Shown here: positions 1-64,000 of the stretch, one piece after another
Layout of the letters: each line of letters begins with the position of its first letter
Numbering within the stretch: position 1 is the first letter of the stretch
From: Thermosynechococcus sp. NK55a
Lineage (GTDB): Bacteria; Cyanobacteriota; Cyanobacteriia; Thermosynechococcales; Thermosynechococcaceae
Direction of reading: 5' to 3'
NCBI RefSeq assembly: GCF_000505665.1
Contig: NC_023033.1
Span: forward strand, 2,198,313 to 2,262,312
DNA length: 64,000 nucleotides
Notes under the pieces: model-generated
The model's input: only the letters and a program-made list of their open reading frames with translations
Told to the model about the DNA's origin: nothing
Databases searched by the model: none
Made by a program: the position numbers and the translations under genes

Positions 1-1
1 T

Positions 2-160
2 CACCCTGTTGACGGTGCCCCCGTTTGGCATCTTTTTGATCGCGAAACCCTCGAAAGTTTAGTGATGAGTGCCCATCCCCACTGGCAATGCCGGCCTGAG
101 GACGTGGAGTTGGGGCGGCAGCAATTGTGGCAGTCCTTTCAGTTACCGGTGGCTGCCTGA
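2..160 (+). CDS. C-terminal end of an unidentified protein (cut by window edge)
   Basis: An open frame runs from the window edge to TGA at 158-160, giving the last 52 residues of a protein (ending FQLPVAA). It has no internal stops and an ordinary soluble composition, with Trp, His and charged residues. It converges on nusB and overlaps its 3' end by 22 bases. I do not recognise the family; the fragment is too short to assign a function. Confidence 0.55.
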
Positions 161-777
161 GCCGTGTTAAGGGCTTCGCTAATCCGCCGCAGCACGCCAT
201 TGATAAAGCGGTGGCTGCCCTCATCGCTATAGCGTTTGGCCAGTTCGATGGCCTCGTTAATTGCCACCTGCTTAGCGACTTCAAGGTAACGCATTTCGAC
301 GACAGCAATTTCAATAATGGCACGATCTAGCTGCGTCAGCCGCTCCAATTGCCAATCCACCATTGAGCGATTTACCAGTTCTTCAATCTCTGTTTGGTAT
401 CGCTGTAAACAGCGGAGGATGGCGATCGCGTAGGCCTGAACTTCCTCCTGATGGGCAAAGTAGAGGATCTCAGGTAAATCCAAAGCAGTGCCTATTTTGT
501 TCAAGCCCTTTTCCGCCCGCTGAAGGGCATCCTGAAGCACCATCTGTGCCTTTTCGAGGTGGGGCAACAGGAGTTCACTGTGGCGGAGCAGTCGTTGACT
601 TTCACTCAGTTCGGTGCCCGCCTGTTCGAGGGTATCGCGCACATCACTCGCCAGCGTACGTACGGCCATCAAGATCAAACTGCGGCAGTCGCTTTCATCC
701 AGCAGTTTTGGTTGGCGTAACACTTGAGCCCCACTCAGCAAAGCCAATTCACGAGCAACACGACGAGCAGTAATCAT
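139..777 (-). CDS. nusB: Transcription antitermination factor NusB
   Basis: NusB binds boxA RNA with NusE (S10) and promotes antitermination in rRNA operons. The product is 212 aa. The C-terminal two thirds carries the all-helical NusB fold, with conserved stretches such as [14 protein letters not shown] and [15 protein letters not shown]. The N-terminal part of about 70 residues is longer than in E. coli NusB (139 aa), as is usual in cyanobacteria. It starts at ATG 777, 23 bases after the DUF502 gene on the same strand, and is the last gene of a minus-strand run that begins with dnaK. Its 3' end overlaps a convergent gene. Confidence 0.93.
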
Positions 778-800
778 GGGTTAATCCTCAAAACAAGTTC

Positions 801-1484
801 TTAGGGTACTAGAGCAGTGGTGGGGGGCAACGTCGAAGTTGGAACCGTTCCCGGTGTAACAATCCCTCCAGAAATAATTAGCTTAAAGGCGTCCTCGATC
901 GAAATATCCAAATCTCGCACCTCCCGCTCACTGGCAATCACATACCAACCGGTGGTGGGGTTAGGGGAGGAGGGGATAAATAGACTCAACATTGGCTCGG
1001 AAAAGACCGTTTGCAATGAACCATTAACTGTGCCAGTGACAAAGGCCACGGCCCACAAGCCCGGACGTGGGTATTCTACGAGCACCACACGGCGAAAGCG
1101 ATCGCGCGAGTCCCGCAGAATCGTCTCTAGGAGTTGTTGCAGCACTTTATAGGTTGTGCCCGCCAAGGGAATGCGCTGGAGAATGCTCTCACCGGTGTTC
1201 AACAGCCACTGGCCAAAGATATTGCGCGCCATCAAGCCAATGAGCAAGATGCCTGTTAAGGGCACAACAATCCCCACGGCTACATTGAGCAAATCCACCA
1301 GCAGGGGGTGCCAGGTTTTGAAAGGGTTCACTCGCTTGGGAATACGGGTGAGGAGATCCAGGACCCAACTGGAAACAGAAATCGATAGCCAAATCGTCGT
1401 TGCTAGCGGGATCACCACCAGCAGACCGGCAATGAGATCGTTTTTAATTGCTTGTTGGAGTCGGTGCAGCACAAATACTCGCAC
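801..1484 (-). CDS. DUF502 family membrane protein
   Basis: A 227-aa protein with two clear hydrophobic segments (about residues 16-40 and 66-92), then a soluble domain with the DUF502 pattern (VEYPRPGLWAVAFVTG, FIPSSPNPTTGW). Function in bacteria is not established; plant relatives (COV1) are membrane proteins linked to vascular patterning. The start is GTG at 1484. It lies between a TPR gene and nusB on the same strand, 21 and 23 bases apart, so co-transcription is likely. Confidence 0.88.
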   Translation of the reverse strand: MRVFVLHRLQQAIKNDLIAGLLVVIPLATTIWLSISVSSWVLDLLTRIPKRVNPFKTWHPLLVDLLNVAVGIVVPLTGILLIGLMARNIFGQWLLNTGESILQRIPLAGTTYKVLQQLLETILRDSRDRFRRVVLVEYPRPGLWAVAFVTGTVNGSLQTVFSEPMLSLFIPSSPNPTTGWYVIASEREVRDLDISIEDAFKLIISGGIVTPGTVPTSTLPPTTALVP

Positions 1485-1505
1485 GAGCAGACTTCTGTTT
1501 CTAGC

Positions 1506-2615
1506 TTAGCGGTTGCTGCCACTGCGGGCACGGTGAAAGGCTAGACTGCTGTAGAGCATGAAGGCGGCATCCCAAGGACTGTCCTCACGGCGAAAGAGGT
1601 TAAGGTGGGGGGGAATTTTACTCAGGAGTTCTGTAAAGTCCAAGGCGGTTTCTGCAAAGCTGGTGAAGTCTTGCCAGACGGGGCGATCGCCACAGTGCTG
1701 CTGCCAAAGACTCGATAACTGCCGCCACTTTGCCCATGAGGTATTTTGATCCAAATCCAACTCACGCTGGATCACCTCGGCCCCGTGACTCAGGGGAATC
1801 CCTTGGTGAAACTGGTAACCGCCGCGATAAAAGCGCAGGATTTGATTTTGCTGCAACAGGTGGAGATCACAGCACTGGGCATGATCCTGAATTTGTTCTT
1901 TGCGCGTGACTTTCCCTTGGCGATCGCGATCGAACACCTGCTCAAAAATCGGCAGCAACCCCTCCACTCGCTGGCTCACCTGTGACCAAGTAAACGTAAA
2001 CTCCACTGGCGCGGATGATAGGGAAGTGGTACACACCACACGCGGCTGTGGCTCTAAGGCCGCAAAATAACGCACCTGCAAGACGGGGGTGGCTGTCAGC
2101 GCCTCAAAGGGGACACAAAAGAGGGTAAACCCCTGCTGCTTTAGTTCTTGGCAATAAACGGTGAGTTCCGCAAAGTTGCCCGTGCGGATCAAACGCCAGC
2201 CCCGCGACGGGATCAAAAGACGCGCCGTATAGGCATCAATCTTAAACATGGTGGCCAAAAGGCGGGCAAGAATTACCCGCTGCTCCGGGGCAGCCACCCC
2301 TTCGAGAATCAGAACACCCTGCTGCTCTACCCCCACCACAGCATGGGTTTCTAAAATGGCCTGCTGCCGCTGCTGTTGGCGAATTTGCTCAATTTTTTCG
2401 AGGCCGCGCCGTGCCATTTGCATCAGCTTGGGGCCACAGTTTAGCCGCAGTAATTGGCAAAAGTCTGACTCAGCCTCCTCTAGCCGGTTTGTCTTGAGAT
2501 AGAGTTGGCCTCGGCATAGAAGTAGACGCGCATCCCCCGGCGGCAAAGTGGCCAGCAATTTTTCTGCTTGCTGGAAATTTCCTTGATCCAAGGCTGTCAA
2601 AACCTCAGTCAGCAT
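1506..2615 (-). CDS. TPR-containing cyanobacterial protein of unknown function
   Basis: The product is 369 aa from ATG 2615; a TTG at 2651 in the same frame would add 12 residues, but the ATG version begins directly with a TPR-like helix pair (LTALDQGNFQQAEKLLATLP). The first 90 or so residues resemble tetratricopeptide repeats. The rest contains a region rich in aromatic and hydrophobic residues with no motif I recognise. It follows dnaJ at 42 bases and precedes DUF502 at 21 bases, so it is probably in the dnaK-dnaJ transcript. A chaperone-linked role is only inferred from position. Confidence 0.75.
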   Translation of the reverse strand: MLTEVLTALDQGNFQQAEKLLATLPPGDARLLLCRGQLYLKTNRLEEAESDFCQLLRLNCGPKLMQMARRGLEKIEQIRQQQRQQAILETHAVVGVEQQGVLILEGVAAPEQRVILARLLATMFKIDAYTARLLIPSRGWRLIRTGNFAELTVYCQELKQQGFTLFCVPFEALTATPVLQVRYFAALEPQPRVVCTTSLSSAPVEFTFTWSQVSQRVEGLLPIFEQVFDRDRQGKVTRKEQIQDHAQCCDLHLLQQNQILRFYRGGYQFHQGIPLSHGAEVIQRELDLDQNTSWAKWRQLSSLWQQHCGDRPVWQDFTSFAETALDFTELLSKIPPHLNLFRREDSPWDAAFMLYSSLAFHRARSGSNR

Positions 2616-2657
2616 GGCCAGCGCCCCCAAATTTTTTTCTATTTTAGGCAATACTGC

Positions 2658-3779
2658 CTAACCACCAAATAGACTGCCGAGGAAGCCCTCTAAGCCGCCT
2701 TTGCCCAGGCGCTCGCCGCGAATTTTCGCCAACTTCTCCAGCAGTTCTCGCTCCTCATGGGTGATATGGGTGGGAATTTCGACATCAACGGTAATTAGGT
2801 GATCGCCCCGCGCCACGGGATTGCCCACCCGGGGAACACCGCGACCTTCTAGGACTAACACCGTGCCGGGTTGGGTACCTGCGGGAATTTTCAGTTCTGC
2901 CTCCCCATCCACGGTGCTGACGGGAATCCGACAGCCCAGAATCGCTTGCAGGTAGCTAATTTTAATCCGCGACAGGATGTTGTTACCTTCGCGCTGAAAC
3001 TCAGGATCAGGTTGAACAAAAAGGTAGACGTAAAGATCGCCGGGGGGCCCTCCCCGCAAACCGGCATCCCCTTCACCTGAGACCCGCAACCGTGTGCCGT
3101 TGTCCACCCCAGCGGGAATGGTAATTTTTAGCTTTTTGCTGACTTGGATATGGCCTTGGCCGCCACAGGACTCACAGCGATCTTCAATCACCACACCGGA
3201 ACCGCCACAGGTTGGACAGGTGGTTAGCTGGGTAAAACTGCCAAAGGGGGTTCGTGCCGATCGCCGCACTTGACCAATCCCACCACAGGTACTACAGGTA
3301 ACTGGTCGTGTGCCGGGCTTTGCCCCTGTGCCTTGACAGGTTTTACAGGTTTCCAAATGGTTAATGCGAATTTCCTTTTCACCCCCAAAAACGGCTTCGC
3401 GAAATTCCAGTTTCAGGTCATAGCGTAGATCATCACCTCGAGTGGGTCCTTGCTGCCGCCGACTGCCAGTGGCAAACCCCCCAAAGAAGGTTTCAAAAAT
3501 ATCGGCGAAGCCACCCATATCGCCAATACCAAAGTCACTAAAGCCAGCAGCTCCGACACCACTCACGCCGGCTTCGCCAAAGCGATCGTAGTTGGCTCGC
3601 GCTTGGGGATCCGAGAGCACCTCGTAGGCGCGGTTGATTTCCTTGAATTTTTCTTCAGCGCCCGGTTCTTTGTTGACATCGGGGTGATACTTGCGAGCCA
3701 AGCGCCGATAGGCTCGTTTTAATTCTTCAGCATCCGCAGACCGTGAGACACCTAAGATCTCATAGAAATCACGAGCCAT
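2658..3779 (-). CDS. dnaJ: Chaperone protein DnaJ (type I Hsp40)
   Basis: Co-chaperone that delivers substrates to DnaK and stimulates its ATPase. In 373 aa it shows the full type I layout: a J domain with the HPD triad at about residues 32-34, a Gly/Phe-rich linker (about 70-115), four zinc-binding CxxCxGxG repeats ([32 protein letters not shown]) and the C-terminal substrate-binding beta domains. ATG 3779 is preferred over GTG 3785 because [10 protein letters not shown] is the usual start. It lies 17 bases downstream of dnaK, the classical pair. Confidence 0.97.
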
Positions 3780-3796
3780 AGCCACCGTTACCTAAA

Positions 3797-5752
3797 TTAA
3801 TCAACCGCTTCATAATCTGAAACAACTGTTTCTTCATTATCGCTGATTATTGTGGCCTCGCTATCTAAAACTTGAGTCGCTTGGGAACTCATCGTAGCTC
3901 CCCCCATTGTTGGGATTGAGGTCATCATTGAACCGCCTGCTGTCTGTTGATATACCACGCTCCCCAAGGTCACCAAGGCCTGCTGCAGGGCTTCCATGCG
4001 CTTGCGAATTTCATCGGGGGTAATGTTGTCATCCACCATTGCGGCCTGCATACTCTGAACCACTGGCTCAATGCGTGCCCGCAGATCTGGGGTCAGGGTA
4101 ATGCCATGGTTTTTGATTGTTGATTCATAGCTGTAGAGCAGGGCATCAGCTTGGTTGCGCAGTTCGGCAATCTCTTTCTTGAGTTGGTCTGCTTGGGCAT
4201 AAATTTGTGCTTCTTGGCGCATGCGCTCGATTTCCATGCTGCTGAGGCCACCGCGATTGGTGATGCGCACACTTTGCTGGCGACCCGTGGCGCGATCAAC
4301 GGCCGACACACTCAGGATACCGTTGGCATCAATATCAAACGTAACATCAATTTGCGGCACTCCCCGAGGGGCGGGGGCAATCCCCGTGAGTTCAAAGCAG
4401 GCCAGTTGTTTATTGTCCTTAGCAATGGGGCGCTCCCCTTGGTAGACGGCAATTTCAACTACAGTTTGGCCATCGCTAGCGGTGGAAAAGGTTTGAGTTT
4501 TGCTTGTGGGGAGGGTAGTGTTACGTTCGATAATTTTTGTAAAGACACCGCCTAGGGTTTCCAGCCCCAAAGAGAGGGGCGTGACATCCAGCAGCAGAAG
4601 ATCTTTAACGGTCGTTTCTTTGCCAAGAATCCCCCCTTGAATGGCTGCACCTATGGCAACTGCTTCATCGGGATTAACAGAGCGATCGGGATTTTTGCCA
4701 CAGAATTGCTTCACCAACTCCTGAATAGCGGGAATACGGGTAGAACCACCGACGAGTAATACGCGGTCAATGTCTTTAACTGTAAGGCCGGCATCGGCGA
4801 TCGCCTGCTCCATGGGTTCAAGGGTTGCCTGCACCAAGTGGGCGCAGAGTTCCTCAAATTTACTGCGGGTAAGTTCCATTTCAAGGTGCTTAGGCCCCGT
4901 TTCATCAGCAGTAATGAAGGGCAGGTTAATGGAAGTGCTCAGGGTGCCCGATAGCTCCACTTTTGCTTTTTCGGCAGCTTCGCGGAGGCGTTGCAGTGCC
5001 ATTTTGTCTTTGGAGAGATCGATTCCCTCCTGCTCCTTGAAGCAGGCCAAGAGCCAATCAAGAATACATTCGTCAAAGTTGTCGCCCCCGAGGTGATTGT
5101 TGCCAGCTGTGGAGCGCACCTCAAAGACCCCATCCCCCAGTTGTAGAATCGAGACATCAAAGGTGCCACCGCCCAAGTCAAAAACCAGAATGGTTTGATC
5201 TTGATCCTGCTTGTCAATGCCGTAGGCCAAGGAGGCGGCGGTGGGTTCGTTGATAATTCGCAGCACCTCAAGGCCGGCGATCGCCCCCGCATCTTTAGTC
5301 GCTTGGCGCTGCGCATCACTAAAGTAGGCTGGCACAGTAATTACGGCCTGGGTCACGGCTTCCCCTAGATAGGCTTCCGCGTCCTGCTTCAGCTTTTGCA
5401 GAATCATGGCGGAAATTTCTTGGGGGGTATAGGTGCGATCGCGAATCTGCACATCCACCATGCCATCGCGGCCCGGCACACAGGTATAAGGGACACGGGC
5501 ACGTTCCTCGGCGGTTTCCTCCCAGCGACGACCAATAAACCGCTTGATACTAAAAATGGTGTTTTCGGCATTGGTGACGGCTTGCCGCTTAGCCAGTTGA
5601 CCCACCAGCCGTTCGCCCGACTTGCCAAAGGCAACAATACTGGGGGTGGTGCGCCCACCCTCTGCACTGGGGATCACGACGGGATTCCCCCCTTCTAAGA
5701 CTGCCACACAACTATTTGTGGTTCCCAGGTCGATGCCAATGATTTTACCCAT
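3797..5752 (-). CDS. dnaK: Chaperone protein DnaK (Hsp70)
   Basis: Hsp70 ATPase for protein folding, 651 aa from ATG 5752 ([16 protein letters not shown]); an in-frame ATG at 5773 would add seven residues not typical of the family. The nucleotide-binding domain shows the phosphate loops ([19 protein letters not shown]) and the adenosine motif [12 protein letters not shown]. The beta-sandwich domain follows. The C terminus is an acidic tail that lacks the EEVD-like end of E. coli-type DnaK. Cyanobacteria carry three or so dnaK paralogues; I cannot say which one this is. It heads the dnaK-dnaJ-TPR-DUF502-nusB run. I see no CIRCE element upstream. Confidence 0.96.
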
Positions 5753-5919
5753 AGCCGTAATCGCCGTTTCCAAAAATGCGCTTCAGCGGGAGACTTCTTG
5801 TAAAAAGTCTTGCTCTTTAGATTAGGGTGCCGCAATGATGATGCTATCGTAACATCTGAATTCAGGGCAAAACTATTTACCAGTAATCTTAGTCAACTGG
5901 AACAGGATTGACCACGGCC

Positions 5920-6459
5920 TTACTGGCGAATCAGGGCCACTGCCACACGGTCATTGCCCTCATTGGTAATGGTTACCCGAATATTGGGGCCAAAGAAGGT
6001 CTGCATCTTGGCTTGCTTCGATTGCCACACCTCAAAGGGGACCGCCGGGGAGTCAAATTCCAAGATTAATGTATAGGCACCATCGGTTAGCGTCTCGGCG
6101 ATCGCTACCAAGACAGGACGCTCCGCATTCGAAGGACTCAGGCCTAAACTAGCCAATGTGCTATCGAGGTGGGCTTCTTGACCATAACGATAGCGAGTGA
6201 CATCCCTACGGATTTGGGTTTGGGTAGGTGTTGCTTGGCTACGGCCCGCGATCGCCTCCGGGGTTGGGGCTTCACGATAGGGCACCGGCTTGAGTTCTGC
6301 CGCCTTTAAGGCCAATCCTCCCAACAGTAGGGGCACACCATAGAAAAAGCCAGCCAGATTCAAGGTGGCATTCCCCGCAGCATAGGCCACCACCCCCACC
6401 CCTGTCAGCAGTGCACCAACAATTAACCCCAAAGTTCCCAGCGATACAGACCCCAACAT
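5920..6459 (-). CDS. DUF2854 family membrane protein
   Basis: A 179-aa protein restricted, as far as I know, to cyanobacteria and plastid-bearing organisms. Two hydrophobic, Gly/Ala-rich segments fill the first 55 residues, followed by a KAAELKPVPY junction and a soluble domain of about 120 residues. That domain contains the conserved TLASLGLSPSNAERPVL and a terminal NDRVAVALIR strand. Biochemical function unknown. It follows the yajQ gene at 13 bases on the same strand and may be its operon partner. Confidence 0.85.
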   Translation of the reverse strand: MLGSVSLGTLGLIVGALLTGVGVVAYAAGNATLNLAGFFYGVPLLLGGLALKAAELKPVPYREAPTPEAIAGRSQATPTQTQIRRDVTRYRYGQEAHLDSTLASLGLSPSNAERPVLVAIAETLTDGAYTLILEFDSPAVPFEVWQSKQAKMQTFFGPNIRVTITNEGNDRVAVALIRQ

Positions 6460-6472
6460 GCCCCTTCAACCA

Positions 6473-6964
6473 CTAGCGGTAATTTGTAAATTGTAATGGC
6501 ACAGGATAATCTTCCGTTTTCAGGCGTTGGATCACCGCTTGTAGGTCATCCTTTGACTTGGCACTGACCCGCACCACATCCCCTTGGATGGAGGCCTGCA
6601 CTTTCTTAAATTCATTGCGGATGAGCTTGCTAATTTCCTTGGCTAGCTCTGAATGGATACCACGCCGCAACTTAATCAACTGTTTGACCCGTTGGCCCCC
6701 CGCTGGCTCCACAGGCCCATAGTCAAAAATTTTCAGAGACAACTGCCGCTTCGCTGCCTTCTGCTGCAGAATCGTTTGCACTGAATTGAGGGTAAACTCA
6801 CTATCGGTGTGAATCGTCAGTCCCTCTTTTGTCAGTTCAAGGGTAGTCTGGGTATCCTTAAGGTCATAGCGGGCCTTGATCTCTCGCTCAGTCTGATCCA
6901 CCGCATTGACCAGCTCCTGCCAGTCAAAATCACTCACAATATCAAAGGAAAACGTGCTTGCCAT
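6473..6964 (-). CDS. YajQ-family nucleotide-binding protein
   Basis: A 163-aa protein of the YajQ (DUF520) family, a duplicated alpha/beta fold. Some members in Xanthomonas and Pseudomonas bind cyclic di-GMP; binding here is not shown. Family marks are the N-terminal [20 protein letters not shown], the [10 protein letters not shown] segment and a C-terminal [16 protein letters not shown] block. Length is standard. The start is ATG 6964, two bases after the stop of the upstream solute-binding protein gene, so the two are probably co-transcribed. Confidence 0.93.
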
Positions 6965-6966
6965 GC

Positions 6967-8252
6967 CTAGGGTTTTTGGGGATTGACTTGACCAATTACC
7001 TTTAATTTACCGTCATCGGTGACCTCCCAAATGTCATAAACTCCCACAACATCCCCATTTTCATCAATATCCACATTGCCACTGGCGCCTTGATAGTTAA
7101 TTTCTTTGCCTTCCCGCAGTAAAGCTAGCCCGGCACACACATCATCCACTTCTTCCCCCGGTGGATTGGCCACATCGCGCAATTTGTTGCGAATTCCTTC
7201 ACCGGTATTTTGTCCGGAGGCCTGTGCAGCCAATACAAGAAGCGCAGCGGCATCCCAAGCCTGAGCGCCAAAGGCAGGGAGATCACCACCTTTTTTGTTT
7301 TCCAGAGTTTTTGGAGTTTAGCCAGAGCTTTACCATCGGCACCCGGAACGGTGCCCTTGGCGCCGGCAATAATATATTTGCCATCGGGGGTGCGTCCCAC
7401 TTGGTCTGGAAAACTTTCAGACTTCACACCATCAGTGAGGAGAATAGCCACATTTTGAGTCAGGCCTTGCTCAAAAGCAGATTTTAGGAGCAAGCTGCCA
7501 GTTTCCGGATACAGGATCGCCACCACCGCATCAGGTTTGCCGCCAAAGGCAGCAGCGGCCTCTGTTGTGAAGGTGGTTGCCCGCTCATCATAACGGGTTG
7601 GGCGGTCTTCATTGATCACTGTGCCCCCTAGGGCTTTGAAGGCACGGGTAAATTCCTGCTCAAAGCTGCGGCCATAGTCGTTGTTGATGACAACTGTAGA
7701 AACCCTTTGATAGCCTTGCTGTTTGGCCAGTTGAGCGAGGGCTTGGGCTTGGTAGTTATCAGGGGGAGCAGTGCGTGCCCAATAGCCGTTAAAGTCCCCT
7801 TTCTTGGCCCGTTCTGTGAGCAGTGTACTAGTACTGCCCGGAGAAATCAACATCACCTGACCGCGGGTGGCAATATCGGCTGCGGCGTTCGAGACACTGC
7901 TGCCAAAGGAGCCAACCACCCCTGCAACTCGGTCAATCTCGACCAACTTCGTCATCGCTTCTGCCCCAGAGGCGGGATTAGATTGATCATCGGCAGCAAT
8001 GAGCGTGACGGGCTGGCCATTAGCACCACCACAGGCATTTACCGTTTCCACCAGCAGGGGTACCACCTCAGCAATGGGGGTTCCCACGGAGGCTAAGTCA
8101 CCGGTTGAGGGCAATAATGAACCAATGCGTAGCCCTTCTGCTGTTGGAGCGGTGGTAGTAGTATCCGCCTCGCAGGCACCAACGGTAAAGAGGAGGAGTA
8201 ACCCTGCAACAATTTTGGCGGCTGCCCATCCGCTTGACGGCTGTTGACCCAT
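6967..8252 (-). pseudogene. Branched-chain-amino-acid-type ABC solute-binding lipoprotein, frame broken at A6G
   Basis: Periplasmic binding protein of the LivJ/amide family (periplasmic-binding type 6). Frame 1 starts at ATG 8252 (MGQQPSSGW) with a lipoprotein signal peptide and lipobox TVGAC, and carries about 320 residues of the fold. An earlier ATG at 8369 would bury the signal peptide. The correct sequence then jumps to the -1 frame at the run ACAAAAAAGG (minus strand, 7297-7290): frame 1 goes on with out-of-family residues to a stop near 7125, whereas the -1 frame continues GGDLPAFGAQAWDA and ends IGQVNPQKP at 6967. The junction is exactly A AAA AAG, the most slippery bacterial -1 site. 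It may therefore be a one-base loss in a homopolymer (mutation or sequencing error) or a frame-shifted functional gene. The ligand could be amino acids or urea-like amides. Confidence 0.8.
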
Positions 8253-8393
8253 AGCTGTGATTCTCACAATTTGCCAGAATCCTACTGCAACTAGGGAGAT
8301 ATTGCAATGCGCGGAGACGATGCCTTGGACAAAAAAGGGGCATTCCGACATCAAACAGCCCCTTTGCATCGAATGCTCTGTGAATGAGTTTTC

Positions 8394-8744
8394 CTAGGTC
8401 GAGGGACGAACTTGCCGCGCCATGTTCAAGAATGCAGCCATATTGGCTCCCGGACGACGACGGGTAAAACGGGTGTAAGGAACAGGGGTCGGTGTGGGTT
8501 CTGCTGGAGCTGGAGCAACGGGGGTGGGTGCTGCGGCAACGGCTTGAGCGGGTTGAGGTGCAGCAGCAGGTTCAGAGGTCGGGGCAGGTTCTGTCGCTTT
8601 CGTAGGGGTTGGCGGTGCAGCAGGGGCAGCCCTGTTGTCATCTAATTCAATGTAAAATTCGCTCTTTTTGCCCAAGCCAAAGAGCTTAGCGATCGCCCCA
8701 AATAGGCCAAAGATAGCACCAAACAGTTTCTTCAACAGATTCAT
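8394..8744 (-). CDS. Small Pro/Ala-rich cyanobacterial protein with amphipathic N terminus
   Basis: The product is 116 aa from ATG 8744, chosen because GGGAGG lies seven bases upstream; the longer frame would need TTG at 8759. The first 30 residues (MNLLKKLFGAIFGLFGAIAK and on to LGKK) form a hydrophobic/amphipathic helix with flanking lysines, which could sit on or in a membrane. Then comes a low-complexity Pro/Ala/Thr linker (about residues 40-90), and a basic end with RRRPGANMAAFLNMARQ. I know of no function. It is monocistronic by appearance and divergent from petB. Confidence 0.75.
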   Translation of the reverse strand: MNLLKKLFGAIFGLFGAIAKLFGLGKKSEFYIELDDNRAAPAAPPTPTKATEPAPTSEPAAAPQPAQAVAAAPTPVAPAPAEPTPTPVPYTRFTRRRPGANMAAFLNMARQVRPST

Positions 8745-9043
8745 CTCAAAGCCTCCCAAGCGGTCGTTATGCTGCAGGTAGTAGAGGATACAGCTCCAAG
8801 GCGTCCTGAAGCTGTTGAGACTTTATTATCGGACGGTAGGTGGCACCAATCAACCTGAAAGCGCCTGGGCATCCCTTTTCTATGAAGGGGGATACATCAA
8901 GGGGAGGCCAATCTCTAGGTTTTCACAGTTTTCAGGGTGTTCTACCCCTGGGAAAAGGGCTGTAACTGAATGTGGAAAGTCTGAGAGGGCTTATGTTACA
9001 TTTTTCAAAGTAAAGCAGCGGTTTCGCAGGACTAATCACTGTT
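8745..9043. promoter_or_regulatory. Divergent intergenic region upstream of petB
   Basis: About 300 bases between the Pro/Ala-rich gene and petB. No ORF of interest was seen. It contains two short inverted repeats (CCCTT-ttctatg-AAGGG near 8875-8892, and CAGGGT...ACCCCTG near 8935-8951). It probably carries the petBD promoter and leader; I cannot place the -10 element with confidence. Confidence 0.4.
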
Positions 9044-9691
9044 ATGAACAAAGTTTACGACTGGTTTGAGGAACGCCTCGAAATTCAGGCGATCGCTGAC
9101 GATATCACCAGCAAGTATGTGCCGCCCCACGTAAACATTTTTTACTGTCTTGGTGGCATTACCCTCACCTGTTTTCTCATCCAATTTGCCACAGGCTTTG
9201 CCATGACGTTTTACTACAAACCTACGGTGGCTGAAGCCTTTGCTTCTGTGCAGTACATCATGAATGAGGTCAATTTTGGCTGGTTGATCCGCTCCATTCA
9301 CAAGTGGTCCGCCAGCATGATGGTCTTGATGATGATTTTGCACGTCTTTCGGGTCTATCTTACCGGCGGCTTCAAGAAACCCCGCGAACTCACTTGGGTG
9401 ACGGGTGTGGTCTTGGCGGTGATTACCGTCAGCTTTGGTGTCACGGGCTACTCCCTGCCTTGGGACCAAGTGGGCTATTGGGCGGTCAAAATCGTTTCCG
9501 GTATCCCTGCAGCGATTCCCGTGGTGGGTGACCAACTGGTGGAACTGATGCGTGGGGGTGAAAGTGTCGGTCAAGCGACCCTCACTCGCTTCTATAGTTT
9601 GCACACCTTTGTGCTCCCTTGGTCGATCGCCGTCTTTATGCTGATGCACTTCCTGATGATTCGTAAGCAGGGCATTTCGGGTCCCCTGTAA
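9044..9691 (+). CDS. petB: Cytochrome b6 of the b6f complex
   Basis: The thylakoid electron-transfer subunit that passes electrons from plastoquinol through hemes bL and bH between photosystems II and I. The 215-aa length is standard, with four membrane helices. The four heme-ligand histidines fall at the expected positions (H86, H100, H187, H202), and Cys35, which covalently holds heme ci, is present (NIFYCLGG). It starts at ATG 9044. petD follows 105 bases later on the same strand, the usual petBD operon. Confidence 0.98.
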
Positions 9692-9796
9692 GCCAAGCAT
9701 CAAGAAATGTAACAGAGCCTGCTATTTTCGGCGGTTCCCCTTGTTATGCTCCAAGTAATCTCCCCCTTGCTGACCCTCTAGGAGAACGATTGATTT

Positions 9797-10282
9797 ATGG
9801 CAAAAGTTTTGAAAAAGCCTGATTTAACGAATCCGGCTCTGCGGGCAAAACTGAAAAAAGGCATGGGCCACAACTACTATGGCGAACCTGCTTGGCCCAA
9901 TGACCTGCTCTATATCTTCCCTGTGGTGATTATGGGCACGATCGCTCTGGTGATCGGTCTGGCGGTGATGGATCCTGCTATGGTGGGTGAACCGGCGGAT
10001 CCCTTTGCCACCCCCTTGGAAATTTTGCCGGAGTGGTACCTCTATCCCACCTTCCAGATTTTCCGGGTGGTACCCAACAAGCTGTTAGGTGTGCTCATCA
10101 ATGCCTCCATTCCCTTGGGCTTGATGCTGATTCCTTTTATTGAAAGTGTCAACAAGTTCCAAAATCCTTTCCGTCGTCCTGTGGCGATGACGGTCTTCCT
10201 CTTTGGCACACTGGTGACGCTGTGGCTGGGTATTGGTGCTGCTTTCCCCTTGGATAAGTCCCTCACCCTTGGCCTGTTCTAG
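9797..10282 (+). CDS. petD: Cytochrome b6f complex subunit IV
   Basis: Subunit IV (161 aa) with three membrane helices that completes the quinol-oxidising site with cytochrome b6. The catalytic PEWY motif is at residues 78-81 and the family start [20 protein letters not shown] is intact. AGGAGAA precedes ATG 9797 at a good distance. It is second in the petBD operon and is followed by a terminator hairpin at 10309. Confidence 0.98.
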
Positions 10283-10308
10283 GCACCTAAGAAAATACGC
10301 TAGGATTT

Positions 10309-10338
10309 GCGCATCTGGCAATGCTGGGTGCGCTTTTT
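10309..10338 (+). terminator. Rho-independent terminator of petBD
   Basis: GCGCATC (10309-10315) pairs with GGTGCGC (10327-10333), one G-U pair included, followed directly by five T (10334-10338). It lies 27 bases after the petD stop, and its T-run touches the stop codon of the convergent LabA-like gene. Confidence 0.75.
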
Positions 10339-10876
10339 AATTTGAATTTTGTGAATTTTGCGGGTCAATTTTTTCAATAAACGGGCGAATTTCATTGAGA
10401 TCAATGTAGCGATCAGTGGCGTTGCGCAGTTCCCGCGCAATCATCCCTTCGGTGGAAACAACTGTGATATGGGTGTTTTTGGAACGCAGCAATTCGATCG
10501 CTCGCTCAAAATCACCATCCCCGCTAAAGAGAACTACGCGATCGTACTGACCAACGGTGTTGAACATATCAATCACAATTTCAATGTCTAAATTGGCTTT
10601 TTGGTAGTACTTGCCAAGGGCTTCGTCGTAGTATTCTTTCAACAGCTTTGTGCGCACGGTATAGCCAAGGTTAATGAGCGCATCGCGAAACGAACGCTGA
10701 TCTTGCATATCCTTGAGGCCGGTATACCAAAAGGCATTCACCAATACAATGTTGGGATCACGGGTGAAGAATTCGAGAACACGACGGGGATCGAAAAACC
10801 AGCCGTTTTTCTGCTGGGCATAGAACATATTATTTCCATCGATAAAAATTGAGAGGCGTTCTTGAAGGGGAAGCAT
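10337..10876 (-). CDS. LabA-like NYN domain protein
   Basis: A 179-aa NYN (PIN-like, DUF88) domain protein. Acidic residues expected at the metal site are visible in SIFIDGNNMFYA, in LDIEIVIDMFN and in LFSGDGDFERAIELL. LabA in Synechococcus elongatus acts in negative feedback of the KaiC clock output; other NYN proteins are nucleases. Similarity suggests the LabA group, but whether this copy acts in circadian output is inference. It is convergent with petD, and nothing lies between them except the terminator. Confidence 0.85.
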   Translation of the reverse strand: MLPLQERLSIFIDGNNMFYAQQKNGWFFDPRRVLEFFTRDPNIVLVNAFWYTGLKDMQDQRSFRDALINLGYTVRTKLLKEYYDEALGKYYQKANLDIEIVIDMFNTVGQYDRVVLFSGDGDFERAIELLRSKNTHITVVSTEGMIARELRNATDRYIDLNEIRPFIEKIDPQNSQNSN

Positions 10877-11218
10877 AATTAGGGAGGACCTATGGATCAG
10901 TGAGGTATGTGTAATAGGAGAACAATTGATAGAAGCTTGAATAGGGGATGGGTTTTATAGATTCTCTTGGGAGAGAGCTTAACAGGATTCAAGAGGGGAG
11001 GAGCCAGCCCTTCAACGGGCAACAGGATAAAAAGAAATATACGATAAGTTCTGCGATTGCTAGTAATCAGACAAATAAAAGCTAGCTAACGGTTCAGTGG
11101 GAACACTTTTAAGAAAGAGAAAATATTTATTAATGCTTTTTTAATCACTGCAATCTATTTTAACGGAACTCCATAGGAGATGCTACAGTTTTTCCTTGGC
11201 GATCGCCCCTTACAAGCC
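10877..11218. other. Intergenic stretch with no gene seen
   Basis: About 340 bases, AT-rich in the middle (11100-11165), between two minus-strand genes. No tRNA-like or ORF signal was seen. A short hairpin GCCC-ttcaac-GGGC lies near 11008-11021. It presumably carries the promoter of the LabA-like gene at its left end. An unannotated small RNA cannot be excluded. Confidence 0.4.
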
Positions 11219-11241
11219 CAAAAAGGGGGCAGGGCCCCCCA
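11219..11241 (-). terminator. Rho-independent terminator of the secreted-protein gene at 11266
   Basis: Read on the minus strand, GGGGGGCCCTGCCCCC is followed by TTTTT (11224-11220). The hairpin starts 26 bases after the stop codon at 11266. Confidence 0.65.
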
Positions 11242-11265
11242 ATCGTTAACGCTTTCCAGAAACTG

Positions 11266-11739
11266 TCAATACAGGGCGCGTACTGGCGGAGCTGGCATAG
11301 CTCTTGGGCGGGGTGGGGGGGCAAAGAAGGGCGGCTGCGAGGGTGGCAGCGGCGACTCCACCATCAAATTACAGGGAAAGGGCGTACCGTACATCGAGGT
11401 ACAGAAGGGGCTATCGAGATCACGGGTGCGGACAGGAGGTTGATTGCTTTGCTGATACCACCCATCCTTAGAAACATAGTTGATTCGCTCTGCCCGCTTG
11501 ATGATGTCGTTATCGCGATAGCTAGGAGCACCAAATGTAAAAGCGGCATCGCCAGCGATGGATTCATCCTGCCAGTACCTTTGGCTGTCATCAATGCGTT
11601 CAAAGGCTTGGGGCAAGGTGGGCTGAGTAACCGGGAATTGTTGCGGATTAATGGGTTGGCGGCGGCTTTGGGCAGTTGCCGGAGCGACCACCGCTGCCAA
11701 CATTGCCACGCATACCAGCGGCACAAATTTCATGCCCAT
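11266..11739 (-). CDS. Secreted Pro-rich protein of unknown function
   Basis: A 157-aa protein with a clear signal peptide (hydrophobic core LVCVAMLAAVVAPATA, cleavage after ATA-Q likely), so periplasmic or lumenal. The mature part has an Asp/Tyr/Arg-rich middle (SQRYWQDESIAG, RDNDIIKRAERINYVSKDGW), two cysteines in SPFCTSMYGTPFPCN that could form a disulfide, and a proline-rich tail. I do not recognise the family. A second in-frame ATG is at 11733. A terminator follows. Confidence 0.7.
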   Translation of the reverse strand: MGMKFVPLVCVAMLAAVVAPATAQSRRQPINPQQFPVTQPTLPQAFERIDDSQRYWQDESIAGDAAFTFGAPSYRDNDIIKRAERINYVSKDGWYQQSNQPPVRTRDLDSPFCTSMYGTPFPCNLMVESPLPPSQPPFFAPPPRPRAMPAPPVRALY

Positions 11740-11921
11740 AGGTTCATCTCCATAAGCGTTTTACACTTCGGCAACAGTGATAGGTCTAAAGGGTGTTAGG
11801 TATCCTAGGATTTTTGCTTAAAATTATTCTAGATTGATTCTAAATTGACTGCTCTTGCTGCCGCCAGAAGACTGTGCCGCTTTTTGCAGCGCTGAATGAT
11901 CTCAGGGTTTAGGCCAGTGGA

Positions 11922-13373
11922 ATGCCAGAGGCCGATTTGAAGCCGATACAGGCTGCCCTACAGCAATACTGGGGCTATTCTGAGTTGCGATCGCCCCAAG
12001 CAGAGGTGATGATAGCACTCTTGCAACGACGGGACGCCCTAGTTGTGCTGCCCACAGGAGCGGGCAAAAGTCTCTGTTTTCAGTTGCCAGCAGTGCTTCA
12101 ACGGGGATTGACGCTGGTGGTTTCGCCGCTGCTTGCCCTCATGGAAAATCAGATCACTGAATTGCGGCAACGGGGTCTTGCGGCCGCAGCCTATCACAGT
12201 GAACTGCCCAGCAGCCAACGCCGCCAGATTCTCTCGCACCTAAGGGACTACCGTTTGCTGTATCTTTCGCCGGAGTCCTTATTTTCTAGCCCTCTTTGGC
12301 AGCGCCTCTGTTCAGCAGAAGTGGAACTCAATGGCTTGATTGTGGATGAAGCCCATTGCCTTGTGCAGTGGGGCGATCGCTTTCGACCCGCTTATCGTCG
12401 CTTGGGAACGGTGCGCCCTGCCCTTCGCCAATGTAAACCTCAGCAGCCACCCCTGGCGATCGCTGCCTTTACCGCCACTGCCGATCCCCATGCCCAACGC
12501 ACCCTGATTGAGGTTTTAGGTCTAGAACAGCCTGTACAGATCATTCACAGCCCCTATCGGGCCAATCTCTATTTGGCCGTACGTTCTGTGTGGAGTCGGG
12601 GGTATCGCCGCCATTGTCTCCAGCAATTTCTCAAGCAGCAGGGGAGAACCTGCGGATTGATCTATGCCCGCACCCGCCACGATTGTGAAACCCTTGCCAC
12701 TTGGCTTCAGGAGCAGGGACACCGCAGCAGCGCTTACCATGGCGGACTACCGGCAGTACAGCGACGCCAAATTGAGAGCGATTGGTTGCAGGACAAACTG
12801 CCTTTTGTGGTCTGTACCAATGCCTTTGGTATGGGAGTCAATAAACCCAATGTGCGTTGGATTTGTCACTACCAGCCGCCCCTGCAACTCAGTGAATATC
12901 TCCAAGAGGTGGGACGGGCTGGGCGGGATGGTCAGCCGGCACAGGCACTGGTTTTGGTGAGCGATCGCTGGGGTTTGGATCGCGAAGATCAACAGCGTTG
13001 GTATTTTTTTCAGCGCCAAAGTCAAGACACTTACAATCGCGCCATGGCACTGCAGGCGCAGCTGCCCCTGCGGGGCAATCTTCAGCAACTGCGGCAACAC
13101 TTTCCTGAGGTGGAATTGACCCTGGCATTACTGCATCAACAGGGGGCACTCCGCTGGCAAGACCCCTTTCACTATTGCCGTCAACCCTTGGCACAGGTGC
13201 CACCCCCGCCCAAAGACCCTCAAGAACAGTTGATGCAAGAGTTCCTCTATCAGCGGGGCTGCCGCTGGCAGTTTCTCCTCCAAGCCTTTGGTTTTGCCAC
13301 TGAGGCAAGGGGATTCCACTGTGGCCATTGCGATCGCTGTCGGCCTGCGCACCGCTCCCGCAAAACACTGTAA
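11922..13373 (+). CDS. recQ: RecQ-type ATP-dependent DNA helicase, short form
   Basis: A 3'-5' superfamily 2 helicase of 483 aa. Walker A TGAGKS is at 45-50, DEAH at 142-145, the SAT-like motif is FTATADPH, and the C-terminal helicase half has GRAGRDGQ. A RecQ zinc cluster follows at the end (C in QRGCRW, then HCGHCDRC). The winged-helix RQC and HRDC domains of E. coli RecQ (about 610 aa) are missing, which is common in small cyanobacterial RecQ. A role in recombination repair is inferred from family. It is a single gene. Confidence 0.9.
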   Translation: MPEADLKPIQAALQQYWGYSELRSPQAEVMIALLQRRDALVVLPTGAGKSLCFQLPAVLQRGLTLVVSPLLALMENQITELRQRGLAAAAYHSELPSSQRRQILSHLRDYRLLYLSPESLFSSPLWQRLCSAEVELNGLIVDEAHCLVQWGDRFRPAYRRLGTVRPALRQCKPQQPPLAIAAFTATADPHAQRTLIEVLGLEQPVQIIHSPYRANLYLAVRSVWSRGYRRHCLQQFLKQQGRTCGLIYARTRHDCETLATWLQEQGHRSSAYHGGLPAVQRRQIESDWLQDKLPFVVCTNAFGMGVNKPNVRWICHYQPPLQLSEYLQEVGRAGRDGQPAQALVLVSDRWGLDREDQQRWYFFQRQSQDTYNRAMALQAQLPLRGNLQQLRQHFPEVELTLALLHQQGALRWQDPFHYCRQPLAQVPPPPKDPQEQLMQEFLYQRGCRWQFLLQAFGFATEARGFHCGHCDRCRPAHRSRKTL

Positions 13374-13389
13374 ATTGACAGAGCTGTAT

Positions 13390-13417
13390 CACTGGCACAT
13401 TGTGTACACTGGCACAT
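13390..13417. repeat. Pair of 11-bp direct repeats in front of the FxLYD-like gene
   Basis: CACTGGCACAT occurs at 13390-13400 and again at 13407-13417, 17 bases apart, with the palindrome GTGTACAC (13402-13409) between and partly inside. The pair lies 77 bases before the next start codon. It could be a protein-binding site or chance. Confidence 0.4.
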
Positions 13418-13493
13418 AGAAGGGTAGCTTGACCATTGGTAGGCAAAAGTTTCCCAGCAGTCATTCTGTTGCCACAAAGTAGGGGTTGCGGGC

Positions 13494-14192
13494 ATGGGGC
13501 TACTACAAGTTGAGGAAATTCGCGAAGCACTTCAAGAGGTGCTTTCAGAACACGCCCTTGTTGTGCAAGTCAATCAGTTTCGCAACCAATTAAACATTAT
13601 TTTGAACAAACCCCCCGGCACCGTTGCCCATTATTCTGCCCTAGCGGATCTTCTCAAGTCTCGCTTGGGACAGTTTCACCTCGATGATATTGACCGCATT
13701 AAAATTATTGGCCGCATACAGGGTTCGCCTAAACCCGATTGGGAAGAGGTTATTGATCTGCGCCCTCTCAACCCAGCCCTAGCTGCCCCTGTGTATGCTT
13801 CCTCTGCCCCGTGGGTGGTGGCGATCGCTGCTGGCTTTGTTAGTTTACTGGTGATCTTTAGCTATCACCTTGGTCAGTGGCAGCAACAGCAACGGCTGCA
13901 GCAGTTGATCGAGGGTTCCCTTGGTCAAAAAGGGGTAGTGATGACGGACTTTAAGTGGCACATTGAGGGTGGTACACCGTTTATTGTCGGGGTTCTTAAA
14001 AACTACAGTAAAGACTATTTTCGCCTAGTTCAGGGGGACTTTGAACTCTTTGATCAACGCGGTCAGCAAGTTGGGACCGTGGCGGTACGGGTTTATGGTC
14101 TTGGCCCTGAGGAAACATGGCAATTTCGTGAACCAATAGCCAATCGTCAGGCAATGGGAGTACGGCTAGTAAAATTACAGTCATTCAATTAA
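13494..14192 (+). CDS. Membrane-anchored protein, FxLYD-like outer domain
   Basis: A 232-aa protein. The N-terminal 100 residues are soluble and charged (begins GLLQVEEIREALQEVL) with a cyanobacterial pattern I cannot name. One membrane helix follows at about 103-125 (APWVVAIAAGFVSLLVIF), then a domain with VVMTDFKWHIEGGTPFIVGV and NYSKDYFRLVQGDF that resembles FxLYD-type beta-sandwich domains. Function unknown. A HAD phosphatase gene follows at 10-49 bases. Confidence 0.7.
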   Translation: MGLLQVEEIREALQEVLSEHALVVQVNQFRNQLNIILNKPPGTVAHYSALADLLKSRLGQFHLDDIDRIKIIGRIQGSPKPDWEEVIDLRPLNPALAAPVYASSAPWVVAIAAGFVSLLVIFSYHLGQWQQQQRLQQLIEGSLGQKGVVMTDFKWHIEGGTPFIVGVLKNYSKDYFRLVQGDFELFDQRGQQVGTVAVRVYGLGPEETWQFREPIANRQAMGVRLVKLQSFN

Positions 14193-14241
14193 TGTTTTCC
14201 TAATGTTTAGGTTTCCCCAGCAGGGAGCAATACCGCTTGCT

Positions 14242-15027
14242 ATGGCACACCTTAAAGCCCTGATCTTTGATGTTGATGGCACCTTAGCAGATACGGAGCG
14301 GGATGGCCATCGTGTAGCCTTCAACAAGGCCTTTGCCGCCGCTGGTCTAGATTGGGAATGGGATGTTTCCCTCTATGGTCAACTCCTGGCGGTGGCTGGG
14401 GGCAAGGAGCGGATAAGGTATTACCTTGAGTGCTTTCGTTCCGATTGGCCACGTCCCCAAAATTTGGATGCTCTGATTGCCGATTTACACAAGGCCAAGA
14501 CCCGCTATTATACCGAGCTATTGGCGGAAGGGGCTATTCCCCTGCGGCCGGGGGTGAAACGGCTCCTCACTGAAGCCCGTGAAGCAGGATTACGTTTGGC
14601 GATCGCCACCACGACCACCCCTGCCAATGTTACTGCACTCCTTGAAAATACGCTCGCTCCTGATGGCGTCAGGTGGTTTGAGATAATCGCTGCTGGGGAT
14701 GTGGTTCCAGCCAAGAAACCTGCGCCCGACATTTACTTCTACACACTTGAAAAGATGCGTCTCTCACCCCAAGAGTGCCTTGCCTTTGAGGATTCGGCCA
14801 ATGGAATTCAGGCCGCCACCGCCAGTCGCCTAGCGACCATTATCACGATTACCGACTACACCAAGGATCATGATTTTCGTGATGCAGCACTTGTCTTGGA
14901 TTGCCTAGGGGAACCGGACTATCCCTTTCAGGTTCTGCGTGGTGAGGTGGGTTGGACAACCTATGTGGATGTGCCCCTATTGCGATCGCTGCACCAGCAG
15001 TGGACAAGCACGTTGAGTCAGCGATAA
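14242..15027 (+). CDS. HAD-superfamily phosphatase, CbbY-like
   Basis: The product is 261 aa from ATG 14242 (MAHLKALIFDVDGTLADTE). An in-frame ATG at 14203 would add 13 residues ahead of the motif I strand, so the later start is preferred. HAD motif I is DVDGT, motif II is the IATTTTPANV stretch, motif III the lysine in PAKKPAPDIY, and motif IV FEDSANGIQAA. CbbY of the Calvin-cycle context removes xylulose-1,5-bisphosphate, an inhibitor of Rubisco; the same role here is inferred from resemblance. It has a helical cap domain of the beta-phosphoglucomutase type. Confidence 0.85.
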   Translation: MAHLKALIFDVDGTLADTERDGHRVAFNKAFAAAGLDWEWDVSLYGQLLAVAGGKERIRYYLECFRSDWPRPQNLDALIADLHKAKTRYYTELLAEGAIPLRPGVKRLLTEAREAGLRLAIATTTTPANVTALLENTLAPDGVRWFEIIAAGDVVPAKKPAPDIYFYTLEKMRLSPQECLAFEDSANGIQAATASRLATIITITDYTKDHDFRDAALVLDCLGEPDYPFQVLRGEVGWTTYVDVPLLRSLHQQWTSTLSQR

Positions 15028-15089
15028 TTTTCTGGCCACAGCGTTTTACATTGAATATTACCCCCTTAGTCTGAGGAGGAAGGAACATA

Positions 15090-15371
15090 ATGTACACAAT
15101 TGATTTAGTTCTGCGTCATGTCCCCATGCCCGTCAGTATTGAACGCAAGGAAAGTGCAGCAGCGACGGCGGCCTATCAGCAAATTCAGCAGGCCATGGCC
15201 AGTGGTACCCCAACTGTCCTCGAACTGACGTGCGATCGCCAAGTGGGCAAAAAGTTAACGGTGCTCACCTCAGAAATTGTGGCCGTGCAAATGGCTGATA
15301 AGGATGCTCCCTCCAGTGTCACTAGTCGTGGCGGATTCTTTGCTCAATTGGTGCAGCAAACCAGCAACTAA
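15090..15371 (+). CDS. Small cyanobacterial protein of unknown function
   Basis: A 93-aa protein beginning MYTIDLVLRHVPMPVSIERK, with a mixed alpha/beta composition, no signal peptide and no membrane helix. GAGGAAGGAA precedes the ATG at good spacing. The C-terminal segment after residue 75 is probably disordered. I know of no function; cyanobacterial proteins of this type are conserved but uncharacterised. It stands alone between the HAD gene and a secreted protein. Confidence 0.7.
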   Translation: MYTIDLVLRHVPMPVSIERKESAAATAAYQQIQQAMASGTPTVLELTCDRQVGKKLTVLTSEIVAVQMADKDAPSSVTSRGGFFAQLVQQTSN

Positions 15372-15521
15372 GGGAAAGTCTCTCAATAAAGCTGAGTTTT
15401 TCTTGGCCATGGTGATTCTTTGCCGTTAGGATACTAAGCAGACTGATCCGTAGGGGAACGTGAAGCGAATCCTCCCCGTCTGAAAGTCAGGTATCTGTGG
15501 TGTCGTGTAATAGGGTTGTCT

Positions 15522-16088
15522 ATGGTGAAGCGTTTCCTACCGGTTCTGATTCTGTTGGGGTGTAGTCTGGGTCCTGTGACCCCTGCCCTTGTGCGTGCCC
15601 AAGCCAATCAGGGCTTTACGTTTACCTGGGGTGACGGGCCCAGTGGCCGACAGCAGTTGCAATACCACTTAGATAACGGCACCCCCGGTTTTATGGGCGA
15701 TCGCTATTGGCTGCGTCTGGGTCAGCAAAAAGTGGCCATCAACCGCATTAATATCACCTATCCTGACTATTACACCGGCATCATTGATCCTAAAGGCATT
15801 GAAGTGCGCATCGGGGGTAATCGCGGCAACAGCTTCTTCCAGTTTCGCCGTGACCTGGGTCAGAAAATCCCACTTGCTGAAGTGTCCGTTGATCCCGATA
15901 ATCGCGTCATTGACATTGTGCCTGCGGAAGTAATTCCGGCCGGAACCCCCGTACAGGTGATCCTCAACAATGTCCGCAACCCCAACAATGGCGGCATGTA
16001 CTATTTCAATGCCCGCATTGGTTCCCCCGGTGATATTCCCTTGATGCGCTACGTTGGCACTTGGATTCTCAGTATTGCCAACAACTGA
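15522..16088 (+). CDS. Secreted DUF2808-like protein
   Basis: The product is 188 aa from ATG 15522 (MVKRFLPVLILLGCS); a TTG start at 15516 is less likely. A signal peptide ends near RAQA at residues 26-29. The mature domain of about 160 residues is beta-rich, with YLRLGQ-like and INRINITYPDYY segments and a conserved ending YVGTWILSI, consistent with DUF2808 proteins, which are periplasmic or cell-envelope proteins in cyanobacteria. Function unknown. It is on the same strand as the decayed acyltransferase that follows. Confidence 0.75.
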   Translation: MVKRFLPVLILLGCSLGPVTPALVRAQANQGFTFTWGDGPSGRQQLQYHLDNGTPGFMGDRYWLRLGQQKVAINRINITYPDYYTGIIDPKGIEVRIGGNRGNSFFQFRRDLGQKIPLAEVSVDPDNRVIDIVPAEVIPAGTPVQVILNNVRNPNNGGMYYFNARIGSPGDIPLMRYVGTWILSIANN

Positions 16089-16182
16089 TAACCCCCCTTG
16101 GTTTGCCAATTGACTTGCCAATTTGCGAACTGCTTAGCCCTCCCTGGCAAGAGGGGGGCGATCGCCCTAGGTTAGTCTTTGT

Positions 16183-16895
16183 GTGTTACAGCCGGGTCAC
16201 GCTTCAGGCCAGATGCAAGATTCTGTCAAGTCTGCTCTCCTCACTCCTCTGATGGACCGTCTGGTGGGGGATTTTGGCCTGCGGCGCTATATTCGTACCC
16301 TTCGGGTGCAAGGGCAGGAGCAGGTGCCCAAAAGTGGTCCAGTGATCTTGATCCCCAACCATCGTTCCCGCTGGGATGCGCTGATTATTCCCTATGTTAC
16401 TGGGCGGCGGGTGAGTGGGCGCGACCTCTACTCCATGGTCTCCCACGATGAGATGTTGGGACTGCAGGGCAGGGTGATTGGTCAGTGTGGCGGTTTTCCC
16501 GTCAATGCCCAAGCGCCTTCGCTGAGTGCGTTGCGTAGGGGTGTGGAACTTCTGCGGTAGAGGCAAGCCTGGGCGGTGTTCCCTGAGGGGAATATCTTTT
16601 GGGATTGCTAGACCCTCAAGCCGGGGTTGGCTCGCTTGGCCCTTCAAGCGGCCCAGCACTGTGAACAAGCAATCCAGATTCTGCCAATTTTACTCGATGA
16701 TGCTCAGCCCTACCCGCAGTGGGGAAGTGAGGTCAAGGTATCATTGGTGCTCCCTTGAGTACTGGCAATGACGATGCCAGCTGCCCAAAAAGTGCTGCCT
16801 AACAACTGACCAGTGATCTCTTTAGAAGACTGCAGCAGCTCCAAAGCTCCAACAGGGGCGATCGCTCCTGTGTTTTGCTGAGACCTCAAACTTGA
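16183..16895 (+). pseudogene. Decayed 1-acylglycerol-3-phosphate acyltransferase (PlsC family)
   Basis: The first 125 codons encode a good PlsC-type N-terminal half: NHRSRWD (the HX4D catalytic motif) and GGFPVN. TAG then interrupts at 16558. Without changing frame the family sequence goes on (QAWAVFPEGNIF, the EG-motif), is stopped again by TAG at 16609, and continues as LKPGLARLALQAAQ and VKVS. A one-base shift near 16750 moves the frame, TAA follows at 16800, and the C-terminal QLTSDLFRRLQQLQ ends at TGA 16893-16895. Three nonsense codons plus a frameshift in recognisable sequence mean a recent pseudogene. An intact relative lies immediately downstream on the other strand. Confidence 0.88.
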
Positions 16896-16901
16896 ATCCC
16901 C

Positions 16902-18275
16902 CTAAGCTTCCGTAGGCACAATTAAGGCTTCAAATTGCTGGCGAATCTGATCAGTCACTTCCTTCACGGCTTGCCGTGCCCCCTGGCGATCGCGCCGATA
17001 CAGAGGCCAATAGCTCTCTAAATCGAGAGGCTCTCCGACACTCAGGCGCACCTGCCGCAAACCCACCAAGCGATTCAGATTCGGGCTTTTTCCCTCTAGC
17101 CAATCCAACGTGCGCCAGAGAATCAGCACTACATCTGCAAAGCGATTAATCGTGAATTTCTCGCGGATATAGCTACCCGTAATTGAGGTAAATCGCTCCG
17201 CAAGACGCATATGACGCAATCGCACATTGGCTTCCTCGGCCAACCAATCGGCTAAGCAGCGCTCTACACTAGAAAGTTGTGCCAAATCACTGCGAAACAT
17301 CCGTTCCCAAGCAGCCTGCTCAATGCGTCGGCAGCGACTGACAAAATCTGCACTGGGCTTAAGACCAAAGTAGGACTCCGCCACCACAAGGGCACTGTTG
17401 AGGAGTCGCTGAATTCGTGCTGCCAATTTAGCATTGGGGGAGTCAAAGGGGGGCAGTTCGGGAAAATCTTGACCATAGGAGGTAGCATAAAAGGCCTCTA
17501 GGCGGTCCAAAAGGTGCATTGCTAAATTCAGCAGGCGGCGGTAGAGGTCGTCTGGCTGGGTATGCTGAGAATCTGTAGGGCACCCAAGGCGGTTCTCCAG
17601 TTGTGCCATTAGCTTTGCCATGCGCTCCCAAGAGGGCTGACTGAGGCTGTACTGAATGCCGATGGGCAGAATGACCACAGGCAGCGATCGCCCCGCCTTA
17701 GCCAAATCTTCCAGACACCAAAATCCCAATTGTGCCACCCCCGGCTCTAAAGGTGCGACCAGTTCGTTGTGTTCATTCGTTGCTCCCTCCGGCGCTGCCG
17801 CTAGGGGAAATCGTCCCCCTACAAGTAACTCCCGCGCCGATCGCAGGGCTTGGCTGTCGAGCTTACCGCGCATGATTGAAATCCCCCCCAACCGTGAAAA
17901 GAGCCAACCAATCTGGGCCCCTGCCCAGAGGGGAATCCCGCGATCGTAGAGAAAATACCCATTTGTGGGGGGACGCAAGCGAATGCCCAGCCGCCGTGCT
18001 GTTTGCGGCAGGAGATGCCACATCAAATAGCCCATGACCAACGGATCATCCGTACAGGGATGGCGAAAGGCAATGAGGAGCCGTACCTGTCCCTGCTGAA
18101 ACTGCTGGTAATAACGGGCAAGGGTCTCCACATTTACCCCTTCAACCCGCTGGAGCCCAAGACCATACCGAATATAGAGGGGCAGGAGTCTTGCCACTGT
18201 CCACCAGACGGGGTAGCTAAACCGCTGGGGGAGAAAATGCAACGGAGGTTGGGCAGTTGTAACTACACTGGACAT
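16902..18275 (-). CDS. Glycerolipid acyltransferase-like protein (PlsC/LPLAT fold)
   Basis: A 457-aa protein. The catalytic HX4D motif is HPCTDD (about residues 72-77), with a later block APEGATNE corresponding to the EG-motif, so it should transfer acyl chains to lysophospholipid or a related alcohol. The C-terminal 250 residues extend well beyond a minimal PlsC (about 240 aa) and are helical, with no motif I recognise. The type is common in cyanobacteria. It ends seven bases from the pseudogene of the same superfamily, so it could supply the lost activity; that is inference. Confidence 0.8.
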   Translation of the reverse strand: MSSVVTTAQPPLHFLPQRFSYPVWWTVARLLPLYIRYGLGLQRVEGVNVETLARYYQQFQQGQVRLLIAFRHPCTDDPLVMGYLMWHLLPQTARRLGIRLRPPTNGYFLYDRGIPLWAGAQIGWLFSRLGGISIMRGKLDSQALRSARELLVGGRFPLAAAPEGATNEHNELVAPLEPGVAQLGFWCLEDLAKAGRSLPVVILPIGIQYSLSQPSWERMAKLMAQLENRLGCPTDSQHTQPDDLYRRLLNLAMHLLDRLEAFYATSYGQDFPELPPFDSPNAKLAARIQRLLNSALVVAESYFGLKPSADFVSRCRRIEQAAWERMFRSDLAQLSSVERCLADWLAEEANVRLRHMRLAERFTSITGSYIREKFTINRFADVVLILWRTLDWLEGKSPNLNRLVGLRQVRLSVGEPLDLESYWPLYRRDRQGARQAVKEVTDQIRQQFEALIVPTEA

Positions 18276-18299
18276 CCGGCAAGCTCCTCAGGGCAACGG

Positions 18300-19199
18300 C
18301 TAAACTGAGGCAGTGGCCAACTCGGCAATTAACTGCTCTAACATCGGCTGATCCGCCCAATAGACAGCGTTACAGAACTGACAGGTGGCTTCTGCCTTTG
18401 CCTCTGTGGCTAGGATATCTCTTAATTCTGCCTCCCCTAGGAGCTTGAGTGCCCCTAACATCCGTTCGTGGGAACAGCCACAGTGAAAGCGCACCATTTG
18501 CCGTTGGGGCAAGATGTGCAAATCCATATCCCCTAAGAGTTCCTGAAAGATCTCTGGCAGTGTCCGCCCTGCCTGTAGCAGTGGGGTAAAGCCCTTAAGA
18601 TTGGCCACCCGTTGTTCGAGGGTCGCGATCAGGTGTTCATCATTGGCGGCTTTGGGTAGCACCTGTAACATCAACCCACCGGCGGCAGTTACCCCCGCCT
18701 CTTCGACAAAAACACCCAATATCAGGGCGGAGGGGGTTTGCTCTGAGGTGGCGAGGTAGTAGGTGATATCTTCAGCAATTTCGCCGGAGACTAGCTCCAC
18801 TGTGCTGGAATAGGGGTAGCCGTAGCCAAGATCGTGGATGACGTAGAGATATCCCCGATGGCCCACCGCCGCCCCCACATCCAATTTGCCCTTGGCATTG
18901 GGGGGCAGTTCAACACTAGGGTACTGCACATAGCCGCGAACTGTGCCATCGGCACCGGCATCGGCAAAAATGGTTCCTAGGGGACCGTTGCCCTGAATGC
19001 GCACGTTCACCCGTGCTTGGGGCTGCTTGAAACTGGAGGCAAGGATTAAGCCTGCGGCCATGGTTCGTCCCAGCGCCGCTGTGGCCACGTAGGACAGTTG
19101 GTGACGTTTGCGGGCTTCATCAGTGAGTTGAGTGGTAATGACACCGACGGCACGGATGCCTTCGGCCGCAGCAGTTGCTCGCAAGAGAAAATCGGCCAT
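18300..19199 (-). CDS. hslO: Redox-regulated chaperone Hsp33
   Basis: A holdase chaperone that is activated by oxidation of a zinc-bound cysteine cluster. The product is 299 aa from ATG 19199 (MADFLLRATAAAEG); the open frame reaches much further upstream but that part has no similarity. The four zinc cysteines are in HCGCSHERM and CQFC near the C terminus. The family core GPLGTIFADAGADGTVRGYV is intact. It is transcribed divergently from mazG across 190 bases. Confidence 0.95.
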   Translation of the reverse strand: MADFLLRATAAAEGIRAVGVITTQLTDEARKRHQLSYVATAALGRTMAAGLILASSFKQPQARVNVRIQGNGPLGTIFADAGADGTVRGYVQYPSVELPPNAKGKLDVGAAVGHRGYLYVIHDLGYGYPYSSTVELVSGEIAEDITYYLATSEQTPSALILGVFVEEAGVTAAGGLMLQVLPKAANDEHLIATLEQRVANLKGFTPLLQAGRTLPEIFQELLGDMDLHILPQRQMVRFHCGCSHERMLGALKLLGEAELRDILATEAKAEATCQFCNAVYWADQPMLEQLIAELATASV

Positions 19200-19388
19200 G
19201 TTCAACCTACGAAATGTTTTGTTACATTTAGTGTGACATACTCCCACCGCTGACCAGAGCAAAATGGGGCAAAAAACCTTCAATCCTGCCTTTGGTGATC
19301 GATCCAGTCCAGCTAGCCATGTGGTTAAGACGGGGGAGACCCCTAGCACTGGGGCCAGAAAATTGGCGATGATAGGCAAGCAATAGTC

Positions 19389-20507
19389 ATGCAGCGTCCA
19401 GTCATTCCGCCTATGGCCATGCCCCTCACTGTCTTGCCTGCCACAACTGTTTTGACAGAAGCGATTCAATTGCCTCAGGGCGGCTTGATTACGGAGATTC
19501 CGACGCTGGCGATCGCCCACCGTTTGGCACAGCAGTTGCGCCGCCATTGGCCCTTGGAGACGCCCTTAACGCTGATTGATGCCCAACACCAGAGTATCCC
19601 CCTGACCCTTGGGGAATTGGCGGAGCTCACCGATGCCAACTGTCCTTTACAGCTCTATGTGCCACCCCCCTTGCCAGAGGCCTTGACGCAATTTCAACGC
19701 CTGATTGATGTGGTTCGAGAGCTGCGCCATCCAGAGCGAGGCTGTCCTTGGGATTTGCAGCAAACCCCAACCAGTCTCGTTCCCTATGTTCTTGAGGAAG
19801 CCTATGAAGTGGTACATGCCCTGCAGGAGGGAAATGCGGCGGCGATCGCCGAAGAATTGGGAGACCTGTTGCTTCAAGTTGTTCTCCAGAGCCAACTTGC
19901 CCAAGAAGCCGGCCAATTTACCCTTGCTCAAGTCCTTCAAGGAATTACCGAGAAACTGATCCGTCGCCATCCCCATGTCTTTGGTGAAGTAGCACTCACC
20001 ACTGCTCAAGAGGTGCGTGACCAATGGGAGCAAATCAAAGCGGCTGAAAAAGGTAGCGAAGATCCCCTCCCCCTGAGTCAAAAGCTGCAACACTATGCCC
20101 GTACCCTCCCACCCCTGATGGCAGGGATGAAAATTGGTGAGCGAGCGAGTCGCGCTGGCCTAGACTGGCCGACTATTAGCGGTGCATGGGAGAAATTTTA
20201 CGAGGAACTGGCGGAGTTTCAGGAGGCGCTTTTGCAAGGGAATGCTGAGCAACAGACTGCGGAATTGGGAGACCTCCTCTTTAGTGTGATTAACCTCGCC
20301 CGCTGGTGCCAACTGGATCCTGTTAATGCCCTGCAACAAACCTATCAACGCTTTATTCAACGCTTGGCGTGCATTGAGGCGGCTATTGATCGCCCCCTGG
20401 AGACTTACACCCTAGAAGAACTAGAAGTCCTCTGGCAACAGGCCAAAGTACAGTTAGCCACAGACAGCGAGGCAAGCCCTAGAGAACCTGACTCTGAAGG
20501 GGCCTAA
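19389..20507 (+). CDS. mazG: Nucleoside triphosphate pyrophosphohydrolase MazG
   Basis: Hydrolyses (d)NTPs to monophosphates and pyrophosphate as a house-cleaning and stress function. In 372 aa it has two MazG domains: the first with CPWDLQQTPTSLVPYVLEEAYE and EELGDLLLQVVL (metal-binding acids), the second with ELAEFQEAL and ELGDLLFSVINLARW. The N-terminal 100 residues are an extra part compared with E. coli MazG (263 aa), as in several cyanobacteria. In-frame ATGs at 19419 and 19425 are possible alternative starts. It overlaps the next, convergent gene by 4 bases. Confidence 0.93.
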   Translation: MQRPVIPPMAMPLTVLPATTVLTEAIQLPQGGLITEIPTLAIAHRLAQQLRRHWPLETPLTLIDAQHQSIPLTLGELAELTDANCPLQLYVPPPLPEALTQFQRLIDVVRELRHPERGCPWDLQQTPTSLVPYVLEEAYEVVHALQEGNAAAIAEELGDLLLQVVLQSQLAQEAGQFTLAQVLQGITEKLIRRHPHVFGEVALTTAQEVRDQWEQIKAAEKGSEDPLPLSQKLQHYARTLPPLMAGMKIGERASRAGLDWPTISGAWEKFYEELAEFQEALLQGNAEQQTAELGDLLFSVINLARWCQLDPVNALQQTYQRFIQRLACIEAAIDRPLETYTLEELEVLWQQAKVQLATDSEASPREPDSEGA

Positions 20508-22252
20508 TCCGCTGCCGCCATTGCCACTTTCAGTTCATCGAGATTCCACAGGGCACCCCCCAGGGCGGTGGGATTCGCGCCAATGACATGATTGCGAAAA
20601 GCGGTGAGGGAGAGGGGATTCACCAGGTAGATAAAGGGGAGATATTCCTGAGCCAGGCGTTGGGCTTCAGCATAGATTTGCTTGCGTCGTTCTAGATTTA
20701 GCTCCTGGGCGCCTTGGACATACAGATCACTGATGCGCCGCTCCCAGTCAGCGACGACTCGCCCCGTAATGGGTGGTTGATTCGGTGACGGTTGCTGATT
20801 GAATGTATGCAAAAGGCCATCCACGCGCCAGATATTGGCCCCGCTATTGGGTTCATTGCCCCCCCCGGTAAAGCCGAGGATATGGGCTTCCCACTCTAGG
20901 GAATTGGAGAGGCGATCTACGAGGGTACCAAAGGCCAAAAATTGCAGATCCACCTGCATGCCGATCGCCCCTAAGTCCTGCTGAATTTGCGTTGCTATTG
21001 CCTCACGGATTTTGTTGCCCGCATTAGTTATCAGGGAAAAGCGGACGCGGTTCCCCTTGGCGTCAAAGAGGCGACCTTGATCGTCGTAGCGGAAGCCTGC
21101 CGCTTGGAGTAATGCCTTGGCTTTGGCCACATCGTAACTGTAGGTGGGCAGCCCCTGTGCCGGCGAGAAGTAAAAGGGACTTTGGACGGGAATCGTTGAA
21201 TGTTGGGGCGCCCCTAGACCTTGGTAGATGTTGTTAATCATCCGCTGGCGATCGAGGGCATAGGCCACTGCCTGACGGAACCGCACATCATTAAACCACT
21301 CGGACTTCACGGGATCCACCAGCGGCTTGCCGTTGCGCCGACCGCGATTGAGATTAAAGCAAAGGAAGAGGGTGTTGGGACTTGGCCCACTATTGTAGAT
21401 GGTGAACTGGCCGCGCTTTTCCTCGCGTTTCAAAAGGGCAAACATCTCAGGGGTGACGGCAAATAAATCCAGGCCGCCTGAGCGAAACTGCAGCATGGCG
21501 GTGTCGGTGGATTCCACAATTTGCCAAATAAAGCGTTCCAGATGGGGCAGCGGCGATCGCCAATAGAAGGGATTGCGGCGAAAAATCAACCGCTGGCCAT
21601 TCACATAGCGATCCATGACAAAAGGGCCATTGCCGACAATTTGCCGCGGGTCGGTGTCTGTGCCCCACATAGACAGGAACTTCAACCGCCCTTGGCTATC
21701 CCGCTGTCGTACCGCTTCCCGCAGCAGATGGGCGGGCAAAATCGGCAATCCAGCATTGCGTAAAAAAGGAGCAAAGGGTTCCGGGAGCTTAAAGGTGACT
21801 TGGCGATCGCCTTGGGCGGTCACTGCCGGCAGCAGCCCCTTCTGGCCAATGCGGAGAATATCGCGGCTACTGGTGGGAATCTCAGGATTGAAGTAGATTT
21901 TATTGTAGGTAAAAACCACATCCTCACTGGTGAGGGGCACACCATCCGACCATTTCAGATTCGGCCTGAGTCGAAAGACAATCTCGAGGGTTTCCGGCTT
22001 AATTTCCCAAGACTCAGCAAGGGCAGGCTCTAGTTCACCCGTGAAGCCATTTTCTTGAATTAACCCTGTGTAGAGATAGCCAAAGACATTGGGGGATTCT
22101 TGGCTCAGGGCATAGTTAAAGGTTTTCGGGTCTGAGGTGACGGCGGTCACCAATTGGTTGCCACGGGGCGTAATCAGCCCAGCACAGCTTCCAAGGCTAA
22201 GGGTGCACAGATAAACCAGCAGCGCAATCAGAGGCCATCGCCACCAGCGCAT
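20504..22252 (-). CDS. Peptide-type ABC transporter solute-binding lipoprotein
   Basis: Periplasmic binding protein of the DppA/OppA family (582 aa from ATG 22252). A hydrophobic signal (PLIALLVYLCTLSLG) ends in lipobox LGSC, so a lipid-anchored protein is likely. Family marks are FRLRPNLKWSDGVPLTSEDVVF and the paired RQAVAYALDRQ segment. The ATG overlaps the thiS stop as ATGA, implying translational coupling with thiS. The permease and ATPase subunits are not in the window. Ligand unknown (peptide or nickel-type substrates are possible). Confidence 0.9.
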   Translation of the reverse strand: MRWWRWPLIALLVYLCTLSLGSCAGLITPRGNQLVTAVTSDPKTFNYALSQESPNVFGYLYTGLIQENGFTGELEPALAESWEIKPETLEIVFRLRPNLKWSDGVPLTSEDVVFTYNKIYFNPEIPTSSRDILRIGQKGLLPAVTAQGDRQVTFKLPEPFAPFLRNAGLPILPAHLLREAVRQRDSQGRLKFLSMWGTDTDPRQIVGNGPFVMDRYVNGQRLIFRRNPFYWRSPLPHLERFIWQIVESTDTAMLQFRSGGLDLFAVTPEMFALLKREEKRGQFTIYNSGPSPNTLFLCFNLNRGRRNGKPLVDPVKSEWFNDVRFRQAVAYALDRQRMINNIYQGLGAPQHSTIPVQSPFYFSPAQGLPTYSYDVAKAKALLQAAGFRYDDQGRLFDAKGNRVRFSLITNAGNKIREAIATQIQQDLGAIGMQVDLQFLAFGTLVDRLSNSLEWEAHILGFTGGGNEPNSGANIWRVDGLLHTFNQQPSPNQPPITGRVVADWERRISDLYVQGAQELNLERRKQIYAEAQRLAQEYLPFIYLVNPLSLTAFRNHVIGANPTALGGALWNLDELKVAMAAAD

Positions 22253-22473
22253 CAGCCGCCACCGACAATTGTGACAATTTCCAAGCGATCGCCCGCCTGT
22301 ACATAGGTCGTTTCCCAAAACTGCCGATGTAAAATCTCACCATTGTATTCAATGGCAACCAGGCGGGGGTGAATATTCAGTAGGTTGCAGAGTTCTGGAA
22401 TCGAGAGCGATCGCCTCAAGGTGTGAGGAGTGCCATTGACATGAATGAGGATCGCTGGCTCAGCAGGAACCAT
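22252..22473 (-). CDS. thiS: Sulfur carrier protein ThiS
   Basis: A 73-aa ubiquitin-like protein whose C-terminal glycines (IVGGG) are adenylated by ThiF and loaded as thiocarboxylate, giving the sulfur of the thiamin thiazole. The strand VAIEYNGEILHRQFWETT and the ending GDRLEIVTIVGGG are typical. The start is ATG 22473. It follows trxA by 31 bases and its stop overlaps the next start (ATGA). Confidence 0.9.
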   Translation of the reverse strand: MVPAEPAILIHVNGTPHTLRRSLSIPELCNLLNIHPRLVAIEYNGEILHRQFWETTYVQAGDRLEIVTIVGGG

Positions 22474-22504
22474 AGCTGTAGGGGTAAATTCAACCTAATT
22501 CAAC

Positions 22505-22828
22505 CTACAGGAACTGGGCAAGAGTCGCCTCAATTTTGGTTTTTGGCACCGCGCCTACTAAAATATCCACCTTTTGGCCACCCTTAAAAATCATCAGCGT
22601 CGGGATACTGCGAATGCCAAAGTCAGTCGCCACCTTAGAGTTTTCGTCAGTATTGACCTTGACGACCTTGACTCTGCCCTGATACTCATTGGCGATTTCA
22701 TCAACGACGGGTGCCACCATGCGGCACGGCCCACACCAAGGTGCCCAGAAATCCACTAACACAGGAATATCGCTATTTAATACTTCTTGTTCAAAGGTGG
22801 CATCTGTAACGGACAATGCACTAGACAT
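22505..22828 (-). CDS. trxA: Thioredoxin
   Basis: A 107-aa m-type thioredoxin with active-site WCGPC at residues 31-35, the cis-proline in [11 protein letters not shown] and the usual length. It reduces target disulfides, in cyanobacteria with electrons from ferredoxin-thioredoxin or NADPH-thioredoxin reductase. It is the first gene of a minus-strand run trxA-thiS-binding protein. Confidence 0.97.
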
Positions 22829-23001
22829 AAGCAGAACCCTTATCGCGAATCAGCAACCTTAAAAATATACTCTAGCAACTTTTAGGCTGACCTTGGGCTT
22901 TGGATTGTTTTTAACTTTCCAGACCCTGGGCAGTCTAGCTCGTAACTAGGTTTGATTGGCAGTATATCACGTCTCCCTCCGCGGACAGGAGACTATCGGC
23001 A

Positions 23002-23007
23002 TATAAT
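23002..23007 (+). promoter_or_regulatory. Consensus -10 element upstream of psaX
   Basis: TATAAT at 23002-23007, 35 bases before the psaX ATG. No good -35 sequence is seen at the matching distance. A Shine-Dalgarno GAGGA lies about 8 bases before the ATG. Confidence 0.55.
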
Positions 23008-23041
23008 AAAGTTACTGTTTTCTATCACGAGGATGTCAACT

Positions 23042-23152
23042 ATGGCAACAAAATCTGCAAAACCCACCTACGCTTTCCGCACCTTCTGGGCTGTGCTACT
23101 GTTAGCCATTAATTTCTTGGTTGCCGCCTACTACTTTGGCATCCTCAAGTAG
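23042..23152 (+). CDS. psaX: Photosystem I subunit PsaX
   Basis: A 36-residue (Met included) single-helix thylakoid membrane protein at the periphery of photosystem I. The sequence MATKSAKPTYAFRTFW, then a hydrophobic helix, ending AYYFGILK, matches Thermosynechococcus PsaX as I remember it. The frame is open further upstream (to 22952), but GAGGA before ATG 23042 and the known mature N terminus ATKSAKP fix the start. PsaX is absent from most cyanobacteria, so it points to the genus. Confidence 0.95.
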   Translation: MATKSAKPTYAFRTFWAVLLLAINFLVAAYYFGILK

Positions 23153-23172
23153 GACTTTAGACTAAGTATCGA

Positions 23173-23190
23173 GGGGGCACCCTAGCCCCC
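23173..23190. terminator. GC-rich hairpin between convergent psaX and YccF genes
   Basis: GGGGGC (23173-23178) and GCCCCC (23185-23190) form a six-pair stem with a six-base loop. No T-run follows on either strand, so terminator activity is only likely from its place between two convergent genes. Confidence 0.4.
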
Positions 23191-23202
23191 AACGATTCAC
23201 AC

Positions 23203-23571
23203 TCACCTCAACTCGCGGCCAAAGGGCAGTAATCCTAAAATCATGAGTTTGAAGTGCTGCCGCGCAAAGGGTAGGCCAATAATGGTCACCGCCAAGAGCA
23301 ACCCCCAAAAGAGGTGATTCAGGGCAATGCCCCAGCCCACGACCAAAAGCCACAGAATATTAAAGATCATCGTTAGAGTGCTATTGGCATCAGGCGCCTC
23401 AACAATGTGCTTGCCAAAGGGGAGGAGCGTACTCCAACCCAGTTGAATGGCTTTAATCCCAAAGGGGATGCCAATGATCGTCAGGCACAGCGTCACACCG
23501 CCAAGCATATAGCCAATGCCCGTGAGGAAGCCGCCAAAGATCAACCAAATGAGATTGCCAAGAAGACTCAT
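23203..23571 (-). CDS. YccF-family inner membrane protein
   Basis: The product is 122 aa from ATG 23571 (MSLLGNLIWLIFGGF); the longer frame would start at TTG 23586. It has two repeats of the YccF module, LTIIGIPFGIKAIQLG and VTIIGLPFARQHFKL, and four hydrophobic stretches. Function unknown; the family is widespread in bacteria. It ends converging on psaX. Confidence 0.88.
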   Translation of the reverse strand: MSLLGNLIWLIFGGFLTGIGYMLGGVTLCLTIIGIPFGIKAIQLGWSTLLPFGKHIVEAPDANSTLTMIFNILWLLVVGWGIALNHLFWGLLLAVTIIGLPFARQHFKLMILGLLPFGRELR

Positions 23572-23621
23572 GAGCCGCTGCTCCAAACATTGCTTAGGCC
23601 CACTCTAGCAGCCACCTGGTG

Positions 23622-25316
23622 CTATTTGGGTAGCCTAATGCGGAATCCGGGGGGAAGATAGTCGTCCCCTAAGTAGGTGCTGGGAATCGTGCTGGTGTTG
23701 CCATCCCGCAGTGCTAAATAGCTCGGTGACATGATTTCAATACCTGCTTCATTGCAGGCATCTTGGAGGTTTTGATGCAATTCAGAAAGGGTATAGCGCA
23801 GCTCCTGCCAGTTACGGGTGTAAACATTCAGCTCATAGGCGATGTGGTAGTCATTTAGGGCAGTTTGCAGGACAAAGGGGGGAGGATCGTCAAGGATGTT
23901 GGCGGTGCGGCGGCCCGCCTCAATCATGACCTTATAAACATCGCGCCAAGGGACATCATAGCCAAGGGTAATCGTGGTTTGCACAATCAGGGGCTGACCC
24001 ATTTCCCGAATGGCCACAGCATAATTGATGACCGTGTTGTTGAGCAGTGATGAGTTGGGGACTGTAATCACTTGATTGTTGAAGGCACAAATGCGGGTGA
24101 CAAGGAGTGTTTTTTGTACCACAATCCCCTTGACATCGCCGATTTGGATGAGGTCGCCCACCTGAAAGGAGCGAGTATAGATGAGAATGACGCCGCCCAC
24201 CACGTTGGCGATCGCCGAGGTGGAACCCAAGGAAAAGAGAATCCCCAAAAACACAGAAATACCTCGGAAGGCTGGGGAATCAAAGCCGGGTAAGTAGGGA
24301 AAGACAACGACTGCCGCCAAGGCAATAATTAAAATTTGCAGTAAGTTATAGGTGGGTTTTGCCCAATCGGTATAGAAACCGGGGATGACGAGGCGTTCAC
24401 TTTCAATCGCGCTAAAAATTGCCCGCACCCCTTTCAAGAGGTAATAGGTGATGGCAACAATGATGGCGATCGCCACCAAATTAGGGAGATAGTTCCCAAT
24501 ACTCGTGAGAATAAATTCAAGGGAACCCAAGAAGTGATTGAGAAAATTCTTGCCAAAGGTGCGCGTCCAAGGAAAGAGATTAAAAACAAACGTCAGGTAC
24601 AGATAGAGAATAAACAACAGCAGCGCTAGTCGGCTCAACTGCAATATCCGCAATAGCCAACGCTCAACCTTTTCCTGAGAAATAATCTCAAAATTTTGCA
24701 GGCGCAAGGGGGGAATCCGCTCCCCACCCCAGCGGCTCACCGGTGGGAAAATCTTACCAGAGATGCGAACCACCACCGAATAGAGCATCAGCGTAAGAAT
24801 CGTTGCTAAAACCGCAAAAATAGTATTTTTGAGCAGGTTTTGGGGAACCCGATCTTGGCGATAACGGGTAATGGCCTCACGAATGTGCTGGGCCAGTTCA
24901 ATCGCTACTTCTTCTTGACTTTCTAGGCGATTGTCAACATCCGCTTTTGTAATGGTAATGAGGGGGCGGTTTCCTTGAACAACCGTAACATTATCGCGAT
25001 CGCCCCCTCTTTTGATGGTAATGCTGTCAACGGGGATATCTTCATCCTCTGCCACTTGTCGGATACGGTGTTGAATCGCTGCTGCCCGCTCCTCGGGGGT
25101 AAAGGAACCAACCCCTTCGCGCACCTCAAACAAAACTTCGCCATCGAGGGTAACTGCGTATTCCTGAATCTCAGCCGGGGCTGGGGGGGCTTGGGCATCT
25201 TGCGCCATTAGAGGCCACGGTGTCTGCCCCGCCACTAGCAAAAAAGTAAACAGCAGGCAGAGGAAAAAGCGGGGCTTTGTCATAGATGGCGGAGATGCAG
25301 GCAGTTCATTCTCCAT
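23622..25316 (-). CDS. Mechanosensitive ion channel of the MscS family with long N terminus
   Basis: A 564-aa protein. A signal-like hydrophobic start (FLCLLFTFLLVAG) is followed by a periplasmic domain of about 120 residues, then several membrane helices (about 175-360). The MscS core is recognisable: pore helix LGSTSAIANVVGGVIL, then QVGDLIQIGDVKGIVVQ and VTVPNSSLLNNTVINY. The C terminus ends with the alpha/beta MscS vestibule. It would release solutes under hypo-osmotic stress. ATG 25280 (MTKPRFFLC) is an alternative start. Confidence 0.9.
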   Translation of the reverse strand: MENELPASPPSMTKPRFFLCLLFTFLLVAGQTPWPLMAQDAQAPPAPAEIQEYAVTLDGEVLFEVREGVGSFTPEERAAAIQHRIRQVAEDEDIPVDSITIKRGGDRDNVTVVQGNRPLITITKADVDNRLESQEEVAIELAQHIREAITRYRQDRVPQNLLKNTIFAVLATILTLMLYSVVVRISGKIFPPVSRWGGERIPPLRLQNFEIISQEKVERWLLRILQLSRLALLLFILYLYLTFVFNLFPWTRTFGKNFLNHFLGSLEFILTSIGNYLPNLVAIAIIVAITYYLLKGVRAIFSAIESERLVIPGFYTDWAKPTYNLLQILIIALAAVVVFPYLPGFDSPAFRGISVFLGILFSLGSTSAIANVVGGVILIYTRSFQVGDLIQIGDVKGIVVQKTLLVTRICAFNNQVITVPNSSLLNNTVINYAVAIREMGQPLIVQTTITLGYDVPWRDVYKVMIEAGRRTANILDDPPPFVLQTALNDYHIAYELNVYTRNWQELRYTLSELHQNLQDACNEAGIEIMSPSYLALRDGNTSTIPSTYLGDDYLPPGFRIRLPK

Positions 25317-25358
25317 TTTGGGTAAAATCCTTGCCTGCCGCTGCTTTAGCCAAAATCC

Positions 25359-26093
25359 TTAACAATCGGTGGCCAAGTATTCCGCCAGCGCCTCAGAACC
25401 GCCAATATATTTGCCATCAATAAAGACTTGGGGAACTGTTGTTGCGCCGGTAATGGCTTGGAGCGATCGCAGGCTAGCCCCCTCACCGATGACAATCTCA
25501 TCGTAGTGAATGCCCTTTGCCGCAAGCATCGTTTTGGCGTTGGCGCAGTGGGGACAGCCCCGCTTCGTAAACAGGGAGACCCATTGCCGCTTGTAGCTGG
25601 GGTTGAGGTAGCAGAGCATCGTTTCCGCATCCGAGACCTTAAAGGGGTCGCCGGGTTCTTCCGGTTCAATGAACATTTTCTCAATGATGCCATCCTTCAC
25701 CAGCATTGAATAACGCCAAGAGCGTTGACCAAAACCAAGGTCTTCCTTATCCACGAGCATTCCCATGCCGGCGGTAAATTCACCATTCCCATCGGGAATC
25801 AGACGCACATTCTCTGCCTGCTGGGTTTTGCCCCACTCATTCATGACAAAAGCATCATTGACAGAAATGCAGAGGATATCATCCACGCCACATTCACGAA
25901 ACAGAGGTGCCAATTCGTTGTAGCCGGGGAGATGGGTTGAAGAACAGGTGGGCGTGAAGGCACCCGGCAAAGCAAACACGACAACTGTTTTGCCATTGAA
26001 CAGATCATTGGTGGTTACATTGACCCATTGATCGCCTTTGCGGGTGCGAAAGGTAACTTCAGGAACACGTTGGCCTTCACGGTTGGGTAGCAT
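25359..26093 (-). CDS. Peroxiredoxin-glutaredoxin fusion (Prx5-Grx)
   Basis: A 244-aa hybrid peroxidase. The N-terminal Prx5 domain has the peroxidatic Cys50 in [12 protein letters not shown]; the C-terminal glutaredoxin has CPHC (about residue 180) and the GSH-binding [18 protein letters not shown]. It should reduce H2O2 or alkyl peroxides with glutathione directly. The cysteine distribution and length match bacterial hybrids such as that of Haemophilus. It is divergent from the ATPase relic by 44 bases. Confidence 0.93.
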
Positions 26094-26137
26094 GGTGGAA
26101 TCCTCTACATAACGTTGCTTTCTAAAGCGTAGTCGTT

Positions 26138-27979
26138 ATGACTCTGTTTTGTCAAGTTGTTATGGAGCAGCAAATTGTTCATGCCACAACAGGGCGGGTG
26201 CGCTTTCGAGTGCCGCGTGTGCAACGGGATCCTGCCTATGGAAAGTTATTGGTGCAGTTGCTGGAGTCTTTGGCCATTGTTGAGCAGGTGCGTCTCAATC
26301 CGCAGGCGGCGACAGTGGTGGTGCAGTATCAGCCCCATTTGCTCGATGAGGCAGCAGTCTATGAACGTTTGAAGCAGTGTTTTGAACAGGCAATGGTGGC
26401 CGTGCCGCAGCCCTTTCCGGACAGTGCGGCTCCTGCGGAGGCGATCGCCCTTGAAGACTACGAAGCACAGGTAGAGGCGGATGCTCGCCTTGAAACCGAT
26501 TGGGAACGCTTGGGGCTGCCCTTGGTGGCCTTAGGGGTCTCCCTCCTCAGTGCGCCCTTGGAATTGCCCTTCGCGGTTGTTGGGGCTACGGTCTTGGCCA
26601 GTGCTTGGCCTTGGTTTCAGCGGGTGGGGCATCAGATGAGTCAGGGGCATCCCCCCAATGTAGATCTGCTCGATAGCCTTTGGATGGTACTGCATACCGT
26701 CAATGGCCAGTTCTTAGCGCCTGCATTGAAGACCACGTTGGCCGGGGCACGGGCAGATGTGCGCGATCGCCAGCGACGGCAACAGATGGATCGATATCCC
26801 AGTGTCTTGATGGCTCACTATGAACACCTGACGGTGGAACGTCAAGGTCACTGCCTCAGGATTGAAACTCAGGAGTTGCAAGCTGGGGATCTGCTGTGGT
26901 TGCAGCCCGGGGATGTTGTGCCTGCGGATGGCCGCGTTGTGGCTGGATTGGCGGAGGTGGAGCCTGCCCATTTTGAACCCTCCCGACAGGTGTGGATCTG
27001 CCGCCCCGGCGATGCCCTCTATGCAGGCTGTCAAATTCTCACGGGACAGGTTCAACTGTGGGTGATCCGCAGCGGTTGGCAAACGCGCCTTGGTTTGATG
27101 ACAGATCTGCTGCACACTGAACCGGTCTATGACAGTGCCCTTGCCCACCAACAGGGAGAATTTGCCCGCCATGCGGTGCTGCCAACGCTTGCCCTGAGTG
27201 GTGCCCTCTGGCTGACGACAGGTGCCTATGGACCAGCGATCGCCCCCCTACAGTTTGACTTTGGCAGCGGTGTGCAGCTGTCACTGCGGACGGTGATGCT
27301 CTCGGCACAGGTATTCGCGGTGCAACAGGGGGTGTATCTACCCACTGCCGGTACTTTAGAACAACTGGCGCAACTGGAGAGCTTGGTGATTGATGCTCGC
27401 GCCGGTCTTCCCCAGCCTCAACAGGCCCACATCCTGATTCAGCAATTGCGACAGCTTGGCCTTGATATCTATCTGCTTCAAGATCAAGGTAGGCCCCTTG
27501 AGGGGACCACAGAGGTCACGGGCGATCGCCTCCCTGATCTTCAGGCCTATCTGGTGGGTAAGCGGCGGCGGGTCGGCTGGATCAGCTTTGGTGAAACCTG
27601 TTCCTGTCCTGAACCCACATGGTTACCGATTCGCTGGCGGCCCCCTACCTTTGACCCCAATGCCAAAGTGGTTGTTCTTTTGGACGGCGACTGGTCTGCC
27701 CTTGGCCGTGGCATTGCCCTTGCCCGCGATGCCCTAGAGCGAACCTATCAAAATGTGGCCTTGATTGCTCTGCCAAATTTAGCGGTTACCTTTGGCGGCC
27801 TGTTTTTGGGCTTGCATCCTGTGGTCAATGTCGTCACCAACAACGCTACTGCCTTTATTGCTGAGTTTTGGCATGGAAACTCAACCCAGTTTCGTACCGC
27901 CCTATTGCCAAGCGTGTCAACGACCGTCCCCCTGCGACCGCTGCCCCTAGAATCCCCTCAACTGGCGGTGGCCCCATAG
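26138..27979 (+). CDS. P-type ATPase-like protein without catalytic motifs, with HMA-like N domain
   Basis: A 613-aa protein, or 605 aa from ATG 26162 (MEQQIVHATTGRVRFRV). The N-terminal 70 residues resemble a heavy-metal-associated fold without its CxxC. The actuator region is recognisable (GDLLWLQPGDVVPADGRVV), but TGES is replaced by FEPS. The phosphorylation segment reads IDARAG (Asp419) in place of DKTGT. No CPC/SPC motif is seen in the following membrane part, and the nucleotide-binding domain is reduced. The C-terminal hinge keeps only LDGDWSALGRGIALARDA and terminal helices. The frame is intact over 1.8 kb, so this looks like a maintained pseudoenzyme of the P1B type, not a broken gene. 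Confidence 0.8.
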   Translation: MTLFCQVVMEQQIVHATTGRVRFRVPRVQRDPAYGKLLVQLLESLAIVEQVRLNPQAATVVVQYQPHLLDEAAVYERLKQCFEQAMVAVPQPFPDSAAPAEAIALEDYEAQVEADARLETDWERLGLPLVALGVSLLSAPLELPFAVVGATVLASAWPWFQRVGHQMSQGHPPNVDLLDSLWMVLHTVNGQFLAPALKTTLAGARADVRDRQRRQQMDRYPSVLMAHYEHLTVERQGHCLRIETQELQAGDLLWLQPGDVVPADGRVVAGLAEVEPAHFEPSRQVWICRPGDALYAGCQILTGQVQLWVIRSGWQTRLGLMTDLLHTEPVYDSALAHQQGEFARHAVLPTLALSGALWLTTGAYGPAIAPLQFDFGSGVQLSLRTVMLSAQVFAVQQGVYLPTAGTLEQLAQLESLVIDARAGLPQPQQAHILIQQLRQLGLDIYLLQDQGRPLEGTTEVTGDRLPDLQAYLVGKRRRVGWISFGETCSCPEPTWLPIRWRPPTFDPNAKVVVLLDGDWSALGRGIALARDALERTYQNVALIALPNLAVTFGGLFLGLHPVVNVVTNNATAFIAEFWHGNSTQFRTALLPSVSTTVPLRPLPLESPQLAVAP

Positions 27980-27997
27980 AGGGAAGGCCTCCAGGGG

Positions 27998-28174
27998 CTA
28001 ATAGCGCTGCTTCAAAAATGTGAGAACCGACCAAAGCCCCGTAAACCAACTGCCAAGGGCGAGGGTTAGGAAAATTCCCCCCGGCAGCATCGTCAGCCAA
28101 CCGATTCCTCTTAACGCGTAGAGAATGAGGAAGATGCTAAAACAAGCCGCAAAAGCATAATAGGCGGGGCGCAC
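27998..28174 (-). CDS. Small membrane protein, possibly 5'-truncated
   Basis: A 58-codon frame from GTG 28174 (VRPAYYAFAACFSIFLIL...) to TAG at 28000-27998. It has two hydrophobic stretches joined by ALRGIGW, and ends FLKQRY. The composition is that of a genuine protein, but there is no Shine-Dalgarno site. The frame is closed 24 bases upstream by TAA (28198-28196), so the true start may have been lost or shifted. I do not recognise the family. Confidence 0.5.
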   Translation of the reverse strand: MRPAYYAFAACFSIFLILYALRGIGWLTMLPGGIFLTLALGSWFTGLWSVLTFLKQRY

Positions 28175-28572
28175 GGCAAATTCGGTAATGAAGTGTTATA
28201 GTGATCTCGTAATGTAAGGGCATGGGACTTGTCAACAGTGAAACAATTGACGTTGATGGGCTATCCCAACATCGCAACTTGGTATCTCGAAATGGGGTTG
28301 CGCCAACGGCGAGCAGCCATCCCTGCACTGTCGGTTGTGGATAATTGCGAAGGACCGAGTATGAACTGATCGGCCTGCAACTGGAGGTTCACACCCTTGT
28401 GAACTGGGTCGATCAGAAGTGTTGAGCGTGTTCATCACTGTTATTGCACTTCAAGTTTTTAACAACTTCAACCAATTAGACACCCCTCAGCGGGCTCAAT
28501 GGTGCTGCGGTTAGGAATGTTCCTGCCTAAGTGGCTATGCCTGCTGTGGAATTAGTTTGCGAGGAACGACCG
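28175..28572. other. Region upstream of the deoxyhypusine-synthase-like gene, with an RNA-like fold
   Basis: About 400 bases with no convincing ORF. It contains a nested inverted repeat at 28366-28416 (listed separately). The rest shows nothing I can name. The promoter of the gene starting at 28573 must lie here. Confidence 0.4.
28366..28416 (+). ncRNA. Nested hairpin, candidate structured RNA or leader element
   Basis: Outer arms CTGATCG (28366-28372) and CGATCAG (28410-28416) enclose a perfect 7-bp hairpin GTTCACA-ccct-TGTGAAC (28387-28404). No T-run follows, so it is not a plain terminator. It lies 157 bases before the start codon at 28573. It could be part of a leader or a small RNA. Confidence 0.4.
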
Positions 28573-29736
28573 ATGTCTGCATTTGCTACCCCCATTACCC
28601 CCGCACCCATTCCCGACAACATCACCTTAACAGAACTTATTGACAAATACTTCACCGCCTATAACTCAGCACGGCTACGGGAAATTTGCCAACTCCTGAG
28701 TCAACGGGTGTTTCAGCCAGAGGTGACGGTTGGCCTGAGCCTCTCAGGGGCGATGACCCCCACGGGGTTGGGCATCTCAGCCTTAGCGCCTTTAGTGCGG
28801 GCTGGCTTTGTCGATTACATTATTAGCACTGGGGCAAACCTCTACCACGATATTCACTATGCCCTAGGCATGGATCTCTATGCGGCCCATCCTTTTGTCG
28901 ATGATGTGCAACTGCGCAAGGAAAGCAAAATCCGCATTTATGACATTATCTTTGACTACGATGTGCTCCTGGAAACCGATGCCTTTTTGCGGCAGGTGCT
29001 GCGCAGTGAAACGTTCCAACGCCGCATGGGTACAGCTGAGTTTCACTATCACTTGGGGCGCTATGTGTGCGAACTGGAGGTGCAGCGGGGACAGCCCCAT
29101 TCCTGTTTGTTGGCCACGGCCTATGAGTGCGGTGTGCCCATCTACACCTCCTCCCCGGGGGATAGCTCCATTGGCATGAATGTGGCGGCGATCGCCCTCG
29201 AAGGGTCGAAACTGATGATTGACCCCGCCATTGATGTCAATGAAACCGCAGCCATTGCCTACTTTGCCCGTGAAGCCGCTGAGGGCAAAGGCAAAAGTGC
29301 CGCCTTGATTATTGGTGGTGGGAGCCCGAAAAACTTCCTGCTGCAAACCCAGCCGCAAATCCACGAAGTGTTGGGGCTCGAGGAACGGGGGCACGATTAC
29401 TTTATCCAGATTACCGATGCCCGTCCGGATACCGGTGGCCTGTCGGGTGCTGTGCCCAGTGAAGCTGTCAGTTGGGGTAAAGTGGATCCCCAAGGGTTGC
29501 GGGATACCGTCGTTTGCTACACCGATAGCACGATCGCCCTCCCCATTCTCACCGCCTACTGCCTCAATCGCTGTCAACCCCGTCCTCTGAAGCGGCTCTA
29601 CGATCGCCGCGGCGAAATGGTCGAGCGCCTCCAGCAGCTCTACCTGCAAGCCCAACTTCAGCACAAGGTGAAGGAGCTGCCCACTGAAGCGCCTGTAGCC
29701 ACCTATCCCTGTGGTACGCCGATTCGTCGCCGTTAG
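28573..29736 (+). CDS. Deoxyhypusine synthase-like protein
   Basis: The product is 387 aa from ATG 28573, which has GAGGAA seven bases upstream; GTG 28531 and ATG 28537 in the same frame lack such a site. The fold is that of deoxyhypusine synthase: NAD-binding segments [15 protein letters not shown] and [10 protein letters not shown], and the catalytic lysine in EAVSWGK (Lys303). Eukaryotes and archaea use this enzyme to attach the aminobutyl group of spermidine to eIF5A, a target bacteria do not have. Related bacterial enzymes make homospermidine or act on unknown acceptors, so a polyamine role is likely but the product is unknown. It overlaps the convergent ABC gene by four bases. Confidence 0.88.
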
Positions 29737-30479
29737 TCCCAGCGCCGGGGGATCCTCAGGGATCCCTCGAAGGCGCGCGCTAGATTTTCTGGCGTAAATA
29801 CTTCACTGGTGCGGCCATAGGCTAGGATACTACGGTTCACCAGCACCACCTGATCACAGAAGGTAGTCATCGAGGAGAGATCGTGGGTAGAGATGAGAAT
29901 TGTGTGCCCTTTCTCCCGCTCTGCCATGAGGAGAGCAATCATCAGTTTCTCCGTTTTCACATCCACACCTGCAAAGGGTTCATCCAAGAGCAACACCTGT
30001 GCTTCTTGGGCAAAGGCCCGAGCAAGAAACATCCGTTTCTTTTGACCGCCGGAGAGTTCGCCAATTTGGCGCTGCCGCAAGGGCCAGAGTTCCACCTGCT
30101 CTAGGCTTTCCTGTACCCGTTGGCGATCGCGCCCCCTCGGTTGGCGCAGCCAGTTCATCTTGCCGTAGCGTCCCATCATCACCACATCCCAGACCCGCAG
30201 CGGAAATTGCCAATCCACATCTTCACTTTGGGGCACATAGGCCACAAGGGACTGCCGTTGTACCTGCTGGCGGGGTAATCCATGAATGCGCACCTGACCT
30301 CGGATGGGCTTGACAAATCCCATGATGGCCTTGAAAAGGGTGGATTTACCGGCACCATTCATGCCCACAACCCCACAGATCGTGCCGGCGGGCAGTTGCA
30401 GCGTTGCCCCATGGAGGGCAAGATGGCGATGATAGGCCACCGTTACATCTTGTAAATCAATGGCAGGGCTAGAAATCAT
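29733..30479 (-). CDS. Metal ABC transporter ATPase subunit (ZnuC/MntA type)
   Basis: A 248-aa ABC ATPase. Walker A is GMNGAGKST, the signature LSGGQKKRM, Walker [13 protein letters not shown], and the switch His is in STHD. It resembles manganese/zinc importer ATPases (MntA/ZnuC family 14). The ATG overlaps the stop of the binding-protein gene (30476-30479), so the two are translationally coupled. A permease gene, expected next in mntCAB-type operons, is not present: the convergent deoxyhypusine synthase gene occupies that place. Confidence 0.88.
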
Positions 30480-31414
30480 GGGGTTGTCCTCCCGCTGAGA
30501 CCACGGATAAGGGTGTTGATGTTGTACTTGAGTAGGTCAAGGTAGGTCGGGGCATTCCCCTCAGGGGGTGATAGGGAATCCACATAGAAAATGCCAGCAA
30601 ATGTAGCGCCAGACTCCCGTGCCACCTGTTGTTGGGGATTTGCATTGACGGTACTTTCGCAAAAGACAGCGGGAATCTGTTGCTGTCGCACAATGTCAAT
30701 CACCCGCGTAATTTGGCGGGGTGTCCCCTCCTGATCGGCATTCACTGGCCAGAGATACACTTCCGTCAGGTCATAGTCTCGCGCCAGGTAGGAGAAGGCA
30801 CCTTCACAGGTGACAATGTAGCGTTTGTGGGCAGGAAGGGTAGCAAGGGCCTGACGTAGCTCCTGATCAAGGGCGCGAATTTGGGCTTTGTAGGCTTTGG
30901 CATTGGCGGCATAGATCTCGGCGCCAGCAGGATCGAGGTCTGTGAGAGCCTTGCGAATGTTTTCAACGTAAATCAGGGCATTTTGGGGGGACATCCAGGC
31001 ATGGGGGTTGGGTTGTCCTCGGTAGGCATCCTCTTGAATGGGAATGGGGCTAATTCCCTTTGTGAGCGTGACACGGGGCACATTCGGTAGGCTGTTGTAG
31101 AAGCGATCGCCCCACCGCTCGAGGCCAAGGCCATTTTCTAAAATGAGGGCGGCTTCCTGTCCCCGCACCAGGTCACTGGGGGTAAATTCATAGCCGTGAA
31201 CTTCCGCTCCCGGTTTAATCAGTGACTCTACCCGCAGGCGATCGCCCGCCACCTGCTGCGCCATATCGGCAAGAACTGTAAATGTGGTCAGCACTAAGGG
31301 GCGTTCATCCCTATGGGTTTGGGTGGGGCGGGTTTCTTGGCGATTCTCCGGGGCTGGGACTCCACACCCACCCAGCAAGAGAATTCCTATCAGCAACCAA
31401 CTCAGACCCCGCAT
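30476..31414 (-). CDS. Metal-binding ABC lipoprotein (MntC/ZnuA type)
   Basis: Cluster A-I solute-binding protein, 312 aa from ATG 31414; the longer frame starts at TTG 31423. The lipoprotein signal ends in LLGGCG. Metal ligands expected for the family are present: His in EVHGYE, His in PNPHAWMSP, Glu in CESTVN and Asp in YVDSLS, the H-H-E-D set of manganese-type proteins. The zinc-type His-rich loop is absent, so manganese is favoured, though zinc or iron are possible. It is first of a two-gene operon. Confidence 0.88.
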   Translation of the reverse strand: MRGLSWLLIGILLLGGCGVPAPENRQETRPTQTHRDERPLVLTTFTVLADMAQQVAGDRLRVESLIKPGAEVHGYEFTPSDLVRGQEAALILENGLGLERWGDRFYNSLPNVPRVTLTKGISPIPIQEDAYRGQPNPHAWMSPQNALIYVENIRKALTDLDPAGAEIYAANAKAYKAQIRALDQELRQALATLPAHKRYIVTCEGAFSYLARDYDLTEVYLWPVNADQEGTPRQITRVIDIVRQQQIPAVFCESTVNANPQQQVARESGATFAGIFYVDSLSPPEGNAPTYLDLLKYNINTLIRGLSGRTTP

Positions 31415-31554
31415 GGTGGGCAATCTTTCATAATCCTTTCATAATTCTCAGCCTAACACAGGATGCTGCGGAAAATGAAGGAAAAATGAAAAGCTCCCCC
31501 TTGGAGGGCGATCGCCCCGTCCGATACACTGAGGGGAGACAGTCATGGGAAGAA

Positions 31555-32664
31555 ATGGTGAAACGACGCAAACGCTGGTTCGCTCTTTTGGTGATACTCC
31601 TCCTCTGGTTGGGGACCTTCCTGTTGCCGCCGCTGGCGATCGCGCTGCCTGTTGAACCTCCACTAATTGCTGCCCTGCCCCAAGGGAATGCCATTACTGA
31701 TCCCAAAGCCCTGCTCCGTTGGGCCTTACCTATTGACAATCCAACGGTGCGAGAACTGCAAAAGGACCTGGAACAAATCTCTTTTTGGGTGCGGGGCAAA
31801 CAGTGGTCAAAAATTGCCAGCAACATCAGCAAGGCGAAAACTATTATCCGCGATCGCGCCGATGAACTCCTCCAGAGGATCCCTGCCGAGAAACAGGAAG
31901 CGGCCAAAACCCTCTTAGCAGAGTTAGAGACTTCCCTCGATACACTTCAGGAAGCCGCCAAAGCCAAAGATCGCAGCCAACTCTTACCCGCTAAAGCCGC
32001 CGCCCTCGACAAAGTGGGGGAGTTGGAGGCCATGATGGTGCAAAACTTTAGCTACACCCCTCCCAAAGGCTATGAGCACTTGCCGCGATTGTTGGGTCGC
32101 GCCACTGTAGAGATGGAAACTAGCAAAGGCAAGCTCACAATAGTTGTCGATGGCTACAGTGCCCCCCTGACCGCTGGCAACTTTGTGGACTTGGTACAAC
32201 GCCACTTCTACGATGGCCTACCCTTTACCCGTGCTGAGGAATCCTATGTGCTGCAGGCAGGGGATCCACCGGGACCAGAGGTTGGCTTTATCGATCCCAA
32301 GACCAATCAATACCGCGCCATTCCCTTAGAAATTCTTGTGGAGGGAGATAAGTATCCCCTCTATGGCATTACCCTTGAGGATGCGGGTCGTTACCTAGAC
32401 CACCCCGTGTTGCCCTTTTCCGCCTATGGTACGGTTGCCCTAGCGCGTCCCAACGATGATCCCAATGGTGGTTCGTCGCAATTTTTCTTTTTGCTCTTTG
32501 AACCTGAACTGACCCCAGCAGGATTAAATCTCTTGGACGGCCGTTATGCTGTCTTTGGCTATGTTGTCGAAGGAGAAGAAACTCTGCGGCAACTGCGCCA
32601 AGGGGATAAAATTCTCTCAGCCAAGGTTGTAGATGGACTTGAACATCTGGTGCAGCCCACCTAG
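31555..32664 (+). CDS. Thylakoid-lumen-type cyclophilin peptidyl-prolyl isomerase (CYP38/TLP40-like)
   Basis: The product is 369 aa from ATG 31555 (MVKRRKRWFALLV); the frame is open to 31282 but that part is out of family. A signal peptide ends near PLAIA-LPVEPP, so export to lumen or periplasm. The N-terminal helical domain (about 40-150, with LQKDLEQISFWVRG) is that of plant TLP40/CYP38, which helps assembly of photosystem II. The C-terminal cyclophilin domain has ETSKGKLTIVV, GNFVDLV and NGGSSQFFFLL. Its active-site residues are partly changed, as in CYP38. Confidence 0.9.
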   Translation: MVKRRKRWFALLVILLLWLGTFLLPPLAIALPVEPPLIAALPQGNAITDPKALLRWALPIDNPTVRELQKDLEQISFWVRGKQWSKIASNISKAKTIIRDRADELLQRIPAEKQEAAKTLLAELETSLDTLQEAAKAKDRSQLLPAKAAALDKVGELEAMMVQNFSYTPPKGYEHLPRLLGRATVEMETSKGKLTIVVDGYSAPLTAGNFVDLVQRHFYDGLPFTRAEESYVLQAGDPPGPEVGFIDPKTNQYRAIPLEILVEGDKYPLYGITLEDAGRYLDHPVLPFSAYGTVALARPNDDPNGGSSQFFFLLFEPELTPAGLNLLDGRYAVFGYVVEGEETLRQLRQGDKILSAKVVDGLEHLVQPT

Positions 32665-32686
32665 GCTCCCTACTAATTAAAACAGC

Positions 32687-33604
32687 GTGAAAAGTTATTC
32701 AGTGACTAGGGGTATTGTGAACAATCAGCCAAAATTACTTGATCCCTTAAGCATTGCTCCCACCCGACCAAAACCACGACTAAGCATCGGCATGCCAGTA
32801 TATAATGGTGCCAAATTTATTCGTGACGCTCTCAATTCATTGTTAGGGCAAAGCTTTACCGATTTTGAACTGATCATCTCAGATAATGCCTCAACGGACG
32901 AGACCGAGGCCATCTGCCGAGAATACGCAGCAAAAGACAGCCGGATAAGGTATATCCGCCAAACGCACAACATGGGTGCAGCTGCCAACTTTAAGTATGT
33001 TCTAGATCAAGCAGTTGCCGAATACTTCATGTGGGCCACTGCAGACGATGTATGGGATAGGGATTGGATTGCTGCACTCTTGCCTATAGCCGTTGAAAAT
33101 TCTTGCCTTGCATTCGGCAGTATCCGAACGATAGATGAAGTCGGTAACTTAATTAGCCACCCTGCAAGCAACGGCACTTTCACTTATTCTGGAAGTAAAC
33201 TATTGCGTCGCCTAAAGTACGCACTAGAGCCTAATTTTTTGGGAAAAGCCAATCCAATCTACGGGATTTTTCCAAAAAAAGTTATAAGCGATGACGCAAT
33301 GAACATCCTTTCCTCGGGACTCTATGCTGCCGATACGCATTTCTTGTACTATATCCTAGGGAAGTGCAACATTAAGTCAACTAAAGAGGTGTTTCTCTAT
33401 AAGAGAATTCACAATCTATGTTCTGGCAACCAAGAATATTCAGATCTTGACCGTGCTGTCGCTAACTTGAGAGGTTACGGAGTGCAGAGTAGCATCCTCG
33501 AGCGTATTCTTTTGGTGTCTCTTCTGCCAGTTGCTCCACGACTTTACGGTATGTTCGTCCAGGTGAAGCGCTATATTGCTATATTGAAGACGCGATGTTT
33601 TTGA
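32687..33604 (+). CDS. Family 2 glycosyltransferase
   Basis: A 305-aa GT-A fold enzyme. It starts at GTG 32687. The family start is RLSIGMPVYNGAKFI, then ELIISDNASTDETE (nucleotide-sugar binding), and the metal-binding DxD-like motif is in WATADDVWDRDW. The C-terminal part is variable, with a positively charged end. It would add a sugar to the growing glycan on a lipid carrier. It is the first gene of the island, at lower GC than the genes after 34200. Donor sugar not predictable. Confidence 0.85.
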   Translation: MKSYSVTRGIVNNQPKLLDPLSIAPTRPKPRLSIGMPVYNGAKFIRDALNSLLGQSFTDFELIISDNASTDETEAICREYAAKDSRIRYIRQTHNMGAAANFKYVLDQAVAEYFMWATADDVWDRDWIAALLPIAVENSCLAFGSIRTIDEVGNLISHPASNGTFTYSGSKLLRRLKYALEPNFLGKANPIYGIFPKKVISDDAMNILSSGLYAADTHFLYYILGKCNIKSTKEVFLYKRIHNLCSGNQEYSDLDRAVANLRGYGVQSSILERILLVSLLPVAPRLYGMFVQVKRYIAILKTRCF

Positions 33605-33614
33605 ACTCTAAGGT

Positions 33615-33728
33615 ATGATCATTATCATTGCTCAGTTGTACTGCAGAATTGGCACCCAGATGTTTCAGTACGCAGCAAGTATTGACCTTAGCGCTCCAGA
33701 AAATGTGCCATTGCGCTTCGAGACTTGA
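33615..33728 (+). pseudogene. Stub of a family 11 glycosyltransferase (fucosyltransferase type)
   Basis: An ATG 11 bases after the previous stop begins a 37-codon frame that matches the GT11 N terminus: MIIIIAQLYCRIGTQMFQYA resembles the family's MII...GGLGNQMFQYA. The frame then leaves the family and ends in TGA. The rest of the gene is missing. GT11 enzymes are alpha-1,2-fucosyl- or related transferases. Confidence 0.7.
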
Positions 33729-34012
33729 ATGGCTTGACCGACTGTGTTTGAACTGGGGATTGAATTTGGGCTGCGTATTCAGCCTTGATTTCCACACTTA
33801 AACCCATTGAGACGCAGCAGTTGCTTGATCTCTCTGTGCGCCCACTGGTACACCCTCTGTTCGATACGACCAAGCCCAACGGCATGCCCAGAAAGTCTTG
33901 GATATAAGTCGGTCATAAATCTCGTCGTATTCTTGTGCTGATGTCCTTTGCTTGCCTTTACTAACGGGCTTATTCTATCATATTGATGCTACAGCGATTA
34001 AGCAAATCAATA
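33729..34012. other. Scar region in the island
   Basis: About 280 bases between the GT11 stub and rfbF with no intact gene. A minus-strand frame at 33688-33885 (65 aa) has a basic segment that could be a transposase remnant, but I cannot confirm that. The stretch probably marks a deletion or insertion event. Confidence 0.45.
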
Positions 34013-34786
34013 ATGAAAGCTGTTATTCTTGCCGGCGGCTTAGGCACCCGCATCTCCGAGGAAACTCATCTTAAACCAAAGCCGATGATTGAAATTGGCG
34101 GTAGGCCCATTCTGTGGCATATCATGAAAATCTACGCCGCCCACGGTGTAAACGATTTTGTAATCTGCTGTGGCTACAAGGGATACCTGATCAAGGAATA
34201 CTTCGCCAATTATTTCCTTCACATGTCGGACGTCACCTTCGACATGACGCACAACACCATGGAAGTCCACAAGCGCCAGGCCGAACCGTGGCGGGTGACG
34301 CTCGTCGATACGGGTGAGCAGACGCTGACCGGCGGTCGCTTGAAACGTGTTGCGGCTTACGTCGAAAATGAAAAAGCGTTTTGCTTTACCTATGGCGATG
34401 GCTTGGCTGACATCGACCTGACGCAGGAGATCGCTTTCCATCTGCGGCATGGAAAACTTGCCACAGTGGCGGCGGTCCAGCCACCGGGCCGCTACGGCGC
34501 GCTTCAGATGGAGGGGAACAGGGTCTGTGGGTTTACGGAAAAGCCGCGGGGGGACGGCGGCTACATCAATGGAGGCTTTTTCATCCTATCGCCAAAGTGT
34601 TTGGACCTCATCGCCGGGGATCAAACCAGTTTTGAAGGTGAACCGCTCGCTCAGCTTGCCCAGATGGGCGAATTGGTGGCATTTGTTCACGAGGGCTTTT
34701 GGCAGCCCATGGATACCTTGCGCGACAAAAACCATCTGGAGGAGCTGTGGAATTCGGGCAAGGCGCCTTGGAAGATTTGGGAATGA
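34013..34786 (+). CDS. rfbF: Glucose-1-phosphate cytidylyltransferase
   Basis: Makes CDP-glucose from glucose-1-phosphate and CTP. The product is 257 aa from ATG 34013, the usual family length; the frame is open to 33983. The nucleotidyltransferase signature [20 protein letters not shown] and the conserved [17 protein letters not shown] are intact, as is [12 protein letters not shown] near the end. The stop overlaps the start of rfbG (ATGA), so the pair is translationally coupled. This is the first step of CDP-deoxysugar synthesis. Confidence 0.95.
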
Positions 34787-35907
34787 ACATGGGGTTTTGG
34801 CAAGGCAGGCGGGTGTTGGTCACCGGCCACACTGGCTTTAAGGGCAGCTGGCTCTCCCTATGGCTGCGCGAGCTGGGTGCCACACTATGCGGTCTGGCCT
34901 TGCCGCCTGCCACGCAGCCATCCCTCTTCGAACTGACCGGCATCGGCGAAGATATCGAAGGCCATATGGTCGATATCCGGGACGCAAATGCTGTAGCGAC
35001 TCGGATTCGGTGCTTTGCACCCGAGATCGTTTTCCATTTGGCTGCCCAGCCGCTGGTGCGGGCCAGTTACATTGACCCCTTGGGCACCTTCTCCAGCAAT
35101 ATCATGGGCACCGCCCATGTGCTGGATGCCCTGCGTGGTCTGGATTCGGTGCGTGTTGCCGTCATGGTGACCACCGATAAGGTTTATGAAAATCGCGAGT
35201 GGCCCTACCCCTACCGTGAAACGGATCCCCTGGGCGGCCATGACCCCTACAGTGCGAGCAAGGCCGCCAGCGAGATCGTGGTCGCCAGTTATCGCGATGC
35301 CTTTTTGCGCGCCCAAGGTGTGGCCATTGCCACGGCCCGCGCCGGCAACGTCATCGGCGGTGGTGACTGGTCTGAGGATCGGCTCATTCCGGACGCGATG
35401 CGCGCGTGGTTTTCTGGAAAGCCCCTTCTGGTACGTCGGCCCAATGCCATCCGCCCGTGGCAGCATGTGCTCGAGCCCCTGTATGGCTATCTCGTCCTGG
35501 CCGAAAAGCTCTGGGCGCAGCCGGAACTGGCCGGGGCCTACAATTTCGGTCCGGATCCCATCGAGGCGGCGACGGTCCGGGAAGTGGTCGAGCAGGCTAG
35601 GCAGGTTTTCGGTGCGGCAGAAGTGCAATACGCCAGCTCGCCGGAAGGGCCCCATGAGGCCCACTGGCTGGCGCTGGAGACCGCCAAGGCGCGCACGCTC
35701 CTCAAGGTCAAGCCCAGGTGGAACCTCACTCAGGCCATCGAGCGGACCGTGTCGTGGTACAAGGCCGTGAGTCGGGGGGCGATGCGCGTGCCTTGTGCCT
35801 TGCCGCCATCGCCGACTATCAGCATGACGCCAGTCAAGCCGGCGAGGGCGCGCCATGAACCACTTGACCATCACGTCCACGCCCCTGGCAGGGCTTGCGA
35901 TCCTTGA
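34783..35907 (+). CDS. rfbG: CDP-glucose 4,6-dehydratase
   Basis: Converts CDP-glucose to CDP-4-dehydro-6-deoxyglucose. A 374-aa extended SDR: NAD-binding [10 protein letters not shown] near the start, catalytic YSASK, and TTDKVYEN in place of the TTDEVYG of TDP-glucose dehydratases, a CDP-family mark. The start is ATG 34783, overlapping the rfbF stop. The last 17 codons overlap the next gene's start. Confidence 0.94.
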
Positions 35908-36415
35908 GCGTCATACCCTTGGGGATGCGCGCGGCTACTTTGAGCGGCTTTTCTGCAGCGATGAGCTGCAAGCCTTGCTGGCCGGCCGAACCATCGTGCA
36001 AATCAACCACAGCTTCACAGCCCAGGCAGGGACCGTGCGCGGGCTTCACTTCCAGTATCCCCCCCATGCCGAGATGAAATTTGTGCACTGCCTGCGCGGG
36101 GAAGTCTTTGATGTGGCCGTGGACCTTCGGAAAGGCTCGCCCACGCTTCTTCAGTGGCATGCAGAGGTGCTCAGCGCCGATAACCACAAAACCCTCGTGA
36201 TCCCCGAAGGGTTTGCCCACGGCTTTCAGACCCTGACCAATGATTGTGAAATGCTCTACCTCCATACCGCGCCCTACCATCCCGAGGCTGAAGGCGGTCT
36301 TCATCCGCTTGACCCTCGCCTGAATGTCGGCTGGCCGCTACCGGTTTCGCAGCTCTCCGAGCGCGATGCCAGCCACCCATGGATCAATGACGCCTTCGAG
36401 GGGCTTGTCCTATGA
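35855..36415 (+). CDS. dTDP-4-dehydrorhamnose 3,5-epimerase-family protein
   Basis: A 186-aa RmlC-like cupin. The catalytic His is in VRGLHFQYPPHAE, and a basic/aromatic site is in IPEGFAHGFQTL, with Tyr in CEMLYLHTAPYH. In this operon the substrate should be a CDP-4-keto-6-deoxyhexose, epimerised at C3 and/or C5. It overlaps rfbG by 53 bases and the following methyltransferase by four (ATGA). Confidence 0.9.
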   Translation: MNHLTITSTPLAGLAILERHTLGDARGYFERLFCSDELQALLAGRTIVQINHSFTAQAGTVRGLHFQYPPHAEMKFVHCLRGEVFDVAVDLRKGSPTLLQWHAEVLSADNHKTLVIPEGFAHGFQTLTNDCEMLYLHTAPYHPEAEGGLHPLDPRLNVGWPLPVSQLSERDASHPWINDAFEGLVL

Positions 36416-37653
36416 ACTGCCGTCACTGTAACGCACCCCTTGAGCTTGTACTCATCGACCTGGGGACGCAGCCCCCATCCAATGCTTATCTTGGCGCCGA
36501 AGCCCTGCGCATGCCGGAGCGCTGGTATCCGCTGCGTGTACTCGTCTGCGAGCAATGCTGGCTTGTGCAGACAGAAGACTTTGCGCAACCTCAAGAGCTC
36601 TTCAGCCCCGATTACGCCTATTTCAGCGGCTACTCCTCCTCATGGCTTGCCCATTGCGCGCGCTTCGTGGGGGAGGCCGTCCAGCGTTTCGGGCTGGGCC
36701 CCGACAGCCATGTGGTGGAAGTGGCCGCCAATGATGGCTACCTGCTCCAGTTCGTTCAGGCGCGGGGCATTCCCTGCCTGGGCATCGAACCCACTGCCAG
36801 CACTGCAGCCGCCGCACGGGCCAAGGGCATTGCCATCGTCCAGGATTTCTTCGGCGTCCGGCTGGCGCAGCTGCTCGCCAGTGAGGGCAGACAGGCCGAT
36901 CTCATGATTGCCAACAATGTGCTGGCCCACGTGCCCGACATCAACGATTTTGTTGCCGGCTTTACCATTTTGCTCAAGCCCCAGGGTGTCGCCACCTTCG
37001 AGTTTCCACACCTTCTGCGGCTCTTGGCCGAAGTGCAATTCGACACGATCTATCATGAACATTTCTCCTACCTCTCGCTGACCGCGGTGGAGCATATTTT
37101 CACTCGCGCCGGCCTGACGATATTCGATGTCGAAGCCCTGCCCACCCACGGCGGCAGTCTGCGCATCTATGCCCAGCGCGCCGATACAGGTAAACAGCCC
37201 ATCAGTGACCGTGTCGATGCCCTGCTTGAGGAAGAGCGCGCCGCCGGGCTGACCCAGCGTGCGACCTACAGCGGCTTTCAGGAACGTGCGGAGCGCATCA
37301 AGGACGACTTCCTTGAGTTCTTGCTCACCGCCAAACGGGAAGGTAAACGCGTCGCTGCCTATGGCGCGGCGGCCAAGGGCAACACGCTTCTCAACTTTGC
37401 TGGCGTCAAGCCCGATCTCCTGCCGTTTGTGGTGGACAAAAACCCGGCCAAACAGGGCAAATATCTCCCGGGAAGCCGCATTCCCATCGTCAGTGAAGAA
37501 AAACTCAAGGAAACCCAACCCGACTATATCGTGATCCTGCCCTGGAACTTGCGCGAGGAGATCATGGCGCAGCTGGCTTATGTGCAGGCATGGGGGGGAC
37601 AATTCGTCATCGCTGTGCCAGCGCTTGAAGTGTCAAAGGGTAAGATGACATGA
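36412..37653 (+). CDS. Sugar C-methyltransferase (TylCIII/NovU-like)
   Basis: A 413-aa protein with the three-part layout of sugar C-methyltransferases: an N-terminal zinc-binding domain (CRHCN and CEQCW cysteines), a central SAM-binding Rossmann domain (VVEVAANDGYLLQF), and a C-terminal domain with AAYGAAAKGNTLLNF and a Gly-rich end. The conserved HEHFSYLSL is typical. It should methylate C3 of a nucleotide-activated 4-keto-deoxysugar. It overlaps both neighbours by ATGA. Confidence 0.9.
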   Translation: MNCRHCNAPLELVLIDLGTQPPSNAYLGAEALRMPERWYPLRVLVCEQCWLVQTEDFAQPQELFSPDYAYFSGYSSSWLAHCARFVGEAVQRFGLGPDSHVVEVAANDGYLLQFVQARGIPCLGIEPTASTAAAARAKGIAIVQDFFGVRLAQLLASEGRQADLMIANNVLAHVPDINDFVAGFTILLKPQGVATFEFPHLLRLLAEVQFDTIYHEHFSYLSLTAVEHIFTRAGLTIFDVEALPTHGGSLRIYAQRADTGKQPISDRVDALLEEERAAGLTQRATYSGFQERAERIKDDFLEFLLTAKREGKRVAAYGAAAKGNTLLNFAGVKPDLLPFVVDKNPAKQGKYLPGSRIPIVSEEKLKETQPDYIVILPWNLREEIMAQLAYVQAWGGQFVIAVPALEVSKGKMT

Positions 37654-38531
37654 GGGTGTTGCTGACCGGAGCCAGTGGATTTATCGGCCGCTATGCGCTT
37701 AAGGCCTTGCAACGACAGGGGCTCGAGGTGGTTGCGATCGGTCGTACCCGACCGCAAGCTCCCGTGCGGTTTATCGAAGCCAATCTCTTAAGCATCACCG
37801 ATTTTGGTCCGCTGATGCAGCAAGCTCAGGCGACTCATCTATTGCATCTGGCCTGGTACGCCGAGCACGGCAAATACTGGACGTCGCCTCTGAATTTACG
37901 CTGGGTTGAAGCGACGACACGGTTGGTAGAGGCTTTTTGCGCTGCTGCCGGGCAGCAGGTGGTGGTCGCCGGTACCTGTGCTGAATACGATTGGGCGCAT
38001 GGCTACTGTAGGGAGGACAGCACGCCGCTGAACCCGGCAACACTCTACGGTACGGCTAAGGATGCAACCCGTCGCTTGGTCATGGCGGTTTGCGCGCAGC
38101 ATCAAGTGCCTTGTGCCTGGGGGCGGATTTTTCTGCCGTACGGCTATGGTGAATCCGCTAGGCGACTGATTCCCTCGCTGATCGACGTGTTCCGCGGTGA
38201 GCGTGCGCCTTTTGGAGTAAATGCAGCCTCGTACCGTGACTTTCTGCACGTAACCGATGTGGTAGAGGGGCTCGTCCGGTTACTCACCACCGGGGTCAGT
38301 GGCGCATTCAACATTTGCTCGAGCGAGCCCGTGCGTGTGGCTGAGGTCGTGACGACTTTGGCATCCTTGCTGGGGGCAGATCCAGAGCCCGTTCTCGCCT
38401 TGGCCACGGAGGGGCCCGGGGAGCCTTCTTTGCTCATCGGTGAGAACCTGAAACTCAAGGCGCTCGGATGGCGACCCACACTCACGCTGGCGCAAGGCCT
38501 TGAACGCACGCTCCACGGGGAAAAATCATGA
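37650..38531 (+). CDS. NAD(P)-dependent 4-ketosugar reductase/epimerase
   Basis: A 293-aa extended SDR. GASGFIGRYAL binds the cofactor; the catalytic YxxxK is YGTAK (in PATLYGTAKDATRR), and Thr/Cys precede it (AGTCAEYD). It probably reduces the 4-keto group after methylation and so closes the pathway; an epimerase role is possible. It is coupled by ATGA to methyltransferase genes on both sides. Confidence 0.85.
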   Translation: MRVLLTGASGFIGRYALKALQRQGLEVVAIGRTRPQAPVRFIEANLLSITDFGPLMQQAQATHLLHLAWYAEHGKYWTSPLNLRWVEATTRLVEAFCAAAGQQVVVAGTCAEYDWAHGYCREDSTPLNPATLYGTAKDATRRLVMAVCAQHQVPCAWGRIFLPYGYGESARRLIPSLIDVFRGERAPFGVNAASYRDFLHVTDVVEGLVRLLTTGVSGAFNICSSEPVRVAEVVTTLASLLGADPEPVLALATEGPGEPSLLIGENLKLKALGWRPTLTLAQGLERTLHGEKS

Positions 38532-39697
38532 AGACACATCGCTGCCCAGTGTGCGAGCACGCGCAACTCAAACCTTTCTTACAGCGCTCCCAGGTTCCCG
38601 TTCACCAGAATCTGGTAATGACCAGTCAGGATGCCGCCCGCACGGTGACGCGCGGTGAGCTCGACTTGGTCATTTGCGAGGCATGCGGCTTTGTCTTCAA
38701 CCAGGCTTTTGACTTGTCGCGCTTGAGTTACGGCGAGGCCTATGACAATACCCAGTCTTGCTCTGCCTATTTCGACGCCTATCTGGATGGCCTGGTGCAG
38801 GACATGGTGGAGCGACAGGGCGTACGCAACTGCACGATTGTGGAGGTCGGTTGCGGCAAGGGGCACTTTCTCAAGAAGCTGGTCAGGTACCCGGGCGCCA
38901 ACAACACAGGCTTTGGATTCGATCCCAGCTATGTGGGGCCGCTGACTGACTTGGACGGGCGACTGCAATTTCGTACTTGTTACTACAACCACAGCTGTAC
39001 TGACATAGCCGCAGACGTGGTGGTCTGTCGCCATGTGATCGAGCACGTTCCTGAGCCCTTGGAAATACTCCGCTCGGTGCGTGCAGCCCTGGCGTCGTCG
39101 CCGAAGGCCAGAGTGTTTTTCGAGACACCCTGTGTCGAGTGGATTTTGCGCCACCGGGTAATCTGGGATTTTTTCTACGAGCACTGCTCGCTTTTTACCG
39201 CAGACTCTCTGGGACTGGCCTTCCGGCGCACCGGCTTTGCTGTAGAGCGCGTTGAGCACATCTTTGGTGGGCAGTATCTGTGGCTAGAAGCCCGAGTAGC
39301 GGACATCGATGAAACCTTGCCGATCGCTAGTGAAACCATCCGACTGGCAATGACCTACGCAGCCGATGAACAGAAGCTCAGAGAAGTCTGGTTGGCACGC
39401 CTGCATAACTTGCGTCAGAACGGGAAAGTAGCCTTGTGGGGCGCTGGCGCCAAAGGCGCGACCTTTGCCAATCTGGTCGATCCTGACTGCACTCTGATCG
39501 ATTGTGTCATCGATCTGAATCCCAACAAACAGGGCTGCTTCATTCCGGGCACAGGCCATCCGATTGTTGCGCCTGCCGATCTGCCTGCTCGTGGAGTGCG
39601 CAACGCCCTGCTGATGAACCCAAACTACCGACAAGAAAACCTACAACTGCTAGCCAAGGCTGGCATTGAACTAAATTTGATTGACTGGAACGAATGA
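38528..39697 (+). CDS. Class I SAM methyltransferase, C-methyltransferase-like
   Basis: A 389-aa protein of the same general layout as the one at 36412, but distant: N-terminal CPVCEHAQ and CEACGF cysteines (zinc site), a SAM motif IVEVGCGKGHFLKKL, ADVVVCRHVIEHVPEP after it, and a C-terminal Rossmann-like ALWGAGAKGATFANL. A role in methylation of a second sugar or at a second position is likely. It is the last ATGA-coupled gene of the rfb series. Confidence 0.82.
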   Translation: MKTHRCPVCEHAQLKPFLQRSQVPVHQNLVMTSQDAARTVTRGELDLVICEACGFVFNQAFDLSRLSYGEAYDNTQSCSAYFDAYLDGLVQDMVERQGVRNCTIVEVGCGKGHFLKKLVRYPGANNTGFGFDPSYVGPLTDLDGRLQFRTCYYNHSCTDIAADVVVCRHVIEHVPEPLEILRSVRAALASSPKARVFFETPCVEWILRHRVIWDFFYEHCSLFTADSLGLAFRRTGFAVERVEHIFGGQYLWLEARVADIDETLPIASETIRLAMTYAADEQKLREVWLARLHNLRQNGKVALWGAGAKGATFANLVDPDCTLIDCVIDLNPNKQGCFIPGTGHPIVAPADLPARGVRNALLMNPNYRQENLQLLAKAGIELNLIDWNE

Positions 39698-39799
39698 TTA
39701 AGCTGATTCTACCCTTTGGTTCGTCCTCATTTCATCGCAAGCCGAAACAAGAGTCGGCGGACAAAATAAATCTTAATCAAGAATGCGAGGTAGAGACAT

Positions 39800-40585
39800 A
39801 TGGAAGGTGATATGTATCGCAAATTCAAAGCAGAAGGCAACACAGAAATTGCGGCAATGGGGCAGCTCCCAGCTTTGGCAAAATTGACAAATAGTTGGAT
39901 TAAATCGGTTACGCAATTCAAGTATTCCTACCATTTCGAGTGGCTTGGCCGCCCCATTATCCAATACCCCCAAGACATGGTGGCGATGCAGGAGCTCATC
40001 TGGCAAATCAAGCCGGATCTCATCATCGAGACCGGCATTGCCCATGGGGGCTCCTTGATTCTCTATGCCTCAATGCTCGCGCTGCTCGATGTGTGCGAGG
40101 CCATCGAAGCGGGTACCGTGATCGATCCAAGGCAATCCCGTCGGAAGGTGCTGGGCATCGATATCGAGATTCGACCGCATAATCGAGCCGCCATCGATGC
40201 CCACCCAATGAGGAGCCGCATCCAGATGCTCGAGGGCTCCAGCATCGCGCCGGAAATCATCGAGCAGGTGCGGCAGATCGCTCAAGGGTACCAGCGCGTT
40301 CTCGTGTGCCTCGACTCCAACCACACCCACGACCACGTGTTGGCAGAGCTCAACGCGTATGCACCTCTGGTGAGTGTTGGTAGCTATTGCGTGGTGTTCG
40401 ACACCATCGTCGAGGATATGCCCAAAGAACTTTTCCCCGATCGCCCTTGGGGGCCGGGCAACAACCCCAAGACCGCGGTGTGGGAGTACCTCAGGACCCA
40501 CCCAGAGTTCGAGATCGACAAGAGCATTCAGCACAAGCTTCTCATCACGGTCGCGCCGGATGGCTATTTGAAGCGTGTCAGTTAA
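39800..40585 (+). CDS. CmcI/cephalosporin-hydroxylase-family protein, probable sugar O-methyltransferase
   Basis: A 261-aa protein. The central SAM-like fold has LIIETGIAHGGSLIL and VLGIDIEIRPHNR, then LVCLDSNHTHDHV (putative metal site). Proteins named cephalosporin hydroxylase in sugar clusters are mostly methyltransferases, including rhamnosyl O-methyltransferases. The first 45 codons are AT-richer than the rest, which suggests a recombined 5' end. It follows the previous gene by 102 bases. Confidence 0.78.
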   Translation: MEGDMYRKFKAEGNTEIAAMGQLPALAKLTNSWIKSVTQFKYSYHFEWLGRPIIQYPQDMVAMQELIWQIKPDLIIETGIAHGGSLILYASMLALLDVCEAIEAGTVIDPRQSRRKVLGIDIEIRPHNRAAIDAHPMRSRIQMLEGSSIAPEIIEQVRQIAQGYQRVLVCLDSNHTHDHVLAELNAYAPLVSVGSYCVVFDTIVEDMPKELFPDRPWGPGNNPKTAVWEYLRTHPEFEIDKSIQHKLLITVAPDGYLKRVS

Positions 40586-42098
40586 CGGTGTGCCCGTGGT
40601 CAAGCGCAATCTCATTGCCAACTATCTAGGCCAGGGCTGGATGGCGCTGATGGGGATGGCGTTCATCCCCCTCTACATCGAGTACCTGGGGATTGGCGCT
40701 TGGGGTGTGGTGGCGTTCGTGAGTTCTCTGCAGGCCTGGCTTCTGTTGGTGGACATGGGGTTGACACCAGCAGTGAGCAGGGAGATGGCGCGCTTCACAG
40801 GAGGCATCTATACGGCGGAGTCCATTGGCGGCCTGCTGCGGGCTTTTGAGCTGGTCTGTTTGAGTGCCGGGGCGCTCGTCGTGGCGGTAGGCGTGCTGGG
40901 CGCGCAGTGGATCACCGCAAACTGGCTTGCGAGCCCTGGTGGCCAGGCAGATCGCTTCGCGACTGCCTTGCAAATCAGCAGTGTTGTGCTCGCAGGACGT
41001 GTGCTGGAACAGGGTTACCGTGGCGCGCTTCGAGGTCTACAACATCAGGTTTGGCTGAACGCGGCGGATTCCGTGCTGGCGACGCTCCGCTGGGGCGGCG
41101 CTGCCGTCGTGATAATGCGCTGGCCGACGCTTGAGGCGTTTTTTGGGTGGCAGGCTTTTGTGTCTCTACTGTCTGTGGTTGCGCTGCGGTGGAAAACGCA
41201 CCATGTCCTCGGGTCGCCAGTCAAGGAAGCTCGAGCGGATTTCAGGATGCTATGGGCCATCCGGCACGTGAGCGGCGGGATAGGGTTGATCACGTTTCTT
41301 GCGCTGTTGCTGACCCAGATAGACAAGTTATTGCTCAGCAGGCTGCTCACGCTGGAGCAATATGGGGCCTATATGCTAGCGGCAACCGTCGCCGGTGGGC
41401 TGTCGTTTCTGGTCATGCCCCTTACGTTGGCCGTCGCCCCAAGGCTGGCCGAGTTGGTCGCGCGGGGAGATGAAGCCGGGGTGGTTCAGCTCTATCGCCA
41501 AGCCTCCCAGTCGGTGGCGGCGGCCATCGTACCTGTTGCGATGACGCTGGCAGTGTTCGCTCATGAAATCCTCGCCTTGTGGACAGGCAACCCCACCCTC
41601 GCCCATGAGGCTGCTCCCATGCTCTCCTTGCTGGCGCTTGGCACGATGTTCAATGCATTCATGCATGTGCCATATCAAACCCAGCTCGCCTACGGATGGA
41701 CCAGTCTGGCGGTAAAGATCAACCTGGCCGCGGTGACGCTTCTTGTGCCGGCGATCGCTATCTTCGTGCCGATCTATGGCGCCATTGCTGCGGCGTGGAT
41801 CTGGCTTGTGCTCAATGTGGGCTATGTGGCCGTCGGGATTCGCTTCATGTACAAAAAGCTGCTGCAACATGAGAAGAACGATTGGTACCGCTACGGAGTG
41901 GTGATCCCTGTTGCCATATCCGCTGCTTGCCTGATCGGAATTAAAATGACTATGCCCAGTTATTCGCCTAACCCCTTGGCTATCGTTGCTACCCTATTTG
42001 TTGGGCTGTCTTGTAGCATGGTTCTCACCATGACTGCGCTGCCGATATTGAGGCAGCGGGTATTTGATACGTTTCGAACCATTCGGAGGTTAAGATGA
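40575..42098 (+). CDS. wzx: Polysaccharide flippase (Wzx type)
   Basis: A 507-aa MATE/PST-like membrane protein with about 12-14 hydrophobic segments, starting at GTG 40575. The N-terminal helix NLIANYLGQGWMALMGMAF and the following EYLGIGAWGVVAF are typical of Wzx. It would flip lipid-linked glycan repeat units to the periplasm. The start overlaps the previous gene by 11 bases; the stop overlaps the truncated GT2 start (ATGA). No Wzy polymerase is recognised in the island. Confidence 0.85.
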   Translation: MSVNGVPVVKRNLIANYLGQGWMALMGMAFIPLYIEYLGIGAWGVVAFVSSLQAWLLLVDMGLTPAVSREMARFTGGIYTAESIGGLLRAFELVCLSAGALVVAVGVLGAQWITANWLASPGGQADRFATALQISSVVLAGRVLEQGYRGALRGLQHQVWLNAADSVLATLRWGGAAVVIMRWPTLEAFFGWQAFVSLLSVVALRWKTHHVLGSPVKEARADFRMLWAIRHVSGGIGLITFLALLLTQIDKLLLSRLLTLEQYGAYMLAATVAGGLSFLVMPLTLAVAPRLAELVARGDEAGVVQLYRQASQSVAAAIVPVAMTLAVFAHEILALWTGNPTLAHEAAPMLSLLALGTMFNAFMHVPYQTQLAYGWTSLAVKINLAAVTLLVPAIAIFVPIYGAIAAAWIWLVLNVGYVAVGIRFMYKKLLQHEKNDWYRYGVVIPVAISAACLIGIKMTMPSYSPNPLAIVATLFVGLSCSMVLTMTALPILRQRVFDTFRTIRRLR

Positions 42099-42226
42099 AT
42101 CCAAGAATCTCACAAGAACAGGAAAAGCCTAACACGCAAGCTTCCCATTCGCGCCAGGCCGCCATGGTCAGCATTGGCATGCCGGTGTATAACGGGGCGT
42201 CAATCGTCTGGCCAAAGATGGAATAA
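42095..42226 (+). pseudogene. Truncated family 2 glycosyltransferase
   Basis: ATG 42095 overlaps the wzx stop. The frame encodes 43 residues in which AMVSIGMPVYNGASIV is the normal GT2 start, followed abruptly by an out-of-family WPKME and TAA. The rest of the gene is missing; a foreign junction lies near 42205-42212. Confidence 0.75.
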
Positions 42227-42249
42227 AACTTCGTACACTGAGATGTAAG

Positions 42250-42266
42250 TTTGTCAAATTGACAAA
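42250..42266. repeat. Perfect 8-bp inverted repeat after the truncated GT2
   Basis: TTTGTCAA (42250-42257), one base, then TTGACAAA (42259-42266). It lies in an AT-rich gap between the truncated GT2 and the next glycosyltransferase. It could be a regulator site or a remnant of a mobile element end. Confidence 0.4.
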
Positions 42267-42303
42267 TAGCATAAATTTGCTTCTAGGTTAGGGGAAAAAC
42301 ATT

Positions 42304-43464
42304 ATGAACTTCCGGAATGCGTCACGTAGCACGAGTCTTCTTTCCATAGTGGTCCCGACAAAAGGGCGTACCTCAACTCTTACGTGGGCGTTAAAAACAG
42401 CACTATGCCAGCATGGCGATGACGTAGAGATCCTTGTGTCTGACAATGACACGTCTTCTGCTACCAAAAACCTAATTGACCACCTGGGCGACACCAAAAT
42501 TCGCTACGTTAAGACGCCCCGACGCCTGTCTATGACTGACCACTGGAATTTTGCCATATCGGCGTCGCGTGGCGACTACGTTCTGGTCCTAGGAGACGAT
42601 GACGGGCTTCTGCCTGACGCCGTGGAGCGAGTGCGACGTACTATTGAAATACACCGCCCAGACGTGATCTATGGACCGATGGACTTTTACCGCTGGCCAG
42701 TGGGCGATGAGCCGGGCATGGTTACGTGGATCGCAAGGAGCGGCTCCGATCACGAAGTGGACTTGCTTGCATTGAGAAGACGCATACTTCGCATGGGCGG
42801 CGCACGCTGGGAAACATTGCCATCTGTCTATAGAGCATTTGTACACCGGCGCGTTCTTGACGAGCTTTATGTAAAAACGGGTAAGTACTGCGATAGCCTG
42901 ATTCCAGATGTGTATACAGGGTTCGCAATTGCTGGATTGCAACCGTTGCGCGCCTTCTGCCTTTCGTATCCTATCGCGATTTGTGCTATGTCTTACGCTC
43001 CAAACCAAAAGCCGATGCCAAAAATTAACGAGACAGAGCAGCAACTAGCTTTATCGCATATAGCGGAATACGACGATCTGGGCTATCTTGTGTCGCTACC
43101 ACCTTTTTTTCCCAGGACTTTCAACAGCTTCGCTGAAAGTATGTTGCTTGCGGTCTCACGCTTTCCTGAAGAGAGAAGAGGGAGCGATCTCAACTACAGT
43201 GCCCATTTGGCATGGATGCTAAGCTGGTCGCGGGCCGCGGATCCCTTCGAAATCTATCGCCTGAGAAATGATCTGCAGCCGTTCGGATTTAATTTTATCG
43301 AGTTCGCGTTTTGGTATTCTGCATACAAGGTGCGTCACTGGTACTCACATATGTTAAGCAGACGTATAGCTAAACGATCATCCAATAATGTAGATCTGGC
43401 TGATGTTGTTTCAGCAGCGCACTATCTTATGGAGTGGCATCGGAAGACTGTCCGCTCAAGATGA
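42304..43464 (+). CDS. Family 2 glycosyltransferase
   Basis: A 386-aa GT-A enzyme starting LLSIVVPTKGRTSTLTWAL, with VEILVSDNDTSSATKN and a DxD-like motif in VLVLGDDDGLLP. The C-terminal half (200-386) is larger than the usual GT2 domain. It has lower GC than its neighbours, similar to the GT2 at 32687, so another origin than the GC-rich block is likely. Acceptor and donor not predictable. Confidence 0.85.
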   Translation: MNFRNASRSTSLLSIVVPTKGRTSTLTWALKTALCQHGDDVEILVSDNDTSSATKNLIDHLGDTKIRYVKTPRRLSMTDHWNFAISASRGDYVLVLGDDDGLLPDAVERVRRTIEIHRPDVIYGPMDFYRWPVGDEPGMVTWIARSGSDHEVDLLALRRRILRMGGARWETLPSVYRAFVHRRVLDELYVKTGKYCDSLIPDVYTGFAIAGLQPLRAFCLSYPIAICAMSYAPNQKPMPKINETEQQLALSHIAEYDDLGYLVSLPPFFPRTFNSFAESMLLAVSRFPEERRGSDLNYSAHLAWMLSWSRAADPFEIYRLRNDLQPFGFNFIEFAFWYSAYKVRHWYSHMLSRRIAKRSSNNVDLADVVSAAHYLMEWHRKTVRSR

Positions 43465-43473
43465 GGCGACCAC

Positions 43474-44607
43474 GTGTTTCGTGTTTTGTTTGTCCCCACC
43501 GGCCTTTCCACCGGCGGCGCGGAAAGACAGCTCGCGCAGCTGCTTGCACATCTGCATGGTACGAAGCTCGAGGCTGCCGTGGTGTCGCTGGGGCCGCGTG
43601 GGGCGGTGTCTGGGCAGATCGAAGCCCTCGGCGTTCCCGTGTGGCATCTGGGGCTCAGCTACAATCCCCTCAATTTGCCTTATGCGGCGGCCCGTTTGGC
43701 GATGATCGCCCGCCGCTTCCGGCCCCATGTCATCCAGGGCTGGATGTATCACGGCAATCTTGCCGCAAGCCTGGTCGGCCGCGTGCTGGGCCGGCCGGTG
43801 ATCTGGGGCGTGCGGCAATCCCTCTACGATCTCGCCAGGGAAAAACCGCTCACCAGGCAGGTCATTCGGCTGTTGGCGCGCTGGTCGCAGAGTCCGGCGG
43901 CCATCGTATATAACGCCCACCTCGCCCGCGCTCAGCACGAGCACTTTGGTTTTGCGCAGGAGCGCGGGTGTGTGATCGGTAACGCTTTCGATGGGCGGCA
44001 GTATCGGCCAGACCCGCAAGCGCGCCGCAGCGTGCGGGCAGAACTTGGCATTTCTCAGGATGCACCGCTCATCGGGCTCATTGCCCGCTACCACCCCATG
44101 AAGGGGCACGACATCTTTCTCTCCGCGGCACAACACCTTGCCGTTCGCCGCCCGGACGTGCATTTTCTACTCGCCGGGCGAGACGTGACGCCGGCCCACC
44201 CGCTCTTTGCTCCGCATGGGCGGAGCGGGCCGCTGGCCGGACGGCTGCATCTTCTGGGCGAACGCGCCGATATCCCGCGGCTAACCGCCGCACTGGACAT
44301 CGCTTCTTCTTCTTCTTCTTGGGGGGAGGCATTTTCCAACGCGCTCGCCGAGGCGCTGCTGTGTGGCGTGCCGGTGGTGGCGACGGATGTGGGGGACGCC
44401 AGAATCATCGTCGGAGATGCCGGGATCGTGGTGCCGCCCGGCGACGCCCGTGCGCTGGCCAGCGGGTGGCAGGCCCTGCTGGATCGGGGGCCCGAAGCGC
44501 GCCAAGCCATGGGATGGGCCGGACGGGAACGGTTGCTGGCGCAGCACTCGGTTGAGGCAGTGGCCCAAGCGTATGTTCAACTCTACGAAAGGATCCAGGA
44601 CCGATGA
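43474..44607 (+). CDS. Family 4 glycosyltransferase (GT-B fold)
   Basis: A 377-aa retaining glycosyltransferase. It starts at GTG 43474, nine bases after the previous gene. The N-terminal loop TGLSTGGAERQL and the C-terminal donor site WGEAFSNALAEALLCGVPVVATDVGD (EX7E-type acids) are intact. Within it, five TCT codons in a row (near 44300) encode a serine run where the family usually has two or three. Its stop overlaps the decayed methyltransferase start (ATGA). Confidence 0.9.
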   Translation: MFRVLFVPTGLSTGGAERQLAQLLAHLHGTKLEAAVVSLGPRGAVSGQIEALGVPVWHLGLSYNPLNLPYAAARLAMIARRFRPHVIQGWMYHGNLAASLVGRVLGRPVIWGVRQSLYDLAREKPLTRQVIRLLARWSQSPAAIVYNAHLARAQHEHFGFAQERGCVIGNAFDGRQYRPDPQARRSVRAELGISQDAPLIGLIARYHPMKGHDIFLSAAQHLAVRRPDVHFLLAGRDVTPAHPLFAPHGRSGPLAGRLHLLGERADIPRLTAALDIASSSSSWGEAFSNALAEALLCGVPVVATDVGDARIIVGDAGIVVPPGDARALASGWQALLDRGPEARQAMGWAGRERLLAQHSVEAVAQAYVQLYERIQDR

Positions 44608-45448
44608 ACCAAGACTTGACACGGGCTGAGACGCACTTCGCCTTCGGGCGCAACTGGGCGGAGTATGCGGCGAAGATCACCGAGGCCGAAGTGCGGTAGG
44701 CTGTAGCTGGCCTTCGCGGCTTCTTGGCGGCGAGCGGCTCGATGGCAAGCGCTTTCTCGATATCGGAAGCGGCTCGGGTCTGCACAGTCTCGCGGCCCTT
44801 CGCCTCGGGGCGCGGCAGGTGGTGGCGATAGACATCGACGCCGATTCCGTGGCGACCACGCAGGCGGTGTTACAGCGCTTCGCGCCGGATGGGCCGTGGA
44901 AAGTGGAAGCCAAAAGTGTCTTCGAGCTGGATCCGAGGGAATCCGGTGTTTTTGAGATCGTGTATTCCTGGGGTGTGCTGCATCATACCGGCGACATGTT
45001 CTTTGCCTTGCGTTCGGCGGCAGCCATGGTCGCGCCGGAAGGCTTCTTCGTGTTCGCCCTTTACCGGCGCATATGGATGGACTGGTTCTGGCGCTGGGAG
45101 AAGCGCTGGTATGCGCAGGCATCGCATTCAGCCCAGGCGCGGGCGCGATGGGTGTATGTGACCCTTTATCGCCTGGGCCTACGGCTGACCGGCCGACGGT
45201 TCGAGGATTATGTGACTAACTATCGCAGCAAGCGTGGCATGAGTTTCGAGCACGATGTGCACGACTGGCTGGGCGGCTGGCCTTATGAGTCGATCTCGTC
45301 TCGAGAGGTGCAAGACGCGATGAAAGCGCTTGGCTTCTCAGCGGTCAAGCAATTCGCACGCAAAGGGCGCTTTTTGGGGAAAGACCCTGGGTTCTTCGGT
45401 TCTGGCTGCGATGAATATGTGTACCGGAAAGAAGCATGTGCGGACTGA
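44604..45448 (+). pseudogene. Class I SAM methyltransferase with in-frame stop and frameshift
   Basis: ATG 44604 overlaps the GT4 stop. The first 31 codons (ending ITEAEVR) are stopped by TAG 44697-44699, continue in the same frame as AVAGLR, and then the family sequence moves to another frame near 44715-44722: RLLGGERLDGKRFLDIGSGSG, the SAM-binding motif. The rest is open to TGA at 45446-45448. The second part alone (from ATG 44819) lacks the SAM motif, so an active enzyme is unlikely. Confidence 0.85.
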
Positions 45449-45627
45449 CAGGCTTCTGGTGCGCGGCGCGTCTGCCCCGTCCCCTCGCCGACACCGCCCG
45501 CCGCATGGCGGACACCCTCATCCACCGCGGCCCGGACGATGCCGGGGTGTGGGTGGATAGAGTTGGAAAGCTAGTGAAGAGGGTTGCACCAGTAACTAGT
45601 GCTCTCTTGCTTCATCCTGTAAAATAA
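45436..45627 (+). pseudogene. asnB: Truncated asparagine synthase (glutamine-hydrolysing)
   Basis: MCGLTGFW with the N-terminal nucleophile Cys2, and MADTLIHRGPDDAGVWVD, are the AsnB glutaminase start. After about 41 residues (near 45558) the frame leaves the family into native-type sequence and stops at 45627. About 90 percent of the gene is missing. AsnB homologues often end O-antigen clusters. The stub marks the right boundary of the island. Confidence 0.85.
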
Positions 45628-45708
45628 GTGGGCAAGAAGACTGCAGAGAAGTATTGTGAAGTCTATCTGACTTGTAACCTATAGATTAGATGCTCTTGGG
45701 AAGTTGTA

Positions 45709-46170
45709 ATGGCCGCTAAGGGTGCTTTGGTCTTTTTATTGCTCCTTTTAGGTGCTCCGGCTTGGGCTACCAATCCCGCTGATTTAGAACAACTGCGGCG
45801 CACGGGTAGCTGCCCCAAGTGCGATCTGAGCTATGCCCGCTTACGGGGATGGAATCTTCAAGGGGCCGATCTGCGGGGAGCTAATCTCAACGCTGCCAAT
45901 CTGCGCAGTGCCAACCTGATGGGGGCTGATCTGAGTGGCGCTATCCTTAACAATGCTGATTTAACGAAAGCCAATCTCACAAATGCCAAGCTCACAGGCG
46001 CCAGTCTCCTCATCACGCGCTTGGATCGAGCAATTCTCGTGGGGGCACACTTGGTAGATGCGATTCTAGGGGGGCGCGATCGCTTGGCACAGGTGAAAAC
46101 ATTCCGCGATGCCATGTTGCCCAACGGTCAAAAAGCATTCTTTTTGGAAGGACCAACCCGCCGTCGCTAG
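45709..46170 (+). CDS. Secreted pentapeptide-repeat protein
   Basis: A 153-aa protein. A signal peptide ([16 protein letters not shown]) is followed by a CPKC pair and about 13 A(D/N)Lxx repeats (residues 50-115), which would fold as a right-handed quadrilateral beta-helix. The location is periplasm or thylakoid lumen, as for several cyanobacterial pentapeptide proteins. Function unknown. A small membrane protein gene follows three bases later. Confidence 0.85.
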
Positions 46171-46173
46171 TCT

Positions 46174-46326
46174 ATGGAAATTGCCCTTGTTAGTTTTATT
46201 GTCCTGTTTGTGCTCACAGAAATGGTGCTGCACCTGCGGCAGTGGGTGATGCCCTTGCCAGTCGTCTTAATTGCTGCGGCTGCCCTTGTGGTGGCTTCCA
46301 ATTGGCCCCTGTTTCGCCGTGAGTAG
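46174..46326 (+). CDS. Small membrane protein (50 aa)
   Basis: ATG 46174 begins a 50-residue protein, MEIALVSFIVLFVLTEMVLH..., with two hydrophobic segments and a basic end (FRRE). The stop (46324-46326) overlaps the GTG start of the GTPase gene at 46319, as expected for coupled genes, and it lies three bases after the pentapeptide gene. I do not know its function. Confidence 0.7.
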   Translation: MEIALVSFIVLFVLTEMVLHLRQWVMPLPVVLIAAAALVVASNWPLFRRE

Positions 46327-47395
46327 CTCAGCCATTCTGGACCTGGCTGCTAAATGCTTAGGGGAACTCTTAGGGTGGCATCAGGTGCATCATCCGCACC
46401 TAGCTGCCCACTGGCAGGCTCTCTATGGGTTGCGCGATCGCCTGCACCAGCCTGCATGGCACATTGTTGTCCTTGGCCAAGTGGGGCGGGGCAAGTCTGC
46501 ACTTTTGAATGCCCTCTATGGCGAAGCTATTTTTCCCGTGGGCGCTATCCATGGCACCACCCAATGGCCGCGCACCGTTCGCTGGCACTGTCAAGATCAA
46601 ATCGTTGATCTCACAGATACTCCCGGGCTGGATGAAGTGGCGGGTAGTGACCGCGAAAGCATGACATGGAGTGCCGTTGAGACTGCTGATCTTGTCCTTT
46701 TTGTGACCCAAGACAGCTTCACCCCCGTTGAATGCCAAGCCCGCGATCGCCTGCGCACCCTTAGGATTCCCCACAAGCTCATTCTCGCCAAGGCGGATCT
46801 CTACCCACCAATGGCTGAAGGTATTGCCGTGAGCAGCACAACGGGTCAGGGAATTCCAGAACTGCGACAGCTACTTCAACAGTGGCTACAACAGGAGGCT
46901 CCTCAAGCCCGTGCTCTACGAATTCTCCACCAAGCCAGTCAAGTTGAACAGAGCCTCGGGGCAGCTCTTGGCCCCCAAGACACGTCGGCATGGTCTTGGT
47001 TAACCGCACAGATGGTGGCTAGCCTACTGCTGCCGGGGGGATTTTTCGATGTGGTGCTGGCCATGATCAGTACCCTTGCTTATATCCGCAAAGCGTGCCA
47101 AGCCTACGGCGTGCCTTTTCCCCTGCCGGCTTTTGGGAGTCTGAGTCAGTTTGTCTTGCTGTGGTATGCGGCGATTTATCTCACCAGTTGGCCAGGCTTA
47201 ACCTTCGGCACTGACCTCTGGGGAGTCAATACCAATGTTGTTCTACAGGGGGGAGTGATCTTCTGGGGTTACCAACAGATTCGCCGCCGGCTCGACCCCT
47301 ATCTTCAGCAGGGCTATCAGTGGGGACACCATGGACCCCAACGACTGTTGCAGCAACTCACTCAAACCCGCGCCAATGTAACGGCCTCCGGCTGA
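46319..47395 (+). CDS. Era/MnmE-type GTPase with C-terminal membrane region
   Basis: The product is 358 aa from GTG 46319 (VSSSAILDLAAKCLG); the frame is open to 46271. P-loop GQVGRGKS, G2 threonine in HGTTQWP, G3 DTPG, and a G4 variant AKAD where NKxD is usual. The C-terminal 130 residues contain two hydrophobic segments (about 225-250 and 265-285), so it may be membrane bound, as with the DUF697-type cyanobacterial GTPases. Function unknown. It overlaps dcd by 34 bases, converging. Confidence 0.8.
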   Translation: MSSSAILDLAAKCLGELLGWHQVHHPHLAAHWQALYGLRDRLHQPAWHIVVLGQVGRGKSALLNALYGEAIFPVGAIHGTTQWPRTVRWHCQDQIVDLTDTPGLDEVAGSDRESMTWSAVETADLVLFVTQDSFTPVECQARDRLRTLRIPHKLILAKADLYPPMAEGIAVSSTTGQGIPELRQLLQQWLQQEAPQARALRILHQASQVEQSLGAALGPQDTSAWSWLTAQMVASLLLPGGFFDVVLAMISTLAYIRKACQAYGVPFPLPAFGSLSQFVLLWYAAIYLTSWPGLTFGTDLWGVNTNVVLQGGVIFWGYQQIRRRLDPYLQQGYQWGHHGPQRLLQQLTQTRANVTASG

Positions 47396-47943
47396 TCTTG
47401 GTATTTGCCCCGCCGTGTTTCATAACTCACATCACAGGGTTCACCTTCAAAAAAGAGCAACTGCACAACTCCCTCATTGGCATAGATACGGCAATCGGCA
47501 CTGGAGGAATTCGAAAATTCTAAGGTCAGATGGCCTCGCCAGCCCGCTTCTGCCGGTGTCAAGTTGGCGATAATTCCCGCCCGTGCATAGGAACTTTTAC
47601 CAATACACAGAACCGTGACATTTTCGGGTACCTGTAGCCGTTCTAGGGCGACCCCAAGGCCGTAGGAATGGGCGGGCAAAATAAAAAACATGCCATTGGC
47701 ATCCTCATGGAGGGGGGCAAATTCTAAATTGGCAGGGTTAAAGTTCTTTGGATCCACCACTGTCCCGGGCACATGGCGAAAGATACGAAACTCCTTGGGG
47801 CTGAGGCGAATATCGTAACCGTAGGAAGAAAGACCAAAACTAATCACGGGCTGCTCAGCCACCCGCCGCACTAATGTTGGCTCAAACGGCTGAATCATGC
47901 CTTGGACAGCCATGGCCCGAATCCAAACGTCATTTTTAATCAT
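47362..47943 (-). CDS. dcd: dCTP deaminase
   Basis: Deaminates dCTP to dUTP in dTTP synthesis. The product is 193 aa from ATG 47943 (MIKNDVWIRAMA), the standard length; the open frame to 48012 is out of family. Active-site blocks SSYGYDIRLS, CIGKSSYARAGI and the Glu in TPAEAGWRGHLTLE are present. Upstream lies a small membrane protein gene on the same strand. Confidence 0.95.
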   Translation of the reverse strand: MIKNDVWIRAMAVQGMIQPFEPTLVRRVAEQPVISFGLSSYGYDIRLSPKEFRIFRHVPGTVVDPKNFNPANLEFAPLHEDANGMFFILPAHSYGLGVALERLQVPENVTVLCIGKSSYARAGIIANLTPAEAGWRGHLTLEFSNSSSADCRIYANEGVVQLLFFEGEPCDVSYETRRGKYQDQPEAVTLARV

Positions 47944-48012
47944 TCCGCTGCCGCAACCGCACAAACCACCCATGATGTATATTACAGCCCTTTTCCCATG
48001 AATAGAACCCAC

Positions 48013-48363
48013 TCAAGACTCGAGGCGCTTTGCTTGGCGCTGACCCCAGCGATAGCCTAATTCAAACCAAATGAGGGAATTGACGAAGTAGATCGCAGCT
48101 ACAGTGAACCATTGCCCTATCTCATCCACCTCTGGCCAAAGCCACGGCAATAGAACAAACCCAAGGGCGAGACTCACTAGGAAGCCAAGACCCGTACCCC
48201 CTGCGATCGCCCACACGATGAACAAGCCACCCAGTTCTAGGCTGTTGGGCAACTGGCGGCGAAATAGCCAAAAATAAAACTGGATGAGGTAGAGATGGGG
48301 CCATGTCAGCAGGACAATAACCGCCAGCAAGAGACTGGAGAATAGGCCTGCCATCCTTTCCAT
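48013..48363 (-). CDS. Small membrane protein of unknown function
   Basis: A 116-aa protein with three hydrophobic segments (about residues 4-28, 44-76, 85-105) and a basic C terminus (RWGQRQAKRLES). Two candidate ATG starts exist at 48363 and 48354. The cyanobacterial family is not known to me. It lies between argS and dcd on the same strand. Confidence 0.68.
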   Translation of the reverse strand: MERMAGLFSSLLLAVIVLLTWPHLYLIQFYFWLFRRQLPNSLELGGLFIVWAIAGGTGLGFLVSLALGFVLLPWLWPEVDEIGQWFTVAAIYFVNSLIWFELGYRWGQRQAKRLES

Positions 48364-48421
48364 CCTTTAGAAAATCCCTTCCCGGAAATGGCCTGATGTG
48401 CCCCAGTGTAACCAGTAGGCC

Positions 48422-50176
48422 CTAAATCCGATCCAAAACTGGAATCCCCAGAAGAGATAGCCCTAGTTTCAGCGTTTGAGCAGTGAGATAGGCAAGAGTT
48501 AGACGGGATTGCTTCGTTGGCTCAGTAGCCGAGAGGATAGGGCAGCGATCGTAGAACTGGTTGAAAAGCTGGCTTAGTTCAAAGAGGTATTGGCAGAGGC
48601 GGTTGGGCAATAGCTCCGTGCTAACAAGGTCAAGGGTTTCCTCGAGTTGCACAAGGTGTTTGGCAAGGTTTTGCTCGGTCTCATCCTCTAGAAATAGGGG
48701 GGTATCTGGTGAGAGGGTACACCAATCAATGTCGCCGCGCCGTGTTAGGCCTTGGACACGCACATAGGCATAGAGGAGGTAGGGCGCAGTGTTGCCTTGT
48801 AAAGAGAGCATCTTGTCGTAGCTAAAGACGTAGTTGCTGTTGCGGTTTTGGCTGAGATCGGCATACTTGACAGCACCGATGCCGATCGCCCGTGCCACGG
48901 TATCAATAAATTCAGAGGACTCGGTGCGACCTTCGGCAGCAAGACGCTGCTCTAAATCTGCTCGACTACGGGCGATCGCCTCCGTCAGTAAATCGATGAG
49001 GCGAATTGTTTCCCCTGAGCGGGTTTTCAAGCGTTTGCCATCCTCCCCCAGGACCAAGCCAAAGGGGACATGGGTTAACGTTACATGGGGCGGCACCCAA
49101 CCAGCGCGCTGCGCCACCTGAAACACCTGGGCAAAGTGGGTGGACTGCCCAACATCAGTGACGTAAATAATCCAATCGGCTTGGTCTTTGTCAATGCGAT
49201 AGCGGAGGGCAGCTAAATCCGTGGTTGCGTAGTTGTAGCCCCCATCGGACTTCTGAATAATCAAGGGTTGGGGTTGCCCTTCTTTATTGGTGAAGCCCTC
49301 GAGGAAGACCACCTTTGCCCCCTGATCTTCCACCAGTAGGCCGCAAGCAGCCAAGTCCTCAATCACCGCCGGTAAAAAGGGATTGTAGAAGGACTCCCCT
49401 CGCTCTGTGAGTTGAATATCCAGCAGATCATAGATCTTTTGAAACTCGCGGCGGGATTGCTCACACAGGAGCTGCCAAGCACGGCGACTCTGCTCTTCCC
49501 CTTGCTGAAGTGCGACCACCTTTGCCCGTGCTTTTTGCTGAAATTCAGGATCGCTGTCAAAGCGTTGCTTGGCCTTTTTGTAAAATGTTACTAAGTCCCC
49601 CAAGTCAAGGACATTAGCGGTAGTCAGGGCGTCAGGATAAACCTCATCCAAGTAGGCAATCAGCATGCCAAATTGGGTACCCCAGTCCCCCACATGGTTG
49701 AGCCGCAGAACATTATGGCCTTGAAATTCAAGAATGCGGGCAATGCAGTCACCAATAATTGTGGAGCGCAGATGACCCACGTGCATTTCCTTGGCAATGT
49801 TGGGGCTGGAAAAATCAACCACCACCCGTTGTGGCTCTCGTGCTGGCGGAATGCCCAAGCGATCGCTCCCAAGAGCAGCTTGCAGAGTGGAGGCCAAAAA
49901 CGCTGGTTTTAGGCGAAAGTTCAGGAAGCCAGGCCCCGCAATTTCAACGGGTTGACAGAGATCCTCAACTTCCAGATGTGCCACAACCTCTTGGGCTAGC
50001 TCACGGGGCGCTTTGCCCAGTTGCTTGGCGAGGCTGAGGCAAACATTGGATTGATAGTCGCCAAACTTTGCTTGACTGGCTGGCACTAACAGGGGTTGGG
50101 GAAAGGTATCTAGGGGAAGGGCCGCTTGCAGAGCACTGCGGAGGCGATCGCCCAAAACCTTTAGAGGAGCAACCAT
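48422..50176 (-). CDS. argS: Arginyl-tRNA synthetase
   Basis: Charges tRNA-Arg. The product is 584 aa from ATG 50176 ([13 protein letters not shown]); the frame is open to 50239 but without family sequence. The N-terminal tRNA-binding Add-1 domain has [15 protein letters not shown]. The class I HIGH motif is HVGH in [20 protein letters not shown]. The KMSK-like loop is weak, as in many ArgRS. The C-terminal DALR anticodon domain is present. The ATG overlaps the small-gene stop by one base. Confidence 0.96.
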
Positions 50177-50331
50177 TAACGTTTGCGCCCCCGTCGTTGT
50201 TCTTTTTGCTCCGCCTGCAGACGCCGGCGATCGCGCCACTCAGCAAAGGTCAGATAGCCAATGCCACCAGTCACGACAATCAGTAGCAGCAGAGCCACCA
50301 GAATCAAAAGATCGGCCAATGAAGTGGTCAT
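50176..50331 (-). CDS. Small membrane protein upstream of argS (51 aa)
   Basis: ATG 50331 gives [20 protein letters not shown]..., one membrane helix, then a strongly basic/Arg-rich tail ([20 protein letters not shown]). The stop overlaps the argS ATG by one base (TAATG), so argS is likely translationally coupled. It lies 17 bases after petN. The family is cyanobacterial; function unknown. Confidence 0.72.
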
Positions 50332-50348
50332 ACCCCCAGCCCGATGCG

Positions 50349-50438
50349 CTACATGCCGTGACGCCCCCAGACCACAAAGGCGATCGAAAGCGTAAAGACA
50401 CTGAGAACACCCACCCAACCGAGCGTGATAATATCCAT
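50349..50438 (-). CDS. petN: Cytochrome b6f complex subunit PetN
   Basis: A 29-residue single-helix subunit, starting [16 protein letters not shown] and ending VVWGRHGM. It matches the PetN pattern (MDI-x-x-LGWV ... WGR-x-G) and is needed for assembly of the b6f dimer. The gene is too short for usual ORF cut-offs. It is divergent from the ankyrin gene. Confidence 0.93.
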
Positions 50439-50520
50439 AGCATGCAATCCCGAACTCAATGCAGACCCCATTTTAACTCAGATAGATTATCTTTTCCTTA
50501 TTAGAGGCAGGCCACAGGCA

Positions 50521-51000
50521 ATGATGCAGCGGATGACAGCCATTGAAACCGCGATTGAGCAAGGAAACCTGGCCGCTATTCAGGAGGCGATCGCCAGCGG
50601 CCTTGAAATCCCAGCAGAGGCCTTGGCACTGGCAGCGGAACTGGGTCGCATCCAGATTGTGGAGGCATTGATTGCCGCAGGGGTAGAGGTCAACCAAGGA
50701 GACAGTGAGGGTTGGACACCATTGATGGCTGCAGCCGGTGGAGGACATACCGCCATTGTTGAGAAACTCCTAGCAGCCGGTGCCAATGTCAATGCTCAAA
50801 CGGTCTTTGGTCTGACCCCCTTAATGGCCGCAGCGGCAAAGGGCCAAACGGCTACAGTTAAACAACTGATTGCAGCCGGTGCAGATCTCAACGCCAAGGA
50901 TCAGAATTCTTGGACGGCTTTGGTGTGGGCGCTAGACGGGAAACATGCCGACGTGGTGGCAGTCATTAAAGCCGCTCGCGCACACTCTTTGGGACCATGA
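50521..51000 (+). CDS. Ankyrin-repeat protein
   Basis: The product is 159 aa from ATG 50521 (MMQRMTAIETAIEQG); the frame is open to 50425, which would run through the petN promoter region. It has about four ankyrin repeats (for example GWTPLMAAAGGGHTAIVEKLLAAGAN... and the next TPLMAAAAKGQTATVKQL), so a protein-protein interaction role. No signal or membrane segment. It overlaps the next start by four bases (ATGA). Confidence 0.85.
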   Translation: MMQRMTAIETAIEQGNLAAIQEAIASGLEIPAEALALAAELGRIQIVEALIAAGVEVNQGDSEGWTPLMAAAGGGHTAIVEKLLAAGANVNAQTVFGLTPLMAAAAKGQTATVKQLIAAGADLNAKDQNSWTALVWALDGKHADVVAVIKAARAHSLGP

Positions 51001-52778
51001 TTAGGTATCTAAATCTCTTTTTAGCGGCAGTGCCTGCAGGGCTGCTCATTGCCCAACTCACACGCACCCAGCGCCTACGGGTGGCATTGATTGAGGCTAG
51101 TCAAATCGTTGCCCTTGTGGCGATCGCCGTTGTCACCGACTGGCTACTGCTAAAGGGCATTGATCAACTGCAACAGCGGCTCCATAGCAAAGTTAGTCAA
51201 CACTCCCAACCCTGGTTTTCGCTAGTGGCCAGTCTATTGCGCCTGACGTTGCGGGTTTTACTTTGGGCATTAATTTTGTCTTGGGTGCTGCAATCGGTTG
51301 AAAGTTTAGCCCCTTGGCAGGGGCACATTGAGAATGCAATTCAGTTCCTCCTGCAGCGAGTCGGAGTTGTCTTTAATACCCCCCTTATAGAGTTGGGGCG
51401 AACAAAAATCACACTGAACTTTCTCTTTTTAGTTGTCTTTCTCTTTGTTCTGGTGATTTTTACCTCCCGCTGGATCAGTGAGTGGCTCAAAGACCGAATT
51501 CTCGCACAGTTGCGGGTGGATCGGGGCAGTCAAGAAACCGTTACCCGTGTTGTCAGCTATAGCCTCAGTTTTATTGGTTTTATTGTTGTCCTGCAAACAG
51601 CAGGCATTGATCTCAGTTCCCTCACGGTGTTGGCGGGGGTTTTGGGGATTGGTTTTGGGTTTGGTTTACAAACCCTCGCCAGTAACTTCATTAGTGGCCT
51701 AGCGCTTCTACTGGAGCGCCCCATTAAAGTGGGTGACTTTATCGAGGTAGATGGTCTCTTGGGCACCGTTGAGAAGATCTCTATTCGGGCTACGATTATC
51801 CGCACCAACGACAGCCAGTACGTCATTGTCCCCAACAACCGCTTTATTGAAAAGAACGTCGTCAACTGGAGTTACGGTAGCCCCGATAGCCGCATCCATA
51901 TCCCCGTAAGTGTTGCCTACGGCAGTGATACGGTTCTGGTCACTGAAGCGCTCCTGAGTGCTGCCCGTCAGGATCCGCGCGTCCTACTAACCCCACCCCC
52001 TAGCGTTTGGTTTCGCGGTTTTGGGCAGAGTGCCTATCTCTTTGAATTGCTGGTCTGGATTAACCGCCCCCAAGATTCTGAACCCATTAAAAGTGCTCTC
52101 AATTTCCTCATTGAGCAAGAGCTACGGCAGCGGCATATTGAGGTTCCCTTTCCCCAGTTGGATCTACGGTTGCGAGATTTGGGGGAACTGCGTTCTTTGA
52201 CCCAGTATTACCAGCATTCAGAGGCAAAGGACGCCGAGCCCCCGACGGCTGCTGAACCCACTGTTGAAAAAACCCCTCAGGCGAAACTCTCCCTGGCGGA
52301 TATGCTGCGCAATATCAGTTATTTCTCCCACTGTTCCAATGCCCAGTTGCAAATGCTGATTGAGTTGGGTACTCGCCAGTTTTATGGTAGAGGGGAAGCG
52401 ATTTGTCGCGAAGGGAGCCCGGGAGATGCCTTTTACATTGTCCTTGAGGGATCAGTGGAAGTGTACTCAGAGCAGTTGGATCAAATCTTAGCCACGCTCT
52501 ATGGGGGGAGTTTCTTTGGGGAAATTTCAGTGCTGACGGGAATGCCACGATCTGCCACCGTGCGGGCACTAGAGGCAACTTCATTATTCGTTGTCCCTCG
52601 CTCAGCGGTACAGCGACTGCTGCAAGCTCACCCCCAATTGGCAGAGGAGATTGCCCATGAACTGGCGGCACGACAGCAGGTGCTTCAAGAACTTGGCCTA
52701 GTGAACTCCCAAGAAATCAAAAGCCTGCCCCCCTTGCAGTGGATTCGTCACCGTTTGCAAACCCTCTTTAATGTTTAG
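50997..52778 (+). CDS. MscS-type channel with cyclic-nucleotide-binding domain
   Basis: A 593-aa protein: four or so N-terminal membrane helices, then an MscS pore and beta domain (LGIGFGFGLQTLASNFISGL; VGDFIEVDGLLGTVEKI; VPNNRFIEKNVVNWSYG), a linker of about 40 residues, and a C-terminal cNMP domain (FYIVLEGSVEVYSEQ; FFGEISVLTGMPRSATV). The phosphate-binding cassette has GEISVLTGMPRSAT, close to the GE(x)nR(S/T)A pattern. It is coupled to the ankyrin gene by ATGA. A cyclic-nucleotide-gated mechanosensitive channel is likely. Confidence 0.9.
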   Translation: MIRYLNLFLAAVPAGLLIAQLTRTQRLRVALIEASQIVALVAIAVVTDWLLLKGIDQLQQRLHSKVSQHSQPWFSLVASLLRLTLRVLLWALILSWVLQSVESLAPWQGHIENAIQFLLQRVGVVFNTPLIELGRTKITLNFLFLVVFLFVLVIFTSRWISEWLKDRILAQLRVDRGSQETVTRVVSYSLSFIGFIVVLQTAGIDLSSLTVLAGVLGIGFGFGLQTLASNFISGLALLLERPIKVGDFIEVDGLLGTVEKISIRATIIRTNDSQYVIVPNNRFIEKNVVNWSYGSPDSRIHIPVSVAYGSDTVLVTEALLSAARQDPRVLLTPPPSVWFRGFGQSAYLFELLVWINRPQDSEPIKSALNFLIEQELRQRHIEVPFPQLDLRLRDLGELRSLTQYYQHSEAKDAEPPTAAEPTVEKTPQAKLSLADMLRNISYFSHCSNAQLQMLIELGTRQFYGRGEAICREGSPGDAFYIVLEGSVEVYSEQLDQILATLYGGSFFGEISVLTGMPRSATVRALEATSLFVVPRSAVQRLLQAHPQLAEEIAHELAARQQVLQELGLVNSQEIKSLPPLQWIRHRLQTLFNV

Positions 52779-52784
52779 AAATGT

Positions 52785-53294
52785 TTAGAGCGTCAAGCGT
52801 TCAATTAATCTCTGGTGTTGGGGAAACTGCTGCTGTAACTGCTGGCGATCGCCCAATTCAAAATCGCGAAAGTCAAATCCCGGTGCCACCGTACAGCCCA
52901 CCAGACTAAAACTGTCTGGCGTATCCACCGTTGCTCCAAACCATGCCCCCGCCGGTACCACCTGTTGCAATTGCTCCCCCTGATCCAGGTTGATCCCCAA
53001 CCGTAGGGGCTGGTACTCACCCGTCGGTAGAATCACATGGAGCGTTAGGCTACTGCCTGTGTAAAAGTGCCACAGTTCATCACTGGCAATGCGGTGGAGT
53101 CGCGAGCAGGCCGTGGAGGGGAGCAAGAAATAGATGCTCGTACAGTAGGCGCGATCGCCCCCCTGAAAGCCTGAGGGCAAAACTGCTCTGGGAATGCTCC
53201 CTGCTGAGCGATAAACCTCGCGGAAATAGCCCCCCTCCGGATGGGGTTGCAGGTCAAGTGCCTCAATCCACGCCTTAGCTGGCCAAGTATTCAT
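52785..53294 (-). CDS. Cupin_5 (DUF985) family protein
   Basis: The product is 169 aa from ATG 53294. The longer open frame begins inside the sigma factor gene and is noise. Typical blocks are [23 protein letters not shown] and [13 protein letters not shown] beta-barrel cupin of unknown substrate; some members act on sugars. It overlaps the sigma factor 3' end by 20 bases and is probably co-transcribed with it. Confidence 0.88.
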
Positions 53295-54249
53295 ACATTT
53301 GCCGGCGCCGCCGCCGCAGGTGATCAAGGGCTTGCCGCTCCAGTTGCCGCACCCGTTCACGGCTGAGGTTGAGTTGCTCACCCACCTTGGCGAGGGACCG
53401 TTCTTGGCCATCCCCCAACCCGTAGCGCAGGGTGAGGACTTGCCGTTGTTGGGGGGTGAGTTCCGCCAGCCACAGGTTGACCTCATCCCGCAGGGACTCC
53501 ACTGTGGTAAATTGCTCTGGCGAAAGACTGTCATCCTCGAGCAGTTCACCGAGTTCAGTGTCCTGATTGTCTCCCACACGTAGATCAAGGGAAACGGGTT
53601 GGCGAGCAAGGGTCAGGTATTCCCGAATTTGCTCGGGTTCGAGTTCTAGAGCCTCAGCCACCTCAGCAGGCGTCGCACTCCGTCCCAGTTTTTGCGCCAG
53701 TTCCCGTTGGGTGCGTTTGATCTTGTTGAGCTTTTCAGTGATATGGATGGGCAGCCGAATTGTCCGCGCCTGTTGGGCGATCGCCCGTGTAATTGCCTGA
53801 CGAATCCACCAATAGGCATAGGTAGAGAACTTGTAGCCCCGCGTGGGATCAAACTTCTCCACACCGCGTTCGAGACCCAGGGTGCCCTCTTGCACCAAGT
53901 CCAGCAATTCAAGATTACGTTTTTGATACTTCTTGGCCACCGAAACCACAAGCCGTAGGTTGGCTTCAATCATTTTTTGCTTGGCGCGTTCGCCGCGCTT
54001 GAGGATATTGCGCAATTCCGTAGGCGTCAGATTACAGGCCGCCGCCCATTCTTCAAAAGTGGCTTCGCGTCCGAGTTCTTTGGTCAAGGCATCGCGTTTT
54101 TCCCGCAGTGCCATCATTTGCTGCACCTGTTTACCCAGAATAATTTCCTGCTCATGGGTCAGCAGCGGCACGCGCCCAATTTCCTGGAGGTAGGTGCGCA
54201 CCATGTCGGTGCTAGCGGTGGGGGTTGGCGTTTTAGAAGCGGAGTTCAT
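53275..54249 (-). CDS. Group 2 sigma-70 factor
   Basis: A non-essential sigma factor of the cyanobacterial SigB-E group; 324 aa from ATG 54249. Region 1.2 starts [20 protein letters not shown], region 2 has [18 protein letters not shown] and [14 protein letters not shown], region 3 follows, and region 4 ends with [16 protein letters not shown]. The long acidic region 1.1 of the principal sigma is absent. Which paralogue (SigB, C, D or E) is not certain; the start resembles SigB/SigD. It probably acts in stress or light responses. Confidence 0.92.
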
Positions 54250-54472
54250 CATAGCAGCACAGGTTCTAAACACTATTTGGCAAGGAAGAATGTAGATAAA
54301 AGATTTATCGAGATGAAGATGACGACTCGTACTGATAAAGCGGAGGTTTGTATAGGGTTAGCCTAGCAAAGCAGAGGGAGTTGGCCTGTATCCTAATCTA
54401 CTTAGACTTAAATTGTGCCCTGAAAGTTGCCAATTCATAACAGCCAATTCCTGAAATAAAGATTAAACTTTG

Positions 54473-55153
54473 TCAACTAGAGATGGGGATCAGGAGATCA
54501 GCAAGGGCTTTGGGGGCAAATTCGAGCCCAAAAACCCGGCTAAAGGCAGCAACAAACTGCTGCCGGACATCCTCCAGTTGAATGTCGGCACAAAATTGCC
54601 GCAGGTTGCCCACCGGGCGATCACCAATGCCACAGGGGACAATGCGACCAAAACCCTTTAGATCGTTCACCACATTGAGGGCAATGCCGTGGAAGCTAAT
54701 CCAACGGGTCACCTTGATCCCAATTGCGGCCACCTTGTATCCCTCTACCCAAACACCCGTCAGGCCGGCAACGCGCTCCCCTTTAATGCCATAGTGTCCT
54801 AGGGTTTGAATTACGACTTCCTCCAACTGGTGGAGATACCAATGCAAATCGCAGCAGTGGCGGCGTAAATTCAAAATCGGGTAGGCCACCAATTGGCCAG
54901 GGCAGTGGTAGGTGACATCGCCTCCCCGCTCAATACGCAATACCTCAATGCCTGTAGCTACGGGATCAAAGTGAATGTGGGTGGTGGTTGCCCCTTGGCC
55001 AAGGGTGTAGATGGCGGGATGCTCAAGGGTGAGGAGAACATCTGGGGCTGCGGGATTTTGACGGCGCTCAGCCACCAGTTGTTGTTGCCAGCGCCAAGCA
55101 TCGCGGTAGGGGATGATTCCCAAGGCACAATGCCAACCGAGGGCACTTTTCAT
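54473..55153 (-). CDS. lipB: Octanoyl-[ACP]:protein octanoyltransferase
   Basis: The first step of protein lipoylation, moving octanoate from ACP to lipoyl domains. The 226-aa product has the family blocks [19 protein letters not shown], the catalytic lysine in KVAAIGIKV and the catalytic Cys in [13 protein letters not shown]. The start is ATG 55153. It lies divergent from hpf; the 150-base gap probably holds both promoters. Confidence 0.95.
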
Positions 55154-55301
55154 AGGGGTGCCAAATTGTCAAGAGCTAGATGATAAGAATTATCACAGAA
55201 CACGAATAAAGGTGAAGAGCCTCAGGATGCCCTGTAATCCCCGATACGAAGATGTTAGGGTGGAAGTAGATCAGCCTGTTTTGCTCAGGGGAGGCAACCC
55301 T

Positions 55302-55931
55302 ATGAGGCTAGTGATTCACGGTAAAAACATTGACATTACGGATGGCATTCGCAGCTATGTGAACCAAAAAATTGAGCGAGCCACCAGTCATTTCCAGAAT
55401 GTGATTAACGAAGTTGATGTGCATCTTTCCGTGGCTCGTAACCGCAGCACAGCCCCCAAACAAACCGCGGAAGTGACCCTATTTGCTAATGGCTCAGTGA
55501 TTCGCGCCGAAGAAAGCAGTGAAAATCTCTACGCCAGTATTGATCTCGTTGCTGACAAAATTGCGCGCAAACTTCGCAAGCTCAAAGAAAAACGCCAAGA
55601 TAAGTCCCGCGCTAAGGACACCAATAGTGTTGTTGAACCTGAAGTGGTGACTGATCTAGTGGGCGATCGCACACCACAACTGCCCGAACAAGTGGTGCGG
55701 ATGAAATACTTTGCCATGCCGCCGATGACCATCCAAGAAGCCCTTGAGCACCTAGAAATGGTGGATCACGACTTCTATGTCTTCCGCAATCGCGATACGG
55801 GAGAAATCAACGTGGTCTATGAACGCAATCATGGGGGCTATGGTGTCATTCAACCCCGGCCCACTTCCAATAACCACCATCACGATACTGCTGATGCCGC
55901 TGCCAAAGCCACGGCCAAGGCTAGCCATTAA
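55302..55931 (+). CDS. lrtA: Ribosome hibernation promoting factor (long form, LrtA)
   Basis: The product is 209 aa from ATG 55302, which has AGGGGAGG about 7 bases upstream; the frame is open to 55113. The N-terminal domain ([39 protein letters not shown]) binds the 30S decoding centre; a linker and the C-terminal dimerisation domain ([23 protein letters not shown]) follow, as in long HPF. In Synechococcus the gene is known as lrtA (light-repressed transcript) with a long leader. Here 148 bases separate it from lipB. Confidence 0.95.
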
Positions 55932-55995
55932 CACAAGAGAGAGGCCATTGGTAGGCCATTGGTGTAAAAGTCCCTCTGCCAACCTAGGAAGTCCC

Positions 55996-56502
55996 CTAGG
56001 GGCGGAGGACCAACTGCCACTCTTGGCTCTGGCGATCGCGCTGCAGTTCGCTATTTTCACCAATCACATAGGGTCCCCAGTAGCGTTTGGAACCATCGAG
56101 GGTAAAGGCCAAGACAATATCCCCCGACTGGAGGGTGAGCTTACCTTCGGGCAGTGTTAACAGTAATCCCCTAAGGTTACCTTCCATAGGAGCAAAATCC
56201 CAGTGAACTGCCCCGGTGTTGGGATGGGCGCGATCGCGGGCAGCAAGCAAGACCACGCGCACAGGAAAGGCCGTCTGATTACTGACGCGCAGACCATTCG
56301 GTTGCGGGTTGCTTGGCACCTGGGGAGTCGGTAAGGGTTCAACAGCAGCGGTTTCTGGTTCTGCCTCCACAATGGGTGGCGGTTGTGTCAGTAGGTCGGG
56401 CTCCCACCACAGTGTAAAGTGCAGTTGTGAAAGAATAATCGCACCAATCACCCCGATCAGCACTGCCACGAGGTAAGGCAGAAATTTAATGCGGATAGAC
56501 AT
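55996..56502 (-). CDS. Membrane-anchored protein of unknown function
   Basis: A 168-aa protein. One N-terminal membrane helix (residues 7-28, YLVAVLIGVIGAIIL), a Pro/Glu-rich linker of about 40 residues, and a C-terminal beta domain (NGLRVSNQTAFPVRVVLLA; VHWDFAPMEG; YWGPYVIGEN). The outer domain should lie in the periplasm. I do not recognise the family. It is transcribed convergently with lrtA. Confidence 0.7.
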   Translation of the reverse strand: MSIRIKFLPYLVAVLIGVIGAIILSQLHFTLWWEPDLLTQPPPIVEAEPETAAVEPLPTPQVPSNPQPNGLRVSNQTAFPVRVVLLAARDRAHPNTGAVHWDFAPMEGNLRGLLLTLPEGKLTLQSGDIVLAFTLDGSKRYWGPYVIGENSELQRDRQSQEWQLVLRP

Positions 56503-56595
56503 AGGGATAGGTTACTGCGGATGCCGCGCCTTTCTTTCCAGTTTAGAGAGTTGTGGCAGAAGCCGCAGTAACCAAAGGGTTTGATCTCATTGATC

Positions 56596-57288
56596 TCAAT
56601 TGCCGGTGCCCTGAACTTCAGAGGAAAGCCGCTCCTGCAAGCGTTGCAAAGAAATCTGAGCTGCTAATGCCACATGGGGATGCTCGTCTTTGGCGAGGTA
56701 TTCCAGAGCGGCTTGGGTTTTGGGGCTAGGCAGGTTGCCCAGAGCTTCAGCCAGCCGTTGCCGTAGCAACCAATCCTCTGCGGTGACAAAGGGCAAAATA
56801 TCTTCCACAACCCTGGGGTCGCCAATTTCTCCTAGGGCGGCGATCGCTCCTTGAAGCATCACCACTTCCTCGCTTTTCAGCGCCGATCGCAACACATCTA
56901 CTGCCCGCGGATCCTTGAGGTTGCCCAGGGCCACAGCCGCACTAAAGCGCACTAACCAGTCGGTGTCTTCATAAAAGGCGCGCACCAGAGGTTCAAAGGC
57001 ACGTCCATCTTCGAGATAGCCCAAGGCACCCGCAGCATCGGCACGAATGCCATAGTCAGGCTCACTCTCAAGCAACTGCACCAGAATTTCAAAGCACTCC
57101 GGTGTGGATTTGACACCAAGGGCAAAGACAGCCATTGAGCGAATTTGGAGATTTTCGTCCCAAAGGACTTTTTTAATCAGGGGTACGGCATCCGCAGAAG
57201 GGACATCCCGTAGTGCCGCTAGCGCCAGTAGGCGATCGCGGGAGTTGGGACTCTCCAGTTGATGGGCAAGCTGTTCGAGGGAAGGCAT
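56596..57288 (-). CDS. HEAT-repeat protein
   Basis: A 230-aa protein built of about six HEAT/PBS-lyase-type repeats (for example DYGIRADAAGALGYLED, DWLVRFSAAVALGNLKD, VVMLQGAIAALGEIGD). Cyanobacterial proteins of this kind include phycobilin lyases and NblB of phycobilisome breakdown. I cannot assign which, since no catalytic motif is seen. The repeats imply protein binding. It starts at ATG 57288. Confidence 0.85.
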   Translation of the reverse strand: MPSLEQLAHQLESPNSRDRLLALAALRDVPSADAVPLIKKVLWDENLQIRSMAVFALGVKSTPECFEILVQLLESEPDYGIRADAAGALGYLEDGRAFEPLVRAFYEDTDWLVRFSAAVALGNLKDPRAVDVLRSALKSEEVVMLQGAIAALGEIGDPRVVEDILPFVTAEDWLLRQRLAEALGNLPSPKTQAALEYLAKDEHPHVALAAQISLQRLQERLSSEVQGTGN

Positions 57289-57429
57289 GGCAGTAACCTA
57301 AAAACTAATTTACAAAAATTAACAATACACTTCCCATTATAGAAAAGTCTCCCCAAAGTCAAACCAGTGGCAACACGCCTGCTGATGTCTTGGGGAGAAC
57401 TTGCCCACCAACCCGCTCAAATGCAAGTC

Positions 57430-57555
57430 CTAGGCTGCTTTTGCTTTTTGCAGGAGCTTTTCAACTTGCTTCACTGCATAGGGCAAAATATTGCGAACTG
57501 CCCAGCCTGCAGCCAGTAGGACAGGTAACAGGACAATCAGGACACGCCAATCCAT
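57430..57555 (-). CDS. psbY: Photosystem II protein PsbY
   Basis: A 41-residue single-helix subunit of photosystem II, starting MDWRVLIVLLPVLLAAG and ending VEKLLQKAKAA. ATG 57555 is preferred over ATG 57561 because GGAGG lies eight bases upstream of it and only two upstream of the other. PsbY sits at the edge of PSII near cytochrome b559. The gene is below ORF cut-off. Confidence 0.93.
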   Translation of the reverse strand: MDWRVLIVLLPVLLAAGWAVRNILPYAVKQVEKLLQKAKAA

Positions 57556-57636
57556 ACCCATAACCTCCCAAAATGTTTTCTGAAAACTTTATGAATTATT
57601 GTACAACCTTCTCTCAGGAGAGAAAGGGGGAGCGCC

Positions 57637-57786
57637 ATGTCCCCAAGAAAAATGCTGACACAGACCTTTTCTAAACCCCCGACAGGCTATCCCTTCTCTA
57701 ATGCTGAGTTTCCCGCGTTTAAGCATGTTTTGTCCTTGGGAAAGGGTTTGTATGATTGGGTTAATTCCTTTAAGGACAAATCTTGA
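57637..57786 (+). CDS. Small soluble protein (49 aa) coupled to the pentapeptide gene
   Basis: ATG 57637, with AGGGGGAG four bases upstream, begins MSPRKMLTQTFSKPP and ends in a segment LGKGLYDWVNSFKDKS. The TGA (57784-57786) overlaps the ATG of the next gene (TGATG), typical of coupled translation. I see no signal or membrane helix. I do not recognise it. Confidence 0.65.
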   Translation: MSPRKMLTQTFSKPPTGYPFSNAEFPAFKHVLSLGKGLYDWVNSFKDKS

Positions 57787-58982
57787 TGGGCGAAGATAAA
57801 ATGACTCTCCGTGAAAACCAAACAGCGGCTGCTTTGCGTCTCAGTAAAGTGTTGGCAGCTCGCAATCGTTGGCGCACGGGTTGGCAGTCGCTGCGTTCGG
57901 TATTGATGCCAATCGCCATGGTCACTGTTGTGGTGGCTTGGGGACTGGATTGGGATGCGCTGGGTGTGGTGGCTGCTCTAGTGCTGGGGGGACTGAGTTT
58001 CCCCTTGGTCTGGACTTCGACCTACCACTGGTTTACGGAGGATTTGACGGAACAACAACGGCAGTTCATTTTGGCCGCATTGGGTCTGAGTTTGACAGTG
58101 GTGGCACTCATTGCCATGACTGGGGCGATGGACTGGATTCGGGCACGGTTTCAAGGTACAAATTGGGATGCAGTAGGGGCACTGGCTGAAGGCTTCGGTG
58201 CCTTGGGGCAAATTTTGGTGGCCCTCTTGGCGGCCTATGTGGCTTGGCGACAGTATGTCATCTCTCGGGATTTGACAATTCAACAGAACCGCATTACCCA
58301 ACAGCAAACGATTGACAGTTATTTCCAAGGGATTGCCGACCTCATCCTTGACGATGAGGGCCTATTGGAGGACTGGCCGCCGGAGCGGGCGATCGCCGAA
58401 GGACGCACTGCTGCTATCTTGGCGGGACTAGATGCCGAAGGCAAGGCCAAGATTATTCGCTTTTTGTCAGGCGCAAAGCTACTATCGCCGCTGAAGCGCG
58501 ATCGCCGGCTGGGACGGGCGATTTTTGATGGGTTGGGTGGCTATGAGGAAGACATTGAATACGGTGTGCGGGTGATTAATCTCGGCAGTATGCTAGCGGG
58601 TGCTGATCTGAGTGGTACCGACTTGCGCTGGACCGAATTGAGTGATGCCAATCTAACGGGAACACTCTTTCGCAACTGTAATTTGACACGAGCCAATCTC
58701 GCAGGTGCGATTTTACAGGGGGCGGATTTCACGAATGCCGATCTCAGTCGTGTTCGCCTATTTTACGGTACAGTCGAGCAGGCTAGTCCCCGCGATCGCT
58801 TGAATCCCCCTAACTTTCGCACAGGGGCACAAACCGGTGCAGTGGTCGAGGATGTCAACTTTACCAATGTCAAGAACCTCTCCGAAGAACAACGCTACTA
58901 TTGCTGTGCTTGGAGTGGCAGCCGTTCCCGCGAAACGATTCCCGGTGGCTGTGAGGGAGTTCCCAATAAGTTGGGACGCTAG
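57786..58982 (+). CDS. Membrane protein with C-terminal pentapeptide repeats
   Basis: The product is 398 aa from ATG 57786 (MGEDKMTLREN), overlapping the small gene stop; a TTG at 57783 is unlikely. It has four hydrophobic segments (about residues 38-58, 60-78, 92-112, 132-155), then a helical soluble part, and about seven A(D/N)LxX repeats (residues 270-325). The last 50 residues include a CC pair and several Arg/Gly. Function unknown; the family is cyanobacterial. Confidence 0.8.
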   Translation: MGEDKMTLRENQTAAALRLSKVLAARNRWRTGWQSLRSVLMPIAMVTVVVAWGLDWDALGVVAALVLGGLSFPLVWTSTYHWFTEDLTEQQRQFILAALGLSLTVVALIAMTGAMDWIRARFQGTNWDAVGALAEGFGALGQILVALLAAYVAWRQYVISRDLTIQQNRITQQQTIDSYFQGIADLILDDEGLLEDWPPERAIAEGRTAAILAGLDAEGKAKIIRFLSGAKLLSPLKRDRRLGRAIFDGLGGYEEDIEYGVRVINLGSMLAGADLSGTDLRWTELSDANLTGTLFRNCNLTRANLAGAILQGADFTNADLSRVRLFYGTVEQASPRDRLNPPNFRTGAQTGAVVEDVNFTNVKNLSEEQRYYCCAWSGSRSRETIPGGCEGVPNKLGR

Positions 58983-59066
58983 CGGCTGCTGGGGTGCGCA
59001 ATCGGGGGATGCCCTTGGTGTATTATCCAAAAGGTTGAGCTTCTATCCCAACGAAGGAGCAATTCA

Positions 59067-59783
59067 GTGGCAACCCTAGGGGTCAACATTGATCATGTGG
59101 CAACAATTCGCCAAGCCCGGCGCACGGTCGAACCCGATCCCATAGCCGCAGCCGTTTTGGCAGAACTGGGGGGAGCTGATGGCATTACCGTACATCTGCG
59201 CGAAGATCGTCGCCATATTCAAGAGCGAGATGTGCGGCTCCTGCGGCAGACGGTATCCACCCATTTGAACCTAGAGATGGCTGCCACCCCCGAAATGGTG
59301 GCGATCGCCCTTGATATTTGCCCAGATTACGTGACATTGGTGCCTGAGCGGCGCGAAGAAGTCACCACTGAAGGGGGTCTAGATGTGGTGAGTCAGCAGG
59401 AACCCTTGACCCAAGTGGTGCAAACCCTGCAAAGAGCGGGAATTCCCGTGAGCCTGTTTATTGATGCCGATCCAGCTCAACTGGAGGCAGCTGCCAAAAC
59501 CACCGCTCAGTTTATTGAACTGCACACCGGCCGCTATGCTGAAGCCAAGGGGGAAGCGGCGCAACAGCAGGAATTGGCGATTTTAGCTCACGGTGTCCAA
59601 CAGGCAAAATCCTTGGGCCTGCGGGTGAATGCGGGCCATGGATTGACCTACACCAATGTCGGAGCGATCGCCCGCCTTGAAGGCATTGAAGAACTCAATA
59701 TTGGCCACACCATTATCAGCCGCGCCGTTCTTGTGGGCATGGTACAAGCGGTACGGGATATGAAAGCCCTGATTAGCCCTTAA
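59067..59783 (+). CDS. pdxJ: Pyridoxine 5'-phosphate synthase
   Basis: Condenses 1-deoxyxylulose-5-phosphate with 3-amino-1-phosphohydroxyacetone in vitamin B6 synthesis. A 238-aa TIM barrel. The start is GTG 59067 with GAAGGAG seven bases upstream. Family blocks: [16 protein letters not shown] (substrate phosphate), [36 protein letters not shown]. It converges on the next gene with 11 bases of overlap. Confidence 0.96.
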
Positions 59784-60234
59784 ACTCAGCCCTAAGGGCG
59801 TCGTCATAGTCATCGGCTAGGGTTGCCACAATCGTAATTAAGCGAGCAATTTCACCCGCAGTGATGCCGCCTAAGGTACGGGTAGCCACTACCTGTACTT
59901 GTTCCTCGGCAATAGCAAAATGCGCTTCCAAGGTAGTCAGCCAGTTCAACGTCAGCAGCTTACGATACAGTCCCAATTCATCGGTTACAGGCAGGGGCAG
60001 CACCGGTGACCAAATGGTGAGAAAGTCCTCCTCCGTCTGGCCACTCAGTTGTACGAAAACATCCGCACTGCCGTAGCGAAACATCCAAATTTTGCCACTG
60101 TCCGTTTGGCCAACGCGGGGAGCGTCCCCTTGGTGAAGACCGGAAATGACAGTTTCAATCGTCTCAACCCAATTTTCAGGGGCAAGATCAAGGGAGGTTG
60201 AGGACGCCGGCTGTACTTCACTGACCATGGTCAT
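59773..60234 (-). CDS. Cyanobacterial YbjN-like protein
   Basis: A 153-aa soluble protein with a type III secretion chaperone/YbjN-like fold: [16 protein letters not shown] and [45 protein letters not shown]. Such proteins are common in cyanobacteria; a role as a binding or chaperone-like protein is only suggested by the fold. It is 27 bases downstream of the following minus-strand gene's stop. Confidence 0.75.
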
Positions 60235-60260
60235 TTCCCTCTAGTGCATCTAAGAATAGG

Positions 60261-60698
60261 TTAAAGGACTTGGTGGGTATAGGCGTGTTGTTTGACATTG
60301 TCGGCAGCGGTCACGATGCGCTCGGAATTGAGCACCCGTTGACGTTCTGTGGAAGTATTGAAGTTGCGGTAGGTTTCGCCAAGGGGAATATGACGGGTAC
60401 TTTGGGGACGGGCAATGTAGGTGCGGGCAGCGGCTGCAAGGCGATCGCCATAGTCATCACACAGATGGGCAGTGGGGGGAAACTGCGGTCGCACCTGCTG
60501 TGGGTCTTGGGCAGCACCGTAGGTGAGGGCATGGGCTTCACTGTAAGAAGTGGGCAAGCCATGGAGCAGGGCTTCCAAGGCCGCTGAGGGAATCGGCTCA
60601 ATAATCTCTACGGGCTGGAGTTTTCCCTCTACTTGCACAAAACAATGAGCCAGTCCAAGCACCACATAGGCTTCTGGGGGAGGAATTTCTTGACTCAT
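60261..60698 (-). CDS. Cyanobacterial conserved protein of unknown function
   Basis: A 145-aa soluble protein beginning MSQEIPPPEAYVVLGLAHCF, with conserved-looking IEPIPSAALEALLHGLPTSY, DYGDRLAAAARTYIARPQST and a C-terminal NFNTSTERQRVLNSERIV. No membrane part or known motif. It lies directly upstream of the YbjN-like gene on the same strand, probably one operon. Confidence 0.72.
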   Translation of the reverse strand: MSQEIPPPEAYVVLGLAHCFVQVEGKLQPVEIIEPIPSAALEALLHGLPTSYSEAHALTYGAAQDPQQVRPQFPPTAHLCDDYGDRLAAAARTYIARPQSTRHIPLGETYRNFNTSTERQRVLNSERIVTAADNVKQHAYTHQVL

Positions 60699-60858
60699 TG
60701 CAACCTCACAATCATCTGGTTCCCCTCAAGTCTAGCCTGATTTTTCGAAGAATCAGCCTCGTGGGCAACATTAAGGACTAGGCGGCAGTCGTCATCGGTG
60801 AAACGGGTAAGATCATTTAGACCTACTTCACCATGCGTCCTGTCATCATTGCTGTATA

Positions 60859-61503
60859 GTGAGCACTCTAGAGAGTATGGAAACGGCAAACTCAATGCCA
60901 GAAACAATCCAATCCCCTGAGGTGGAGCTATTACCCCCGATGTTGGCGGCACTGCCCGACCCCCAAGGGGTGAGTCTGTGTCCTCGGCGGGCCCGTTGGC
61001 AATTAGACTTATTGTTGCTTGCCCTAGAGTGCGTTGATTTGAATGCCTCTGAGTTGATGCTCCAAGTGCTGCGGGATCTGCAACTGCAAGTGATGATCCC
61101 CAATCGGGTTGTATTTTGGCAAATTCGCTGCACCAATCCCTTTCGCCAAATTACCCAGCGTACCCCCTTACCCTTGGCGGAAACAAAGGCCCTCACCGCC
61201 GTAGTTGTGCAAGTGGCGCGGCGGCAGACGGCAATCCTGCGGCATTTACTTTTGGTGTTGGATCAGTTGCAGGCGCAAAATTTGCCCCCGGAAACCTATG
61301 CCCCCTTGGCGGAATATTTAGATCGCTTCCGCCGTCACTTCCGCAAACGCATGAACCTCCAGCGATCGGGTCTCTTTCTCTACAAAAATAACCAAGCCCT
61401 CAATGAGTTGGGTCTAAAGCTTTTGGCACAACTTCTGCTCTGCGCAGGCACAAAGGGCATGGAACGCCTTTGGTTGAGTTTATTTGACGGGGAAGTGAGT
61501 TAA
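60859..61503 (+). CDS. DUF3038 family protein
   Basis: A 214-aa protein (GTG 60859; ATG 60877 is an alternative). All-helical composition, with CPRRARWQLDLLLLALECVDLNASELML and FRKRMNLQRSGLFLY. DUF3038 genes are nearly always followed by DUF4335 in cyanobacteria, as here, where the TAA shares its last A with the next ATG. Function unknown. Confidence 0.88.
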   Translation: MSTLESMETANSMPETIQSPEVELLPPMLAALPDPQGVSLCPRRARWQLDLLLLALECVDLNASELMLQVLRDLQLQVMIPNRVVFWQIRCTNPFRQITQRTPLPLAETKALTAVVVQVARRQTAILRHLLLVLDQLQAQNLPPETYAPLAEYLDRFRRHFRKRMNLQRSGLFLYKNNQALNELGLKLLAQLLLCAGTKGMERLWLSLFDGEVS

Positions 61504-62162
61504 TGCTGCTGCAACGCCAGTATTCATTGCCCAACTGCACACTGCGAATTGAAGGACTCAGCAGTCAAGCGGGCGCAGAACAGTTGGATATTGTCACCCT
61601 CTGTGAGTGGGAAATCGTTGGCCAGAATCAGCGGCTCAAGGGGGGCAAAGAATTCCTTGTGGCCTTGCTCAATAGCGTGCCAGCCGCTGCCCAAACCTGG
61701 TTGAGTGGTGTCAAGTTGCGGCGATCGCCCCAGTACCCGATTCAGGTCAACATTCAGGGCTTTAATCAAGTGTCCCTCCACATTCCGCGAAAGTTGCTGC
61801 AAACGTCTCCCCAAGAGAATGCAGAGCCATCCCCTGAACCCCTAGAAGTGCAGCTCACTTGGCTGCAACTGGCGGATCTGGTGGAGGCCCTAGATCAACT
61901 CTGTAGTGATAGCCAGACACTGCCTACCCTAAGACCAACATTCCATTCCCTCCCTCGGCGGGCGATCGCCCCTGCTGTGCCCTTGCGCAAACAACTCATG
62001 CCCTTGGGTATTGGCGCCGCCAGCTTAGCCGTCATGGCTGCGATCTTTTTCCACCTACCCGTGCCTGAACGCCGTCCTTCCCGAGAGGAGGCCCTCCCTC
62101 CCACCCCGGAAGCCGTCACGCCCTCACCGGCACCTACGACACCAGCAGTTCCGAATCCTTAG
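61503..62162 (+). CDS. DUF4335 family protein with membrane helix
   Basis: A 219-aa protein. An N-terminal beta domain (LLQRQYSLPNCTLRIEGLSS; CEWEIVG; FLVALLNSVP) is followed by a Pro-rich linker, a membrane helix at about 165-185 (LGIGAASLAVMAAIFFHL) and a Pro-rich tail. It is the partner of the DUF3038 gene, translationally coupled. The pair could form a membrane-bound complex; function unknown. Confidence 0.87.
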   Translation: MLLQRQYSLPNCTLRIEGLSSQAGAEQLDIVTLCEWEIVGQNQRLKGGKEFLVALLNSVPAAAQTWLSGVKLRRSPQYPIQVNIQGFNQVSLHIPRKLLQTSPQENAEPSPEPLEVQLTWLQLADLVEALDQLCSDSQTLPTLRPTFHSLPRRAIAPAVPLRKQLMPLGIGAASLAVMAAIFFHLPVPERRPSREEALPPTPEAVTPSPAPTTPAVPNP

Positions 62163-62206
62163 GTTGAGTTTGCAAACAGTCGTTTAGGTTTTTGTTGGGA
62201 TAAACC

Positions 62207-62740
62207 ATGGTAATCACTGCCCCTAGTGCTTTTTGGCCACCCGTTGTCAGCGATCGCGCTGCCTTTATTGCCCCCAATGCCACCCTTGTTGGCGATGTTC
62301 GCTTGGCTGAAGGCTGTAGCATTTGGTACGGCGCTGTTTTACGCGGTGACGTGGCCTACATCGAGATTGGTGCCCACACCAATGTTCAAGATGGTGCCAT
62401 CCTCCATGGCGATCCGGGGCAGCCTACGATTCTTGGTGAAGAGGTCACTGTTGGGCATCGCGCAGTCATTCATGGGGCAACGGTGGAAGACGGCTGCTTA
62501 ATTGGCATTGGCGCGGTGGTTCTCAATGGCGTTCGGGTGGGAGCTGGCAGCATTGTCGGTGCTGGGGCAGTGGTCAGCAAAGATGTTCCTCCCCGCTCGT
62601 TGGTTCTGGGCATTCCCGCCAAAGTCGTGCGTGAAGTGAGCGACACTGAGGCCGCCGATCTACGTCAGCATGCCCGCAAGTACGAACAACTGGCCCATGT
62701 CCACAATGGTACAGGCCTCAATTTAGGTTTCTCTGCCTAG
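62207..62740 (+). CDS. Gamma-carbonic-anhydrase-family hexapeptide protein
   Basis: A 177-aa left-handed beta-helix protein. The metal-ligand histidines expected of gamma carbonic anhydrases are in HTNVQDGAILHGD and VGHRAVIHG, followed by NGVRVGAGSIVGAGAVV. It is shorter than CcmM (which has extra RbcS-like repeats), so not the carboxysome scaffold. The activity could be carbonic anhydrase or none. ATG 62207. Confidence 0.88.
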   Translation: MVITAPSAFWPPVVSDRAAFIAPNATLVGDVRLAEGCSIWYGAVLRGDVAYIEIGAHTNVQDGAILHGDPGQPTILGEEVTVGHRAVIHGATVEDGCLIGIGAVVLNGVRVGAGSIVGAGAVVSKDVPPRSLVLGIPAKVVREVSDTEAADLRQHARKYEQLAHVHNGTGLNLGFSA

Positions 62741-62923
62741 ATGGGCTTCCCGCTTGGCAAGTGAAGGGTTCAGGAGGACTTTAGCCCCTTTTTTGCAAAT
62801 TGGGCTAGGGATTGGGGGATCGAAGACCCTCTCCCCCTGGCCGCCCCTGGGGATTGGCCATCCACCGGAAAAGGCCTGCCATCTGCTAAAATTCTGAAGG
62901 ATTTTGTCGTAAGAGTTCAGCCA

Positions 62924-63949
62924 ATGACTCGTGCACGGATTGCTGTGGATGCCATGGGGGGTGACTATGCTCCCGATGAGATTGTTGCTGGCGCCCTCAG
63001 AGCCAGTGAAGAATTAGATGCCGATATTCTCCTTGTGGGTGATCCGGTGCCCATTCAGCGCTACCTCGATGAACATGCCCCCACAGCCAAGCCCCAAATT
63101 ATTGAAGCCAGTGATGCTGTTGACATGGGGGAAGAACCCCTCAGCGCCCTCAAACGCAAGCCCAAGGCCTCGATTAACGTGGCGATGGATCTGGTCAAAG
63201 CAGGTGCGGCTGATGCAGTTGTTTCCGCTGGTCACTCAGGGGCAGCGATGGCCGCGGCACTATTGCGCTTAGGCCGACTCCCTGGGATCGATCGCCCCGC
63301 CATTGGTGCAGTCTTACCCACCCTCATCCCCGGCAAATCCGTCCTCGTGCTTGATGTGGGCGCCAATGTGGACTGCCGCCCCAAATACCTTGAGCAATTT
63401 GCACTCATGGGATCCATCTATAGCCGGTATGTCTTAGATGTGTCCGATCCGAAGGTGGGCTTGCTCAACATTGGCGAAGAGGACTGTAAAGGCAACGATC
63501 TGGCCCTAAAGGCGCATCAACTCCTGCGGCAAAATCGCCAAATCTCCTTCTTGGGCAATGCAGAAGGCCGCGATGTCCTGTCGGGACAATTTGATGTTGT
63601 GGTCTGCGATGGGTTTGTCGGCAACGTTCTGCTCAAATTTGCTGAATCCTTGGGGAGTGTCCTCATACAAATTCTCCGTGAAGAGTTACCTCGGGGCTGG
63701 CGGGGTCAACTGGGTACGGCGCTGCTGCGTCCCAATCTCCGCAAAATTAAGCAGCGCATTGATCATGCAGAACATGGCGGTGGCCTCCTTTTGGGGGTGG
63801 ATGGCATCTGTATCATTAGCCACGGCAGTTCCCAAGCCCCCTCGATTTTTAATGCCATTCGCTTGGCCAAGGAAGCAGTGGATCATCGTGTTTCAGAGCG
63901 GATTCAGGCCTGTTACCAGCATGCCGTTGCCGTTGAGGATCAGGCTTAG
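62924..63949 (+). CDS. plsX: Phosphate acyltransferase PlsX
   Basis: Makes acyl-phosphate from acyl-ACP for glycerolipid synthesis. The 341-aa length is standard. RIAVDAMGGDYAPDEIVAGAL, VSAGHSGAAMAAALL, VLDVGANVDCRPKYLEQFA and VCDGFVGNVLLKFAE are present. fabH follows with a one-base overlap, the usual plsX-fabH order. Confidence 0.96.
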   Translation: MTRARIAVDAMGGDYAPDEIVAGALRASEELDADILLVGDPVPIQRYLDEHAPTAKPQIIEASDAVDMGEEPLSALKRKPKASINVAMDLVKAGAADAVVSAGHSGAAMAAALLRLGRLPGIDRPAIGAVLPTLIPGKSVLVLDVGANVDCRPKYLEQFALMGSIYSRYVLDVSDPKVGLLNIGEEDCKGNDLALKAHQLLRQNRQISFLGNAEGRDVLSGQFDVVVCDGFVGNVLLKFAESLGSVLIQILREELPRGWRGQLGTALLRPNLRKIKQRIDHAEHGGGLLLGVDGICIISHGSSQAPSIFNAIRLAKEAVDHRVSERIQACYQHAVAVEDQA

Positions 63950-64000
63950 TGACTGTGCAGGGCGTTAAATTTAGCGGCGTGGGTGCGGCAACCCCCCGTC
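63949..64000 (+). CDS. fabH: Start of 3-oxoacyl-ACP synthase III (cut by window edge)
   Basis: GTG 63949 overlaps the plsX stop by one base and begins VTVQGVKFSGVGAATPR, a typical FabH start; GTG 63955 is an alternative. FabH starts fatty acid synthesis with acetyl-CoA and malonyl-ACP. Only 17 codons are in the window, but position after plsX supports the call. Confidence 0.75.
   Translation, partial: MTVQGVKFSGVGAATPR

Follow-up and report, generated by a model that had tools for sequence, protein, structure and literature searches.

A conserved cyanobacterial P-type pseudo-ATPase from which the N domain has been lost

Gene and protein layout

The window analyzed in this study, that is, the whole stretch of 64,000 nucleotides, belongs to a cyanobacterial genome of 2.52 Mb (G000, C1:2198313-2262312) and carries an open reading frame related to P-type ATPases (Table 1). 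The original prediction of an open P-type ATPase-like frame with altered DKTGT and TGES motifs was confirmed: the encoded protein of 613 aa has no internal stops, reads FEPS for TGES, and has IDARAG in place of FDKTGT, with the Asp itself being kept. In the G005 orthologue an in-frame TAA separates the first two ATGs, and the true start is therefore probably the ATG at 26162 rather than that at 26138, which would give a protein of 605 aa.

Table 1. Features of the pseudo-ATPase gene, with positions in the window
Feature	Position	Strand	Basis or remark
P-type pseudo-ATPase ORF	26138..27979	+	613 aa as listed; probable start 26162 (605 aa)
N-terminal HMA_2 domain, no CxxC	26171..26365	+	Pfam PF19991; strands/helices of residues 4-80 in model
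First membrane helices, clade motif LDSLW..LHT..G.F.APALKT	26513..26794	+	Alignment; model helices 118-211
Actuator (A) domain, E1-E2_ATPase, extending into M3	26825..27235	+	Pfam PF00122; A-domain fold similar to 2hc8
FEPS where the TGES dephosphorylation loop belongs	26972..26983	+	Alignment
M4 motif FDFGSG at the CPC place; Asp 366 of 605	27254..27271	+	Alignment
P-domain core without N-domain insertion	27347..27679	+	Model; aligned to CopA P/N-domain structure 3a1d
DARAG replacing DKTGT	27392..27406	+	Alignment
M5-M6, motifs PN and NNATAF	27695..27874	+	Alignment, model

The Pfam search of the window protein assigned residues 230-366 to E1-E2_ATPase with 61.8 bits (cut-off 28.1) and residues 12-76 to HMA_2 with 33.2 bits, above the cut-off of 30, and gave no match to a Hydrolase/HAD domain up to E = 10. 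Both full-length HMA_2 ATPase paralogues of G000, located at C1:288432 and C1:1606640, carry the Pfam Hydrolase domain with 93.9 and 71.4 bits. Against the NCBIfam model TIGR01525 the window protein reached 63.3 bits, below the cut-off of 346.25, and the two paralogues scored 486 and 410 bits.

In the HMA_2 region, H7, R12, R14, and R44 were invariant across 15 aligned rows, and a search for CxxC in the window protein found none. A metal sensor or chaperone had been suggested from the sequence; the soft-metal kind common among HMA proteins was rejected for this lack of CxxC. The domain may resemble the CoBaHMA domain, where conserved basic residues replace the CxxC metal site. The window protein also has a CSC at residues 488-490, which is missing from the rows of G012 and G019.

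Structure model

An AlphaFold model was built from nine sequences, with a pLDDT of 75.4 and a pTM of 0.66. It ran from an N-terminal domain (residues 4-80) through membrane helices, A-domain strands (223-303), and an alternating P core (407-506) to M5-M6. Among solved structures, the copper P1B ATPase 7r0g ranked first by Z (Z 24.4, rmsd 5.0, 458 residues, 15% identity). The A domain matched that of CopA in 2hc8 with Z 13.5 and rmsd 2.0, and the P core matched 3a1d, a P/N-domain structure, with Z 12.6 and rmsd 3.0 over 136 residues. By model and structure matches, the M1-M6 core, the A domain, and the P-domain core were all present in P1B order, so that the modelling advised at the outset returned a P1B fold without an N domain.

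Loss of the catalytic motifs

The motif alignment comprised 32 rows, 18 of which were classed as pseudo and 12 as active (DKTGT-bearing). Two rows were left out of these counts and of the tree, namely P_RL11, probably a frameshifted ATPase, and Q_G377, whose ORF stops at 412 aa. The 280-aa fragment P_G287, which lies at a contig edge and has no A domain, was counted as pseudo and excluded from the tree. The window's genus was represented in the alignment and tree by G000 and G010 only, its other members being assigned by sequence identity.

DKTGT was present in 12/12 active rows and in 0/18 pseudo rows; an orthologue with an intact DKTGT, which would have spoken for decay of this copy alone, was thus sought and not found among the pseudo rows. 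The HP motif of the N domain occurred in 11 of the 12 active rows versus none of the pseudo rows. Likewise, the GDGxND hinge was found in nine active rows, the deviating ones reading GEGFND, GEGIND, and GDSISD, versus none of the 18 pseudo rows, the window protein included. Each of the 18 pseudo rows had a gap where the ATP-binding N domain would be, and the spacing from DKTGT to TGD was about 28 residues in the window protein versus about 150 in paralogue a. The N domain had been described as shortened; it is in fact absent, and what is left is a bare core of the P domain. With the short forms set aside, 14 pseudo rows remained, and 11 of them kept the Asp of DKTGT but had lost KTGT. TGE remained in only two pseudo rows, G135 (TGEN) and a Chroococcidiopsidaceae MAG (TGES). 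Because the latter row is the first branch of the main pseudo clade, the data suggest that the A-domain loop decayed later than the motor was lost.

The Asp of the M4 motif LDFG(S/T)G was found in all 30 classified rows, including 18/18 pseudo rows, and no row had CPC at this place, the 12 DKTGT-bearing HMA_2 ATPases included. Since LDFG(S/T)G occupies this place in the active paralogues too, the absence of CPC is ancestral and uninformative on decay. The observation that the membrane CPC/SPC is gone was therefore correct, but it describes a family trait rather than a lesion, and CPC loss was ruled out as proof of inactivity.

The phosphorylation site, the ATP-binding N domain, and the hinge motif are gone from every classified member, and the TGES loop from nearly all. 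By known chemistry, a P-type cycle is impossible without the N domain, the phosphorylation motif, and the hinge. None of the five tested features of catalytic P1B ATPases was found in the window protein, which lies outside that group yet has the P1B fold. The protein is a pseudo-ATPase: a conserved, non-catalytic relative of the HMA_2 P-type ATPases of cyanobacteria. Its status as a pseudoenzyme is firm.

Distribution and phylogeny

In the window's genus, taken to be Thermosynechococcus, the gene was present in 10 of 11 genomes, its own genome counted. Full-length orthologues with 74-96% identity were found in eight other genomes, and in the fragmented MAG G009 the orthologue was split by a frameshift. 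The gene was not found in G006, which is 90% complete, when the search was repeated with all candidates scored.

Across the class, the pseudo form was found in 25 of 388 genomes, comprising ten of the genus and G012, G016, G019, G035, G042, G044, G062, G088, G127, G135, G197, G218, G221, G270, and G287. Among these, G009 and G127 were called from match extent and an open frame and stood outside the 32-row alignment. The class search scored up to three candidates per genome for A1 and up to seven for A3, and discordant genomes were searched again with every candidate scored. All 36 genomes of family f25 were already inside the sample. A plasmid search returned only distant matches in 10 records, none of them covering 80% of the query, and no relative was found in the viral contigs searched.

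The tree comprised 29 rows, 17 of them pseudo. Thirteen of these 17 grouped in a single clade (support 100/99), separate from the active rows. The other four were long-branch rows outside this clade, namely three short forms from Gloeomargaritales and P_G270, and a single origin for all 17 pseudo rows received a support of only 73/86. The short forms, with 452 aa in G042 and 409 aa in Gloeomargaritales, had no A domain and lacked part of the P core; they kept the HMA_2 and membrane parts.

The main clade splits with starred support into a stand-alone subclade, containing the window's genus, G012, G019, G035, and G042, and a second subclade, containing G016, G135, G218, G197, G221, and Phormidium LEGE 05292, whose genes lie mostly in gene clusters. 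The G016 gene joined the second subclade, while the G016 genome joined the window's family on RpoB. Because of this disagreement, transfer or old paralogy is likely for the G016 gene.

Selection on the pseudo-ATPase gene

Pairwise dN/dS within the genus was 0.10-0.20 for the whole pseudo gene. This value and the orthologues that likewise lack the motifs upheld the prediction of a conserved pseudoenzyme kept by selection. By part, dN/dS was 0.01-0.13 for M3-M4, the most conserved region, 0.05-0.13 for the HMA_2 domain, and 0.08-0.28 for the A and P remnants, and it reached 0.44 in the linker. For the C-terminal tail with M5-M6 it rose to 0.68 in the closest pair, where changes were few, which counts against the explanation preferred below.

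As a control, the same five genomes were used to compare the pseudo gene (0.12-0.19) with active paralogues a (0.07-0.10) and b (0.10-0.21). The P remnant evolved faster in 6/6 pairs than did the P and N domains of both paralogues, and the A remnant faster than the A domain of paralogue a in 6/6 pairs and of paralogue b in 5/6. M3-M4 of the pseudo gene was no faster than in the paralogues (0.01-0.07 vs 0.02-0.13) and is therefore held about as tightly as in these motor-bearing proteins. Purifying selection on the HMA_2 domain and on the M3-M4 helices is strong.

These values bear on whether the gene is a decaying pseudogene whose frame is open by chance. Such decay would fit the drift of motif residues among lineages (FEPS, FRPS, LGEF, and QGQT; DARAG, DLSSP, and DQRGL), as well as the frameshifted copy in the fragmented G009 assembly and the failure to find the gene in G006. 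However, dN/dS is close to that of the second active paralogue, and the clade extends across several families with common motifs. The pseudogene reading was rejected on dN/dS, the supported clade, and the paralogue control, and we assign it next to no probability.

The regional pattern also concerns a second possibility, in which the membrane domain alone would pass a divalent cation down its gradient or buffer it, as a passive conduit or ion-binding membrane protein. The tight conservation of M3-M4, the M4 Asp in every classified pseudo row, and the parts retained by the short forms all point in this direction. Nevertheless, the A and P remnants are evidently kept, although a bare channel would not need them, and we know of no channel of P-type ATPase origin. 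We consider such a conduit unlikely, though worth keeping in view.

Gene neighborhood

No stable partner or operon was found in the window's genus, where G000, G001, G003, and G010 were examined and the neighbors differed. A gene on the opposite strand, named by reading as peroxiredoxin-glutaredoxin-like, adjoins in G000, G001, and G003, and other genes do so in G010. This solitary position in the genus would also suit the conduit.

Active HMA_2 ATPases were found within 20 kb of the gene in six genomes, namely G016, G135, G197, G218, LEGE 05292, and the Chroococcidiopsidaceae MAG. The first four have two each, 5-17 kb away. In the other two the gene lies directly downstream of the ATPase on the same strand, overlapping it in LEGE 05292 and separated by a 120 bp gap in the MAG. 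No active HMA_2 ATPase was found within 11-18 kb in G000, G001, G003, and G010, nor in G012, G019, G035, G042, the Gloeomargaritales genomes, and G270. For G221 and G287, short contigs prevented a call. The suggested role as a structural partner of an active ATPase thus agreed with the downstream position in two genomes and the clusters in four, but not with the arrangement in the window's genus.

Likely calcium transporters also occurred near the gene in some relatives. Cax Ca2+/H+ exchangers scoring above the NCBIfam cut-off were located 0.6 kb (G197), 1.5 kb (G218), and about 20 kb (G135) away, and P2-type Ca-ATPase-like pumps, with scores below the equivalog cut-offs, were present in the G016 and G135 regions. 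The clustered regions also hold an Mntp-family (G218) or a YtaF-type (G016) protein, HMA_2-only proteins, and ArsA_HSP20 ATPases.

Conceivably, a neighboring ArsA-type soluble ATPase has taken over from the lost motor and energizes the membrane domain. ArsA_ATPase and ArsA_HSP20 proteins are encoded within 5 kb of the gene in G016, G135, G197, G218, and G221, and an ArsA-type gene lies directly upstream on the same strand in G221 (38 bp) and G016 (176 bp). However, ArsA_HSP20 matches were obtained in 44/44 cyanobacterial genomes searched, whether the gene was present or not, so their presence as such is uninformative. Moreover, G000 has two ArsA-length matches, neither of them near the window gene, and G013 also has two while the gene is absent. 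A motor swap of this kind is very improbable.

Co-occurrence with calcyanin and intracellular carbonate

Calcyanin (ccyA), reportedly described by Benzerara and colleagues in 2022, is said to contain three glycine-zipper repeats and to mark intracellular calcium carbonate. G012, G019, G035, and G042 encode a protein of 337-378 aa which by reading has an N-terminal HMA_2-like region followed by three glycine zippers, and which fits this description of calcyanin; PF19991 was confirmed by Pfam in the G012 protein. In the accessible parts of PMC11773610 and PMC12836880, ccyA is given as the gene linked to amorphous calcium carbonate inside cyanobacterial cells and is the only cyanobacterial marker gene named. 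According to PMC4085569, carbonates form within the cells of every cultured species of the Thermosynechococcus clade that was examined. PMC6087745 names T. elongatus BP-1 and G. lithophora along with four further carbonate formers and describes a thin envelope imaged around the inclusions.

A zipper profile matched 32 of the 388 genomes at E <= 1e-8, of which 26 were accepted as calcyanin-like, including fragments in G006 and G009, and six were set aside as single-zipper or partial (G016, G117, G148, G218, G281, and G295). The accepted matches of G331, G334, G360, and G363 were weak (E 1e-12 to 1e-16), and only those of G331 and G334 were read. Calcyanin-like proteins were present in 20 of the 25 genomes with the pseudo form versus 6 of the 363 others. 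In the order both, pseudo only, calcyanin only, and neither, the counts were 20, 5, 6, and 357 by genome, 8, 3, 4, and 145 by genus, and 6, 1, 2, and 34 by family, the family total being taken as 43, the highest family code seen. When restricted to the 70 genomes having an HMA_2 ATPase match at E <= 1e-40, they were 20, 5, 5, and 40. In the stand-alone subclade, 14/14 assigned genomes had a calcyanin-like match (only a fragment in G009), and in the second subclade one of the five genomes searched had a three-zipper calcyanin (G221). Renewed searches did not find a three-zipper calcyanin in G016, G135, G197, G218, and G287, or the pseudo gene in the calcyanin genomes G271, G331, G334, G360, and G363.

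The Fisher test on this co-occurrence overstates the link, because it treats related genomes as independent. On a quick-method RpoB tree of 78 genomes (80 were searched, and G031 and G313 were dropped as partial matches), the pseudo gene and calcyanin each needed at least eight changes. An independent-pairs test on starred branches gave 3-4 pairs, about one of them informative, with the informative result concordant and none discordant (p = 1); the power of this test is low, and with about one informative pair it cannot reach significance. Shared ancestry may therefore underlie the co-occurrence. In addition, an HMA_2 ATPase of any kind was found in 25 of the 26 calcyanin genomes versus 45 of 362 others. 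Since HMA_2 ATPases are themselves enriched with calcyanin, the pseudo gene may track this family rather than calcyanin.

The pattern was also considered in terms of a membrane tether or organizer of carbonate inclusions, in which the HMA_2 domain would pair with that of calcyanin and tie the inclusions or their envelope to the membrane. This would accord with the complete co-occurrence in the stand-alone subclade, the HMA_2-like start of calcyanin in G012, G019, G035, and G042, the enrichment of HMA_2 ATPases in calcyanin genomes, the carbonates of the Thermosynechococcus clade, and the imaged envelope. On the other hand, three-zipper calcyanin is scarce in the second subclade, the five calcyanin genomes without the gene show it to be dispensable, the calcyanin-like proteins of G088, G270, and G271 have no HMA_2-like start by eye, and the counts ignore relatedness. 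We regard a tether as improbable.

Possible role

As to function, we infer, tentatively and at somewhat less than even chances, that the pseudo-ATPase is a non-pumping partner of active HMA_2 ATPases in divalent-cation handling. The protein would sit in the membrane via M1-M6, its HMA_2 domain might dock to an anionic partner, either lipid or protein, and it could thereby tune or scaffold transport by the active HMA_2 ATPases. The cation handled would be a hard divalent one, most likely Ca2+; a hard cation is favored over Cu or Zn because the Asp and Asn residues of M4-M6 are oxygen ligands, and Ca2+ because the neighbors in other genera point there.

Counted in favor of a partner were the motif loss, the supported clade, dN/dS, the P1B fold, the HMA_2 ATPase, cax, and P2-type pump neighbors, and the co-occurrence with calcyanin. 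Counted against it were the many genomes with no HMA_2 ATPase nearby, the four rows outside the clade, the 5 of 25 pseudo-form genomes without three-zipper calcyanin, the 6 of 26 calcyanin genomes without the pseudo gene, and the single or so informative pair of the independent-pairs test, which leaves room for shared ancestry.

A wider scenario, possible but doubtful, is that for the main 13-row clade a single loss of the whole ATP motor took place in an ancestral cyanobacterium, that the membrane half became a dedicated non-pumping part of calcium handling and carbonate formation beside calcyanin, and that some lineages were trimmed to the HMA_2 domain and helices. As a membrane protein tracking the calcyanin gene, the pseudo-ATPase offers a testable candidate in the calcium loading of carbonate inclusions. 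Its appeal lies in the proximity to Ca2+/H+ exchangers in some relatives and in a genus whose examined cultured members make inclusions.

Comparison with known systems

Conserved pseudoenzymes are familiar among kinases and other enzymes, but to our knowledge no described P-type ATPase family has lost the whole nucleotide-binding domain and yet stayed under selection. Searches of open-licence papers found no description of an N-domain-less P-type pseudo-ATPase family, nothing on CoBaHMA, and nothing pairing P-type ATPase with pseudoenzyme; the papers that did come up dealt with a lipid flippase, with P5A-ATPases, or mostly with plant HMA2 proteins.

The solved P1B copper and zinc ATPases (7r0g CopA, 4umv ZntA-type, and 8q74 HMA4) share the overall fold minus the N domain, whereas the window protein has no CPC, catalytic motifs, N domain, or CxxC. 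The FezB ferrosome ATPases are catalytic P1B-6 ATPases encoded in a fez gene neighborhood. The CtpC-PacL1 zinc platforms (PMC9374683) provide a precedent for a non-pumping partner aiding a P-type ATPase; PacL1 itself is described as combining a transmembrane domain with Gln/Ala repeats and a metal-binding motif, and the abstract gives no sign of P-type homology. Calcyanin is similar in the HMA_2 N-terminal domain of some calcyanin-like proteins and is co-distributed with the pseudo gene, but it shows no parts of a P-type ATPase, and its three glycine zippers are absent, by reading, from the window protein.

The DKTGT-bearing HMA_2 ATPases of the same genomes (TIGR01525) share the HMA_2 N-terminus, the helix order, LDFG(S/T)G in M4, and PN in M5 with the window protein, at 25-31% identity. 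Unlike it, they keep a TGES-type loop, DKTGT, and the N domain, and the three of them tested against TIGR01525 scored 410-486 bits, far above the window protein.

Variant forms of the ATPases

Pseudo-ATPases of 452 and 409 aa (table) lacked the A domain as well. In Gloeomargaritales, the short pseudo gene lay directly 3′ of a same-strand gene, with a small overlap between the two, and the product of this upstream gene was 597 aa long and proS-like by reading. A second type of DKTGT-bearing ATPase with the HMA_2 N-terminal domain retained both DKTGT and TGES, while GEGxND replaced GDGxND in the alignment, altering the position that we take to be the Mg-coordinating Asp.

Coordinates of the variant ATPases and calcyanin-related features
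Feature	Location	Remark
Shorter pseudo-ATPase forms	L038:6875-8233; L039:7021-8250; also L099, L100	452 and 409 aa
Second type of active HMA_2 ATPase	L032:4593-6908; L033:17688-19982	GEGxND replaces GDGxND
HMA_2 protein with one glycine zipper	L033:7132-8202	356 aa; adjoins pseudo gene in genome G016
Calcyanin-like gene of NK55a	G000:C1:1983466-1984101 and downstream (L118)	
HMA_2 ATPase, ArsA_HSP20 ATPase and calcyanin-like gene	G331:C1:260772-265288	

The G+C content of the window rose to 0.61-0.65 at 35001-37000 and 44001-45000, with the other 1-kb blocks at 0.45-0.60.

Calcyanin-like genes

The calcyanin-like gene of strain NK55a was located inside a 703-aa open frame, which extended downstream into the sequence of a membrane protein, PIN-type by reading, whereas the corresponding frames in eight other members of the genus comprised 322-329 aa. 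This difference in length suggests a possible stop loss and fusion with the downstream sequence. Among genomes with a calcyanin-like gene and no pseudo gene, G331 had its calcyanin-like gene inside the same 5 kb as an ArsA_HSP20 ATPase and an HMA_2 ATPase of the active type. A calcyanin-like gene and an HMA_2 ATPase also shared a short stretch in G334 (contig C84) and in G271 (C178), the calcyanin matches of G331 and G334 being weak. The single-zipper HMA_2 protein of G016 may be related to calcyanin, its zipper region being reduced.
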